The notes under the pieces were generated by a model that worked only from the letters and a program-made list of their open reading frames with translations, was not told the origin of the DNA and ran no database searches. Both the position numbers and the translations under genes were made by a program. From assembly GCF_029227915.1 (NCBI RefSeq), contig NC_079883.1:5766001-5830000 (forward strand): a stretch of 64,000 nucleotides of DNA. The letters are read 5' to 3'. This DNA comes from Hydractinia symbiolongicarpus. Lineage: Eukaryota; Cnidaria; Hydrozoa; Anthoathecata; Hydractiniidae. How positions within the stretch are numbered: the first letter of the stretch is position 1; every line of letters begins with the position of its first letter. Below, one piece after another: positions 1-64,000 of this stretch.

Positions 1-1826
1 GTTATGTAGAGGAGTCGAGATGAACGGGTAAGCAAGACAAGTGTAGCCTCGATTAATTTTTAAGACGTTTGTTTGAGACTTGCTTGTGCTGCAGATAAAC
101 TTATTTTTTCTCGTTTGTCCTATTGTCCAAGTTTTGTTCTGCATTTGCATCGTATCGTTGTTTTAACCTTACATTTTTCTGTTTCATTTCTCTAAAGCTT
201 CCTGTTTTTAATGTCATCCCATGTATATATATATAATTATCTATGTTTGCTCTTACAAAATTAGTGTGTAAAATTGAATTTAAATTTATTACGTAAATAA
301 AAGGGGGAGAATTAAAAAAAGAAACTTTATTGCATATATGAAATATTTTGCTCATTAAAACCTATTACAGCTTCTGATACAAATGCTTCTTCTTCACATA
401 AAGATATTATCAGTCATACAGTTAATTATCACCATAATTAAGTGAGATAATTCTGCAATTTTGAACTTTCCTGTGATTGATCATATATCTAATTTCAAAT
501 GTCGGATGAGTGCTAGTTTATCTTTAAATGATACTTATTTTTACAAAATAGCCGCTAATAACCCGCGCTAAAAACCCACGTGAAATTCAGGGGAATGTCA
601 CGTGGGGATTTTAATGGACGAGGAGGTGGGGGAGGGGGAGGCTAAAAATTGCACATGCTTTCGTCTTTTTTCGTGTCATATTTTACACGTATCTTATCAA
701 AGTGTTTTCTTGAAGTAAGTAAGTATTTGCCAATTTTTCTATTACTATTTTGAAGGATATGGTTATTGATTAGCTTGTTCTTAATTCCAAGAAAGTATAA
801 ATAAGAAAAAGCCGCTTTTGTTGTTAGACATGACTGCATTTTTTTAGAAAAGAACAGGCTTGTAAAGAGCACACTAGAGTGATTTTCATTCTGTTTGACT
901 TCACATATTTTATTTTATAGAAATAAGTTCTCTCAATGAACCTATACATCATTCTCGACCCCAGGGCTTTTTTTGAGATAAACAGCTCTGGGGACGAGAA
1001 TGTCTATACATATGTTTTGCTAAAATCAAAATTTTCATATGCTTCTAATGCTTTTACGAATGAAAAGAAAAACGAGGAAAGGCAGCGTTTTTTTATGATA
1101 TAAAATTTGACCATATGGGATCGTTATTCGCCCTTTTTCATTCTCAGATGTTTTTTCTTTTTGTTTTTATGAAAATAAGGGAATAACAGTCAAATTTATG
1201 GATGATGATGAGGATCAGAATAATATTAGTTATTTTAGACTCACATTATTTTGTTTTTAACCTATCAATAAATTCAGGCTGAGCACGTTTCTCTTTTTAA
1301 TTTGAACAAAATCTTAACTTCAACATTCTTAACTTTATTAACCAGGTTTTTATTAAAAAAAATGGTTAATGAAAGCAGAACTTCTTTGCGCTTGTGCTAA
1401 ATCGCTATGGAATTCATCATCGATCGCTAACGAGGTGTTTGATAAATATTATTAGGCGACGCAGAGAAATCATTACTGCGCCTCAGGCATGTTAAATGAG
1501 CACATTAACCTCCACATCCAATCCATCCTACATCGTCATGAGAAACTAAAATAGTCCTGGTGTCAACTCAATCTCTCTTTAATTAAACCATTTTACATCA
1601 TTACGAAATGACAACGACGCATCAATCAAAATTGCTCATTACGTTAATTGTTGGAAAGTGTTTTTGTTAGAAAATCTACAAATTGCAAAATTAATGTTTA
1701 TTGTTACACAAACGAGCCGCGATATGCACGTGTAATAAGGTTTCTTTGATAGGTGACAAAAACGACAAGTTTAAAGTCTTAAATATTTTGAAGGACATTT
1801 ATTTGTTGATTTTTTTTACTGTCTAA
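1..1826. other. Intergenic region left of the MFSD8-like gene
   Basis: No supported coding exon. The open frames here are short, low-complexity and lack family resemblance or splice sites. The stretch holds a purine-rich tract near 617-643, one short foldback repeat (listed separately) and AT-rich DNA. A promoter for the gene to the right presumably lies here, but no clear TATA box or other core element could be identified. Confidence 0.5.
954..998. repeat. Short foldback repeat with CTCG-CCCCAGGGCT ends
   Basis: A 45-bp inverted repeat. The left arm reads ctcgaccccagggct and the right arm agctctggggacgag, pairing with one or two mismatches around a short AT loop. It is the smallest member of a foldback family seen again near 19.4, 19.9, 20.2, 34.9, 45.4, 45.6 and 48.6 kb. 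Confidence 0.7.
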
Positions 1827-4800
1827 ATGGAGAAAGGGTAATAATTCTAAGTATATTCAGAAACCTATAACAAAAAATTTAGACATTTGCAAACTAATAC
1901 TAACGACGTTTTTGTTGTCATATTTGTTTCTTTGTCTTATTTTTAATACATTTTAAAGGTATTTGTTACTTCATTTATTTATATCTTATTTTTATTACTA
2001 GGAAACAGTTTGTGAGCGTATCAAATGAAACGCCATCTCAAAGAAAGCGAAGATGGCTGTCGATCAAGATCTTATGTCTGACTATGTTTTTCGACAGCTT
2101 ATGTAAGTTTGTTTATCTTTCCAACTTAAGAGATGACCGAAGTTATTAAATTCGTATTCGTCAGCATTGACAAGTCCATGTTGACTCGTGTACGCTATAA
2201 AGAGTGGAATAAACAGTGAAGTGATAAAAAGGTTTAATTGATTTTCTCAACTTTTTAAAGAAAATCAAATATAAGATTATAAGTTTTAATGAGATTTTCT
2301 AGTTCTGTTTGTTTTCTACAAAGTAGTCGCATACTTTTTATTTTTACAAAAAAATGTAGCCGTACCAGAACATCAAACTTTCATAGCTTATATATTTATA
2401 ACAAACGTAGAATATTTTTGTTTTCACATCTAAACACTGAGAAATCAAAGATCTCATATTTTATGAATTCTTCAAAAGAAACGAAATAAACATAAGAATA
2501 GTCCAGTGTTGTTTTATGAAAAATAATAACCGTTATAAAGAACTAAAATTGGACATTAAAAAAATTTCTTTTACCTAAGCCAAAGTGTTTACATAACCCA
2601 CAGGAGATCTGCAAAATTAAAAAGCTTACAGTATATTTACTAACTTTCTCACCGAGGAATGTTATTCTAAATTTTAATACGTCTTTTTTACACGTCATTG
2701 CACCTCAATATTTCCTTTTTATGATTCAAAAACTGTGAGCACTTAAAAAGTTCCTTTTACCGCCAAAATATTAAACTTATGGCGCCATATTTTATGTCAA
2801 TTTCTTTAATGTGTTTGTACCTTTTCCTTTAGCCTTCTCTATCGTGCTCTCCTCCATATGGCCTTATTTACAAAAAGTAAGTATACCACCCTCTAAAACA
2901 ACTAAAAGCAACAGGAATGGCGTTAAATATTATTTTTAACAATGTTGCTGAAATGTATCTTATTTTCCGATTCTTCTTCTCGCCGTCTCGATAGTTCACT
3001 AGGTTAATCCTAAAACTAAATCTCTTTCTTTCTTTCAATCTCGCGTATTTTATTTAGGTAGGAGGTGATCCTAATTTGACGCCAATTTATGCTGGATGGG
3101 CGAATGTCGGGTTTCAACTGGCAGGAATATTTATAGACTTTATTATTGGTCACTGGACTAATAAGCGAGGCTCTACGGAACCAATTCTAATATCTTTAAT
3201 ATTTTTTGGTGTCGGGAATTTTCTTTATGGTTATGCAGAAGCTTTTGGCAGTTTTGGCGTTCCAATGATTATACTCTCGCGTACTTTGATTGGCTTATCA
3301 ACAGGTACGTTAAATCTGACACCTCTATTTACCAGTCATTCAGCTATCTAAAAAATCACCTCAGTGAAGTGCCAAAAGTAAGTTTTCTAGCAGAATCCTT
3401 TACACTGGAATAGTCAAGAATCGAGTTCTCTCTTTTTAATTTTAAACGACGTATATTTAAACAATAATTTTAGGTGTCGATGTGGTATCACGTGTTGTAC
3501 TAGCAGAATCAACTACGTTAAAAGAACGCACAAGCGCCATGGCATACATGTCCATTGCACACGGACTTGGTTTTTCATTTGGACCAGGTAATTGGCGTAT
3601 ATTCTAAATACACTTTAGATGAAGCTTTTTTTAATGAAATTTTACACTTGTGTCATTCTAAGAGACGCATTCGCTAATGACTTTCTCCGACCAAGTCAGA
3701 ATAAATGGAAAAGAGTTTTTGCGTATCCTTGTTTTCTCTTTAATTTGATTTCACTTTGAGATATAAGTTTATAAACAATACTGAAAGATTTAAAGCTTTC
3801 AGAAAGAAAGACACCACATGTCACTCTTTTTATCAAATACAACGCAATTTTATTCTTATTATTTTATTTTATTATTCACATTTACCCTGATATTTCGTTT
3901 GTAGCTGTTCAACTGGCAACAATACCATTAGGTGATAAAGGTGTCTACATATCAACTCTTAGATTGTACCTTAACCTTTATACTGCGCCTGCATTTGCCA
4001 GTATATTGATCGCAATAGCAAATATAGCCATTGTGATTGGATGGTATCAAGAATTTCATGTGGATATATACAAGGATCATGAAGGAGATGAGAGTATCAA
4101 TAAATACAGTAAGTGATGATAACAAAGGAAAACTTATGTAACACTGTACTCTTAAAAGACAATTTTAAATGCAAGGGAGTTTCGTTTACTACGAGTGCGC
4201 ATAGCTTTGATTCTATAAGAATTATGTACGTAGAACAAAAGTTCATAAAGTATATCTGAGGCACACTGAGTTTTTCTTAATTAAACCTAGGTTGAAAGTG
4301 GTAGTTGTTTCTTTTGTAGAAATATTCATATTTACTTTCATAGAAAAACTTCTACGAGCCCATGGATTACAAAACACAAAAGCTGACCCAATTGCAATCA
4401 TCGCAACCCTCGTCCTTTATTTTGTTGGACAGAGTGCGTTTGGTCTTTATGAAACGTAAGTTTGTATTAGTAAACACGACAATATACAAAGAAAAAAGTA
4501 TTACAAATACATTTTTATACAACTATTTTGATTTTGCTTTGATTAATGTGATATTCTTTTAATTTTGTTGTAGAATATTAACACCATTAGCTATGGATGA
4601 ATTAGCATGGAATGGAGAAGAAACTGCTTTGTATGTTGGTCTTCTTTTCCTTGCTGCTGGAATAATAGCTGTTTTTACATTTGGAATTTCTGACCTTCTT
4701 GAAAAAAGGTGAATTTGTAGACCAGACCTTATTTACTTAATAAACGAAATTTAGTTTTTTTATTTACGGTTATTGTTTTTTGTTTAGATTCAACGAGCGT

Positions 4801-5750
4801 CTCATATTACTTGCTGGATTTCTGTTAGTTTTGCTTGGTTTCATATCTCACCTTCCATGGGGTACAACATTTCCAAAGATTAAACCAACAGGTAGCTAAA
4901 ATATTTTTTTTACAATAATGCTATTGGTGCATTTATAAGCTAAATGTTCTCCTATAATGCTTGCAAAATCTTATCGTGGTTCACACGTAAGTATTTTCGA
5001 AAAAGAAATCATCTCAAATAACAGTATTCTTTTCCACTTTTACGCAGTACCATCTAATGCAACTTCTGAGATTCTGCAATCTGCAAAGGAACTTGTTGGC
5101 TGTCCTGAAGAGTATAATTGGTGTACAACTACTCCACAAATCAAGCTTCCGCAGTTTATTATTGGAATGATATTTCTTTCAATTGGATATCCATTTATAC
5201 TTGTGATGACAACCACAATATATTCAAAGATTTTAGGACCAAAACCACAGGTGAGAAGAATCACAAAGTTGCTAATTTAGAGAATAAGGACTTTGACTTT
5301 AACCTTTTTAGGCTATTACTTCGACTTGGTCTGCCTTCAAAGTGTCCTGTATCACCCATGCTATTTATTTCAAGGAAAAATATTCCATATGTACTTGGTG
5401 ATCCAAAAATCTTATTTACATTTGCATGTGTCTTTCTTTAGGGTATAATGCAAAGCTGGTTTGCGGCTACCGGTGGAGCAGCTAGAACAATAGGTCCTGC
5501 TCTCGTCACTTATGCATACGTGGAAATAGGACCAAGATGGACATTCTTTAGCGTTGATGGATTACTGATGATATCCACTGTGTTATTAATTCTTGCATAC
5601 AAAAAACTTATACCATATCATTTGTTTGTTCTCAGGAAGAACAAAGCAGCATTAGTTACTATAGACGATGATAAATTAGCATTAACCGGAAGTTTGAGTT
5701 CGGACGATTCTGCCTACTCAAATAATTATGTGCTTATGTCAGCGGTTTAG
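1827..5750 (+). CDS. MFSD8: MFSD8 (CLN7)-like lysosomal major facilitator protein
   Basis: Eleven exons: 1827-1837, 2002-2102, 2833-2876, 3058-3304, 3474-3587, 3905-4108, 4344-4455, 4574-4708, 4788-4891, 5048-5250 and 5442-5750. All phases close, giving 527 residues; human MFSD8 has about 518. Family landmarks are visible: RWLSIKILCLTMFF then SSIWPYLQK in TM1, RTLIGLSTG in the first half, LKERTSAMA after TM4, SKILGPKPQ before the last exon, and GIMQSWFAATGGAARTIGP with GPRW in TM11-12. MFSD8 is a twelve-helix membrane protein of lysosomes and endosomes; its loss in humans causes a neuronal ceroid lipofuscinosis, and it has been linked to endolysosomal chloride conductance. The first exon (four residues, M-E-K-G split) is inferred only from its phase-2 donor and an AAATGG start context, so the true start could lie elsewhere. 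The tail contains acidic/Ser-rich sequence. A possible AATAAA lies at 6394. Confidence 0.9.
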
Positions 5751-7996
5751 TATACGATCATATAGTAAGGTGGAAACACAGGAGCTTTGGTCCTATTATC
5801 AGTTGTCGACAAGTAAGTCAGACCTTCAAACATTGGAATAACAAAATGTCAAAAACGGTAAACTTTTCAGAAATACGAACAAGAAACTGGAGGAAAAGGG
5901 AAGCGCCTTTAAGTTTAAGGATTTGAAGATTTTATGGAAAATATTAATTATGTACAAGGGTGTTTTGAAAGCTCTTTGAACACAAAATGCAGGAAGTGTT
6001 CACAAAGGAAAACTAAACTTCTCCACTAGTAGAAGTATATTGCAAAACGATTATTATAAACATAATTTTAAAATGTAGACTAAAACTTATATTAAAATGA
6101 AGTCAAAAATTTGACTTTTTTGTACATTATAATTCACGTTCTATAGTGAAAATATGTTTAAAAACGTTACTATTGTAAATATATAAGTTTTATATAATTT
6201 TTTTAATTAAAAAGTGGTTTATTAAAAAAAGAAAAATATCAACACTATCGACAAGTACATAATGTGTTTTTATTTCGTTAATGTTTCACAGGTGTTTGTT
6301 TATGTTTCATCTTTTTTTGTTAGTTTTTCACTTTTAATGTGTCACCCAACTTTAACACTCTCTTGGATTGAACCAACATTATATCCTGTTTGAAATAAAA
6401 ACAAGCTTTGTTTGTATTTTAGGCCGGCATGAGGATGTTAAAAAGATGTCACAACACTGCGCTAAATCTTTGTTGTCAAATTGCTTCACATAAAACCACC
6501 CACTAAGAAATACATAGCTTTAACACCGACATTTGGGTGGCAATTGTTAGAAAACTAATGTTCCGTATACGAAATTGAGGAGACATGAAACACCTATTGC
6601 GCAGGTTCAAAACATTCTAAAATCTACAATCGTGTGTAAATAATAGTATTTGATAATTTAAACCGAAGGCTGATTATGTGCATTCTTTACTGGGTTTTTT
6701 TACTACTCCTGGGTCCTCCTGTAAGGTCCTGCATCCCGGCTTTCCGGCATGACCTGTGTTCATAATAGCCAAGGTACCAAAATCTCGGCTTTGAAGGCTG
6801 GTATCGACATAGAATGTAGGTAACACATTAAAGTAAAAAATGATGGGTCAAAAAAATGACATTTATACTCCGAAGGGGTGGTTGGGGGCTGGTGTGGTGT
6901 GGAGAATGGTGTGTTTTCACCACCGACTTGATTATTATATCATAGCAAGACAGAGATAAAAATTTAGTAATTTTTAACATTTTTCAATTTGGGAAATTTT
7001 TGTGTTCCCAGAAAAAAAGCTGCATTGTTTTTACTCCTTTCTTGTATTGTTTCACTTACGTGCACACTAATCTTCTTAATAGAATCATCATCAAAAATGT
7101 ACATTCTCAGAAAATTTATAACTTTCAAAAAAAAATCTTGCTGGCCAAAAACCAAACCATTATCTGCGGTGGTTTTCCAGGTTATTCTGTATTATTACCA
7201 AAAAAGTTTCCACGAAATGAAAAGAATATCAGCATGTTCAACAAAAAACGATTATTCTTTAAAAACTAGTTTTGTGGTCGATCCTGTCCACGAAACAAAC
7301 TTTCCAGGAAATCTTCAAAAGTTCCCATTAACTCCACCAAAAATAAAAAAAGTTATGCTTAATTAGTTTTTCCGATTGACGAACGAAATAAAAATTCTTG
7401 CATTTACCACAACAACTTAAGAATGACTAATCTACGAAAAATTGTTCTTGTGGACCAACAAATACGTCATTCACAGAAAAAGGCTCCTGTATAATATCCG
7501 AGAAATAAAATTTACCACAAGAAATACAAAATAGACAGACATACACTGGAATTCTTATCATTTGACCAGCGAGAACTTTATTGACATTAAAGGTTTCCAT
7601 AATATTCCCAATGATATAGTCAGCACCAACTTAGTAGAACAAGGCAAACGCCAAATTATTATCGCCTCACTCCACCTCACCTGATACTAAGTTTATCATA
7701 TTTATATTGCGTGCATGGACCGCTTTATTTTTATCCCTTTTTTGCGATTAAATAAAATTGAAAATATTACAAAATCTCTTTTTACTAAGTATTTACTTCA
7801 TATTTTTACAGGCAGCAAAAAAAATTCTGAAAAAAAATAATTCTGCGAAATATTATGGCGCAAAAATTAATGCCTTGTATATCTTTCTTAATTAAATGTT
7901 GTAAGGACGCTTCATCAGTTATTTTTAACTTTATCACTAAAACCAGATATTTACGGAAAGGGAAATAATGACCACCCTAGCTATAGCCATTTATAT
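5751..7996. other. Gap between MFSD8 and receptor channel A
   Basis: Contains the 3' flank of MFSD8, with a candidate AATAAA at 6394-6399, followed by AT-rich DNA without supported exons. Short overlapping frames around 6960-7370 occur on both strands and have repetitive Lys/Phe-rich composition; they look like chance frames or decayed repeat sequence. Nothing recognisable as a transposase or reverse transcriptase was found. Confidence 0.5.
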
Positions 7997-8002
7997 TTTA
8001 TT
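7997..8002 (-). terminator. Candidate polyadenylation signal of receptor channel A
   Basis: AATAAA on the minus strand, about 225 bases beyond the stop codon of the receptor channel gene. It is a plausible first poly(A) signal. A long T run near 8090-8110 (A-rich on the transcript) lies between the stop and this site. Confidence 0.4.
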
Positions 8003-8225
8003 AATACCACCCTAATAATTGATACCCTTAGATTCACTCAACAGCATTCTTAATACGTTTTAGTACTTTCAGTTTCTGTATGTTCTTAATTTTTTTTTTT
8101 TTTTTTTTTTGAATCTGTAGGTCTTTGCCCTTGTTTGGCGACGTGCATATCGTGCGCTTACGAAACTAAAAGCAGCACAAAATTTACATTCGTAAGTCGA
8201 GGAACACAGTTACATGCTCATAATT

Positions 8226-11200
8226 TTAATTTGGGATTCCCTCCAGAGAAGCAATATTTTTATCTTTCGTGCTCTTCTTTTGCAGGCGATCAGCTATCAC
8301 ACCAACAATAAAGCAGACCAACGATATGACAACCATGGCCGATAACGTGATTAGAAAGGTCGTGCTTTTCTCTGAAAATGGCGATGAAGTCACATTTGTT
8401 CCTCCCTTGTGTGTCACATTCTTTCTCTAAATAAAATATAACAAACTAGTCGTTAGCCAGTGGAAAAATCCACGAGTTCGCCCGTCGCAGCTAAGCTACC
8501 ATTTTGCGTGACAGACAGACGGACGGACGAACGGACGGACGGATACGGGCATTATAATATAGACTAGTCGTTAACCCGTGGAAAAATCCACGGGGTCACC
8601 CGTCCTTTATATATCGCATTTCGTGTTTCTGTAACAGGACGCGGTTTTCGCGGACAGACAGACAAAATACGGCTATTATTAAAGAAATAAAAAAAAATCA
8701 ATAAATATAATCGTGTAATTAATACTGAGGAATACAGCAAACACTGAAGTCAAAAGTAAAAGACGAAGGCAAGATGTTTTGAAACTTCATGTGTAATAAA
8801 CAAAGAATAAGAAAATATTTACTGTAGTGTCGATTGTCTTTTGAGATCAGACATTTTTCAAGATAATGTAAAGAAAATTATAGCAAAATTTAAAAGTATT
8901 GGAACTATTTCATGATTGTTACTATAGCTACATTTTTATATATTAAATATATGGCTGATTTACATCTAAATTATAGCGCTTGTTCATGCAGGCGAAAAAA
9001 GTACCATGTAACATAAATTTCTCATTTATAGATATCTTTGAAACACATGTTGAAAAAGTCACTGAAATTGTTTTTAAAGTTGCACCTTTTAACCACGGGC
9101 ATATTTCTCGAGTTTAAGTTATCTATATTTGTAAATTAATTTAATGTAAGTGTTGCAGTTAGAATTTCATTAGTGATATGTTTTACGTTGGTGTCCTTTT
9201 AAGGATGCAAACAATGCTTAATGCAAAAAAAATGAAATGAGTAGAAGTATTTGTTACTCAATTATATCTTTCTTTATTTCATAATTTCTTAGACTGGACA
9301 TTAACATTTGTTTGTTTTCAAAGAAAAGAAACCACATTACCTTTTGTCCTGTTGAGTATATAATATCAATTGCATCTTCGTTAGTATCCATAAAAGAACG
9401 AATTAAACGTGTTATATTTGAATTTTTCGATACGACCCCCATAGCATTTTTTCTTAAGGATACCTTGCTGTAGACTTCATATTTGATTTTTTCATCTGAC
9501 CAATGTCCTTTGAAATACAATGCAGTAAGCTCTTCAAATGCGACGGCTAAAAAAAACGCGAATAATTCTACAATAAAGCATGTATGGAAAACAAGTGAAG
9601 CTAAACAATTCTAAACTTCTATTAATAATCCTGCATCGACGCTACTATAAAAACCTAAAAGAATTGTTTAAAATTTTGCGTGTCTAAACGTATCACGATT
9701 CACGTTAGCTCTAGATATTTCTTCTTTATAAGGCAGCTTATTCATATTATTGCAGCATTTCTCCCACTTGAAAACTCAAGGAGTGCAATGAGACTCTATA
9801 TACCACAGTTGATTTGGTTCTACTCCTTCGAGAATTCTCTGGTATTGGAATCAGGTTCACTATATTTACTTTAAAATACCTTTGCATACCTGACACCTCA
9901 TCGTTGTCCAAAGCCAGCTTCAATGCCAAAATTGTTGGGTATACTAAAAAACATAAAAATAGATACATCACTGTAGCAGTTTGAGTACAGTCAATGATTT
10001 CTAAACGATTAGCATACAAATGATTGCCATCCAAAGAAAAAAGGAGATTGACAAAATATTAGATAATACTCTATATTTTGATGCAGTTAGAAAAATTTGG
10101 AAAGCAATATAATGCGTAAAAACCTTTTGGTGTCGCATATGCTCTATAAGCGCCAGATAAAACAGCCGTGTTGTTTGCAATCACACCAACCTGAGAGGTA
10201 AAATCATAATATTGACGCCAAAGAAAATAAAACTCTCCATATGGCTTTGTTGCTTAAATAAAAGGGAATCCTACATTTTTCCAAGCAGCATCAAAATTTT
10301 CATTGCGTCCAACTTCAGTGGTAAGTACAGATGTAATTGTGGCAGTGTACATATTGAAGATAGTAATACCAATGAGAATCCAACACACTGCAAATAACCT
10401 GGCGCTCACTGATTGTGGAGTTCGATCACCATACCTGCATGAGAGTATAATAAACGCTTATTACCTCTGCCTTCCTTCGTACCTGTCTGGTAGAGCAATA
10501 AGAACAATAACAACAAGAACAATAACAGCAAAAACAAGCAGAAAGAACAACCTCTTTAAGGTAGAGGCTAGATCATATTGTCGCGACTTACCCAACCGTA
10601 GTCATGGAAACATAAGCCCACCAAAATCCTTCAAATGGTCCTCTTGGAAACCTTCTTGGAAACTGACTGTTGTTAAACCAAGTATCCTGAGGGAAATACA
10701 TTAAGTTATACCTATATTATTTAATCAATAATTATATGGTTTACCATTGTTATAATTTTTAAAATCTGTCCTTACGAACACAATATGATAGATGAAAATA
10801 TAATAGAATTCTACATCTTCATAAAGCCCAACTCTTGGAAATCACAGTACTCTACTGTGATTTTCAATAACTCTAGTGATTTCCAACACCTCCAACTTTT
10901 TTGAAGTTATTTACAGATTCATTTTAGTCAAGTTGCATAAGTAGTAATAAGTAGCCAGTTTATTTTTTAATATACAATTCATAGTTAATAATGCTCATTC
11001 TTCTCTCCAAATTTTTTTTTAAAAAAATTACGTTTCCACAGGAATCTGCGTGAAGGCCAGTGGGAGACCCAGTAAAGTTTTTCTTAACACTGGGAAATCG
11101 AAATAGCTGAGGAAGAAACATTTACGCTGAGTTGCAAACGAAATTCCCTGCAGTCAGAATACTGACCGCGCTCTTTGATTGGTAACTTTTGTTGTTCTTT

Positions 11201-12883
11201 GCTGACGTGATCATTATTGGGAATTCTGTGTTTTGAGCACAAATGTACGAATAACCTCACTCACCTGAACAAATATCATTTATTATCGCATTTTTATGAG
11301 GGTAAGATATAGCTTTGTACTTATCGGTTGATGTTAAATCAGGGTTTGCTCTAAGAAATTATTTTGTGTTGATTGATTGATTTAAATTTTAGGGACTTGC
11401 TCTGACACACCCATTGGGGTCTAAGCTTTCGTATAAAATTTTAACATCCTCAAAGAAAGCTTAGTTACCTAGCCTATGAAAGCAATGGAAATTTCAAACA
11501 AAATACAAATATTTCCGATAACCCACATGTTGATACAAATACGATATAAAAATGATTGTTAAAAACATACTGACGTACCATCAGCCATATTATTGTTCCT
11601 GCACAAATTGACATGGTGAATGCCACAACAAAGAGAGGCCATGTTGAAGTAATGGAATAGATCATTGCCGTGAGTAAGTCGCTTGTAGTTGCTTCAGTTT
11701 TCTTCCCAAGAAATGAAACAGATTCCAATTCGAATAAGGTGACGTAAGGTGAACCGAAAAATGTCCGGCTGTGTCTTCCATTTTCGATAGGCATTGCAAT
11801 ATCAGCATTATTTTCAAGGGAGTTAAATTTCTCGCTAAAGCCTTTTGGAGGTAAAAATGTAACGTTGTTGCAGCTAAGGCAGCAATATTCGCTTAGTATC
11901 TTTCGTAGCAAAACTGTATAAATGACAGAAATAAGTCTCATTAAAAACGCACTCTGATGTATTTGATTCCCAGCATATATTTCGTTTTTAATTGGCTTCA
12001 TTTTTCACTATAGCGCAAAAAGCTTAACACTTTTACTGAGCACATACAAAGTTTGACATGATTACCGCTGGTGGAAAGATTTTTTTAGCGCTCAAGAGCA
12101 ACTCTTAAGCTCAACGAGATAGTGATGTTGTTGATGACGTCGTGTTTCTCTCTAGCAGTAAATAGCCAATGATATTTGAGTATTCTGACTTATACGAGGT
12201 TTCGCGAAGATTTGCGTAAAGAGCGTTGTTCCCGTGTTGTTCCAGTTCGGAGCGTTCTTTTAATTTTGGGACTGTAAGAAGGGACTCTCATTCGCGGGAG
12301 GCGCTTATTTGATTAAGTGCGATATGCTCAAAATTCGAATTAACAAAAATAAGAATGGACAAACCTACTAAAAATGAGAAGTAGTAATCCCAGCAAAACT
12401 CCTGTACAAACGCCAGCTCAAGTTACCAGAGCATCGGATTCAAGAAGATGATATCTTCGCACGTTACAAAGTACAAAGAAAGACTTCATATAAATTTTTT
12501 AACCAAGGGTTAACATACAACAAGCATAGAAAAAAACGTTAAAGCGACGTGATGGGACCTACAGCCGCCTGGCTAAAGAAGAAAGAAAACAAAAAAATAA
12601 AAATAAAATTAGATAAAGAATTACCTTGTAATATACCACTAGCTTTTCCTTCTTCATCTGTGACACAGTAAGGTGGCCAGTGTGAATACGCAACGACGAT
12701 ATCTCTCCTGCATAAACTGTTCAATCTCTTTACTACAGAGCAATTTATCATACTCTTCAGATAATCTGCGTATTGATATCGTATACCACATTTCGTTTCT
12801 GACAGCCAGTTTTCTAATGAAATACCCCCTCCATCAAGGACGGCACATCCATAAGCAACGAGTATTAAGAATCTTAAAATCAT
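8226..12883 (-). CDS. Ionotropic-glutamate-receptor-like channel A with K+-type TVGYGD pore
   Basis: Eight exons, in transcript order: 12883-12625, 11913-11579, 10686-10592, 10434-10275, 10190-10124, 9943-9890, 9546-9341 and 8426-8226. Phases close to give 458 residues. The start is the first in-frame ATG, followed by a hydrophobic signal peptide (MILRFLILVAYGCAV). Order of parts: S1 half of a periplasmic-binding-type domain, with DIVVAYSHWPPY and an ENGRH arginine where iGluRs bind the ligand alpha-carboxylate; TM1 (WPLFVVAFTMSICAG); re-entrant pore with FWWAYVSMTTVG|YGD at about 228-233; TM3 ending FNMYTATITSVLT, comparable to the iGluR SYTANLAAFLT; S2 with AFEEL carrying the acidic ligand residue; TM4 (FLITLSAMVVISLVCFIVG); and a short Lys-rich tail. 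There is no large amino-terminal domain. The filter predicts K+ selectivity, as in bacterial GluR0. The ligand is unknown. Paralogue of the + strand gene at 33.2 kb. Exons 5 and 6 are short, and the exon 5 donor (GTTTTT) is weak. Confidence 0.88.
8445..8685 (+). repeat. Tandem pair of a dispersed repeat with GTGGAAAAATCCAC palindrome
   Basis: Two neighbouring copies of about 118-120 bp, each starting actagtcgtta and carrying the palindrome (c)gtggaaaaatccac(g), then a GACA/GGAC microsatellite and a run ending in an ataat/attatt tail. They lie in the last intron of receptor channel A. Related copies occur near 59.72-59.83 kb, sharing tttatatatcgcatttcgtg, and, in opposite orientation, near 62.08-62.34 kb. 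No coding capacity; a non-autonomous mobile repeat is likely. Confidence 0.7.
10839..10863. repeat. Perfect 11-bp hairpin in receptor channel A intron 2
   Basis: Arms aaatcacagta and tactgtgattt are separated by a three-base loop (ctc). It lies within the intron between exons 2 and 3. Function unknown; it may be a remnant of a foldback repeat. Confidence 0.6.
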
Positions 12884-15800
12884 ATTCGCTTTTAATGGAG
12901 AAAATAGAAGTGTGTTCTTGGTCACACAAAATAAGTTTAGCGATAATAAAACTATTATTTAGAAAGATTATATTTCACTGGAGGTTTTCTATGATATTCG
13001 CGAAGGCGGATTATTCTTGTTTGAGACTCAACATATTAATTTGTTTTATTAATGTTTTTACTTTTAAAAAATAGAGAAATATTTTTTGTTGTTGAAAAAC
13101 TTTTAATGGAAAACGTTTTTCTTGTTCCCCTTTCTTTCTGTTTGTTTTGTTTTAAAAAATCTGGTTATTTCGTTTTGAATACTCAATGAAGATTTAAATA
13201 AGAAATTAGATAACAGAAGAAAATTAACTTTTTTTTCTAATTTTTACTTTGTTGTGTTGTGTTGTGTTGTGTTTGTATTCTTTTTCTTTTAGCATCAATA
13301 TCAGAGGTGTTTTGCAATGATAGAACCAATACATTGTTAGAATCAGTGAAAAACCACAAAACTTTTTAAAACTTAGTTATTACCCTTTTTCAAAAAAATA
13401 AAGAAAAAACGGAAGTTTATATCGCTTTTTTCTCTGAAAGTTAAAAGCACAAATCAAATTTACATATAAAAAGGAAACGGATTATACTTCACTATGACGT
13501 CAATTAATTTAATTTACGTAATTAACTGATATTTCATTCTTTATTTTTTTGTGATAAAAGCTTTTGGAAAAAGGTTTCTCTGCTCTTTTAATTCAATTTT
13601 CAATTCATCATTTAGTTCCACCAGCTAGCGAATATTAGAACCAATATAATTGCTTTCTCAGCATGTAACCAGTATACAGTAAAAGGGGACACGGGACGCA
13701 GATTAAATTATTTTAATTGGGAATTTAACAAAACAAGAATTATATCTCAACATAAAGGAAAGGTGAGATCAATCTATTAGAAGGATGAATCTATTTAATG
13801 TATAACGACACGTCTACTTCGTATAGGTGGAACTATGGAAGAAATTACACAAAGTTAACGCATTTCGCCATATTTATGTGACGGCATTGGTCCCAATGTT
13901 AGAGCAGAGTTTTCTTTTAGCCAGAATTTTACTCATACAAGAGCTTACAACACGAAAACAAATTTCAGAGCCAATCCTACTATTCAAAACAACCTTAAAG
14001 CCAACCCCGAATCACAATCAACTAATGAGCAGAAAGTCGGCGTGGTCACATCTTACCCTCTTAAATAATACCAGAATTAATAATATATAATTAGGGTGAG
14101 TAAGGTCATTCGCGCTCAAAACAAAGAATTTCCCGATATTGACCAACAAAGTAAAGAACAACAGTAGTAACCAATGATAGAGTTTAGCAACTAAATTCAC
14201 AGTAACTACTACAAAATTAAAATGGTCTCTAACAAGTCTTGTGAGGAGGTTATTGGCTAAAAATATGGTATGGATTAGTCCATACGGGGCTGAAATACGG
14301 GGCTGGCGGTAGTAAACAACTGTCGATCTCGAAAATTAGTACGCATTATTATTCTAATTTCACCTTATGTATCGGAAACTAAAAATACTTATGCATTGAA
14401 TATCTGATATCTAAGTCAGATTTTCAACTTTGAATAAACTGAACAGATGACAATTAAGTAAATGTTCAACAAAAGCAAACACAACGGTCCACCTATGAAC
14501 TTTTCAATCTTACATTCAAAATAACTAGAATGTTTAATGATTTTGTCGACGGTTTGTGACATATTGAACACCGCTGGAAATAATAATCTTCATTTTCAGA
14601 ACTAAAAATTCACGTTTCTCCAGACTTTTCGATAACTACATCGAACTTTCAAAACAGAATCAAGAATGCGGGAGTGAATAACATATTTTTTGCTATTTCT
14701 TCGTTCAAAATAGTCAAAGTAGAGAGTGGTAGGATACTATTGAGATATCAATTCATCTCAATAAGGTGCTCAAACAGGAGATCGATATCCCTTAATCTCG
14801 TTTCACGACATATATTTCGCTACTGTTAAAAAATAAAATAGAGAAGTAAGAAAGAGTTTGAAAGTTGCGTTAACCGAGTGTCAAGGAAAAATTAGGCTTA
14901 TTTCTTAAACTCTTTTAAAGGTTTGCGATGCCACAGCAAGAGAGTTTGATGAGACACCACGTGGAACATTAATACTTATTGTAATATGCGCATGTGCAAA
15001 TCCGATAGCCCGAAAAATAAATATATTTCCAACTTTTCTTGGCACATAGGAGGTGATTACAATAGAAGTAACAGTGTGAAAAATCAATGTTCAGGGAGAT
15101 GTGAAAAGAATGAAATTTTGCATTTCTATCAAATTTAAGATTTATTTACAAAAAGTGTATGTCTAATTATAAATACAACTCTTCTTCAAAAATGCAAAAT
15201 AACGAAAATTTAAATTCCTCTGTGATGTACAACGTAAACAAAATAAAAAAAATGTTTGGGAACTGAAGAAAATAAAACACATTTCAAAAATTTATCATTT
15301 TTAAATTTTTAGATCAGTGGAAATCGCAGTGTATTTAACGGACCTTATGCACCCGCCCTAATAAAAGTAATGATTGAAATAAAATATTTTATTACTCTCA
15401 AGTAAGTTCCATATAGGGCCAGTGAATAGTTTTTAAAGCCAAATTTTAAATGGACATTTTCACTGTTTCTATTTAAATTTCTATAAAGAAAGTAGAAAGG
15501 GGTTTACTGGTCATAAGAATTAATCATTATATTCGCCAGCTTTAGTGCTTCCACGAACTTAGCTAGACACTGAATTAACTGGACAATAAAATCAAAAAAT
15601 AAAAGAATATAAAAATAAAAAAAAAAAAGCAAGAGAACATGTTATACTATAATAAATATTAATATTAATATTGAAAATATATATCAAAAATTCTTATCTC
15701 CATCATATTTTTCATTTTTTGTCATTTAGTCAAACATTTTCATTTTAATACAAATTTTTTAACAACGCAGGAAGTCAGCATGAAATTTACTTTGATGGTT

Positions 15801-16608
15801 ATTTTTTCAGTAAATTCAATCTGATTTGTTGCTTATGCGTTTGGCCTGTTCCGATATCTCACCAATGCTTAAAAATAACTGTAGACGTAATTTTTAGAGG
15901 GTAGTTCTCATGATTTTTGTTACCACGAACTGAACTGGATTTCAAAAATGAAAGCAACTCACACAAGGAGAAGCAACTAACAAAATCATTTATCGCTTTC
16001 GAAACGAAAGAAACAAAACTCCAAGAAAAGAAAACTACAATAACTTCTTTATTGCACACTAAGTTTATTTTCAGAAACTTTATTTTACCAAAAATATGAC
16101 TTACTTTCTTCTTTCCCTTCTTACATAGAAATTACGAAAAATTAGTTGAATAAAATTAAGCAACCATTAAGCAAAAGATCTAGTTATCCATTAAAAAATA
16201 AGCAACTTGAGGTCTGACCAAAATAATCACTTGCTTATAAAGAAATGGTGTATATTGCATGTTATATACAATATTTTTCATATTTTTTCCATTGGCCATG
16301 AGATGTACTTTTTACATAAATTCATCAATAAATTCCTTACCTTTGTGGCCAAAAATTCGTGTAAATAAATTGGGCTTGTTGAAAACATCTTGAATGCAAT
16401 AATGTATAACTAATTGTATGAACTGGAATCCAACATTGTTGCGTGCAATATACATATAATATAAACCTTTTAAGTTTTCCATTGAACTTGTTGCTTATTT
16501 CATTTTTGAAATTATTATTTTATTATCCAATTTCAAACAAAATAAAATTATAAGCTATCTTAAAAAAATAATCTCTAAAAAACTAAATGTCATGTAATAA
16601 CAAAATGT
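12884..16608. other. Gap upstream of receptor channel A
   Basis: The first part must hold the promoter and any leader exon of the minus-strand receptor gene. No TATA box could be assigned. Contains a GTTGT-type simple repeat around 13251-13272 and strongly AT-rich DNA around 15590-15700. Several open frames of 60-90 codons (13.83-14.09, 14.02-14.20, 14.91-15.09, 15.86-16.10 kb) lack recognisable domains or splice support and are left uncalled. Confidence 0.4.
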
Positions 16609-16614
16609 TTTATT
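16609..16614 (-). terminator. Candidate polyadenylation signal of the Pro/Gly-rich gene
   Basis: AATAAA on the minus strand, about 130 bases past the stop codon at 16744. It is the first perfect hexamer downstream. Confidence 0.5.
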
Positions 16615-16743
16615 ATATACATATTCAAGGTTGAGAAATATGTATTCCTGGCAACATAATCCAAATATCAATGCACAATTAAACATTTGAAAACTAAACC
16701 ATCACTTGGCACAAGTATTTCAACAAGTATTTCAACACTTTTT

Positions 16744-18605
16744 TTAGTCAGAATCACTGCTGCTGCTACTACTACTGCTACTCCCACTCCAGCCACCAAA
16801 TCCAAAACCATGATGACCATGACCAACAAGTTTACCTAAAGCATAACCGCCTACCGCACCTGCTGCTAAACCACCTAGTAATTTTTTATTGCCCTTACTC
16901 TTTTTCTGAACAACGACTGGCGCCACAGCTGCAGCACCCACCATAGATCCAGCAGCGAATGGTGCAGCACTTCTAGTACCTGGCTGTTGATGGGGTATTA
17001 CATGTGTGTTTGGTTGCTGCTGGTAAGTGCCAGTTGGGTATTGTCCCGTGGGTTGTTGCATTGGAGGATAAGGTCTAGGAGGATACTGACCTGGTTGGTA
17101 CTGCATAGGTGGATATTGTCCTGGTGCTCCTGGTGGTGGGTATCCCCCTGGTGGTGGGTATGCCCCTGGTGGTGGGTACGCCCCTGGTGGTGGATATCCT
17201 CCTGGTTGTGGATATCCTCCTGTCGGGGGGTAACTTCCTTGTGGTGGATATGCTTGAGGTGGCGGCTGTGGATACTGACCTTCCAGTGTTGGTGGTGGAT
17301 ACTGTTGATGGGATGGGTTCCCAACAGCAGCAGAATAAGGTGGAGATGCTAGGTATACAACATGGTTATATACATGTAATATATTTGAAATAAAAATGTT
17401 TGCACTTTTCGCAAAAAAAACTTTTAAAAACCTACCTCCTGGTTGCGGTGTCACATTTACTGTTACATTAAGTGGAGGTGCAGTAGGAGCTGAGGGAGCA
17501 GTTGGTTGTCTAAAAAAATTGATGCATGCAGTGCACGCGTTATGACTTTCATTACAACAAATAAGTTGCTTATCAGCAAAATTATTAAAATTTTGAGACC
17601 CATAGGGAAGTTTTTTGTACATATCACTATATGTTGGTAAGATTTGGAATATATATATTGACATTGAATTTATTGCCTGCCTGAAAATAAGTTACTGGAA
17701 TCATGTATGAATCCAAAATAAACCTATAGACACTCAATAATACAAATATAGCAGGAGTGGCCACAGTAGAAAAGAACACAACTTTCAAGATTTATTTATT
17801 TATGATTTACTCAGGATAGCCTCTTCAAGGTTATGATTTAATAATTCCGGGGGGAGGGGGGGGGGGGGGGCTTGCTTTTATTTTGGTGGAATAATGTAAA
17901 AATTTGGCACCTTTCAGTGAGAAATGCATTGATGGATCAGTGACAAATTGTTTTGTCACATTTTCTTTAACACAATGAAATTATTTCTTAAATACAAAAC
18001 AGTGACACTAAGAAAAAAACAGATCAGCCCTCTGATTCCAGGACAACATTTATAATTTGTATAATATCAATAAAAATATTATATAATACAGTTATAATTT
18101 TTTTACAATATACTTCTAATTTTTTATAATATTGTTATAATTTCATTTAATATCATAACATCATACCATGACAATGCTAACAGATAATAGATCTATTATC
18201 ACACAAACAAAAGGCACTCAAAGCCAGATCACCCACAATATTATTAAAATCAAACTCATTTGATTTTATTCAAATATTATAGCCATGCAGTAAATTATGA
18301 GGTTATGACGCACATGCCAGGTGTTGAAATTATACATATTATAGCTATATTGTAAGAAATTATAAACATATTTTAAGAAATTATATTGATATTATAAGGT
18401 ATATTTCAGTGATATTGTACAAGTGTATCAGGCTTAAGAAGGGAAATGACCTGTATGGGTAATGGCAAGCAACATGTACAATGGAAAACGAGTCTGGCTT
18501 GCAGACCTACCACATCACTAAAATAGAAACTTGTCAAAGACAATTTTATTTTGGGAAACTACATTATTTCAATCAGGTTAGCTCGACTTACCTTGGATAT
18601 GACAT
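16744..18605 (-). CDS. Proline/tyrosine/glycine-rich protein with glycine-zipper-like tail
   Basis: Three exons in transcript order: 18605-18592, 17680-17436 and 17348-16744, giving about 287 residues. The 14-base first exon (M-S-Y-P and a split Arg) is inferred from a strong GTAAGT donor whose phase fits; if it is wrong, translation could start at the ATG at 17664. The N-terminal part has a small Cys cluster (ICCNESHNACTAC). The middle is a run of YPPPG-type repeats (about residues 105-210) resembling the disordered Pro-rich heads of annexin A7, PDCD6IP-binding or GPRP-type proteins. After that come Gln-rich sequence, a basic stretch (KKSKGNKK), a Gly/Ala segment of glycine-zipper type (LLGGLAAGAVGGYALGKLVG), a His/Gly/Phe patch and a terminal Ser run ending D-S-D. 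The family is not recognised beyond this composition. Role unknown; a membrane-associating or condensate-forming protein is possible. Confidence 0.75.
17849..17870 (+). repeat. Guanine homopolymer tract
   Basis: About 21 guanines interrupted by one adenine, within intron 1 of the minus-strand Pro/Gly-rich gene, where the transcript would carry a C run. It could form a G-quadruplex on the + strand and is also a likely site of sequencing-length error. Confidence 0.8.
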
Positions 18606-19416
18606 TGCATATATGTGTATGTGTGCTGTTTAGATTCTGTTTTATCTTGTACCTAACAATATTTCTACTTCTAGGTATGGCTAGTAGCTCCAGGGAAGTA
18701 AGAAATGAAATTATCTGGTCGTCATCACTTTTTGTTTTGCATGTGTGTGTTTTTGTTTAGTCATTTTCCACTTTGTTTATAAGACAATGGCTGCACTTGC
18801 CAAATAAGTATTTTGTAGTCACGTTAACTTTTCATAATGTAGTACGCGCACCCATGACTGTTGTAAATTAGAGTAGACATTACAAATTCAGGACGCAGGG
18901 ACCATATTACTGGCTAAACAGGGAGTAGCGGACATGGCGATATAAGAGTTTTTGTAAGAGAGGTTGTCCATAATGAGTCTGTTTTACTTTTCTTAAAAAA
19001 CGAAGCAATATAAAGAAAATCTATGTACCAGACACCTCTTTATAGCAGACATGCTTTTCAACTCAGTGTAGACGTATCCACTATAATGGACTCCTGTTTC
19101 ATATTGATTACTGGCAAAAGTGAATTGACTAGACGCGTCAAACAAATTAAATATTTTGATTATCTAAATTATTAAATAGAGGTTGAAATAAGCGCAATCG
19201 CGCGAATTCAGACATGTAGCATACACTGGACTAACAAAAGGACACTTTCAGTTCGGGATTTAAGCGAAAAAATTCACCTCATTGATATGTTCAAGTTTGG
19301 GTCCTTAGAATACACATTATTAAACCAAATGAAGAGTTGCCAGGAAACCATCAGTAACATGACGAGTATGCTGGCAAGTTTTCACGACAGGTCAAATTCT
19401 TAAAGTTAAAGTGAAC

Positions 19417-19535
19417 CTCGTGTCCAGGGTTTTTTTTGCCATTTTTGACATAACGACGGCGGGCGGCGAAATTACTTCCTTTTTTACCGTTAAGTAAGCG
19501 CTAGCGACCCTTAGGCAACAAATCCTGGGGACGAG
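19417..19535. repeat. Foldback repeat, CTCGTGTCCAGGG / CCTGGGGACGAG ends
   Basis: Inverted ends cctcgtgtccaggg and tcctggggacgag flank a region with a GC-rich gacggcgggcggcg core. Same family as the hairpin at 45.6 kb. About 119 bp long and non-coding. Confidence 0.6.
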
Positions 19536-19916
19536 TATTCGTTAAAGTTAATAAAACTGTCGTCGGTTAAGAACCCTTCTTTAAAGTTTTTTCGAAATCC
19601 TACAGAAAAAAATAAGTCAAATTTTAATTTCTCAAAGTGTAAATTCCTATTGTCCAAAAATTGAAAAGCTCCAAAACATCTTTCTTCGAGGGTTTCTGAG
19701 GTATTTTGTATTTGGAAAAATTCCGCCCAAATATGGAAAAAAACTCAACAATTCCTGGGGACGAGATTGTTTGCGCCGTTTTTCACTAAATTGATAAAAA
19801 AATAAAAACTGCTCCGTTTTATAATAACCATGGGTGCGCGGTGGACAAAATATTTTGATAGCGATTAAAATTCACACTCTGACAAACAAATTTCCAACCA
19901 AATTACACCCAGTATC

Positions 19917-20023
19917 AACCTCGTCCACAGGCCAATTTTTCTCTTTCTGACAATCTCGGACGGCGAGAACTTCACACCGTCTCGGATATCAAAAAAGCGA
20001 AAAATTGCCCTGGGAACGAGGTT
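19917..20023. repeat. Foldback repeat, AACCTCGTCC / GGGAACGAGGTT ends
   Basis: About 107 bp with inverted ends (aacctcgtccacaggc and gccctgggaacgaggtt) and an inner pair around ctcggacggcgag. The interior shares ttctctttctgaca with the copy at 45594-45683, which ties the copies into one family. Confidence 0.65.
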
Positions 20024-20187
20024 GACACCCAGTATTTAAAATTTTCTTCGGACTTACTACATAAAAATCTCTGAAAACTTTTAAGCGGCTTTGAATTTTT
20101 TTTTACATAAGTAGGTCCCTAATTTAACTTCTTTATAAATATGGTTTACTTTAAAATTAACCAATTCCGTATTATACAGGGGTCCAC

Positions 20188-20245
20188 TCTCGTCCCCAGA
20201 GTTCTTTGTCTTCATTTCAACAAGTCAAAAAACCCTGGCGAAGTG
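20188..20245. repeat. Degenerate foldback repeat
   Basis: The left end ctcgtccccagagttctttg is well conserved; the right end (aaccctggcgaag) is degraded. Member of the family described at 954 and 45594. Confidence 0.5.
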
Positions 20246-20849
20246 GGTGTCCAGCGTCTTCTTTTGAATTTTCGATTCAGGGACGGTGCGAAAACTGGAA
20301 GTCTTTTTCCCGTTAGTTATATTCGCCGTACTTTTTAATTAATTATTCTGATTTCAGCCTCGAACCCAAGGCCTGTAGGGTTTTTATAGGAAGATGAAAT
20401 ACGCGTTTCATCTTCATTTTAAAAAACGCTGCAGACCCTCCTGATGGGTTGTTCGAGGTTGTTCTGATTTCACATTGAGCATACTTTTGACGTGTGTTAT
20501 TGCGCCACACAAAGTGTTAATTCTAATATTATTTCAACCACAATATATATAAAAAACAGTCCGGTTTTCTAATACATTTGATTGCATTTACACTAGATTT
20601 TCTGGCAACAACGTTTTGGCACATGAGTGTAAAGAGATAAAAACGAATAAAACGTTTTAGTTTTTAAACTATTACGTTTGAATCCGTGGTGAAGTGCTCA
20701 AGTGTCAACGTAGTATATGATTCGAAATCAGCAAGTCAGAGCCGAAAACATACATACGATATTTGTTGCGCATTGTTTAGGGCTTCACATTCGCATCCGT
20801 GGTTCAACGGTCTGGTTATTCATTAATGTTTTGTACCGATAAATGTAAA

Positions 20850-20972
20850 CAAAAATGGCGGGATTGAAATTCCGTAGTTTGAAAAGTTGGTTATTTTTTT
20901 TTGCCAGTGTGCCGTGCGCAAAGTGGCTTAGTAGCAGCAATCCATCGTTGACACCAACCAACGAATGGAACA
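20850..20972 (+). promoter_or_regulatory. Possible PPP2R3C promoter/leader exon (AAAATGGCGGG, donor at 20973)
   Basis: The motif aaaaATGGCGGga matches the YY1-type initiator common in animal housekeeping promoters. An open stretch from that ATG runs to a GGTAAC donor-like site after position 20972. The nearest + strand gene is PPP2R3C, and an AG acceptor-like site lies about 35 bases before its ATG, so this may be a leader exon of that gene. The ATG here is not in frame with the PPP2R3C coding start. It could instead be an unrelated exon or a chance pattern. Confidence 0.25.
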
Positions 20973-21036
20973 GGTAACCAGCCTAGCTAGGGTAATCCTT
21001 TGATTTTGGAACATGTTGTAATTGTAAAAAATATGC

Positions 21037-21110
21037 TAACTAGCTATAGCTATGTCTGAAATTAATGTAGCTAGCTAGCTATAGCTAGCTAGCTATAAAA
21101 GCTAGCCAGC
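21037..21110. repeat. AGCT/TAGC tetranucleotide repeat zone
   Basis: Dense tagctagctatagctagc-type repeats that are self-complementary. Related tagctagc stretches continue to about 21295 and recur near 43.07-43.17 kb. Confidence 0.7.
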
Positions 21111-21857
21111 TTATATTCTTTATTTTTGTAGCTAGCTAATACTTTCTCTTCTTTAGCGCCAGCTGGAGGACTATATGGAGTCGGCTCTCAACTCTATGTA
21201 CTAGCTGTTTTAAGCTAAATTTCAATTGTTTATTTGTCCCGTCTCTCAGTCTGCTAAAACGTTTTTTTTTAATATATAGCTAGCTATAGCTATAACATCA
21301 AGTTTTCAGTGTTATAAGTCTCTTTCCTAATTGAATATCAAGTCGTCAAATACAGCTATATGTTGTTTATGTTCTTTGGTAATTGCACATATCATGTATT
21401 TTTCTTGATAATGCCACCCTCAAAAATATGTAAACATGACTTGACCGACTCAGCTTAAGTCGTAAAAAATGTGCTCAATAAAACAATATGTACCCCAAGG
21501 AAATGGGAAAAGTCTTTTTCTTTATCCACATGCTTAGCCAACAGAAATCCATTTACATTCACATGGTATCAACATCATCAGCATGTTACATTTATAGATC
21601 AAAGTGGATTGATAACATCATGGCATTTCTCACCTGGTTTGTTTGCTATACTATCGCAAGGAATTGCTTATATTGATTAGTGCACAAACAACCACAGTTA
21701 CATTATCCATTGGATCAACTTGGGTTATGGGAATTGTCGTGTTTAGAATAAAAAATTTCCCTAACATTTCAATAACCCTCTCAGTATGAATACACACATT
21801 TGCAATCTACCTTGACCGATCGACTTGACCATCTGCAGCAGACATTTAGTCCTTCCC

Positions 21858-22265
21858 TCAAGTAAATTCAGGGATCTTCAAAAACGCTCGTTTTGTTGCC
21901 AACTCTTGTTCAATCAGAAAATCTCTATATGCTAAAACCATATCACCATTCCCTGCTAAGTCCAAAAATTCACTCTTGATGATGATTTCTTTATATGATA
22001 CACGTCCATTTTTGTAATTCTTGTGCTTTTCAGAAAAAATGCAGCTACGAGGGTCATAAAACAAGGATGTTTCACAGTACTTTACAAAATAACTTAAGAA
22101 CCAGTGAACTAAGTCACTTACTAGATATATACAAAGTGTAAATAACACACTTTATTATCTTTATCAACTCTTCTGACCATTTAATTCTTCCAATTGCAGT
22201 CGGCCATCTCTTCTTCAACACAGGATGCTTTTTCTTTAGAATTTCATAAAATCCACCTTTATCAC
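21858..22265 (-). pseudogene. Decayed coding-like fragment of unknown family
   Basis: On the minus strand, one frame reads GFYEILKKKHPVLKKRWP and continues WSEELIKIIKC before a stop. A second, shifted frame then continues for about 90 codons ending FLIEQELATKRAFLKIPEFT. The protein-like composition broken by a frame change suggests a relic of a mobile-element gene. No catalytic motif was seen, so the family is not assigned. Confidence 0.25.
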
Positions 22266-23085
22266 TTGTCTTTCGACGATTTATACAATTAGTTAGGAAT
22301 TGTTATGAAAATAACAGTTTTTTAAAGTATAGCGCAGCATGTCTTCTTCTCAATTATCTCTAAAATGTTCTATGCACCCTTAATGTTTTGAGACAAGATT
22401 CAGTGGCATATCACCATCAAGTGATTTTTGTAGGCTTATTTTTTCTTTCCAAACATGGTCAATCTATATAATGAAATGGTCACTTGCATTTTTGATGCAG
22501 CATTAGGCATCCATAAAGTACAACGCAATTGGGGGATAAGCGTACAGGTGGTACAAGGGAAAGAAATTATCATAAGAACTTATATGTGCCCCACTTGAAC
22601 CATTTGTGTATACTTCCATTTTTGTATATTTTGTTGTTTTGAAATTATTTCCATTAATAATTTCCGTTAAAGCAAATAAAAAAAGGAAACTAATTCACTT
22701 ACTGTTAAGATTTTATAGTGATATTTTTGCAAATTTTTAAGAAAAACAATCTTTTTTAAATCAAATTTTTTCATAGTAGGGTGAGGGACAAATTTTGTGA
22801 ATATATATATATACTATATGGCAGACTTACACAGGGGAGGAGAGGGTCAGGGCAAAAGCATATAAAAGTGCGCACAGAAGGGAGGGTGAGTCGGGAAATG
22901 AGCAATTTAATGCATACTTTAAAGATGGCCCTCAATTAGAAAGCCCTTTTCAAGGGACAAATCTACCTCAAAATTTGGGCCCTATGTTTTTGTTTTCAGG
23001 TTTGTACATTTCATTGCAGGGTAAAAGCATTATTAGTACTATTATTGATATTACAGTAAAAATTTTATACTAATAACTTATTGCC

Positions 23086-26000
23086 ATGAGTTGGGTTGAA
23101 GCACTAAAGAAAAGGAATGCAAAGATTTTGAAGGAAAAAGGTAATGTGAATTAAATTATTCGTTATTGATATTGTTGTACGAGCCTATATTTAAATATAT
23201 TTGATACTTCATTCATCCTTCTTTATTTTTTACAGTCTTACCGTCTGGGAAAGTTGTCTTGGTGTTGATAAACTGTTTTTTTCACTTGATTGCCATGATC
23301 ATTGACAATCAAACTAATTCTCAGTGCTGTAAAAGGAAAAGTTAATATTTTTAAATGAGAGGGTAGTTTATTCAGTGAAAACTCTGGAAAAATCCTGGTG
23401 ATGAACAAACTTTTAAAAATATATAGATGGCTCAGTTTAAAAACTTAAAACTTGTTTTTTTACGGGTTAAGGGTTACGTTGACAGGTCAACCTGTTCTTT
23501 ATTAAGAAAATACCAGATGTGCAATTTTTATAAAGTGCAGCATTTTATATATATTTTAAATTTTTTAATGTTTCTGTTCTGTATATCAGTTCACACATGT
23601 ATAGTTTTCATCCTAATCTTTCTGCCAGCATATGTAACTTTTCTGTAGAGGTCAAAACAGCAGAGGAACAGGAAGAGGAGGAAGAAAAGTTGATGACAAA
23701 GTATTATGTTGAATACAAAGAAAAGTTGTACTGCAAATCTGCAAATAATGCTGGTGCAAATTCAATTCCACGATTCTATTTTAAGGTAAACTTAAATAAT
23801 ACTTTTATTGCAACATAAAATTTATGTCATGACATAAGAGACAGGTTAAGATCAGCTACCAGATGTAACCTATTGTGCCACAAATATATGGTCCTGTGTA
23901 TATACCTTCACTTAAAAATTTCAGTTACCATATTTACCTTATTGTTACCACATTTATAACAGTACTGCTTTTATAATATTCCAATCTCTCTAGTAAAACT
24001 GCCTTTCCTGCATGGGTTAAAAAATTATCCCTCCCTCTCCAGTAATCCTGCATGCAGTATTTTTTTGTCAATTTTATGTCATGCATACACTAACCAATAT
24101 TCTGCCTCAGTGGCAGTGTCAGTAGTATCTTACAATAATTTTGAATGCATTGATGTTAGAATTTTAATTAAATGTGTAGAATTTGCATTTTTCATTGCAA
24201 GGAACAGCTTTGTGTTCTTAGGTGAGGTTTTATGATTTTTAAAAAGTTGCTGAATTATTTTTTGTTGAAGATAATAATAACTCAATTTCCATGCTTTGAA
24301 ATAATAATCCCACCTCTCTACTAACCCTGTCTTTTTTATAAGAAAATGCTAATTGTGCAGTGGGAATAATAGCGTAAATATGGTAGATTTCATAGTATTG
24401 TATTCAAAGCCGAATTGAACTTACTCTAATGATAAAGCATGAGTCAACTGTATTTTAAATAACAAAAATTACTGTATTTAGCTGCCAACGGATGATGATG
24501 TTTTACAGCAAAAACTACGAGAGGAATCACGGTCTGCTTATTTAATTCTTATCAGAATTTTATGAAAAGTCTAATTTGTTAACTTCATCATACGTATGTG
24601 AGTTAAAAATATCTTAATTTCTTGCAGTATATACTTGAACATTGTAGGGCAGTTTTTCTTCAACGCAAAAGCAGAGAATTATTGGATAATGAAGAATTGC
24701 ATGTAAGTGCAGGTCAAATCTTAATAATGCAATGTATTGGTCTTTTGTTTCTCTTTCATTATATAAATCTAATTGTAGTCTTTGTGGAACTTATTGGAGA
24801 AGCATAGCCAACCACCATCTGTAGGAGATGAACAGGTTGGATTAGTCAATATTTTAATTAAATATTAAGAATATTTTAGCAATAATACTGAGGCTTGATC
24901 ATCAAAGACTAAAAATTGTCTATATAGTCTATAATAATATCAACTTTTTTGTTGTTTATGTATTAGCCTTTCTTTCATCTGTTCAAACATGTAATAAAAT
25001 ATCATTGTGTTAATTGAGGTTTTAATTATTCCATGTGAAAACCAGTTATCAATGAGCAATTATCAATCATTGATTAAAAATCAGAAAGATGTATTTTTTT
25101 TAAGATGATTAACTACCATGGCTTCCTGAAAGTGAAAGATGAAGCAGGTCCAAAATGCAGGTAAAATTGTAGTCTTTTTATGGAAACTGGAGAGTGTGCT
25201 TAAACAATCAAAATTTTCTTTTTATTAAGAAACAGAGAGAAAAAGACAGCAAAAGAAAACAAATAAAATTGTGAGAAAAAATTATTGTTTTAGAAATTTT
25301 TAAGGCATGTGTTATTTTTTTAAAAAATTAACCTGTCAAATCTGTTTTTATGGTAACGACTGTTTAGTGTCTAATAGAAGTGTTTACACCAAAGTAAAGA
25401 GTTTAATAAACCCATTTGTAAATAACAAACTATATTAATTTCCCTTTGCCAATCCCACAACAATAATGACAGCTGGTGGTAAATATACAAATAATTTCTC
25501 TACGTGTGCTATATCAGTTGATTTTTTTATGTCAATTTTTCTGTTGCTAAAAAACTGTTTTTGAATGTGGAAATCAAACTGCTAATACATGGCATTTTTC
25601 GACATTGATACTGTAAATATCAGATTGCGATGGTTGATTGTGAAATCCTTGAACATGAATTTATTTTTTGGGTTGAGTTCAAACCCCAGCTAAGTCATGC
25701 CAGAGACTAAGAGTGTAGAGACTATAAGAGTGTAAATCTATCCTTTCTGCCAGCGGTCAGCTTGAGAACAGGATTGATATAGTAGCTCAAATGGAAGCTT
25801 TAGATGCACTAGGACCCCCTTTGTAGGACCCTCGTTGATAGCAGTACCAATGGAAACTGAAAAGGCTATCCTGGGTAAATGATTTCAATAATAATAATAA
25901 CAAAAGATGTGTTGCTTTTTTCAAATGTTGATTTTCAGAAATTCTAATTTCCACATTTTGAGATTACAATTATGAAAGTCAATTAATACACATGTTTTAC

Positions 26001-29000
26001 TTTTTTCCTGTTCTTCAAAAAATACACAAATAATTCTGACTTAAGTTAAAAAAATATTTTAATAAAAAATAAAATCGAAACACATAAGAAACATGCTACA
26101 AGTTTCTTTAAAATATGGTGAAAATTTTTATGTTTTCTCTACATGTATTTATAAAGGCCATTTTATACATATGGTCATGCAATTTGAACTTGTCTTTGAT
26201 TATTTGGTTAGATTCCAGCTCTCAAAATGTGCTAATAATTGGTAAAGTCAGCGTGGCCATTTTTCTTAAATTTTTGGGTCTGTGTGTTCCCCGACTTGGT
26301 TATTCCATAAAATGGACGTGTTCGAAAGTGTAATTAGGGTTGCTATTATAAGTGTTATAAGTGAGCAATCAAAAGATGTGACAAATTTGTGTAACACCTG
26401 CAAAATTTGCAAACTTTATTGTCTCAAAAATTAAGCACAGGATTGGTCAGGTGAAACTCAGTTGGCTTTACGGCAGATTAAACATGTCAACAATTGATGC
26501 GAAATTAACAAAGTGTGTGTATAAAATAAGTGACTATTTTATTTTTATATTTATTTTTTATTTAGTCAATTCTTCAAGCCCATCACTTACATCAAACTGT
26601 ATCAGAAAGACACATTCGGAAGGTAACATTTTCACATACTACTGGTGAATTTTTTTTGTGATATAGTTTGGTAATCCATGTTGTTGTTTTCTCTTAGAAT
26701 ATCCATTATGCAGTTCTTTAATTATGTTATGAGAAAAGGTATTTAAGATGTCCTTATCTTACTATAAACGATGCTAAATCTACCTTTGTCAAATTTACAC
26801 GGCCACTTATGTCATCTTTGCTTTATTATTCATTATGATAACTTAGTTTGCTTTTTACATCAATGTTTTTAACCACAGGTGTCGCCTTTGCTTATAGTCG
26901 GAATATCGATGAAGAAGGGTTTGGGCATGTTACAGAAATTGGGTTCAAATTAAGAAAATAAGCGAGGCTAAAAGACTGCCCACAAGTAGTTCTGGTGTTA
27001 AGGCACATGTGATGGGGGTGGTGGGAGTAGATGGAAACTTTTCAGAATTTGGGAAAATAGTAAAAATAGGAGCACTAACCTATGTACGTTAATACTCCAC
27101 TTATATGTCATTTTTTCATATATATTTTAGTTTGGTTGTATCAAACACGAATTGGTTTGAGCTTGTACGATGTAGCAGGTCAAGGTTTTCTGCGAGAATC
27201 AGTATGCATACATTTTTTCTATACATAATATTATTATACTAAAAAAAAGTTTAACTATTCTTGATCGTGTTTTCTTTTCAAAGGATCTAGAAAATTATAT
27301 TTTGGAATTAATCCCCACTTTACCTCAGGTAAGTAATATTGAATCTCTGACTGAAAATATTATTGCCACGTCGTTTTCGACATATGACTTCGACTGACCT
27401 CATTCTTCTTTTTGCAATTTAGCTTGATGGATTGGAGAAGAACTTTTATTCTTTCTATGTGTGTACAGCTGTTCGGAAATTTTTCTTCTTCTTGGATCCA
27501 AAGAGAACTGGTGGGACATCATTTTTTAATATATTGATATAAATGTCTTTGGAAATAAAAAAAGCAACGGAATATTTCTACTTAACGTTCATAATCAAAA
27601 TAGGCTTGATATCTTGGTCGGTTGTCTAGTTCAGTGAGTGTTATGCCTGCATGGCTTCCATATCTCAAATGGGAGCTTTAAATGCACTAGGACCCCATTG
27701 CATGACCCTCATTTTTTCAAATGTGTCAGATTTCAATGGTTGTACTGGATGTTTTTAGTCACGACAATGCCTCGCCGGCGAGTTTTGTGGTACAATCCCG
27801 CCTGCGAGTACAATCCCGCCTACAATAAATTCGCCGGCGAGTTTTGTGGTACAATCCCGTTTGTTTTTTTGTGGTAATCTGGGGAATGTAATGCGCTAAT
27901 ATTTTGCGAAGGCTCTCTAAGATAGCTGAATGGACATATTTTATTGGCCTAAAATCGAAACAGAACTGACAATTAGCCTCACCCACATATTAGGATCCGC
28001 TTCCTGTTTTACGTTACAAAAATCTCGGGTTGTTTTGTCACCTCTCTGTTCTAAAGGAGAACTTTATCATGGTAAAAGATGACATAATCAGGTTTTGTTT
28101 TAGGTAAAATTAAAATTCAAGATATACTTTCATGCAGTTTCTTAGATGATCTACTCGAGGTGAGAGAAGTTAATGTTCAATACAAGGTTTTGTTGAGCCG
28201 GAGAAGATGATTGAGCCGGAGAAGGTGATCTGTAGTGGAGAGTGAATATAATTTGAAAGGGTTAACGCAAAAAAAGAAAATCCTCTTGTATTTTATGTCA
28301 ACTCGTGGAATTCTTAAAAACGTCTGGGTATAAAATTTATGGAATTATTTAACAATTTGAAAACGCGAAGCATACCACCCTCTTTTTTACAGAAAATACA
28401 TCAAGCTCAAAATTTGATTTAAAATCTGCGTTTGAGAGTTATAAAATATTTGTATATTGCCATACTTTCGCGTGTAGTTCCTTTGCGTTAACAATTGACG
28501 CCACATGCGGGCCTGTTGGAGAGACAATTGTCGATGTTTTGCTATGTCCTTTACCCTATTCTGCAATGTTTTTCCTCCACCACGATATGTTACTACAAGT
28601 ATTATATATTTATTAAGTATTAAATATTTTTGTTTTTCAAGGCCTGAGTTAATTTTCTGTTATTTTTGTGACTTGTTAATAAAGGTTTAATTCTGTAAAA
28701 TCAACTTTGAAGCTTTTTTAATATTCTGTTTTTCAAAAAAGATTTCTTGAGACTTACTAATACCAAACTAGTGTAGTATTTAACCTAACTTTTTGCTAGC
28801 TTCGTGATGAAGTTTTGTCGAAAGAAAAACAAGAGTCAAATTGGTTTTCAGCCCCTTCTGCACTAAGAGTTTATGGTAAGTTGAAATCTACATTTCGGTT
28901 TTTTATGATGTACCGCATGTATTCGACAGCGACCATAATAACAATGTGATCTTTTCCAGGCCAATATCTTAACTTGGACACGGATCATAATGGAATGCTC

Positions 29001-31678
29001 AGTAAGGAGGAGCTAAAAAGGTATCTCGATTTTATCAACAAAATTGCATGCTATATACTAGTCGTTTCTTGGTTCTCTGTCATGTTGATATAAAACCCTA
29101 ATTCCAATAAGTCATACAACGTATCGTATCTTATGGTACGATACGATACGTTTTATCATATTACGTTTATTGTACGATTATTTTAGTTTTAATGAGTGGT
29201 TTAAAAGACTTTCCTTACTTATTTTTTTTAAAATAATTTTGGATACCACGAAAAAAAGTTGAATTCTCAAACCTACTTTTTCACATGGCAAACAAAAAAG
29301 CTTCACCATCAGATAAACTGATTTTCAGTACAATATGCCTATCATTTATTTCATTGGAAATCCGGCTTAAGTCATAACCACAAAATGCTAGCTACTTGTC
29401 GTGTTTGTACATAATACATTACACTTATCATCAGAAATAATTCACGCCTGTTGGATAAATTTCATTTGTTTATTAAGTCATCTATTTATGACGTGTGTTT
29501 TAGGTATGGTACAGGAACGCTAACCAACGTTTTCTTAGACCTCGTGTTTCAAGAATGTTTAACTTATGAAGGAGAGATGGTGAGAAGACGTCTAAATGTT
29601 ATATTATTTTACAACCGTACTTCTGTTTTCTCTACCGCAGTCTATATAGAGTTAATGTAACTTTACTACTAGTGGCGTGAAGGTGAAGCCTTTGAATCAA
29701 GTGTGTGTTCACTTGTCGAAATTTTGATCAGAACATAACGAATGCTTTTGTGTATTCAAGCCGTTTTTATTCTCGCCTGTCATCCGTAGCTAACATGGGA
29801 GCTTTGGAACGCACTAGAAGCGTAGGTCGTAGGACCTTCATTGATAACAAATCCAATAGGAACTAAAGCATTGTGTTTTAATATTTAATTGTTATGCAAA
29901 ATTGACAAGATCCTTAGTCAAGTCCTTCTATACTGTAACAAGCTCACACAAAACCAGTTAGTGTAACTGCTTCACTATTCGTTGTCAAAGATTTCTGTCT
30001 AGTTTCTTTAATAAATAAAATCGTTAATATCAAGTTGTAAATTTTATTATTTAGGATTACAAAACCTATCTGGATTTTGTACTTGCGTTAGAGAATAAGC
30101 GAGAACCTCAGGTATGTTTAAGGTGAACAAAGAAATCTGAATGTCTATTTCGTGTTCGTGTTTTCTTACTTCTCACTTCAAAGGTGTTTTTTTTTTCCCG
30201 TAAAATGCTTATTTTGCTTTCCAAATATTAAACCAAATAGGACATAGCCAATCTGAGATTGTTATAAAAAGAGATAAAAGCAAAGCAGAAAAAGTGTTTC
30301 ATCTACTTACGTTTGTTAGGTTAGCTATTTGTTATATAGTGCCCCTTCCATGAACAGTTCATGACATACAGCTGGTTCGTGTCAATGTAATTGACATAAT
30401 ATAACTTTATGCAATCTATTATTTTCAGGCGTTGCAGTATCTGTTTAAAATACTAGATGTACAGGTAAGGGAGTCAATGCCTCGCTTAATTTACGCAAGA
30501 ATCAGTAAATAAATCATTTGTATTTACATAAATTTTTATTTTTTTATAGCACAATGGTTTCTTGAACACATTTGCTATCAATTATTTCTTTCGAGTAAGT
30601 TTATATTTTCTCTCTTTTAAAACCAACTATCAGTCGCGTTTTCTTGTCTCAATCCATACCAAGCACCTTATGATGAATCAACAATTCTATGGCCTTTAAA
30701 TCACTCTGCCCTGTAAGTTATTCCTTCCAAAAAACTAACAAATGACAACAAAAAACCTTTGATAGGCATTTGCATCTTATATACAAACTATACGAACTAT
30801 CTTTTCATAACATACGAGAAGCAGACTGTCTTTGTTTGTATACTTACTTTGTGTTTACCAGGCCATTCAACAAGAGATGGAGAAGCATGGGCACGAGCAA
30901 GTTTCTCTGCACGATGTAAAGGTAAATGATGTTTAAGTGTAGCGCGTGTTTAAATTGTTGTCACCGTGAAAATTGATTCTCGTGAGATTTTCATCACCAA
31001 TTACGTAACCAGCCTAGAAAGTTTTGACATAATGCAAGTGATAATTCTTCTGTTATTTTATTGATTTATTGGTAGGATGAAATATTTGATATGGTCAAGC
31101 CAGTCGATCCACTTCATATAACTCTACCCGACTTAATCAACAGGTACAGATAGTATTCTTCCTTCTTTTTCTTCTTTTTGTGTATGGCATTTGATTGCTT
31201 TGTTAAGAGGAACATTTGCGTTCACGATTTTAACTTTTTGAAAATTGGAATAGTTGCCTTAAAGTACATTCCATTTATTATTGAGTACTTAGATCAGGCC
31301 TCGATACGAAACAATACGATAGTAATGTATTTTTATCTAAGCGAGTAATATTAACAAGTGATATTTTTGATGCATCTTACCTAAAGAAGAAATCTATACT
31401 ATTTGTTAACTCTTGGGAAAATTAACATGAACCCACCCGTCGTACATATTTTTTGCGTGAATAATTCGTGCGTCTGTAACATGTTTCGTGCGTTCCGTAA
31501 CACCGCTTGGTTTTGAAGCATGAGCTGGCAAAATTCGGTTATTGTTATGATTGAGATTTTCCTTTTTTTCAGTTCTCAAGGTGACACCGTGGTTAACATT
31601 CTAATAGATGTGAATGGATTTTTAACGTACGAAAATCGTGAATTACTTGTGCTGGAAGATAATGAAGATGTTATTTAA
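23086..31678 (+). CDS. PPP2R3C: PPP2R3C (G5PR), EF-hand regulatory subunit of protein phosphatase 2A
   Basis: Twenty-one exons: 23086-23140, 23649-23785, 24482-24531, 24648-24702, 24779-24835, 25105-25160, 26566-26622, 26698-26738, 27131-27201, 27284-27328, 27423-27510, 28104-28159, 28800-28875, 28960-29020, 29504-29579, 30055-30111, 30429-30464, 30550-30594, 30862-30921, 31076-31143 and 31573-31678. All phases close to 450 residues; the human protein has 453, and long blocks are nearly identical (VFLQRKSRELLDNEEL, NYILELIPTLPQLDGLEK, WFSAPSALRVYGQYLNLD, NVFLDLVFQECLTY). It is a B''-type PP2A/PP5-binding subunit, known for roles in centrosome and ciliary biology and lymphocyte survival. One EF-hand is intact (D288-x-D290-x-N292-G-M-L-S296-x-x-E299); the second, near DVQHNGFLN, is degenerate as in the family. 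The donor of exon 3 (GTCTGC) is non-consensus. Introns carry SINE fragments and small tandem repeats. Confidence 0.97.
25670..25901 (+). mobile_element. tRNA-derived SINE (+ orientation) in PPP2R3C intron 6
   Basis: The 5' part has a tRNA B-box-like stretch (gggttgagttcaaacccc) followed by taagtcatgccagagacta. The body contains gctcaaatggaagcttta and a gcactaggacccc block, and the 3' end is an (aat)n tail. The copy on the minus strand at 57.25-57.56 kb shares all these blocks in order. The A box is not clear in this copy, so its left end is uncertain. Confidence 0.75.
27605..27715 (+). mobile_element. Truncated SINE copy
   Basis: Shares the SINE body: cggttgtctagttcag, a gcatgctt-like segment, tctcaaatgggagcttta and tgcactaggacccc. 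The B box and tail are missing. Lies in PPP2R3C intron 11. Confidence 0.55.
27773..27860 (+). repeat. Short tandem repeat with cgccggcgagttttgtgg units
   Basis: Two units about 59 bp apart begin cgccggcgagttttgtgg and continue tacaatcccg; a partial unit (tacaatcccgcc) lies between them. GC-rich and palindromic at the unit start. Lies in PPP2R3C intron 11 beside the truncated SINE. Confidence 0.6.
29762..29868 (+). mobile_element. Truncated, diverged SINE copy
   Basis: Body blocks are recognisable (taacatgggagcttt, gcactag, taggaccttcattgataac, aggaactaaa) but there is no B box and no AAT tail. Lies in PPP2R3C intron 15. Confidence 0.5.
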
Positions 31679-33220
31679 CGTTCTTTGGGTAATTAAAGTT
31701 GAGAAATCTGCGAACCACAACCTCGCATACCGTTGCTGTCAGTATTGTTCAACAGTTGCGAAATTTACAATGAGCTTTATCAACAGTGTTAGCTTTGGCC
31801 AAGGATAGTTTATCTCCTGACTCAATCAAATAGAAAGCAATATATGATGCAACTCTTAAAACAGATACAAGATTTATCAAACTATTTATTTGTACATACA
31901 TATATATTCAAAATAATGTTCCTTAACAGGACTATTGTTTTTAAATCATTTTATCGGGGGTTTTTTTTAAAGGATTGACCGGTTAGCTTTTTTAGCTTAC
32001 CATGTATTCCTGCAAATTGAGACCGTTTCTCGTTCTTAATATTTTTTTAGAAAAACCCCATGCTTCACTTTGTTTTTTGTTTTTTGTTTTTTATGAACGG
32101 GTATTCTGCACATACTGTTGGAAAGCCATTCCCCATCGCCCTTTTATTTCAAGCATTTAAAACCGCCCCTCTTCCACGTGAGAACACGACAGAGGTTCCT
32201 GCCCCATGTTTTACCCCTAAGTGAACACCAGGCCTGGGAGGGCTAAACGCCACCTAATTTCAGTTTAGAAAAAAGCCCCATGTTTGACCCCTAAGTGAAC
32301 ACCAGGCCTGGGAGGGCTAAACGCCACCTAATTTCAGTTTATAAAAAATACTATAGCATTAAAAGTCTTGGCTTCCCTTAAATATGTTCTTATATCATAG
32401 CTTAATTAGGACAATGTTTTTGTAATTTGTTATGACACCAAAAAAGTTAAATGGTCAGGGGATGTATTATTTTTATTGGGAAACACAGAGAAGTAAAAAG
32501 AAAAAAGAATACAGAGGGATTTGACGTCACTGTGTAACATTGAACATTTCTTTTGCAATCTAAGCAAATAAACATTAAATTAAACATATTTTCGCAGCAG
32601 CCATCTTGGAAACTGGATCCCAAATCCCTAAAGAATATAAACACACACCTTGGCGTGCTATATTATAGAATTTGAATTTGAATAATTAATTTTTGTTTTG
32701 CGAAATAGAAATGAATTTCTGTTTTATACTTGTAAAATAAACAGACTGAACAAACGTCGTACATGTCCTGATTTTCATTCAAAACAATTGAATTGAATTG
32801 TTATATAGCGAATAAATAAATTTATTTTTAGTTCCCTTTCGAGTTGACTCCGAGAAAAACTGTTTATCAAACTTCCCAAAAAAGAGTGACACAAGTCAAG
32901 GAAAATGCGTTACCTACGCAGTTGTCCTGGCGTCAATAATAAGGAAGTCAAAATGATCTCTGGTCAACTTCATTTCCCAGGTTTCTTTTAAAAATAATCT
33001 CCGAGATTCTAAAAAGTTGAAGAATTCTGGGAATAAAGCTGCCCATTAGAATTGAGTTGCTATTGACACTCATTAAAAAACATTTTTATTTTCTTTACAA
33101 ATGGTAATTTATTGGTTCCATTACATAGACAAACTAAACACAACAACATATGTTTTTTGAATTATGATGTACCGTTAATGAATTATAGGTTGAAACTCAT
33201 GTAGGGACGTGATCCAAAGG
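31679..33220. other. Gap between PPP2R3C and receptor channel B
   Basis: Contains the 3' flank of PPP2R3C (no perfect AATAAA close to the stop), a two-copy tandem repeat (listed separately), and the upstream region of receptor channel B, in which no TATA box could be assigned. No supported exon. Confidence 0.45.
32201..32348 (+). repeat. Two-copy tandem repeat, 74-bp unit
   Basis: Units starting at 32201 and 32275 both read gccccatgtttnacccctaa, then gtgaacaccaggcctgggag and a T-rich end, with very few differences. A recent local duplication of non-coding sequence downstream of PPP2R3C. Confidence 0.85.
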
Positions 33221-36200
33221 ATGAATTGGCTGTGTTGTGTTATGATGTTTTATTGCATATATACCGCATTGTTGTTGGGTTCTGTGGCAAGCAAGAGTAT
33301 ACGCGTGTCAAGCTTTCTTGGGCCACAATATTGTCATGTAAGATATGACTTCTTAGACGCGATAAAAGATGACGTTACCTGTGAAAATGTAGTCAAGCTA
33401 AATCCAATATGCGGTCGTGACATTAAAGTTCTCTTCTCCGAGTCCCCACCCTATATACACACTGACACCAACGGAGAAGTTCGTGGAGTGTTGAGCAGTA
33501 AGATATATTTCTGTCGTTTTTTATCTTTTCTTCGTCTCATAAAATCTAAAATTGGTTCCTGAATATTTGCATAAAAAATGACAATAGATTCTTATTTTTT
33601 GGTTTGTTTGTTTGTTTGTTTCTTTCTGAAAAAAAGTCACTGAAATCTATTTTTAGAGCCGTAGCAGTCTGTAATCATGATGGGACTTAATGCAGTGGCT
33701 AATGTAGTTTTATAAGTTCGCAGACAGTTTGCAACAGCTTTCCTGGTGCTTCTAAGCGAATGTCAGTGTATACGAGTAGTCCGGAAATTAATTTAATTCC
33801 CTCTTAAAAAATCAACAAAATCAACGCCTGCTACAACCTGGATTTCTCAGTCTTAATATCTGTAATACCTTCATTTAAAAAATGTATTTATAAAAGTGTC
33901 ATCTATACCGGTCTGCTTGCTGTAAAGCATTAAAAATTTGACTAACAAAATAAATCAGTTAAACATAATATTTCTTTTTCCTATTAGATTTTCTGAAGGA
34001 AATTCTAATCGAACACTGCTGCCTCGGCTGTAATAACATTACCTTTCTCCCAGCGCTTGGTGGGATAGAAAAGTTTGTAACCTACTTATCCAATAACAAC
34101 ACTGCTGATATTGTCCTACCTGTTGAAAATGGACGGCATGCTTCCATGTTTTATGGCAATCCCTACATCTCTCTCATACAGATATCAAAAGTGTTATTTA
34201 TTAGAAAAGGCAAAAAAGTTGCAAATTCAGATCTTCTTGAACCCTTGCTGGACAGTACACTATCAACATGGCCCCTTGCTGTTATAGCGATTGCTATGGC
34301 AGTATGTGCTGGTACAGTCATCTGGATGATGGTAATATTTTTGTTCTTTTTGTTAATCGATGATTTTTTAAAATTCTATTTTTCCTTCTATCCTTTCTGA
34401 ATTCTTATTTTCTGCGTTGATACGTTCGTTTTGCATCTGTCATACTGCATCCTAAGAAGTTGATTAAGTCTCACAAAGATTTATTTTCGTGAACTGTTGG
34501 TGAATTTAAGAGAATTTTCACGCATAAACCTTTTGGTGAATATGGATAAAACTTGCGAAATTTGCGAAAATTAATCTTCGAAAAAATTAATCAACTTAAA
34601 GAACAAAAAAACAATTGCAATATATCGGCAATCTTTGGTGGTTTATTTGTAAAAAAAAACTGATCTACCAATCAGCGAAATCCTTTTGGGTACGTATTTG
34701 CTGACTATTTTTACACATGAGGTAACATGGGAATGCAGACAGACATTTCATTCACTGAATGTATTAGTGAAATATTCTCTAGTGCAAATAAATTGAACTG
34801 CTTTTAGGATACGTGGTTTAACCGTCATCAATTTCCTAGAAGTTTTCCAAAGGGACCGTTTGAAGGATTTTGGTGGGCATTCGTTTCCATGACAACAGTG
34901 GGGTGAGAACTAAAGCACTTTTTGGCAGTTGTTCTTGTCCCCAGGGGTTTTTGCCATTTTGAAGGCGAAAATCTCTGTGGACGAAAATTTTAGCTGAAGC
35001 GTAATGTTGCTTAAGTTTTTGTATTTACCAGACTCAACTTATGCGCAATCCGATTCTATTTAATCACGTTTGTCTTCGTGTAAAACTTTGTATGACTTTT
35101 TGAACAAGGGAAGTTTTGTTGCTGTTTTATAATACCTGCGGCTTGATCCTTTTTTATTTACTACAAGTTGACTACTCCTTGCTATTTGAGTCGTTTTTAC
35201 GAGGACCTAGTTTCGTGTTAATTATAAAACATGCAAGCAGGACTCCATATGCGCATGCATTTTTCTCAGAACTACAGCATTGAAGGTGAACAACATTCCA
35301 CAACCTCGTTCACAGCTCATTTTAATTATTTCGATAACAGCAGCTCTGTAATAACAACTCACATGTCGAGAGACACTGCTGACACGGTTGGACGTTCCAT
35401 GCACCTTTCTTCCTATTCTAAGAAGTCATACATATTTATATTTATATTCTAATGTAGATACGGTGATCGTACACCACATTCAGTGGCGGCAAGATTATTC
35501 GCTGTCTGTTGGATTTTCAGTGGAATCATTGTTTTTAATATGTTTACTGCGGCTATAACTTCTTCACTTACCCTCGCAATGAAAGATAATGATGATTTTA
35601 ATGTTTACAAAGAAACTGTAAGTGCATGCCAGGTTTCTAACTTCGTATCCTCAGGCATTGCTTTGACTTTTATATATAGTTATTACGAGGGAAAACGAGG
35701 AATAATATATTGACTCCATACATATAGTGGACGATGTGCTAACTTAAAAGGTAAAAAATTCCTTATGGTTTTTGAGCTTCAGAGAGTACTTATATAACAC
35801 GAATCAGGATAGCTTTGGCTATGATTGCAGCGTGGAAATTTGCAGACTAGAATGTGTGAAAACCAGTTCCATGGACAACTGAAAATTACTCTATCAAAAA
35901 GCAACAAGACTTCAATTAAATTATTTGAGCTATATATTAGTGGTACAAATAATACTTGATTAGAGTGACTTTAATATTACACTTGGGAAGGAGGGAATGT
36001 ATTCGGTTTTTCTGTATTCTTGTCTGCAAAATACCGCCTTGCTACTGCCAAAAAATATTCTATTTCATTGTTCTATAAGTACTTTGGAGGGGAAAATGTT
36101 TCACCTTGGAAATGGCGTATCTTCTATTAAATGTCATGACAATGAATACAATATTAATCCCGAGTAAATGGTTAACTGGTTTTTGTTTTAAACTTGCACG

Positions 36201-37639
36201 ATTCTCGCTCCCCCACACAAAGCTAACGCACAAGAAGCTCAATAAGATACCCAAACGTGTACTGCGACTTAACTTGGAAAGAAAAGCCGGACCATTGTAA
36301 AACAACACAAGCTTAAAATTACGTGGTCGCACTTAAATGTACATGATTACAATATCATTCTGAGTGTTCTTTTATATTTGCAAATTTTTAGGTAGGAGTG
36401 TTGGGCCATTCAACTGCGACAAATGTTGGTGTACTTCAAGAAAATGCGAAACCAAAATGTAAAAATATCTTTTGCGTGTAATTCTTATTATTTGTATTTT
36501 TTGAGCTAACATTGATTGGTTTATCATAAACAAAACCTAAATGCGTATAATGTCTCTCTTTAGATTATGAAAGCATCGATATGCTGATCTCCGCTTATGA
36601 AAAGAAGGAGATATACGGTAGGTTTCGAAGAACTGAAGGTAGAAAGCAGCAGTTACTTAATTGTGATGAGGAAGGTGGGTGGTTGGACGGGCGGTGTTAT
36701 GTAGAAATTTTAGAAATTTTAGGGACTTTAAATAAAGTGGAAATAGTATGAACTCTAGGATTGCATAAAATATTTAAACTTTCTTTGTAACCTCAGGGAA
36801 AAGCTGTTGTGGCCATCCTTACCTAAGTACTCATTACACTTTTTCAGTTTACTTAAAAACGTAGGTGGTTTCATAAAATTAGAGAGCAGAAATAAAATGT
36901 GGGAGAAAAATAAAAAATAAAACCAAATATTTTTATTTTTGTGTCTTTTTAGCAATGGCAATGGAAGATCTTGAGGCATTTCATTACTTAGAAGAGGTGA
37001 AACAACATGATTCCTCATTCAATGTAAAGATGACAACAAAATTGGAACATAACGCACTTGGGTTGGTTAGCAATTCCAACATTATAGGCATGCTGAAAAC
37101 ATTTTTTGAGGCGAATCAAGATAGCAGAAGTATAATGACTGGACGATCGTTGTATATGGTATGTAGTAATCATTCTCGTGCCCAGTACCCTTCCCCTAAA
37201 GGTGATTATATCGCTCGTTCTAATGTTAGAAAAGTGACAAGATGCCCTTTCACGAGAATAAGAATAGTTGACGTCTTTTACTCATGTAACATCAAAAGAT
37301 GACAGTAACGTCCTTATGCATGCAGTTCAAGAGGTTCTCTAACCAACATTCCATTATGTCTGAAAATGACCAGCAAACTGGATCCTTAGCTATATGCCCT
37401 TCTTTCTTATCATCTAGGATTTTTATGATTCGAATTTTTCTAAATACAAGATTCAACATCAACACAGCTCTCCCTTCTCAGCGACGCACTACACATTTTA
37501 CATCACCGTTGGTACAATGTTTTCTTTTTCGCTGGCCTGTATTTTAGTCAATCTTTTGATCACATCCAAACGATGTCCATGTAAAAGAAATACCGAAGTG
37601 ATTACTCAACAGGAGCGCCACACACATTTCAACATGTAG
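33221..37639 (+). CDS. Ionotropic-glutamate-receptor-like channel B with K+-type TVGYGD pore
   Basis: Eight exons: 33221-33497, 33988-34331, 34808-34902, 35458-35617, 36392-36458, 36564-36617, 36953-37158 and 37418-37639; phases close to 474 residues. The start is the ATG at 33221, followed by a signal peptide (about residues 1-24). S1 contains RDIKVLFSESPPY and ENGRH with R142 at the position of the iGluR carboxylate-binding arginine. TM1 is about 186-207. The pore reads FWWAFVSMTTVG|YGD, filter T237-D242. TM3 ends FNMFTAAITSSLT (265-277). S2 contains GHSTATNV and AMEDLEAF, with E337 at the acidic ligand position. TM4 is about 426-449, with a basic Cys-containing cytoplasmic tail. The layout matches an animal iGluR lacking the amino-terminal domain, but the filter is that of a potassium channel, as in bacterial GluR0 and the rotifer AvGluR1. 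Ligand unknown. Exons 3-7 have exactly the lengths of the minus-strand paralogue (95, 160, 67, 54, 206). Confidence 0.9.
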
Positions 37640-39324
37640 TACCTATCGCTTCAGATTGTCAGTTTTGAGATTAACAGTAAACTTCTTGTTAAGTTCTTGG
37701 ACTTCTGTGGAAACACGACATGTTAAAGCGAATTACTTGAAATTGTATTGTATTATATATAGTATACCAAAATAATATAATAACAGGGTCTGTTACGAAA
37801 TTTAAAAGTTCATCAGTGGCTCTAAAGGCAATACATTTGTTCTCATGAAAAAAAATTTTTAACAAAAAGTGAACACAAAATTTGAATTTGTTTTTCCCAT
37901 TTTTTGTCGCACCGATTCTTTCACGATTGATCAACTTTCTTAGTCAAATTTTTTTAAAAAGCTTAAACTACAAATATAAAGTTAATAATATTAAAATCAA
38001 ACATTTTAACCTTGTTTACGCAAACCTAATGAGAATATAAGTCACTAATTATTTTTGTAACAGACCTATTTTTCAGATAAGTAGCAGAGCTGGCTTTGCA
38101 TTCAAGTTAAACTAAAAGAATTTCATTGTTTGAAGTTTAGATGTCTTTTGATTTTCCTTACTCCGGTCTTGGATTTTTCTACGAAATCACCCTGGTTCCT
38201 AAAGGTTTTGATATATCTCATATCAAAACGTTTTTTTTTATAGCAGCCACCAAAATTTTGGGGTCAACCCTTTAGTTGCTTAAGGAAGGGGATTTTTATG
38301 GCCATCAAGTTGTTTAGCCGTTGCTTAACATTTCTTCAACGACACAGTGCTGATATTGTGAGTTCCACCCTGACCCTTTTGATCGTGTTCGTCGCGAGCC
38401 GAACACACAATAAGTCTGTTTTCTGAAAAACATCAAAGTTTAAACAATAATTTACGCTTTTAAAAGAATACCAAATTTCTTGTTACGCTGGTTATTATTT
38501 TTATTTTTCCATTGTTCTAAACAACAATTCTATTGTTTTAAACCTGATATTTCCAGCCTAACATCCCCCTATAAAGCATATTGTTATAAGAAAACGTGTA
38601 TTTTGATATGGGAACATTGCTGAAGAAGTGGGGGGAAGTATCATGAAGGGATGTGTGGCCTCAAGGCTACGAAGCAATTTGTTTAACTTGGCATTTGCAG
38701 GAAGAGATTTTTAGCTAAAATTCGTAAAAGTTGGACTCTACGTAAAATTCAAAAAATTCCTTTTCACTTGAAAAGGTTTTGTGTAGTAATCGTTAACCAA
38801 GTCTTTGAACAGATTTAAAATCATGTGGGTTTCTATCGTTGTTGATATTTTATGACCACAAACTATTTAAAGAAACATGTATTATTTTGCGCAAGTTCAT
38901 TTCCACGAAAAACTATAAAAATGATTTAAAGTTTTGCCTTGAATTGTTTTAAAAAAAACTTATTGTGTGTCGAATGTACTTTTTTAAGTGCTGAAACTTT
39001 CACGACTACATTAGGAACATCAACTTTCGCGAAAGGTCCACAATTACAAGATTTTGCAAACAAAAACGTTTGCAATTAGATACTTTTCGAAAATTTTGCG
39101 AGCAATAAATTTCATGAATTTAGCCAAAATTCGCGAAAGTTTCTGTTCTAATGCATTGTCAGGATGGTCAATCCCAAGACAGAGCGACTACTGTTAGGCT
39201 ATTAAGGAGAAATTTTGCCATCATATAAGGAGATTTTACAACAACAACAATACAATATAACATTTTTAGTTCTGTAAATATGATATATACAAAAAAAAAC
39301 AATATAAAATAATTTTCTTTCACA
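37640..39324. other. Gap between receptor channel B and MED18
   Basis: A convergent 3'-to-3' interval. Holds AT-rich DNA, a hairpin near 38202-38228 (gttttgatat / atatcaaaac arms) and a run of ttcgcgaaa-type motifs at about 38995-39145 that recur elsewhere in the window. No supported exon. Confidence 0.45.
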
Positions 39325-40836
39325 CTACCTTTTTGGTTCAATCTTTTCTAACAATACGATCGGTTTTAAATGCTCCGCGAACGCTCTCATTTCGAGACAA
39401 AGCGAGTCTTGCTGAACAAGCGTGTTTAACGTTAGTTCAACTAAATACGAATCCGTCATCGGTAACATGTTACTGAAAACACCTTTCTCTGGTATTTTAT
39501 GCAAACGCGATACTGTAATTCGCATCGCGCCTTTTCGAAACAAAAAGCCACGCAAAATAGTTTCGTGATCGAATTGAAAACCAATTTGCTCGAGAAAGCT
39601 CGTTATACTATCGTTTGTGTCGACTTCGATACAATTCCTCATCGTTGCAGCACGGTTTTTATCGTTACCTTCTACCGCACCTATAACAACAAGAAGCGAA
39701 TTAGCTCTAATAAAAACCCTTTTTACAATTTTCCACTTCCTTGGCGCTCTTAAAAATACTTTAATCACAGCATTTTATATAAAATTTATGACGTCAAAAT
39801 AACTTCTCAACACGATTGCATCGTTTACTCAACAACAATAAACTTAAAAATTAGATTTTTGTGTCAGAAAGCAATTAGAAAACTATATTGCAGAAAACTA
39901 TGGTTACAGGGGAAATAACTTGGGTTATTGTAAAATACACATGTCATTTTCTTTCACGTCACAATTCTACTGAGAAAATAGGGTGAGGGTGTAACAAAAG
40001 AGGAGAGGTGGTTTTCTTGATTTTTTTTTAATGTGGCGAATGTAAAGAAATTTTCAATTAGGTTACCTTTCTCCGTTCACTTACTGAACATACCCTGAGA
40101 CAACTCTTTCTTTCTGAGTGATAAAAGCATTTGAGTTGCACTCTTTCATAAAAAAATGATTTTTCACATTTTGCACCAAACATCCTTTTAACAAAAAATT
40201 GTTAAAGGTTTACTTACCTAGGTATCGAACTTGGTGTGGGGCGTCTGTATGTGCAAGAGAACGGCGAACTCGAAATGAAACTGAACTCGAACTAGTGGTA
40301 GAACTCTAAACAAAAAATGTAAATCTTTGATGTATATACAACATATATACGTGTTATATTTATCACCAGTTTAATAAGCATAAACATACTTGCTAGCTTT
40401 ACAGCAAGCTTTTATTAATGCACATCTTTTTGAAGACCTCCTTCCAAAATGTTTTGGAAGACAAAGAACGAGTATATAGTAAGCTTCCACAATGTATTAC
40501 AAGTAATAGTCTCTTTTGAATTTTAGTTGTTGTTATATGCTGCACAAAAAATTGTCCAAAATGTTCACGCCAAACATACATAACCAAACAGCCCCGAAGA
40601 TACAAGTAGATAAACTTAAAAAAAAGAAGTAAAATATGCACATCAAGTGACATATTTCACAGTACTAAACTTACTTTTATAGTATAAACTGCTTCATGAT
40701 CCTCAAAGCAATTATCTGATACAGCTGCCTGCTCACATAATCCACGCAAGCGATGTAAAAGAAATTTCAGGTTACTTGCAGGAACACTTCCTGCTAATAC
40801 ATACTGAATTTGATTTTTATTTTGAGGCAAATTCAT
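39325..40836 (-). CDS. MED18: Mediator complex subunit 18
   Basis: Three exons in transcript order: 40836-40675, 40305-40218 and 39680-39325. Phases close to 201 residues; human MED18 has 208. Conserved blocks: LAGSVPASNLKFLLHRLRGLC near the N-terminus, DHEAVY, HQVRYLGAVEGNDKNRAATM across the exon 2/3 junction, RNCIEV, SFLEQIGFQFDHE, GFLFRKGAMRITV, SYLVELTL, and FAEHLKPIVLLEKIEPKR at the C-terminus. MED18 is a head-module subunit that pairs with MED20 in a beta-barrel heterodimer and helps couple activators to RNA polymerase II. Strong GTAAGT donors occur at both introns. It lies tail to tail with receptor channel B, with no evident functional link to it. Confidence 0.96.
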
Positions 40837-41618
40837 GATCTAAAGAAAATGGTCTTAAAAGTATAAGGTCAAAAATAGAGATTTGTGCACAGATTGCGCA
40901 GGCCTTACCTAAGATGACATTCATGCATGCCCATACAGCATTTTTGTGTTTATGTATGATAATTCTCATACCAAAGATTTCCATATACTACTGGTTAAAA
41001 TATATATACTTGATGACTTGGCCTAGATGTATAATGGTTGCTGCAAAAATGGGCATAAAATGTCACACTATAACGTCAGAAGGATTACCAAATTAGACAT
41101 AACTGTTTTGGCAACATCAAAGGAAAATGAAATCTCCACTTAGGCGGTCACAGAGGGATACAACTTTCGTATTATTATATAGATAGAGAGAGTTTTCCAT
41201 AAAAAAACAACACAACACAGGTATTATATGAAATATATATATGGCCACAGTTTTTGTAGTAATATTTCAAGGGATTTTCATTTTCTTTCAGATACATCAC
41301 TACATCACATATATTCTGAAAGTTAGCTAAATTAAATTTAGTGAGATTGAAAGATTAAAAAAGACAGACAAACTTTGTATTATATCTAAAGTATAAAAAC
41401 GAATTTTACGAAAAGAATGTTCTTAAATCCAAACAAATATTAATTGGATTTGGACAATAAAATTTTGTCACAGAAGGTAAGCTTTTATATTTATTCATCC
41501 TGATTATCATTAATACCAGCAATTTTTTTTCAGTATCTAACTTTTGATGTCATAATTCTGCATAATTGGTGTGATGAAGTAAGCCAGCTAGCGAGAGAGG
41601 TAACTGCCACGGAAATTA

Positions 41619-41979
41619 GAGGGTGCCGATAAGCCGCATACGCTGTAAAAAGTGCGGGTGTTTTCGGTCGAGTATTCAGCGTTTTCAACTATTTGCCCGA
41701 AAAAACCAGCATAGGCCCGAACAATGCCCGCAAAAGAGAAAAAAACAGACACTAATATGATTCAAAAAACTAAATTTAAATAAACTTACTATGTGGTAGC
41801 AAAGTTCTTAAAAGAACTGTTTTGATGGTTTTTGATAAAGGTTACTAAACTTTATTAACTCCTTTCTCTTCAAGCGCGCCTTCTTCCCAACTATCATCCG
41901 CATGGTTTGTTATAAGGAATTGCATTTCGGGAATGTTTCGGGCGGTTTCGGGGGACAACCACCGCTTATCAGCACCCTC
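41619..41979. mobile_element. PIF/Harbinger-like MITE with TTA target duplication
   Basis: About 361 bp. The ends are gagggtgccgataagc and, inverted, gcttatcagcaccctc, with one mismatch. The flanks carry the 3-bp direct repeat TTA at 41616-41618 and 41980-41982, the target preference of PIF/Harbinger transposons. No transposase frame, so the element is non-autonomous. Its interior contains repeated gcccgaa/ggcggtttcggg blocks. Confidence 0.75.
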
Positions 41980-42103
41980 TTACGGAAATGCCAGTGCCAA
42001 ATGCAAAATTGACCAAAACTCGCGAAAATTACTCTCCTGTAGCTACTGACAGTTTACAGGGCGGCGAAAAATGGTCTACAAACGATATCGAGTGCCGCTA
42101 TAC

Positions 42104-42743
42104 CAGTCAGGGATAACCGCAAATTAGGCTATCACGCCAAATTAGGCTAGTAGGTTATTTAGGAGATTTTTCATAGACTATTTAGGCGAGTATCTCCTAT
42201 TTAGGCGATTTGCTATCTTCTTTTATGATTATCTCGAAAACCACATCTGGTCGCGCCATCTTCTTTCGGAGCTTTGTTGCTCATAACATCATCTTCGTTC
42301 AAGCAAAATTTTTTATAGTTTGCTTAACTGGACTAAAAATTATACGTCAAAAGTCTTTGGATTGGCTAATTAGACAAGAAATAGTCTATTTAGGCTATGC
42401 GCCACCATGTTGAAAATATGCGCGCAGGAAATTTAGCCTTTTTTCAGAAGCAACCGTGGCCGTAAAACAAAGAAGCTGTAACACAGCACATGCGTTCTTA
42501 ATGAAAACAAACTAAACGCTATGTCTTCTGACAGCACAAATAATAAAGAAAAATATATTTGGACCATGAAAAGGGGGTTCTATAGAATGTTTTTAGCTAA
42601 TAAAATCATTGCGATTATGCAACAGAACAGCGATAGGCAGCAAAAACCATGTTGATAGCCTAATTAGGAGAGTTAAATCGCCTAAATAAGCTATCGTAGA
42701 CTAATTAGACTATTATAGCCTAATTTGCGGTTATCCCTGACTG
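42104..42743. mobile_element. MITE with CAGTCAGGGATAACCGC inverted ends
   Basis: About 640 bp. Terminal inverted repeats of 28 bp appear perfect, starting cagtcagggataaccgc and continuing into an aaattaggcta segment. The target-site duplication is TATAC at 42099-42103 and 42744-42748. Subterminal regions are built from repeated ctatttaggcga/cctaaata words on both sides. No transposase domain in the internal frame, so non-autonomous. The superfamily is not certain: the ends start CAGTCAGGG, but a 5-bp duplication does not match hAT (8 bp). Confidence 0.85.
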
Positions 42744-44229
42744 TATACTGTCTTGGCCCTGGGAACCAATTTGCTTGCTCTGATCTGAAAATCCAAAGAA
42801 AAATACGCCCGACAACCCGACCGACTCATTTTTGCGGGGTCTTCTCAGGACGCGAACACAACATATTTTTGATGGTGGCCTTACAACTAAAAAGTAAACA
42901 AATGAGACGTCACCCATGAATCCATCTATAGCTACTTTAATATGGTGCTACCCCTCTCTACACGTTCAAAACGCCTAACTGAAGGGGAGGGTATCATGTC
43001 CATGCAGGGTTACTAGTAAAAAGGAGAGAGATGGCAAGGAAAGTAAAACATGCATGCATGCGTAAATAGCTGGCTGGCTAGTCATACACACTTTTTAATC
43101 GTACCGTACTACAACAGAGCTCAAATAATTTTCAATTTAGCAATTTAGCTAGCTATACTATACAGCTAATCTGGGGTATGTTTTTCTACATTGAATACCT
43201 TTGTTCATCTTCGCCATGTTAAAATGACTTTATGTAAAGAATTCACAAATTTTATTAATACCAAGCTTTATCCAAGACCCTTCCCCCGCCTTGCATACCC
43301 CTCCACCCCTATCCTCGGTAACAGCATATGTAAACGTTAAAAATAAACTCGTTCTCAGCGCTTCTTAGGTTTTTTCATTTGGATGAAAACCTTCAGGTTT
43401 ATATCCCAATAAAACTTGTCAAAGTTTACTTGTCGTCGTTTACATCAGATATGGCACTTAGGATCTCAGGTGATTTTGTTAAATCCATACACGTGAAACA
43501 TGCTAATTGCTACTGACCACAGTCCAATAATTTTTTTAAGACTTTCGCGCACGACGTGGACTTTCAGGTGAATCATTTCTTGTGTGGGCGCGCTACTGGG
43601 AAAATTTAAACGCTTTCCACCTGACCTCGGCGTGCACAAAAGCCTTACGGTTTGCCCCCTGCAGAGTATTTACCATTTTACACTTTTGCCCGTTTGTGGA
43701 AAATGACAAAAAAAAACTGTCTTTGTGTTAGTCACTTTGTCCACATTGGTAGTTCACATGCACTCTGAAATATCAGTGACAGAAAAATGTATCTGCCACG
43801 TCCATTTTTAAAACAGAACTTTGAATTAATCCTGGAATTCAATATGATTAATTTTAATATAATTACATTTTTTTCTTTACGAACGGGCATACACGAACTT
43901 CAAATTAAAAAGTTCAGATTAATTTTTTTTCAATTTGTTTCATCTTTATTTTATTCTTCGAAATACTATTTAATAAAGATGAAAATCGTAATTATATGGT
44001 ATTTCGCTACACTACAAAAACGTTTCCAAAACAAATTAGTTGTATAAAAACACCGACACTTATTTACACAGACTTCTTAGGTAAACAACATTTTAATTAA
44101 CAAAATATTGGAATATAATAAAGATGATTAATAACAAGCAATATTTTGTTAACATTTTTCTATAAAATGTTTTGCAAATTACTTAACCAGCTGTTTCCTT
44201 AGCTTCACGAGAGCGACTGAAACGTACCC

Positions 44230-44237
44230 TATAAAAG
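44230..44237 (+). promoter_or_regulatory. TATA box of the antistasin-like gene
   Basis: TATAAAAG, about 73 bases before the start codon at 44303. Initiation some 30 bases downstream would leave a leader of roughly 40 bases, a typical arrangement for a highly expressed secretory gene. Confidence 0.7.
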
Positions 44238-44302
44238 ACTGCGCTAAACTTCGTACAATCCAACTACACTTGTAAGTTTGAAGAAGTAGCTACGAGGTCA
44301 AG

Positions 44303-46039
44303 ATGTACAAGTTTCTAGCTCTCGCAACGGTAAGATTTCCACATGTATTTTGTAGTTCCTATTAGATATGACGATACGACATAGTGTATCTTTATTTTAA
44401 AGATACACTATGTCGAAAGAAATACCCATAATAGCAACTTTTAACAACAATTTACAGATTACCAATTTACAGATTTTTACTATTATGACAAATACAGACA
44501 GGCGCAATATTTTAAGAAGCACTTTTGCCTCTTTTGTGGAATGTTAATGACATTGACTATTTTTTCACAGGTTTTGATGGTATGCACAGTTGCAAATGCC
44601 AAACCATCACGAATCGTTTTCCCAAGTAAGTATTGGCTCAATCTAAATTCTCAATTAACGAAGAAAACAACAACAACTGAAAAGCTTGTTTAAAGTATAA
44701 GACCAGCTAAGTTCAAAGGGTACGATACTTAAAGTACGTTTTGCTTCTCTTCGCTACTTCACGTTATGAAATAACATTCATTGTGGAGTAAGTCAGGGGA
44801 AGGACACAGGTTTTTGTATGCAGTTGTTATTGCCCTAAGAAAAATGATTCCCTGGAAGATTTTTTTTATATTTTAATTATTTTATCACTGTTCCGCCAAA
44901 AGTTTTTGCCAAAAAAAGCGCTAATAACCAAAAAGCAACGGAGATGAAATGTTCAACAAAGTATCTAAAAACCAAACGTGTGCCAGTGTAAATAATGTGA
45001 TTATAATTGAAAAAAATAGGATAAATAATACTTAATGAGGACAATTGAAGAATACAACTATTCCCGAATCGGATCACTAAGCGGTTTCTTAAAATATTTT
45101 AACATTCTTTTAGCTGACCCACCATGCTCCGGAGTAAACTGCAGAATGTATTGTCCATTTGGTTTTGAAACTGACTCAAATGGCTGCGAAATATGCAGGT
45201 GCCGAACAGGTTAGTAAGATCGGCTCAAAGTCGGCTCAATATTTTTATTACTAGACGTCTTCAAAATTTGTTAAAGTTTTTATATTTCTCGCAAAAGGTG
45301 AACCATCTGTCAAGAAACATCGTCTTGAATGAGCAAACACTCAAAAAACTTCAATGAAACCCGATTGTTTGTTCAGCTTATTGTCACCTTTCTAGAATTT
45401 TATAACATTTTCTCAATCTGGTCCCCAGGACCCCTTTTCGCTCCCAGAACGAGATTAATATTTTCCTTCAAATCCCATTACCTTATCGGGAAAAATGGAG
45501 ACTAAAAGAAGGTCGCTAAATATTTTTAGTTGACAAAAGTATTAGACACTGGTACAAATTTTATCAATCCTTACTGACTTAATTTTACCCATCTTCGTCC
45601 CCACGGCTCTTTTTCTCTTTCTGACATCTTGGATTTTCGCCGTCCGAGATTGTCAGAAAGAGAAAAAGAGCCCTGGGGACGAGATTGAATTATACCAACA
45701 TAATCACGTTTTTATTGATTAATTTTTGGAAGATTCTTTGTTCAAAGCAAGCACTGTTTGTTTACAAAAAGTTGTTAAAAATGGTTGGCTGGTAAAAAAA
45801 TTTTAGTTGGCAAAAGCTGATTGGTCAAACTGTGGTCACTGTTTACCAATGCTTTTTCTGATAAGAACATTCCTATTAATCGCAATTTTAATATGATACT
45901 AAAGTCAAGAAGTGTTAGAAAAATAATTAATATCATTTCTTCTGTTATAGAATGCCCACCAGTATGCAGAATATATTGTCCAAATGGAAACGTAAAAGAT
46001 GCATATGGCTGTGACACCTGTAAATGTAAACCATTTTAA
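44303..46039 (+). CDS. Two-domain antistasin-like secreted protease inhibitor
   Basis: Four exons: 44303-44329, 44571-44625, 45114-45209 and 45951-46039, encoding 88 residues. A signal peptide (MYKFLALATVLMVCTVANA) is followed by a short linker and two six-cysteine antistasin-like domains. The first is C-SGVN-C-RMY-C-PFGFETDSNG-C-EI-C-R-C; the second is C-PPV-C-RIY-C-PNGNVKDAYG-C-DT-C-K-C, ending KPF. Antistasin domains inhibit serine proteases of the trypsin/factor Xa class; in Hydra they are made by gland cells. Each domain occupies one exon, and the domain exons start in phase 1, allowing domain duplication by exon shuffling. The P1 residue is plausibly the Arg in the C-R-M-Y or C-R-I-Y segment, but this is inference. 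A perfect intronic hairpin and a foldback repeat lie in introns 1 and 3. Extracellular; digestive or epithelial defence roles are possible. Confidence 0.92.
44377..44415. repeat. Perfect 18-bp hairpin in antistasin intron 1
   Basis: The left arm cgacatagtgtatcttta and right arm taaagatacactatgtcg are exact reverse complements separated by ttt. At 48 bases into the intron, it would form a very stable stem in the transcript. The loop is too small for a typical miRNA precursor. Confidence 0.9.
45594..45683. repeat. Long foldback repeat in antistasin intron 3
   Basis: About 90 bp. The left half runs cgtccccacggctctttttc then tctttctgaca; the right half is its near reverse complement (tgtcagaaagagaaaaagag then ccctggggacgag). 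Arms are over 30 bp with few mismatches around a GC-rich loop (gccgtccga). Best-preserved member of the CTCGTCCCCAGGG family. Confidence 0.85.
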
Positions 46040-46047
46040 ATTTGTTC

Positions 46048-46053
46048 AATAAA
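46048..46053 (+). terminator. Polyadenylation signal of the antistasin-like gene
   Basis: AATAAA nine bases after the TAA stop at 46037-46039, giving a very short 3' UTR. Confidence 0.75.
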
Positions 46054-47352
46054 CAAGTCAGAAAATATTGCGGTTATTGTTATGCGTTACACTGTACGAA
46101 ATTTAGTATCAAAATTGCGCGCGTGACTACGAAGAGTTTTTAGCGTCGAATTTTCACTGTTCGGGAAATGTGACCTTGCCTAAAATTAATGCGTAAATTT
46201 CTGTTGTGCATAATCATATTTAATGATGTACATATATATTATTTCCGCCTCAAATCTGCTAACATTACACGTGTGGGTTGCTTGCTTAAATTAGTTAAAA
46301 TGAAGCATCGAATTTTTGAGACAAAATATTTGCCTCAAACCCTTAGCAACTTAGTTGCTTAGAAACTTTTACCACTAAGGCGTGTGATTTCCTTAAAAGT
46401 ATCTTTACATCTAGAGCCTAATTTCTTCTATTAAAAAGAATTCGATTGCCAAATTCGATTGCAAAATTCTTGATTTTTCAGAGGGATCTGTATGGCAAAC
46501 GTATAAATGACAAAAGTTCAAAAACACTTCGCTGAAGAAACTTAAAATAATGCAACTAATTATCATCGACGTAAGTCGCCTTCAAGTTTCAAACTCTGTA
46601 CATCTTCGTGCTCTTTTTCCAATTCAAATCCGCTATCGAAAAAAGGGAAATGTGAAAGAAATTACCACTTTTGGAACACGTATTTCAAGAACGGGTGCTG
46701 AATGACGCATGTAAGGTACACGTTTGTTTCAATGATTTGTGGAATGTCTAAGAAATCAGAATTCCTCATCTTTACTCAAATCGTTAAAACGTATCAACCC
46801 AATTCGTAACTGGGTTGGACACAAAAAGGAGCCACTGCACCTTCTCCCCGGCCTTTTAGAGCCGTGAAAAAGCTCCGTCGTAATAATACGTAGCTAGTCT
46901 GGCCAAAGTGGGAAAAACAAAAACAACATGTGATGGACAACATGCAGCCACTTATACACATTATGTTGATGCATCATTTCCAAACTGACTGGAAAATAAA
47001 TAATTTAAAAGGTAGATGCATTTGTTCCATAAATAATCTAATTGTTTTTATTTTGTTTACATGAACAACTGGGCATTCTTTGGTAAGCATTTTTTGTTAA
47101 CGAAAATAACTTAAAATAATCTTTATTTTCATATTTAAACGTTCTGTATTGTCAATACTTTCTGATAGGGCAAGAAAAATGGTCGCGGTTATTACTGATT
47201 GTAAAGCCTATTTGAACGAACATCAACAAACCAAATGATGTCCTGCTACGTTTGACTTTAAAGTTTACTTCTCTTTAACTATAAATGCTCCAAAAAGCAA
47301 CGATTTGACGATTCAGGTATTCCCATTCACATTGGCGCATCATGTTCTAAAC
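46054..47352. other. Convergent gap between antistasin-like gene and complexin
   Basis: No supported exon. Holds the 3' flank of complexin, with a minus-strand AATAAA at 47122-47127 about 225 bases past its stop, and otherwise unremarkable AT-rich DNA. Confidence 0.5.
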
Positions 47353-47724
47353 TTATTGAACGCAACAGGAATCTTTCTTTTTTGATTGCAAATTTTCAGT
47401 ATTTTCCGCAAATTTAGAGTCCGTTGCAGAAGTGTGGTGATATTGTCCATCATAATGTTTGCTACCTTTCAGTTTATATTTATCACGTATGTTACTTCGT
47501 AATTTCTCACGTTCTTCATTTTTCTTTCTGTGTTCTTCATCTCTTTCTTGTTTCGCTTTTTCTCTCTGCTCTTCCATTTCTTTGACAGAATCCTGTCTTT
47601 TCCTGTTCTCTTTTATTTCTTTCTCCTCTTCATTTTCCCCCAGTATACTTGTCATATTTTTCTTCACGTCTGCTTTTATAGAAGCCGCTTTGTTTTGAAC
47701 CATGACCTGCGTCATTTTCTCCAT
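47353..47724 (-). CDS. CPLX: Complexin with C-terminal CAAX box
   Basis: A single coding exon of 123 residues. The start codon sits in a near-ideal context (CCACCATGG); a strong acceptor (polypyrimidine then CAG) ends at 47751, so at least one leader exon lies upstream. The protein is highly charged and helical. An accessory-helix-like region (about 30-55, Glu/Lys-rich) is followed by the central SNARE-binding helix (about 55-86), with the family signature EREKLRSNIRDKYKLK; Arg and Tyr residues there contact the syntaxin/synaptobrevin groove in known complexins. The C-terminus is C-C-V-Q, a CAAX prenylation motif, as in complexins of invertebrates and vertebrate CPLX3/4. Complexins clamp and trigger SNARE-mediated fusion in regulated secretion. 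Target: synaptic or secretory vesicles, probably held on membranes by the lipid anchor. Confidence 0.93.
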   Translation of the reverse strand: MEKMTQVMVQNKAASIKADVKKNMTSILGENEEEKEIKENRKRQDSVKEMEEQREKAKQERDEEHRKKNEEREKLRSNIRDKYKLKGSKHYDGQYHHTSATDSKFAENTENLQSKKKDSCCVQ

Positions 47725-47750
47725 GGTGGATAAATGTATTTCAGTGTTAC
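47725..47750 (-). other. Complexin 5' UTR part of the coding exon
   Basis: Between the acceptor at 47751-47752 and the ATG lie 26 bases of leader. No in-frame ATG is upstream in this exon. The matching donor was not located. Confidence 0.6.
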
Positions 47751-50351
47751 CTGAAACAAGAAAAAGATAAGTACATTTGCGTGGGTCAATAATCTGCGCA
47801 TGCCTAATTTCGCGCGCAAAAAATTGGAGACTTTAGACACATCGGACACGAATTGAAAGACACACTTGCATAATATCGCGAGAAAAGATTTAAAGAGAGA
47901 AAATATGCATGGTATCATGAAATTTTATCAGTTTGAAGTGACAAGCTTATTATTGAAAAAATATTGTACACTTTGTTCATTTTATTTAATCCTTTTCGCG
48001 CCTCCTAAAATTTGCGAGGATTCAAATTTGCGCAGTCATGCCTGCACGAATCTCAGGATCATGACGTATCATATTGTTGGTCCTACGTCAGCTGTTACAT
48101 GACCATGCAGAAAGAAGCAAGGAGTAGAAATAATAAGCTAAGATGATCAATTATTTCGCAGTTAAATTTCCTTTTCTGTCAATCGCGAAATTATATAGCA
48201 ACTGAACTTAAAACTCAGTAGCTATATAATTATTTTCGATATTTTTTCAACACAACAAGAACTTAAACGTATTTTTCGTTTATGTTACACCGGCTTCCAT
48301 TATAAATGAACCTCTAACAACCTGGAACAATTCTCTTGTCTCTAATGACAGCTACTTAACTGTCATGCAGCAAAAACAGTGAAAAAGTTAGGGTAAATAA
48401 TTAATCAGAATCTCAAACATTAACGAATAAAAATAATAAGTTGTTATAGCAACCAACGGAGTACAACATTCATCGTTGAATAAAGTGTGAGTATTTCATA
48501 ACGATGTATAATACATTCATTCACAATTATGGCTACCATTATGGAAGCATCGTCACGTAAGAAACCTTATCCACCCTCGTCCCAAGAGATTATTTCGAGG
48601 GTGAAACTTTGTCCACAGGTTATAGATACAGTATTTCTATGACAGGAAAACCTTTTTCTGTTGGCAATTTAAAGCCTAACAAATATGTAGATGTTCTGGA
48701 GAATAATAAAAATAACAACATCAGCATAATGACACTGTCAATTTTTTAAAAAACGTGAAAATTAGGTCTGAGAACGAAAGTGGTATTGTAGCCTTTTACG
48801 ACTTTTTCGGATGATTTAGTAGCTACTACGACTTAAAGAGTTAAAAACTTAAAATTTAAGGAGAGACCAGCAAGCCTCAAATCAGTATAAAAAATATTGA
48901 TTCTTCAAAAATAATTAAATTGTATACAATTAAGCAATTAAATATTTAAAGCTTTACCCCTCCTAACGTCTAAGGCCTGGTTCTCACTTACCTTGTGTTT
49001 CTGTTTAGTAAAGCGAAATTTTTTACTGCGCGAAAGTGTCATAAGCTAAGCGGGGTGGAACAAAGCATAAAATTTGTAAACAAAAGAATATAAACAAAGG
49101 AGAAGAGTTTAATAGTCGCGCTGAAAGAATTCACCACTCATAAAAACTTGAACTACCATCATCGTTATAATCCTTCAAACCAAGAAAACATGTAACGTAA
49201 AGGAAACGAAACATGTTCAGTAAAAAAAATATTGCAGCTTCAAATTATGATTAACTAACACCCTCCATCGTTCATATAATCATTCTAATACATCTCGTTA
49301 TTCACCGATTCAAAAATGTCAATTTAGCATAACTAAAAACATCTGCTGCTGAGAGCTTGTTTTGTTTTCGTTTAATTTAAAGATTGTAATTTACCGACAA
49401 ACAAAAGAGCTTTTTTTGCAAATAAATCCCATTGTGGTTTATCTTCATTTCCCATTGTTTTAGCGCGGCTTTAAATAAAAAAGTAACGCAGTAGGAGAAC
49501 ATTTTAAATTGGTAAATCGTTCTCCATCTTTCTAACTTTCGGTATTTTAAATCACTGGCCAGAATATTATCCACGGGTTTGCTCGCCAGCAAATTATTTA
49601 CTCAGCGTGGGATCCAAAATGAAGCTGCGTGCATCCATTTTTAAACACACAAATTAAGAGTTTTAATAAAGGAGATTACTCGGTAGCCCGGGTTCACCTG
49701 TAGCTGTTTCTTATTTCTGTTCAAACTTCTGAAAATTTCTTTGTTCTTTTTAAGTCTGTCACTAAAGTCTCTCATTGGAGCTCCAGTGCTTACAACAAAT
49801 GCAACCATTTTTCCAGTTAACAACATCTGGTTTAAAAATGTACCGATATTGTGATCCAATCTTTAAAAGCGCAATAAAACCCCCAATATTTTCCGCAAAA
49901 GTAAAACATTAGCTCCAATTCTTCCGACGAATATATTTGGTTAATCTGTATTTCTTCCTCCCGTTTGCACGAAGTAATAAAAACTCTGCGGAGAAGGGAG
50001 GCAACGGGTATGAACACATAGATACCCTGGGTTTGATACCATCTTCCTTGTGCAGAGGAAGGTAACACGTCCTGGTATTAAGGTGGAGAAATAGCACAAA
50101 AAGCTTAGTGCGAACTTTTGACTCTTTTATTTAACTTGTTTTGACTCGTGATCGTATCTGCTGAAAGGGTGAATTTGTCGCGCTTATTAACAGTTTCATT
50201 TAAACATAAATCGAAGAAGGATAAGAAAGCTAAAATCTTCTTCTTCTTTGGAAACAATTCGAAAATACGTTGCATGCATTTGGCTTAAAATAATATATTT
50301 AACAACAAGTCGATCAAAGCCATCTAACAATTTAGGTAAAAAGAAACTTAC
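47751..50351. other. Upstream region of complexin
   Basis: Should contain the complexin leader exon and promoter. Two CRE-type half sites, TGACGTA near 48062 and TACGTCA near 48083, lie about 320-340 bases upstream of the exon. A degenerate member of the foldback family is near 48573-48603. A minus-strand coding-like stretch (about 49690-49855, frame containing GKMVAFVVSTGAP) has AG and GT at its edges but could not be joined in frame to the possible exon at 50352, so it is not called. Confidence 0.4.
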
Positions 50352-50500
50352 TTGAAATACTGGATCTGCTAAGGTATGAAAATACACGGTTGCATTAATG
50401 TATGATAGCATGGTGGTCAGACCATCGCTGATGAAAGGAAGGAACAAGATTTTCACAACAGTCTGTATTGTTGCTTTCTCAGCAACCACGTTTCCAGCGC
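50352..50500 (-). CDS. Possible isolated exon of an unidentified gene
   Basis: A 149-base open stretch with CAG before it and a perfect GTAAGT donor after it. It reads AGNVVAEKATIQTVVKILFL, then FISDGLTTMLSYINATVYFHTLADPVFQ. The pattern (conserved Val/Lys helix, then a strand with FHTLADP) faintly resembles the first strand-helix unit of LARGE/xylosyltransferase-type GT8 glycosyltransferases. No neighbouring exon could be joined in phase. It may be a relic exon, an exon of a gene with distant partners, or chance. Confidence 0.25.
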
Positions 50501-53299
50501 CTGTTATCTATTTTTAATATTGGGACAAAGAGCGCCTCGCCTTCCCGAAATGAAAAAGAACAACTGTTTAAAGTTATCATGAGTGTTGATTTTAAAGACC
50601 AGACTGTTTGGCTTGGTCATGCTTCATAAACCCATTATTCACTATAAATCAATTTTGTTTACATCTTTGTGAGTGCTGAATTATTTATAAATGAGTATTT
50701 CTTCACATTTGCCAAACGGCTAAATAATAAAACAATGAAAAATATTTCTCTTTGTGATGGTCACGGGTCGATGTACACAAAGTAATTAAACAAGAAAAAG
50801 TGGAAGATCAAAATAAAATGTTGAACAACATGGGACGAACATACTTTTATTATTTTATACTACTGAACTCACAGAACAAATTTTCAAGTAAAGATAAAGA
50901 AAATAATTGGTAAATAAAGAATGAAAGCTTCATATTGCGATTTGTTATATAATGTTTCCGGTCTGTATATTTATTCAAATTTGACGCCATCTCATCATAA
51001 AAAACTTTCTCGTTCGAAGTTGTTAGTATGTTGTGGAAAAAAGACTAAAAATATGAAAAAAATATTGTTGTTGATCATGACATTTCTTTAGTTCAAAGAA
51101 GTTTAAACGAAAGTTATAAGATGCTGTTACCACGATACTATAGTACGTAAAATATTTTTAGTTACTCCGATTTAAAGATCTTATTTTTGATGTTTGCTGG
51201 TAAGTACATTCAAAACCTACTTATTTTCACCCCATACAACCATTAAACTTCTGTAAAGACGTTGCTTGAAAATATATAGATACTTTATATATAGATACGT
51301 TGTGAAATATAGTTATTTATTTGTTATCAGAGTAGTTATCTTAGTAGATTTTAGGATTTAGAAATCTGTAAAAAAAATTCTCCCGCTTAAAATTTATTTT
51401 TTTGTTCGCCTCTCCTTTAAGCTGGCTAAAGCACTGGTCGCTTCTGATTAAAATCTTTCATTATATTTTGCAATATTTAATTGGAAGCTATTTTCCCCGT
51501 TGTTCAGCTAGGAGGCCAAATTCGGCATCAGGCATTAACAGAAAAAAAATAAAGGTCTGGAACAATTGTAGTGGGACGAAAGTAGTAAACACTGTTATTT
51601 CAAGGAAAGGCATTCTGCAGTATTTTCTAATAATAGAAATGTGATCATTTCCCATGTGTAATAAAAGAAGTTCACCATTATTTCAGACAGAAGTGTTTTA
51701 TTGATTTTCGTCTTGTCTTCGCGGACGGAAATATTTGGAAAAGCCTAAGGAAGAGAGATAGGGAAAGCCCAAGGTTGGACGCGTAAACTACACAGGACCT
51801 TAAGAATTGTAATTTTCTGAGAAACCAATATGAATTCTTTTTTTCTTAAATTTTCAACTGATAAGAATACAATACTTGATACGATTTTGACGGTCCGCCA
51901 CGAGTAGAATATTCTCCGAAACGCCCCTTGCCAAAACTTTGTCACTTCAAAAACACAAAATAGTGTAGTTTGATTCTAGACTTATCTGGCTAGAACCGTT
52001 ATATTCTGGATAGTTAATTTAAACGAAAAAAATGAGATAACTATATGCTAGCTGGATATCCAGGTTAATGAGGTTATTTACTGGCATATATTCAGTAGGA
52101 AAAAGTGGATATTGGCCATGAATTACCTAGCTGCAATCTCGGGCCAAGATAAATAAAATTTACTCAAAGGGCATCTTATACCTCTCTCCCAGCAAGATTA
52201 TTATTATTATTATTATTACTTATCTTAACCTGTGAGGAAAATCCTCCAATCTACCTTTCTTAAAAATATCGTTAATTTGTGTCATCGAGTGTAATAATTA
52301 AAAAGCGAGCGATGTTAATTTAAGCTGCGCTACAGTTACTTTACTTCGTCATGTTTACAAACAGTTTTTCATTTTCAGACTAGACATTATAAAAACAGTC
52401 TTTTATTTCACATTGTTTTTTTCCTAATAATACTCCTGTTTTGTCTCTACAAAATGACTGCACCTGCACCGCAGCGTTATTTTAAAACTTTTGCAGAGCA
52501 ATTTATTTTTTATGCTAACAGATAAACAAAGGTGGATGAAATACCTATGCCAGACATCTATGTACGACGGCCGAATTTCTGTGGATTTTTCCAACAGCTA
52601 ATAATCTGAATGAAGATACTTATTGGTGAGATGAACTCTGGATCATGTTTCGAATAAACAATAGTCCTCTGAAGAGATGCGATTACAGATTAGGGTACAG
52701 AATGACAAAATAAATCATTGAAAGGAGTGGGGGTATTGGGGGTATATTATTCAAAAAATTACGATAATTTGAAAGAGGGGTAAAAACATGTGACGTAACC
52801 TGCTGGCATTCAACGCTAAATTTTATTCTAATTACCCTTTTTTCAAACTGACCTTTTTTCAAACTGTGTCGGTCTGGGACGAGCAAAAGTAGCGGGCTTT
52901 CAATCTAATGTAAATTTTAACAGAAACAAACAGATGGTGAAAGGAAATCAAGGAACAATGTGTCACACAAGAAACCTTGGCCTTTCAACAACAGAAACAA
53001 TCCGTGTAACTTTCCGTGTAAGAAAGTTGCAAAGGTAACCCACTTGTGAAGAAATTTCGAAAGCTGTAACAAACTACTCATTTTCATGCAACCTTGACCT
53101 CTTAAACGTGCCTTCTATAACTGCCAAATGGCTATAGATGCAAAAAGCTTTCCTGTGGTTACAGAAAATATGTTTCGAGTTACGCTTCTCAAAAGATAAA
53201 AGGCAGTTTGGAGCAGCAGGAAAATTAATTACTGTTGAAAACACTAAACTGAAGTTACAAAACTAGCTCTGTAGACAGTTCACCACAAACAATCAAAAC

Positions 53300-53570
53300 G
53301 CATTTCGAAGATATCACCAGGCAATTGCAAAATACATTTATTTTTATAATTTTGATTTTTCTGTAAAAAAAATATGCTTTTGTTTTGATAAACTTCGATA
53401 CCGTCTGACAAAACCGCTAATCATAAATATTGTCTGACCCAGTCAATACAAAAACATGTCTGAATTTTCAGACTCAAAATGTCTATTAATTGGAAAAACT
53501 TCGATACTAATTTGTTTCTGAAACTGTCCAAACTACTTTTAATCATACGGTGTGCGCGTGTTTACTACAT
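53300..53570 (+). repeat. Diverged duplicate block, copy 1
   Basis: Shares with 55.34-55.70 kb the ordered blocks gataccgtc, tcataaatattg, ctgacccagtc, catgtctg, attttcagactca, tattaattggaaaaa and ttcgatactaatttgtttct. Both copies are in the same orientation, separated by about 2 kb, and non-coding in every frame. Confidence 0.7.
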
Positions 53571-53664
53571 TACTGTCTCTTACTTGATATCTTACCTCTT
53601 TGGTATTTCAGTCATTCCGCCACGGACTAATAAAATCCTCCCTCCTTGATAATCCTGCAGTGCA

Positions 53665-54119
53665 TCACCTTGTAGTCCTATCCTTGTCACACTTTGTAAT
53701 CCCACCTTGTCACAATCTGTAATCCCACCTTGTCACACTCTGTAATCCCACCTTGTCACACTCTGTAATCCCACCTTGTCACACTTTGTAATCCTTGATA
53801 TTTTTGCGACAGAATATTCCTGCAATTGTTCTTGAAACGCTTTTTGTATTAAATAAGGAAAAAAACAGAGGAAAGTTACAGCTACACGTCCCTTTCAGTT
53901 TATACTATACGCAAAATTAAACTTTTAAAGAATTACAAAGTGTGACAAGCTGGAATTACAAAGTGGGACAATTCAATAGATTACAGGGTGCGACATGAAA
54001 GGATTACAAAATGCGGTAGGTTTGGGCTTACAAAGTGCGACAAATAGATTACAAAATGCGATGGGATTACATTGTGCTACGGGATTACAAAGTGATACAC
54101 TGCGCTGCGTAGCAGTGTA
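53665..54119. repeat. Inverted pair of minisatellite arrays (foldback element)
   Basis: The left array (53665-53795) is a tandem repeat of about 23 bp around gtaatcccaccttgtcacac. The right array (53931-54097) is a looser repeat of ggattacaaagtgygaca, the reverse complement of the same unit. The right edge ends in a small palindrome (cactgcgctgcgtagcagtg, 54098-54117). The arms could pair into a large stem. Likely a non-autonomous foldback transposon. Confidence 0.8.
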
Positions 54120-55339
54120 AGAAAGCACCATAATTTTGGACCAATATTTGCGCACCCTCCACCAGAGAAAGGAGACACCAAGCTGGAAGCAAAATGCAAT
54201 GTTCTTTTAGTTGCTGTTATCGCAAGGTTTACTGTTTTAAGTAGTACCAGAGCATATCATATACAACTTTGAAAATATCAGATTGAGAAAAAATTAATTT
54301 AAATGCGAAGCATTAATTCGGAAGTCCTTTGCAAACGGTTGGCTGCGATAATGCTTCTTTTTAGGATGCGTAGTTTAGGCAAGCATCTTTTAAATTGCGC
54401 TAGCCAACTTATTAATATGTTTTAAATATGCTTTGAATTTGAGATTTCAGAAAAATAGACATGCTGATGATGTCATCAACAATTAGCATATTTTGAGTGT
54501 TTGTATCTAACCAAACAAACTAAAGTCCTGTAAACAAGTTGAAATTGCGTGATCCTAGAATAGAATTAGTAACTTTGAATTTAAATATATTTTGTGGGGA
54601 ATTGTATACATTGTTAGTTATAAGTGGGAACTAAAAACACAAGTTTCAAATGCGTCTATACTAAAACAGTAAAAATGCTAATACTTTGTGTTTTTTTTAA
54701 ATCTATTTTTAGTACTGTTAACATAAAGTGAACATTGCATTAAACAAAGAGAACAGAGAAAAAAAATGGAAAGATGAGTCTTGCAATTATTTGTCTGCTT
54801 TCTCTATTTCATGTAAAGCAACCTTGCAGCATCCAATGTCGAGCTTTAAGGAGCAGCGGGTGAATAAATTACATTTTTTTGCTCGAAGGAAACAGTGAAG
54901 TTTTAATGTAAGTATAAAAAGCCATGAGCCTTTCACCTTGTTGATTAAACAAGTAAAAAATCAATAATTTTTTTATTATAAAAGTGTAGTGTTCAATGCA
55001 ACAATGACACATCTTAATATTTCGAATAAAAGCCCGAGAGCTTATCGTTTTTCCCAAATTTAGGGAACGTCTATTTCCGAGGGTCGCGCGTTTAAAAGAG
55101 GGAAGGGGGTGCTTGGAATAAAAAGCCTTCTATAGGCGCGCCTATTAGAGAATGAAGTTTTTAAAAAAACATTACAAGGGGGCAGGGGTGATTAATCAAA
55201 GGACGTCGATGTTCGGAGCATTAAGGCAATCCAAAAGACCAGTAAATAACATGTAATATAACCTTTTGCAACACGCAATTTTATTTACATACACTGTTGG
55301 ACCACTAAACTAAAAAAAATCATACCATGCTCTGTAGCC

Positions 55340-55700
55340 TGGTTTCAACATAAATTACATTTTAAACATCCAAAAATATTTATCTATCACCAAGCAATTT
55401 CAAATATATTTTGTCATCTTAATTTGGCAGTAAAGAAATAGCCTTTGTTTTAATACAATTTGATACCGTCCGCAAAAAACCGCAAAACTGCTAGCGCTAA
55501 ATTGATCATAAATATTGGCTGACCCAGTCGTTGTTTTTTTGTTGTTGTTTTTATGTTCTTTTTAAATATAGTGGTAAACGTCACGAAACATGTCATGGAC
55601 ATGTCTGGATTTTCAGACTCATCATTTTTATTAATTGGAAAAATTTCGATACTAATTTGTTTCTAAAACCGTGCAAAATACTTTTAATTGTTACTGAGCG
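55340..55700 (+). repeat. Diverged duplicate block, copy 2
   Basis: Partner of the block at 53.30-53.57 kb. It carries an insertion with a T-rich run near 55530-55560 and a local palindrome acatgtc/gacatgt near 55588-55601. Sequence identity is highest in the last 80 bases. Confidence 0.7.
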
Positions 55701-57245
55701 GTTAATTAAAAATATATATTTCTTGTTTTTTTAACAAGCTTTGTGCAAGGGTTCTTTATACCATATGTAGCTACCCTATGATCCCTGCGTCTCTGTGTTA
55801 AAATTTGAAAACAATCACGTCTTCCTTGTTATGCATACAAGCGTTAGTAAATTCCAAAGGGACTAAAACCAATGTTTATTTTCCAACGTTTTATTGAAAT
55901 GTAATTTAAAAACGTGTACGTTATAGTAAGGTGAAACGTTTGACAAAAATGCTCAAATCCTGTCGACACAAAATAATATAGAAAAAAAAAATGATTTAGT
56001 CTTATCTTATATTGATATTCCATGTGGTCAAAGGTGTTGCCAAAACGTATTGCGGCACTTTCTTTGAATACATGAAACACATTACTTGTGGTGACATTAA
56101 GGATTTTGCCACAATTGCTAAAATTAAAAATTAATCAGTTTACACTTATGGCATTGATTGCAAGCTAGGTGTTGCGACGTGCATTGAAATTTTCTATATT
56201 TAATTAAGGCATGGAATGAATCATTAAATTAAATTAGTAATGCCTGTATATTGGATAGAAGGGAGGGGACGTATGTGCAAGTCACCTTTGTCAAAACCAA
56301 GCCCATGATTTTCGCACAACTGTACACAATTACATGCAGAACGCTAAACATGTTGCTTATATGTCTTTTTTTTGTTTCACTGTAGCTAAGTTATATATCT
56401 AAGCAAATACACGTTTCACAGAATTGCAAGAACTACGAAAATTATATGCCTAGATCGTTATTAGTCTTTATTTCTTACGTTATTTAGAAAAACACATATT
56501 TGTGGTTCTTATTTTTCAGCCAGCCACTGTGTCGTTTTTTTTTTATATATAAAATCAGTTCTTACAAAAAAACGCTTGATCGATGGTTGTACTTTTCTTG
56601 TTAACTTTTATTATGCATACGCCACCTGAGCTATCTCCAGGCTGTTGGTTTTGTAAGCAAGAAAGTATGAAAAGAAATTTTGCACGATTTTTAATTTTTT
56701 AACGAATGCTAGTACCAGTAAGGAATAACATTTTATTTAAGTTTTATTTATCTCTAATGCCATATGGACCTAATTGCCGCGCGGTTGTTCACTCATGCAT
56801 ATGCAATAAATAAAAACGCGCGAAACTTTCCAAATACTTTACAAACATTTAAGTCGAATTCACATTAGCTATTATTTCATGCTTTTTTGGTGTGTCAAAA
56901 ATTTACATAAATGTAAATCCGGCTTAAACTGACCTGGAACCAAAAATCTAATAGATGTGAACGCCACTTTAGAAATAAAATGTTTTCTGTAAACTCGAAA
57001 TTATTGACCTGTTGTGTTAAGTTTAACACCCTCTTAAATTTTTTCCGTGTTTGTACATCACTAATTAAAAAAATGGTTTTGAAAAAGATTGCTTGTTAGC
57101 AAGGTATGATAAACAGATAAGGCCACTGAACAATTAAGGACTTAAAAATTGGCTTACCGCAAACTATTTTCATGTACTATTACTTATAGTGATTAAATTT
57201 AGAATGTTCGTTCTCACAGCTAAGTCCATTAACAATTTCCCTTTG

Positions 57246-57555
57246 TTTATTATTATTATTGCTAATATTTACCCAGTATGACCTGTTCAGTTTTGAATGG
57301 TACCGTTCTCACTAAGGGTCCTACAAAAGGGTCCTAGTGCACTTATATCTTCCATTTGAGCTACGGAAAGCATGCAAGCACTACAGCCGCTCTACTAAAC
57401 AACCGCCTAAGATATCAGTCCTATTCTCATGCCGAACGTTGAGTAGAAAGGATAGATTCACACTTTTATAGTCTCTGGCATGACTCAGTCGGGATTTGAA
57501 CGAAGACCTTCTGCACTGGGGACGACGAAAAGCCGGCTCTCCCATCGATACAAAT
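57246..57555 (-). mobile_element. tRNA-derived SINE (- orientation)
   Basis: On the minus strand: a tRNA-like 5' region with gggagagccggcttttcg, then the B box cgttcaaatcccg and gactgagtcatgccagagac, the body (gctcaaatggaag, gcactaggaccc, taggaccctta) and an (ata/aat)n tail at 57246-57260. This is the most complete of four copies seen and links the family to a tRNA ancestor. Confidence 0.8.
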
Positions 57556-58415
57556 ATAATCGGTTCGTAGGATAGAACTAGTTCAAAAGATTTATTTGGC
57601 TTTATCTAAAACAATTTCCATATACTCTTCAAAATCTCTTAAGTTTTAGTACGCACCCGGCCCAATTTGTACGTCGTTTTTGCTCCTAAAATTAGTAGAA
57701 AATTTATGTTTGATAATGTCTTCTGGAAATCTCATAATCTGTTGCTTGTGTACACTGTTATTTACTTTGAATTCAAAATATGATTTGTTTTTGTTTAAAA
57801 AAAAATTCGCATAAGATTAAAGCCTAAGAATTAAATTTATTCGTTAAATCTTATATGAGCTATTTAGTATAACCAAAAGTCTGCATCCATTACTGCTCCA
57901 AAGACTTATATCCGGATATCCGAAAAATGTTCGTAGCCTAAAGAAGAGTGAAAACACTAAATGATGTTGTGGTTGATAATTAACGAAGAAAAAACTCACT
58001 AAAGTTGAGATTTCCCCGTGTTATGACTTTTTTGTAATAAAAGAACTTTCGCGTCTTAAAAAATGACTGAAAGATTTTGCCCGCGAAAGAGGCTTGCAAA
58101 TTCTGCGAATTTTAATACGATTAATTGCAAATGTGCACCACAATAAATGAAAAAATGGTATTCTCGCCATGTGTAAATTACAAAATTATATTGCAGTCTT
58201 ACAGAGAGAAAGATAGACAGCAAATGGTATAATCTTTGGTGATTCAGAGGTGTTTCTTTTTAAACTCATATCATCAACAAGACTGTTGTTATACATAAAA
58301 AATAATCAACATAAACAATTAATAAAGACACTGAATGGTTTAACATGGATAATAAAAGGGTTTATAGATCATTAAGATATTTTTCCGAGACTTGTGTAGA
58401 TGCAAAAAATGTTCT

Positions 58416-58449
58416 AGCTGCCTCCTTATGATCGTATAAGGAGGTAGCT
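58416..58449 (+). repeat. Hairpin downstream of the gremlin-like gene
   Basis: Arms agctgcctccttat and ataaggaggtagct flank the loop gatcgt; all 14 positions pair in + strand RNA if one G-U is allowed. It lies about 115 bases past the stop codon of the minus-strand gene, so it could fall in its 3' UTR, where one A-C mismatch would appear. Confidence 0.75.
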
Positions 58450-58565
58450 AAATTAAATAATTATAAAAATAGTATTAAATAATTTCTCCTGGGCACGGCC
58501 CTGTAAGCGATTTAGCGTGTAATTAACGTGTTTATCGAGCATCATCGTGTCTTGACAAGTGTCCC

Positions 58566-59087
58566 TCAACTGCAACTGCATGCACGAGTGACATTGACTT
58601 CTTTAGAGTGTTGCGTATTGTCATGGCAGTTCAGCATAACTTTTTTTAAAATGACATGTTTTGGTCTACATGTTGGCACAGGGGATTTGGATTGGATTAT
58701 TTTCCCAACAAATAGTAAAGGCTTTGCTTTCGATAAACAAGAACCAAAACACATTTTATTTGAGATAATCACAGGCTTGCAATTTTTGTGGCGTATAGTC
58801 TGGTGAAAATGTATTCCGTGGCAAGTTATTCCTCTTATGTTCATAAGTTTTGCTAATTCTTCTCTGTTTTGCTTTGATACAAAGCCATCAGCTGATATTT
58901 TCGTTGCGAGATGACTCATTTTGCTGTCGTGAAATGTGGCTTTGATGGGATGTGAATGCGAGAGTAGCGTCTCGAGCAAAACCAAGTATATTATTAAAGT
59001 TGTGATTGTGGTGCTAGAATAGACAAAAGACATCATATAAAAATGAAATATGCTAAATACTGGAAGAATCAAGGCTAGGATATTCAT
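58566..59087 (-). CDS. Gremlin/DAN-family cystine-knot BMP antagonist
   Basis: An uninterrupted 173-residue frame beginning with ATG. The N-terminus is hydrophobic over about 45 residues; a start at the second methionine pair (residues 18-19) would give a more standard signal peptide. The mature part contains eight cysteines (89, 103, 113, 117, 140, 154, 170, 172) in the DAN-domain pattern: C-x3-(H/P)-x-x-Q-T-I-x4-C, then IISNKMCFGSC, then TCRPKH with LKKVMLNC and a final ACSCS. The Q-T-I, N-x-x-C-x-G-x-C and C-x-C elements match gremlin and cerberus/DAN proteins, secreted antagonists that bind BMP ligands. A single-exon coding region is usual for vertebrate gremlin 1. Likely a secreted regulator of body-axis or tissue patterning; which DAN subfamily is not certain. 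Confidence 0.88.
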   Translation of the reverse strand: MNILALILPVFSIFHFYMMSFVYSSTTITTLIIYLVLLETLLSHSHPIKATFHDSKMSHLATKISADGFVSKQNREELAKLMNIRGITCHGIHFHQTIRHKNCKPVIISNKMCFGSCLSKAKPLLFVGKIIQSKSPVPTCRPKHVILKKVMLNCHDNTQHSKEVNVTRACSCS

Positions 59088-60625
59088 ATTTCTTTTACAA
59101 ACACCAAATATCTGGATTTAAAAAAATCGAGATTTTTGTTTGCTGGTGTTAACAAATCCAGTTTTGTCCCTTGTTTTATTTCGTGTATTAATCACGAAGA
59201 AATGCATTACAATATTTTAATTCCCTCGTAACAAAATAATTGAGTATTGATGGGTCTATCAAGGATACATTTGCGCATGTAAATATGCGAAATATTTAAA
59301 TTCCATATAAATACAATTGTGTCTCGTACGTAGTGTCTCGACAATTCAGTGAAATTGATTTTTAGGGTTTTTTAGACAGTCATTTAATTCAAATTAACGC
59401 TTAATATAGAAAACAACGCACATTTTCTTCGATTACTTGTTTTTGTTTCAAATTTTCAAAAACGCGTTTTTGTTCCAAATTCCACACAAGGCGTTTTTGT
59501 TTCTACTTTTTTATAACACGTTTATTGTTCGTATCTCAATTAGTAACTATATATAGGCTGCAACAAGGATCTTTTGTTTGTTGTGACTGCTCCTTGGTGT
59601 AGAAGAAAGATGTTTAATCAAGACAAACGTTACCACTATGGATAAGATCAGAAATACTTTGGAGGGTTTTTGTACAAACTCATATTGCGCGGAGATAAAT
59701 CAACGAGTTCGCGCAGAGACGTATCCTCTGGGTTAATCCACGGGTTTTCCCATCCTTTATATATCGCATTTCGTGTTTCCGCAGTTTCTGGTGTGCAAAT
59801 AGACAGATTACACGTATTATTAATATAGAGATAATAAAATGCACATTTTTTATAAGAACAAGTTTATAAGAACACGAGCTTCATATTTTACCCCAAAATA
59901 AGAACAGTTTCCGTTTGAAATCATTGTCTTAAAAACTAGGAACAACTAAGTCTGACTTTAAAATAATCCAGAAACGTAAATTTATTTTTTTAGCTTATGG
60001 TCTTTTCTTTTCTCAAAGACAATAACTGCAAAGTACTATTTAAATTGGCCCGATTTTCCATGGACATAATTATAGGGCTCCAGTTGCAACAACACCAAAG
60101 TGCCTGAAGAAGTGATTAGATTTGGTACGTCTTCGATCACAACAACCGCATTTTATGTTTTCAAAAAAGAAATATCGAGCGCGGGAAATTGTGCAGGATG
60201 TTATTTCCAAAGCGACTCGCTGCTCCCTATCCCCAGAGAACCGTAATTTGTCAGATATAAATTTTCGCGATTTCCCCTTGTATTTAATAAAAAGAACTCC
60301 AATGTAAATAAGATGAAGCTAAAGATCGAGCTAACAGTTTCCATTCATATTCCATCTTTACCATCACACCTTCTCGAACGAATATACGGAACGACAACAA
60401 CTCCTTATGGCAAAACGATATGAGGGAAGAGCTTAACAATCGCATTTTTCTCATAGAAAAAACAAAACAAATGAAACTGAATTTTTATTGCAGAAATAGA
60501 AACACGATGTGTTGTGGAGTTGAAGGAACTTTAACAAAACGTGTTTAAATAAGTACAAAATAATAAAAAAATAGATAACTTCAACCCAAGAGATATTTCA
60601 GAAAGTCTTCTATCTAAGTCTGGGT
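59088..60625. other. Upstream region of the gremlin-like gene
   Basis: Probable promoter side of the minus-strand gremlin-like gene. Contains one dispersed-repeat copy (59718-59825) and no supported exon. A 61-codon frame at 60122-60307 has no recognised domain. Confidence 0.45.
59718..59825 (+). repeat. Dispersed repeat, related to 8445-8685
   Basis: Shares ttaatccacgggttttccca and tttatatatcgcatttcgtg with the copies in the last intron of receptor channel A, and ends in the same gacaga...tattat type tail. Confidence 0.65.
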
Positions 60626-63102
60626 TATCGAGACTGTAAATAATCTCACCTATTAGTACGCATATCGGATTTTTCACAGCTGTCTTCGTTCTTGTGTAAC
60701 TCCCATCAACACTTTCATATATTAGTTAGCAACTTGGAATCATTACCTTTTATTAGCCAACAAACTCATTAAAACTTATTTTATTATTAGATTAATGTAT
60801 TAATTACTAACAAGCTTAAAAACAGATTGAAACAATTTGTGCACTCAATTAGATGATCTACCGTTGATCATATTTTGTCTTCATCATAATGCTCTTTTCT
60901 GTTTGTCACCAATTAAGTCATATTGTTGCTAAAAATATAAATTTTATCACCCATAAGATTAAAGGTGGTTTTTTGAAGTGCTGTCTGGTTTACCATTGTG
61001 GTGTATTGCACATCATGCTGGGCACATTTCTGCTATTGTATTTATGATTATACTCGTTGCAATCTCGATCCCAGACCTTCCTTTAGAGCAATTTTTATTC
61101 TGATAATACTGTGGCTAATTGGTGAGAAGAGCCTTGAATCGAGAGTGAAAGAATTACGGCAGATGAGATTATTTTTTTGGCTCTCTTGGTCTGCCAATAT
61201 ACAGAAAATTTAAGCTTATCAAAGTACGATGTTAACAATATTTCTATCTATATATATTAACTTTCTATATTGTGCGTAATTACATGCACGTGATAATTTT
61301 TATCAGAAACATGTACGCGATATTCATTGGTAACCATTTCCCACCGTTTCAGAGACCGTAAAAATAGTCGAAGATAGTTTCTTCTCCAGAAGGCGTGAAT
61401 TTAGGAGTCTTTCGATAGTGGATGCCTTTCTTAATTTTTAAAGGTGCATTAATACACTCTGGTTGGATAATTTAGATATTAGATTAATTAGTACAGAAGA
61501 AACATCTATTTTATTCAGATGGATTTTCAGAAAATATACACAGTATTCCGCAAAATTTTCGAAAATCCGTAAAAAATAATTTCGAGTCCCAAAAAAAAAG
61601 TTCCCACGAGAATTTATGCCAAATAAGGATATAAACGCGAAAACTTTAAATTTTAAACGATTTATGAAAGCGTGTGCAAACATAACTCTAATAATTAGTT
61701 AAAACTACACTTACAATATTTAAAACCTTTTTATTTGTTGTATTTTAACTTGCTACTGAGGAAAGAGGCTAAAGCCCAGCTTTGTTCACAATCAAACAGA
61801 CCCAAGATATACTACAATGGACTTCATCTCCCTTGAGTTCGCAAGGAGCAGGGATTTTTGTTCGAAATAGGATAAGGTTAACTTAAAAAAAGAACATGGG
61901 GAGAAACTTCGTAACGGGACCATAATATTTGCTTGAGTTCTGAGTTAAAGTAGTCCAATGTATCTCTTTCTTATCTGTTCTCATAATAACACCCGTATTC
62001 TGTTTGTCACAGGAAGTGATGTCGGTCTAAAAATGCACGCAATAGCCATCCTAAAATGTCGAAAATCTGAGGACTGGCGAACCCGTAAAATTTTTTACGG
62101 GCCAACCAATAGTCCCCATAATAATAGCCATATTGTATCTGTCAAACCTAGCACAAAATAATAATGCGGAGATATTTACGAACCCACGGATTTATCCAAG
62201 GGCCACCGACTAGTCCATATTATGTTAATAAAATTTTCGTATGTGAGGCGAAGATGGTAGCTGCGAGAAACGACGGTCGATTGCCAATGAATTTTGCCGA
62301 ATGGTGAATTGCGGTGGATTTTCACAGGCTGTCGACTAACAGTTGCAAAATGTTGTTATGCATTATATTAATTTCACCACAAGTACAAGCCATGTTGTTT
62401 TTCGAGTCGTAAACATATACATGTTGTGAAGACTTTTACATAAATAACAAAACCTTACCAATTAGTGTCTTGGGCAACGTCACCATCTCATTAACATTTT
62501 GACTAGCGCAATTATAATTTTATAGAAGGAAATCGCCGTTTGCTCGTGTCACACATGAAATACGACTTTTGTATCATGTGATAAGCTGTTGGTTATTAAT
62601 ATTTTCTCTTAGCAACAATAATTAAAGTTTGCAACGTATTCACATTGATTATCTGGAACATACGTTAATTTAATTAGCTGAATATATAAGACATTCATTT
62701 AAAAACAACAAGCCAAGCAAAAATTTTTTCGAGTCGTCTTTAGGAGATATGTTGTAATTTCCAAAGATTTTAAAATGGTCGATGCTAGGTAACAATTTTG
62801 TTGCTGTCTTTTCCTTATATTCTTTATTATTCCTTTAATGCCAGTTATGTAAGATGAACTCACAAAATATTTTGTCGAGTCACATCATGCTCGGCACAGA
62901 TTATAAAACCAATATGCCTGGCTATGTTTGACTGTAGCTATAAAACAAATTCTGAGCGTTGTGCCGGGCTAAGGTATGCTTATAATGTTGTAGAGCTGCT
63001 TATTGGGCATAAATCGTGGTTAAAGAGAGCTACATCTTGGAAGTTTTAGCGAGATTCAGGAGCTCAAATTATGAAGAATGACTTGAGATCTGTGTCAACA
63101 CT
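60626..63102 (+). repeat. Tandem duplication, full-length copy (about 2.48 kb)
   Basis: The first copy of a direct tandem duplication. Its first 399 bases (60626-61024) recur at 63103-63501, and its last 393 bases (62711-63103) recur at 63519-63911. The two copies look identical by eye over both matching blocks. No coding capacity was recognised inside. It contains reverse-oriented copies of the GTGGAAAAATCCAC repeat at about 62.08-62.34 kb. Whether the unit is a mobile element or ordinary genomic DNA is not clear; no terminal inverted repeats or reliable target duplication were found. Confidence 0.85.
62080..62340 (-). repeat. Reverse-oriented cluster of the GTGGAAAAATCCAC repeat
   Basis: Three degenerate units: cccgtaaaattttttacggg with ccaatagtcc; cccacggatttatccaaggg with gactagtcc; and a looser gtggattttcacaggctgtc with gactaac. 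They correspond to the reverse complement of the copies at 8.45-8.69 kb and sit within the segment missing from the second tandem copy. Confidence 0.6.
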
Positions 63103-63911
63103 TATCGAGACTGTAAATAATCTCACCTATTAGTACGCATATCGGATTTTTCACAGCTGTCTTCGTTCTTGTGTAACTCCCATCAACACTTTCATATATT
63201 AGTTAGCAACTTGGAATCATTACCTTTTATTAGCCAACAAACTCATTAAAACTTATTTTATTATTAGATTAATGTATTAATTACTAACAAGCTTAAAAAC
63301 AGATTGAAACAATTTGTGCACTCAATTAGATGATCTACCGTTGATCATATTTTGTCTTCATCATAATGCTCTTTTCTGTTTGTCACCAATTAAGTCATAT
63401 TGTTGCTAAAAATATAAATTTTATCACCCATAAGATTAAAGGTGGTTTTTTGAAGTGCTGTCTGGTTTACCATTGTGGTGTATTGCACATCATGCTGGGC
63501 ATGATGTGCCATAAGCCAAGCCAAGCAAAAATTTTTTCGAGTCGTCTTTAGGAGATATGTTGTAATTTCCAAAGATTTTAAAATGGTCGATGCTAGGTAA
63601 CAATTTTGTTGCTGTCTTTTCCTTATATTCTTTATTATTCCTTTAATGCCAGTTATGTAAGATGAACTCACAAAATATTTTGTCGAGTCACATCATGCTC
63701 GGCACAGATTATAAAACCAATATGCCTGGCTATGTTTGACTGTAGCTATAAAACAAATTCTGAGCGTTGTGCCGGGCTAAGGTATGCTTATAATGTTGTA
63801 GAGCTGCTTATTGGGCATAAATCGTGGTTAAAGAGAGCTACATCTTGGAAGTTTTAGCGAGATTCAGGAGCTCAAATTATGAAGAATGACTTGAGATCTG
63901 TGTCAACACTT
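63103..63911 (+). repeat. Tandem duplication, internally deleted copy (0.81 kb)
   Basis: Directly abuts the full copy. It keeps the first 399 and the last 393 bases of the 2.48-kb unit but has lost about 1.69 kb between them. The two kept parts are joined by 17 filler bases (63502-63518). The start of the filler is the reverse complement of the sequence just before it, giving a perfect 11-bp hairpin (gcacatcatgc, loop tgg, gcatgatgtgc). Confidence 0.85.
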
Positions 63912-64000
63912 GCTAGCAGATAGTGAACTGATTATAATTAAGGCACAATATAATGTAATTTTTATTTATCCATCTATATACAAGCATCTGATAAAAAAAT
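63912..64000. other. Right edge of the window
   Basis: AT-rich sequence beyond the tandem duplication; nothing recognised. Confidence 0.4.

Follow-up and report, generated by a model that had tools for sequence, protein, structure and literature searches.

K+-type iGluRs are already known in the form of GluR0 and AvGluR1 (PMC11479355, PMC12226733, PMC12332018, PMC3483616). AvGluR1 of the bdelloid rotifer Adineta vaga is termed highly atypical (PMC12226733) and is thought to be the first eukaryotic receptor of such type (PMC11479355); in the literature found it is the only animal receptor credited with a K+ filter and is regarded as a curiosity. SYTANLAA is the gate motif of metazoan iGluRs (PMC3483616), and the iGluRs of Nematostella are considered cation-selective (PMC13335744). 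A chimera joining an AMPA-receptor ligand-binding domain (LBD) to a viral K+ pore is reported to function as a glutamate-gated K+ channel, which makes a ligand-gated K+ design feasible (PMC6385376). No cnidarian K+-filter iGluR was found in print in searches of the open-access literature; the available portions of PMC6307864 and PMC12226733 mention none, and "potassium" has 0 occurrences in the available main text of PMC6307864.

The window analyzed is the whole 64,000-nucleotide stretch of contig NC_079883.1 of the colonial hydroid Hydractinia symbiolongicarpus (positions 5,766,001 to 5,830,000), which contains channel B and its intact paralogue, channel A. By sequence, channel B belongs to a many-gene cnidarian family, of which the earlier sequence-only reading glimpsed a small part. 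The K+ filter and a related LBD are shared with GluR0 (Synechocystis Slr1257; Nostoc GluR0). The family differs from GluR0 in having TM4 (a TM4-like hydrophobic stretch was found in 146/149 family rows and 0/72 bacterial rows), in the conserved cysteines of its S1 (positions 64, 103, 104 and 107), in the introns of channels A and B, in a ligand arginine that is mostly missing and in the CUB/Ig/EGF modules carried by some members. A eukaryotic TM4 is said to be there in AvGluR1 too; the cnidarian channels differ from that receptor, likened here by description only, in forming a many-gene family. Segment order and whole-chain fold (the latter to AMPA/NMDA chains) are shared with metazoan AMPA/NMDA/epsilon/lambda iGluRs, whereas their SYTANLAA gate is missing in channel B, a LIVBP-like amino-terminal domain is absent from the 11 Pfam families matched by 58 family members (E up to 1e-3), and no eukaryotic iGluR was among the 26 rows (E up to 10) of a search with the family LBD-only profile. 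With Kv/KcsA K+ channels the pore helix and filter are shared, but channel B has no voltage sensor, and S1/S2 flank its pore, which is likely inverted. The nearest known kind is that of GluR0/AvGluR1, and the cnidarian channels form a many-gene group with TM4 and, sometimes, CUB/Ig modules.

Gene models of channels B and A

Channel B was modeled with the following features, given with their supporting evidence.

33221-37639, forward strand: channel B gene, eight exons, seven introns, span 4,419 bp
33221..33497, forward strand: exon 1, signal helix and start of S1 (aa 1-93); GT donor, frame, P0001 match
33988..34331, forward strand: exon 2, remaining S1, R142 (34134-34136), TM1; AG/GT, P0001 91%
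34808..34902, forward strand: exon 3, TM1-P linker, P-helix, filter through codon position 2 of its first Gly; AG/GT, P0001 100%
34892-34902 joined to 35458-35467 (34892..35467), forward strand: K+ channel signature TTVGYGD; exact in 164/169 rows
35458..35617, forward strand: exon 4, filter YGD and TM3; AG/GT, P0001 match
36392..36458, forward strand: exon 5, start of S2; AG/GT, P0001 match
36564..36617, forward strand: exon 6, S2; AG/GT, P0001 match
36953..37158, forward strand: exon 7, S2 with E337 (36964-36966); AG/GT, P0001 91%
37418..37639, forward strand: exon 8, S2-TM4 linker, TM4, cytoplasmic tail, stop; AG and stop codon, P0001 86%, TM4 in P0001 model

The spliced coding sequence of 1,425 nt encodes 474 aa plus stop, with GT-AG at 7/7 introns, and the segments run in the order signal helix, S1, TM1, P-loop with TTVGYGD, TM3, S2, TM4. 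P0001, obtained by protein search, is an uninterrupted 467-aa ORF 89% identical to channel B over 99% of the query. As it is intron-free and matches channel B in each of the eight exons, the filter junction TVG/YGD is very probably made in channel B mRNA. An origin of channel B as a chance or splicing artefact was ruled out by the seven GT-AG introns and this intron-free relative, and the eight-exon gene with a K+ filter proposed from the letters alone proved to be real. The simplest reading of the P0001 ORF is that of a spliced transcript, its source being three contigs of which the longest is 1,687 bp, compared with the 4,419 bp span of the channel B gene; in principle a retrocopy would also be compatible with the three contigs.

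LOC130657206 of Hydractinia symbiolongicarpus (P0002) matches channel B with 100% identity over 69% of the query, pointing to this species as the source. Its 329 aa begin at the residue corresponding to channel B Met146, so the greater part of S1, as well as the signal helix, is missing from the public model. Pfam matched channel B to Ion_trans_2 (E 6.2e-15) and to Lig_chan (E 4.5e-6, under the gathering cut-off at 27 vs 30.8 bits).

Channel A lies on the opposite strand.

12883-8226, reverse strand: channel A gene, eight open exons, 458 aa
12625..12883, reverse strand: exon 1; P0003 94%
11579..11913, reverse strand: exon 2; P0003 82%
10592..10686, reverse strand: exon 3 (95 nt, same as channel B), filter TTVG; P0003 97%
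10275..10434, reverse strand: exon 4 (160 nt, same as channel B), filter YGD, TM3; exon model and P0003 comparison
10124..10190, reverse strand: exon 5 (67 nt, same as channel B); exon model and P0003 comparison
9890..9943, reverse strand: exon 6 (54 nt, same as channel B); exon model
9341..9546, reverse strand: exon 7 (206 nt, same as channel B); P0003 84%
8226..8426, reverse strand: exon 8, TM4 and tail; P0003 98.5%

The internal exon lengths (95, 160, 67, 54 and 206 nt) are identical in the two genes, and 193/452 aligned residues of the proteins are identical. A pseudogene was ruled out for channel A, all eight exons being open and in frame. P0003, which is 81.6-98.5% identical to channel A in pieces without intron, appears from its sequence to be the counterpart of channel A in another species.

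Pore, fold and ligand site

The filter of channel B reads FWWAFVSMTTVGYGDRTP, and the third intron splits the codon of its first glycine (34901-34902 + 35458). The canonical K+ filter ascribed to the spliced pore in the sequence-only reading was borne out by TTVGYGD across the exon 3-4 junction and by the Ion_trans_2 match. Among the 169 rows compared (the 167 relatives listed plus channels A and B), five depart from TTVGYGD: three have TSVGYGD, TTVGFGD or TTIGYGD, one has TTVGYGG and one starts downstream of the filter. Against the PDB, the channel B pore matched Shaker/Kv1.2 at about 1e-7, and K+ channels rather than iGluRs were found among the best 60 of 209 matches to channel B alone; KcsA and Kv pores were matched in a second search (best 60 of 206 matches). 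K+ selectivity of channel B is likely, a strong inference from TTVGYGD.

The TM3 gate of channel B reads NMFTAAITSSL, and the SYTANLAAF motif was not found in this segment by reading the sequence. The commonest gate in the family was SIFTATVT (38/169 rows; 32/169 were missed by the search pattern). The linker between TM1 and the P-loop carries a small negative net charge (-0.9).

Between channels A and B, 7/10 filter codons (236-245) differ, all silently. The pore (TM1-TM3) gave dN 0.16 and dS 1.44, S2 gave dN 0.75 and dS 1.26, and dN was 0.48 in S1 and 0.99 in TM4/tail; dS is near or at saturation (infinite in S1), so that only the contrast between regions is to be trusted. Pore helix and filter were strongly constrained in the family rows examined.

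AlphaFold single-chain models of P0001 and of Nematostella P0041 were used in place of channel B itself. Both contained the secondary structure of S1-TM1-P-TM3-S2-TM4 in order, with a two-lobed LBD and one TM segment between S1 and the P-loop (after the signal helix and S1); an S1-S4 voltage sensor ahead of the pore was not found in either model. The 50 Foldseek rows listed were all iGluRs for the P0001 and P0041 models alike, with low whole-chain TM-scores (TMq 0.29-0.47). On these models, the description "iGluR-type" holds for topology and fold, and the iGluR architecture with TM4 and a K+ filter described earlier is upheld by segment order and by the Foldseek rows. In VIA lists, AvGluR1 accounted for 0 of the 50 matches listed for P0001 and for 2 of those for P0041; that a family is missing from such a list was rejected as too weak to serve as evidence.

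The residues R142 (CGG, 34134-34136) and E337 (GAA, 36964-36966), placed by the sequence-only reading where iGluRs hold the amino-acid ligand, are present in channel B, and the arginine occurs with R-x8-P-Y spacing in both channels. We take the R142 site to correspond to GluA2 R485, which binds the alpha-carboxylate, and the E337 site to GluA2 E705, which binds the alpha-amino group. The arginine is in place in both Hydractinia channels; as a family rule it was not supported: arginine occupied the ligand position in 5/121 rows of one alignment and 11/149 of a second, where the arginine of channels A and B falls outside the column, such counts varying with the alignment. The ungapped motif R-x8-P-[FY], which needs no alignment, was scored on 153/169 family rows and 75/80 bacterial rows and was present in 5/153 and 61/75, respectively (shuffled rate 2.1%). 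A looser motif, R-x8-[PS]-[FYLMI], matched 26/161 family rows and 69/77 bacterial rows; the strict form was preferred because many of the 26 family matches were visibly unrelated stretches. The proposition that R142 shows an amino-acid receptor family was rejected on the strict count.

At the acidic site, D/E was found in 114/121 rows of one alignment and 146/149 of the second, and site 299 was Ser/Thr in 103/121 rows; on these alignments half of the amino-acid site is conserved in the family. An amino-acid ligand is a reasonable proposal for channels A and B, and an alpha-amino-acid ligand is doubtful for most of the family. Since most members lack the arginine and keep the acidic residue, it is just as likely that they respond to an amine or another non-carboxylate ligand, or act independently of any ligand; most members probably have another ligand or none. 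Glutamate as ligand is unproven. Ligand gating of channel B-type channels is plausible, at moderate confidence.

The cnidarian family and its bacterial relatives

Two protein searches gave at least 167 distinct relatives (best 120 of 251 and best 120 of 280 matches). Species-named rows were all cnidarian among the matches listed; most rows carry no species name and were counted as family, not as cnidarian. Among the matches listed, members were found in hydrozoans (Hydractinia, Hydra, Clytia), a scyphozoan (Rhopilema), anemones (Nematostella, Actinia, Actinostola), stony corals (Porites, Pocillopora, Stylophora, Montipora, Acropora, Oculina) and octocorals (Dendronephthya, Xenia, Paramuricea). 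Identity within a subgroup around P0041 was 52-78% across named species ranging from Actinostola to Hydra (best 120 of 280 matches), which suggests an ancestral cnidarian gene. Alignments were made of channel B with 57/120 proteins of the first search (A1), of 92/120 proteins of 380-620 aa (A3) and of 73/167 proteins (A4). A Pfam scan of 58 members found Ion_trans_2 in 58/58, Lig_chan in 56/58 and CUB and Ig domains in 7/58; EGF or FN3 domains were present in a few listed rows by precomputed Pfam annotation.

A pore-less LBD profile built from 13 constructs matched Synechocystis GluR0 (4.8e-7) and Nostoc GluR0 (1.2e-3), and also solute-binding proteins. By this profile the family LBD is GluR0-related and, among solved structures, nearest bacterial GluR0 in sequence; the family may work like GluR0. 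The naming of GluR0 and AvGluR1 as closest parallels agreed with this profile and with the AvGluR1 rows among the P0041 matches listed. A scan of a prokaryote-only genome collection, of which the best 80 of at least 442 relatives were kept, contained relatives spanning S1-pore-S2. One of these, L001, gave a 1e-17 match to NMDA receptors over a stretch that takes in the pore (residues 78-306); its LBD alone reached GluR0 (4e-18 and 1e-17) and NMDA 2D (6e-11), a rough control in that a single-sequence search is not strictly like a family profile. Comparison of family and bacterial LBD sets by hhalign gave 98.6-99.2%, with lobes cut from the joint alignment.

A FastTree tree was calculated from 149 family rows (147/167 proteins of at least 440 aa, plus channels A and B) and 72 bacterial rows (72/80 ORFs, 340-420 aa, begun at the first ATG, with full S1 checked for only part). 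The family formed one group with support 1.0, several inner nodes were weak (0.24-0.57), and the branch between the family and bacterial groups was long (1.43). The tree holds family and bacterial rows only, and placement among eukaryotic iGluRs is beyond its reach.

Proposed mechanism and alternatives

Building on gene structure, filter, fold, segment order, family and pore constraint, as shown by sequence and models, we propose that channel B contributes a subunit to a K+ channel of the GluR0/AvGluR1 type that is tetrameric and gated by an extracellular ligand (probability roughly 0.65). S1 and S2 would form a two-lobed extracellular clamshell, and TM1, the P-loop and TM3 an iGluR-oriented pore, the P-loop entering from the cytoplasm with TVGYG as the filter lining; TM4 would pack outside the pore, as in eukaryotic iGluRs. 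Membrane orientation and tetramer assembly are presumed. Closure of the clamshell on a ligand would open TM3, and K+ would flow outward and hyperpolarise the cell; in channels A and B, where the arginine and acidic residue are both there, that ligand could be an amino acid. A hyperpolarising effect follows if K+ selectivity and ligand gating both hold, and we infer both the selectivity and the inhibitory response. Several observations were counted against this explanation: the arginine is not a family feature, channel B alone retrieves K+ channels in its best 60 of 209 PDB matches, Lig_chan is below cut-off, the linker charge is -0.9, TMq is 0.29-0.47 and SYTANLAAF is missing.

A chemical signal may silence cells directly through channel B-type channels. 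More tentatively, at somewhat less than even odds, the family could represent an ancient cnidarian multigene class of ligand-gated K+ receptors beside ordinary iGluRs, giving fast direct hyperpolarisation by K+, not chloride; most of its clamshells would have given up the arginine that holds an amino acid and turned to other ligands, and the CUB/Ig, EGF and FN3 modules at the N-terminus would couple K+ gating to surface cues. If true, K+-type iGluRs would be a standing part of the toolkit of one animal phylum (hydroids, jellyfish, anemones, corals and octocorals), fast inhibition would have a possible route without chloride channels, and the question of whether animal iGluRs went through a K+-selective stage would be affected. 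With relatives in Nematostella, Hydra, Clytia and Hydractinia, the family is directly testable in laboratory animals.

Two other histories were weighed. Horizontal transfer from bacteria to an ancestor that lived early in, or before, cnidarian history, with introns and TM4 gained later, is a minority possibility that we consider unlikely. It is consistent with the GluR0-like LBD, with the S1-pore-S2 relatives in the prokaryote-only collection and with named rows that are only cnidarian among the matches listed; the branch between the groups is long, however, an old K+-type iGluR passed down vertically would fit equally well, and the searches behind "only cnidarian" covered non-cnidarian eukaryotes poorly. 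That a metazoan AKDF/NMDA/epsilon/lambda iGluR regained the K+ filter by convergence is improbable, given that the LBD-only profile leads to GluR0 and solute-binding proteins with 0/26 rows (E up to 10) from a eukaryotic iGluR, and that the L001 LBD, in its rough single-sequence control, reaches NMDA 2D as well as GluR0.

As to function, the clamshell may no longer bind a small ligand, leaving a K+ channel that is open at rest or opens in response to a partner protein, to pH or to adhesion via the CUB/Ig/EGF modules. An arginine missing in most rows beside a nearly invariant pore would fit this, as would the modules themselves (CUB and Ig in 7/58 members, EGF or FN3 in few rows), but the conserved D/E (114/121) and Ser/Thr at 299 (103/121) preserve some of the pocket on its D2 side and channels A and B retain the arginine, so that we regard it as rather unlikely. 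It is very improbable that the K+-filter pore conducts poorly or not at all and serves in a subunit altering other receptors; the divergence of channels A and B in S1, S2 and TM4/tail would be in keeping with such a role, but the filter and pore helix are strongly constrained in the rows examined.

Channel B and its relatives

The public model of the eight-exon channel B gene (33221-37639, + strand), LOC130657206, begins at internal Met146, so that the signal helix and the greater part of S1 are missing from it. In the predicted structure of P0041, a Nematostella member of the cnidarian K+-filter family, TM4 is followed by a long C-terminal helix (residues 473-511), which may perhaps form a coiled coil for assembly. 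No such helix was found after TM4 in the predicted structure of P0001, the intron-free relative of channel B.

The prokaryote genome scan returned GluR0-like ORFs, predicted to encode K+ receptors, and the best 80 of 442 relatives were from source records whose titles name Bacteroidetes, Chlorobium, Marinobacter and Myxococcota, among others. ORF length was 340-420 aa in 72 of these 80. The GluR0-like ORFs extend beyond the cyanobacterial examples.

Other ORFs and domains in the window

Parts of a major-facilitator transporter lie within 3058-5750 (+).

Matches to protein families
3058-3348, +, Sugar_tr, 7.6e-7 (over cut-off)
3058-3348, +, MFS_1, 1.4e-7 (under cut-off)
5445-5750, +, MFS_1, 5.3e-4 (under cut-off)
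45821-46036, +, Antistasin domain, PF02822, 1.4e-7
47356-47832, -, complexin/synaphin-matching ORF, PF05835, 1.1e-12
58569-59117, -, DAN-domain cystine-knot ORF, PF03045, 8e-15

The complexin/synaphin-type ORF ends in CCVQ, which we take to be a possible lipid-anchor motif. A secreted signalling antagonist is a possible role for the DAN-domain ORF.
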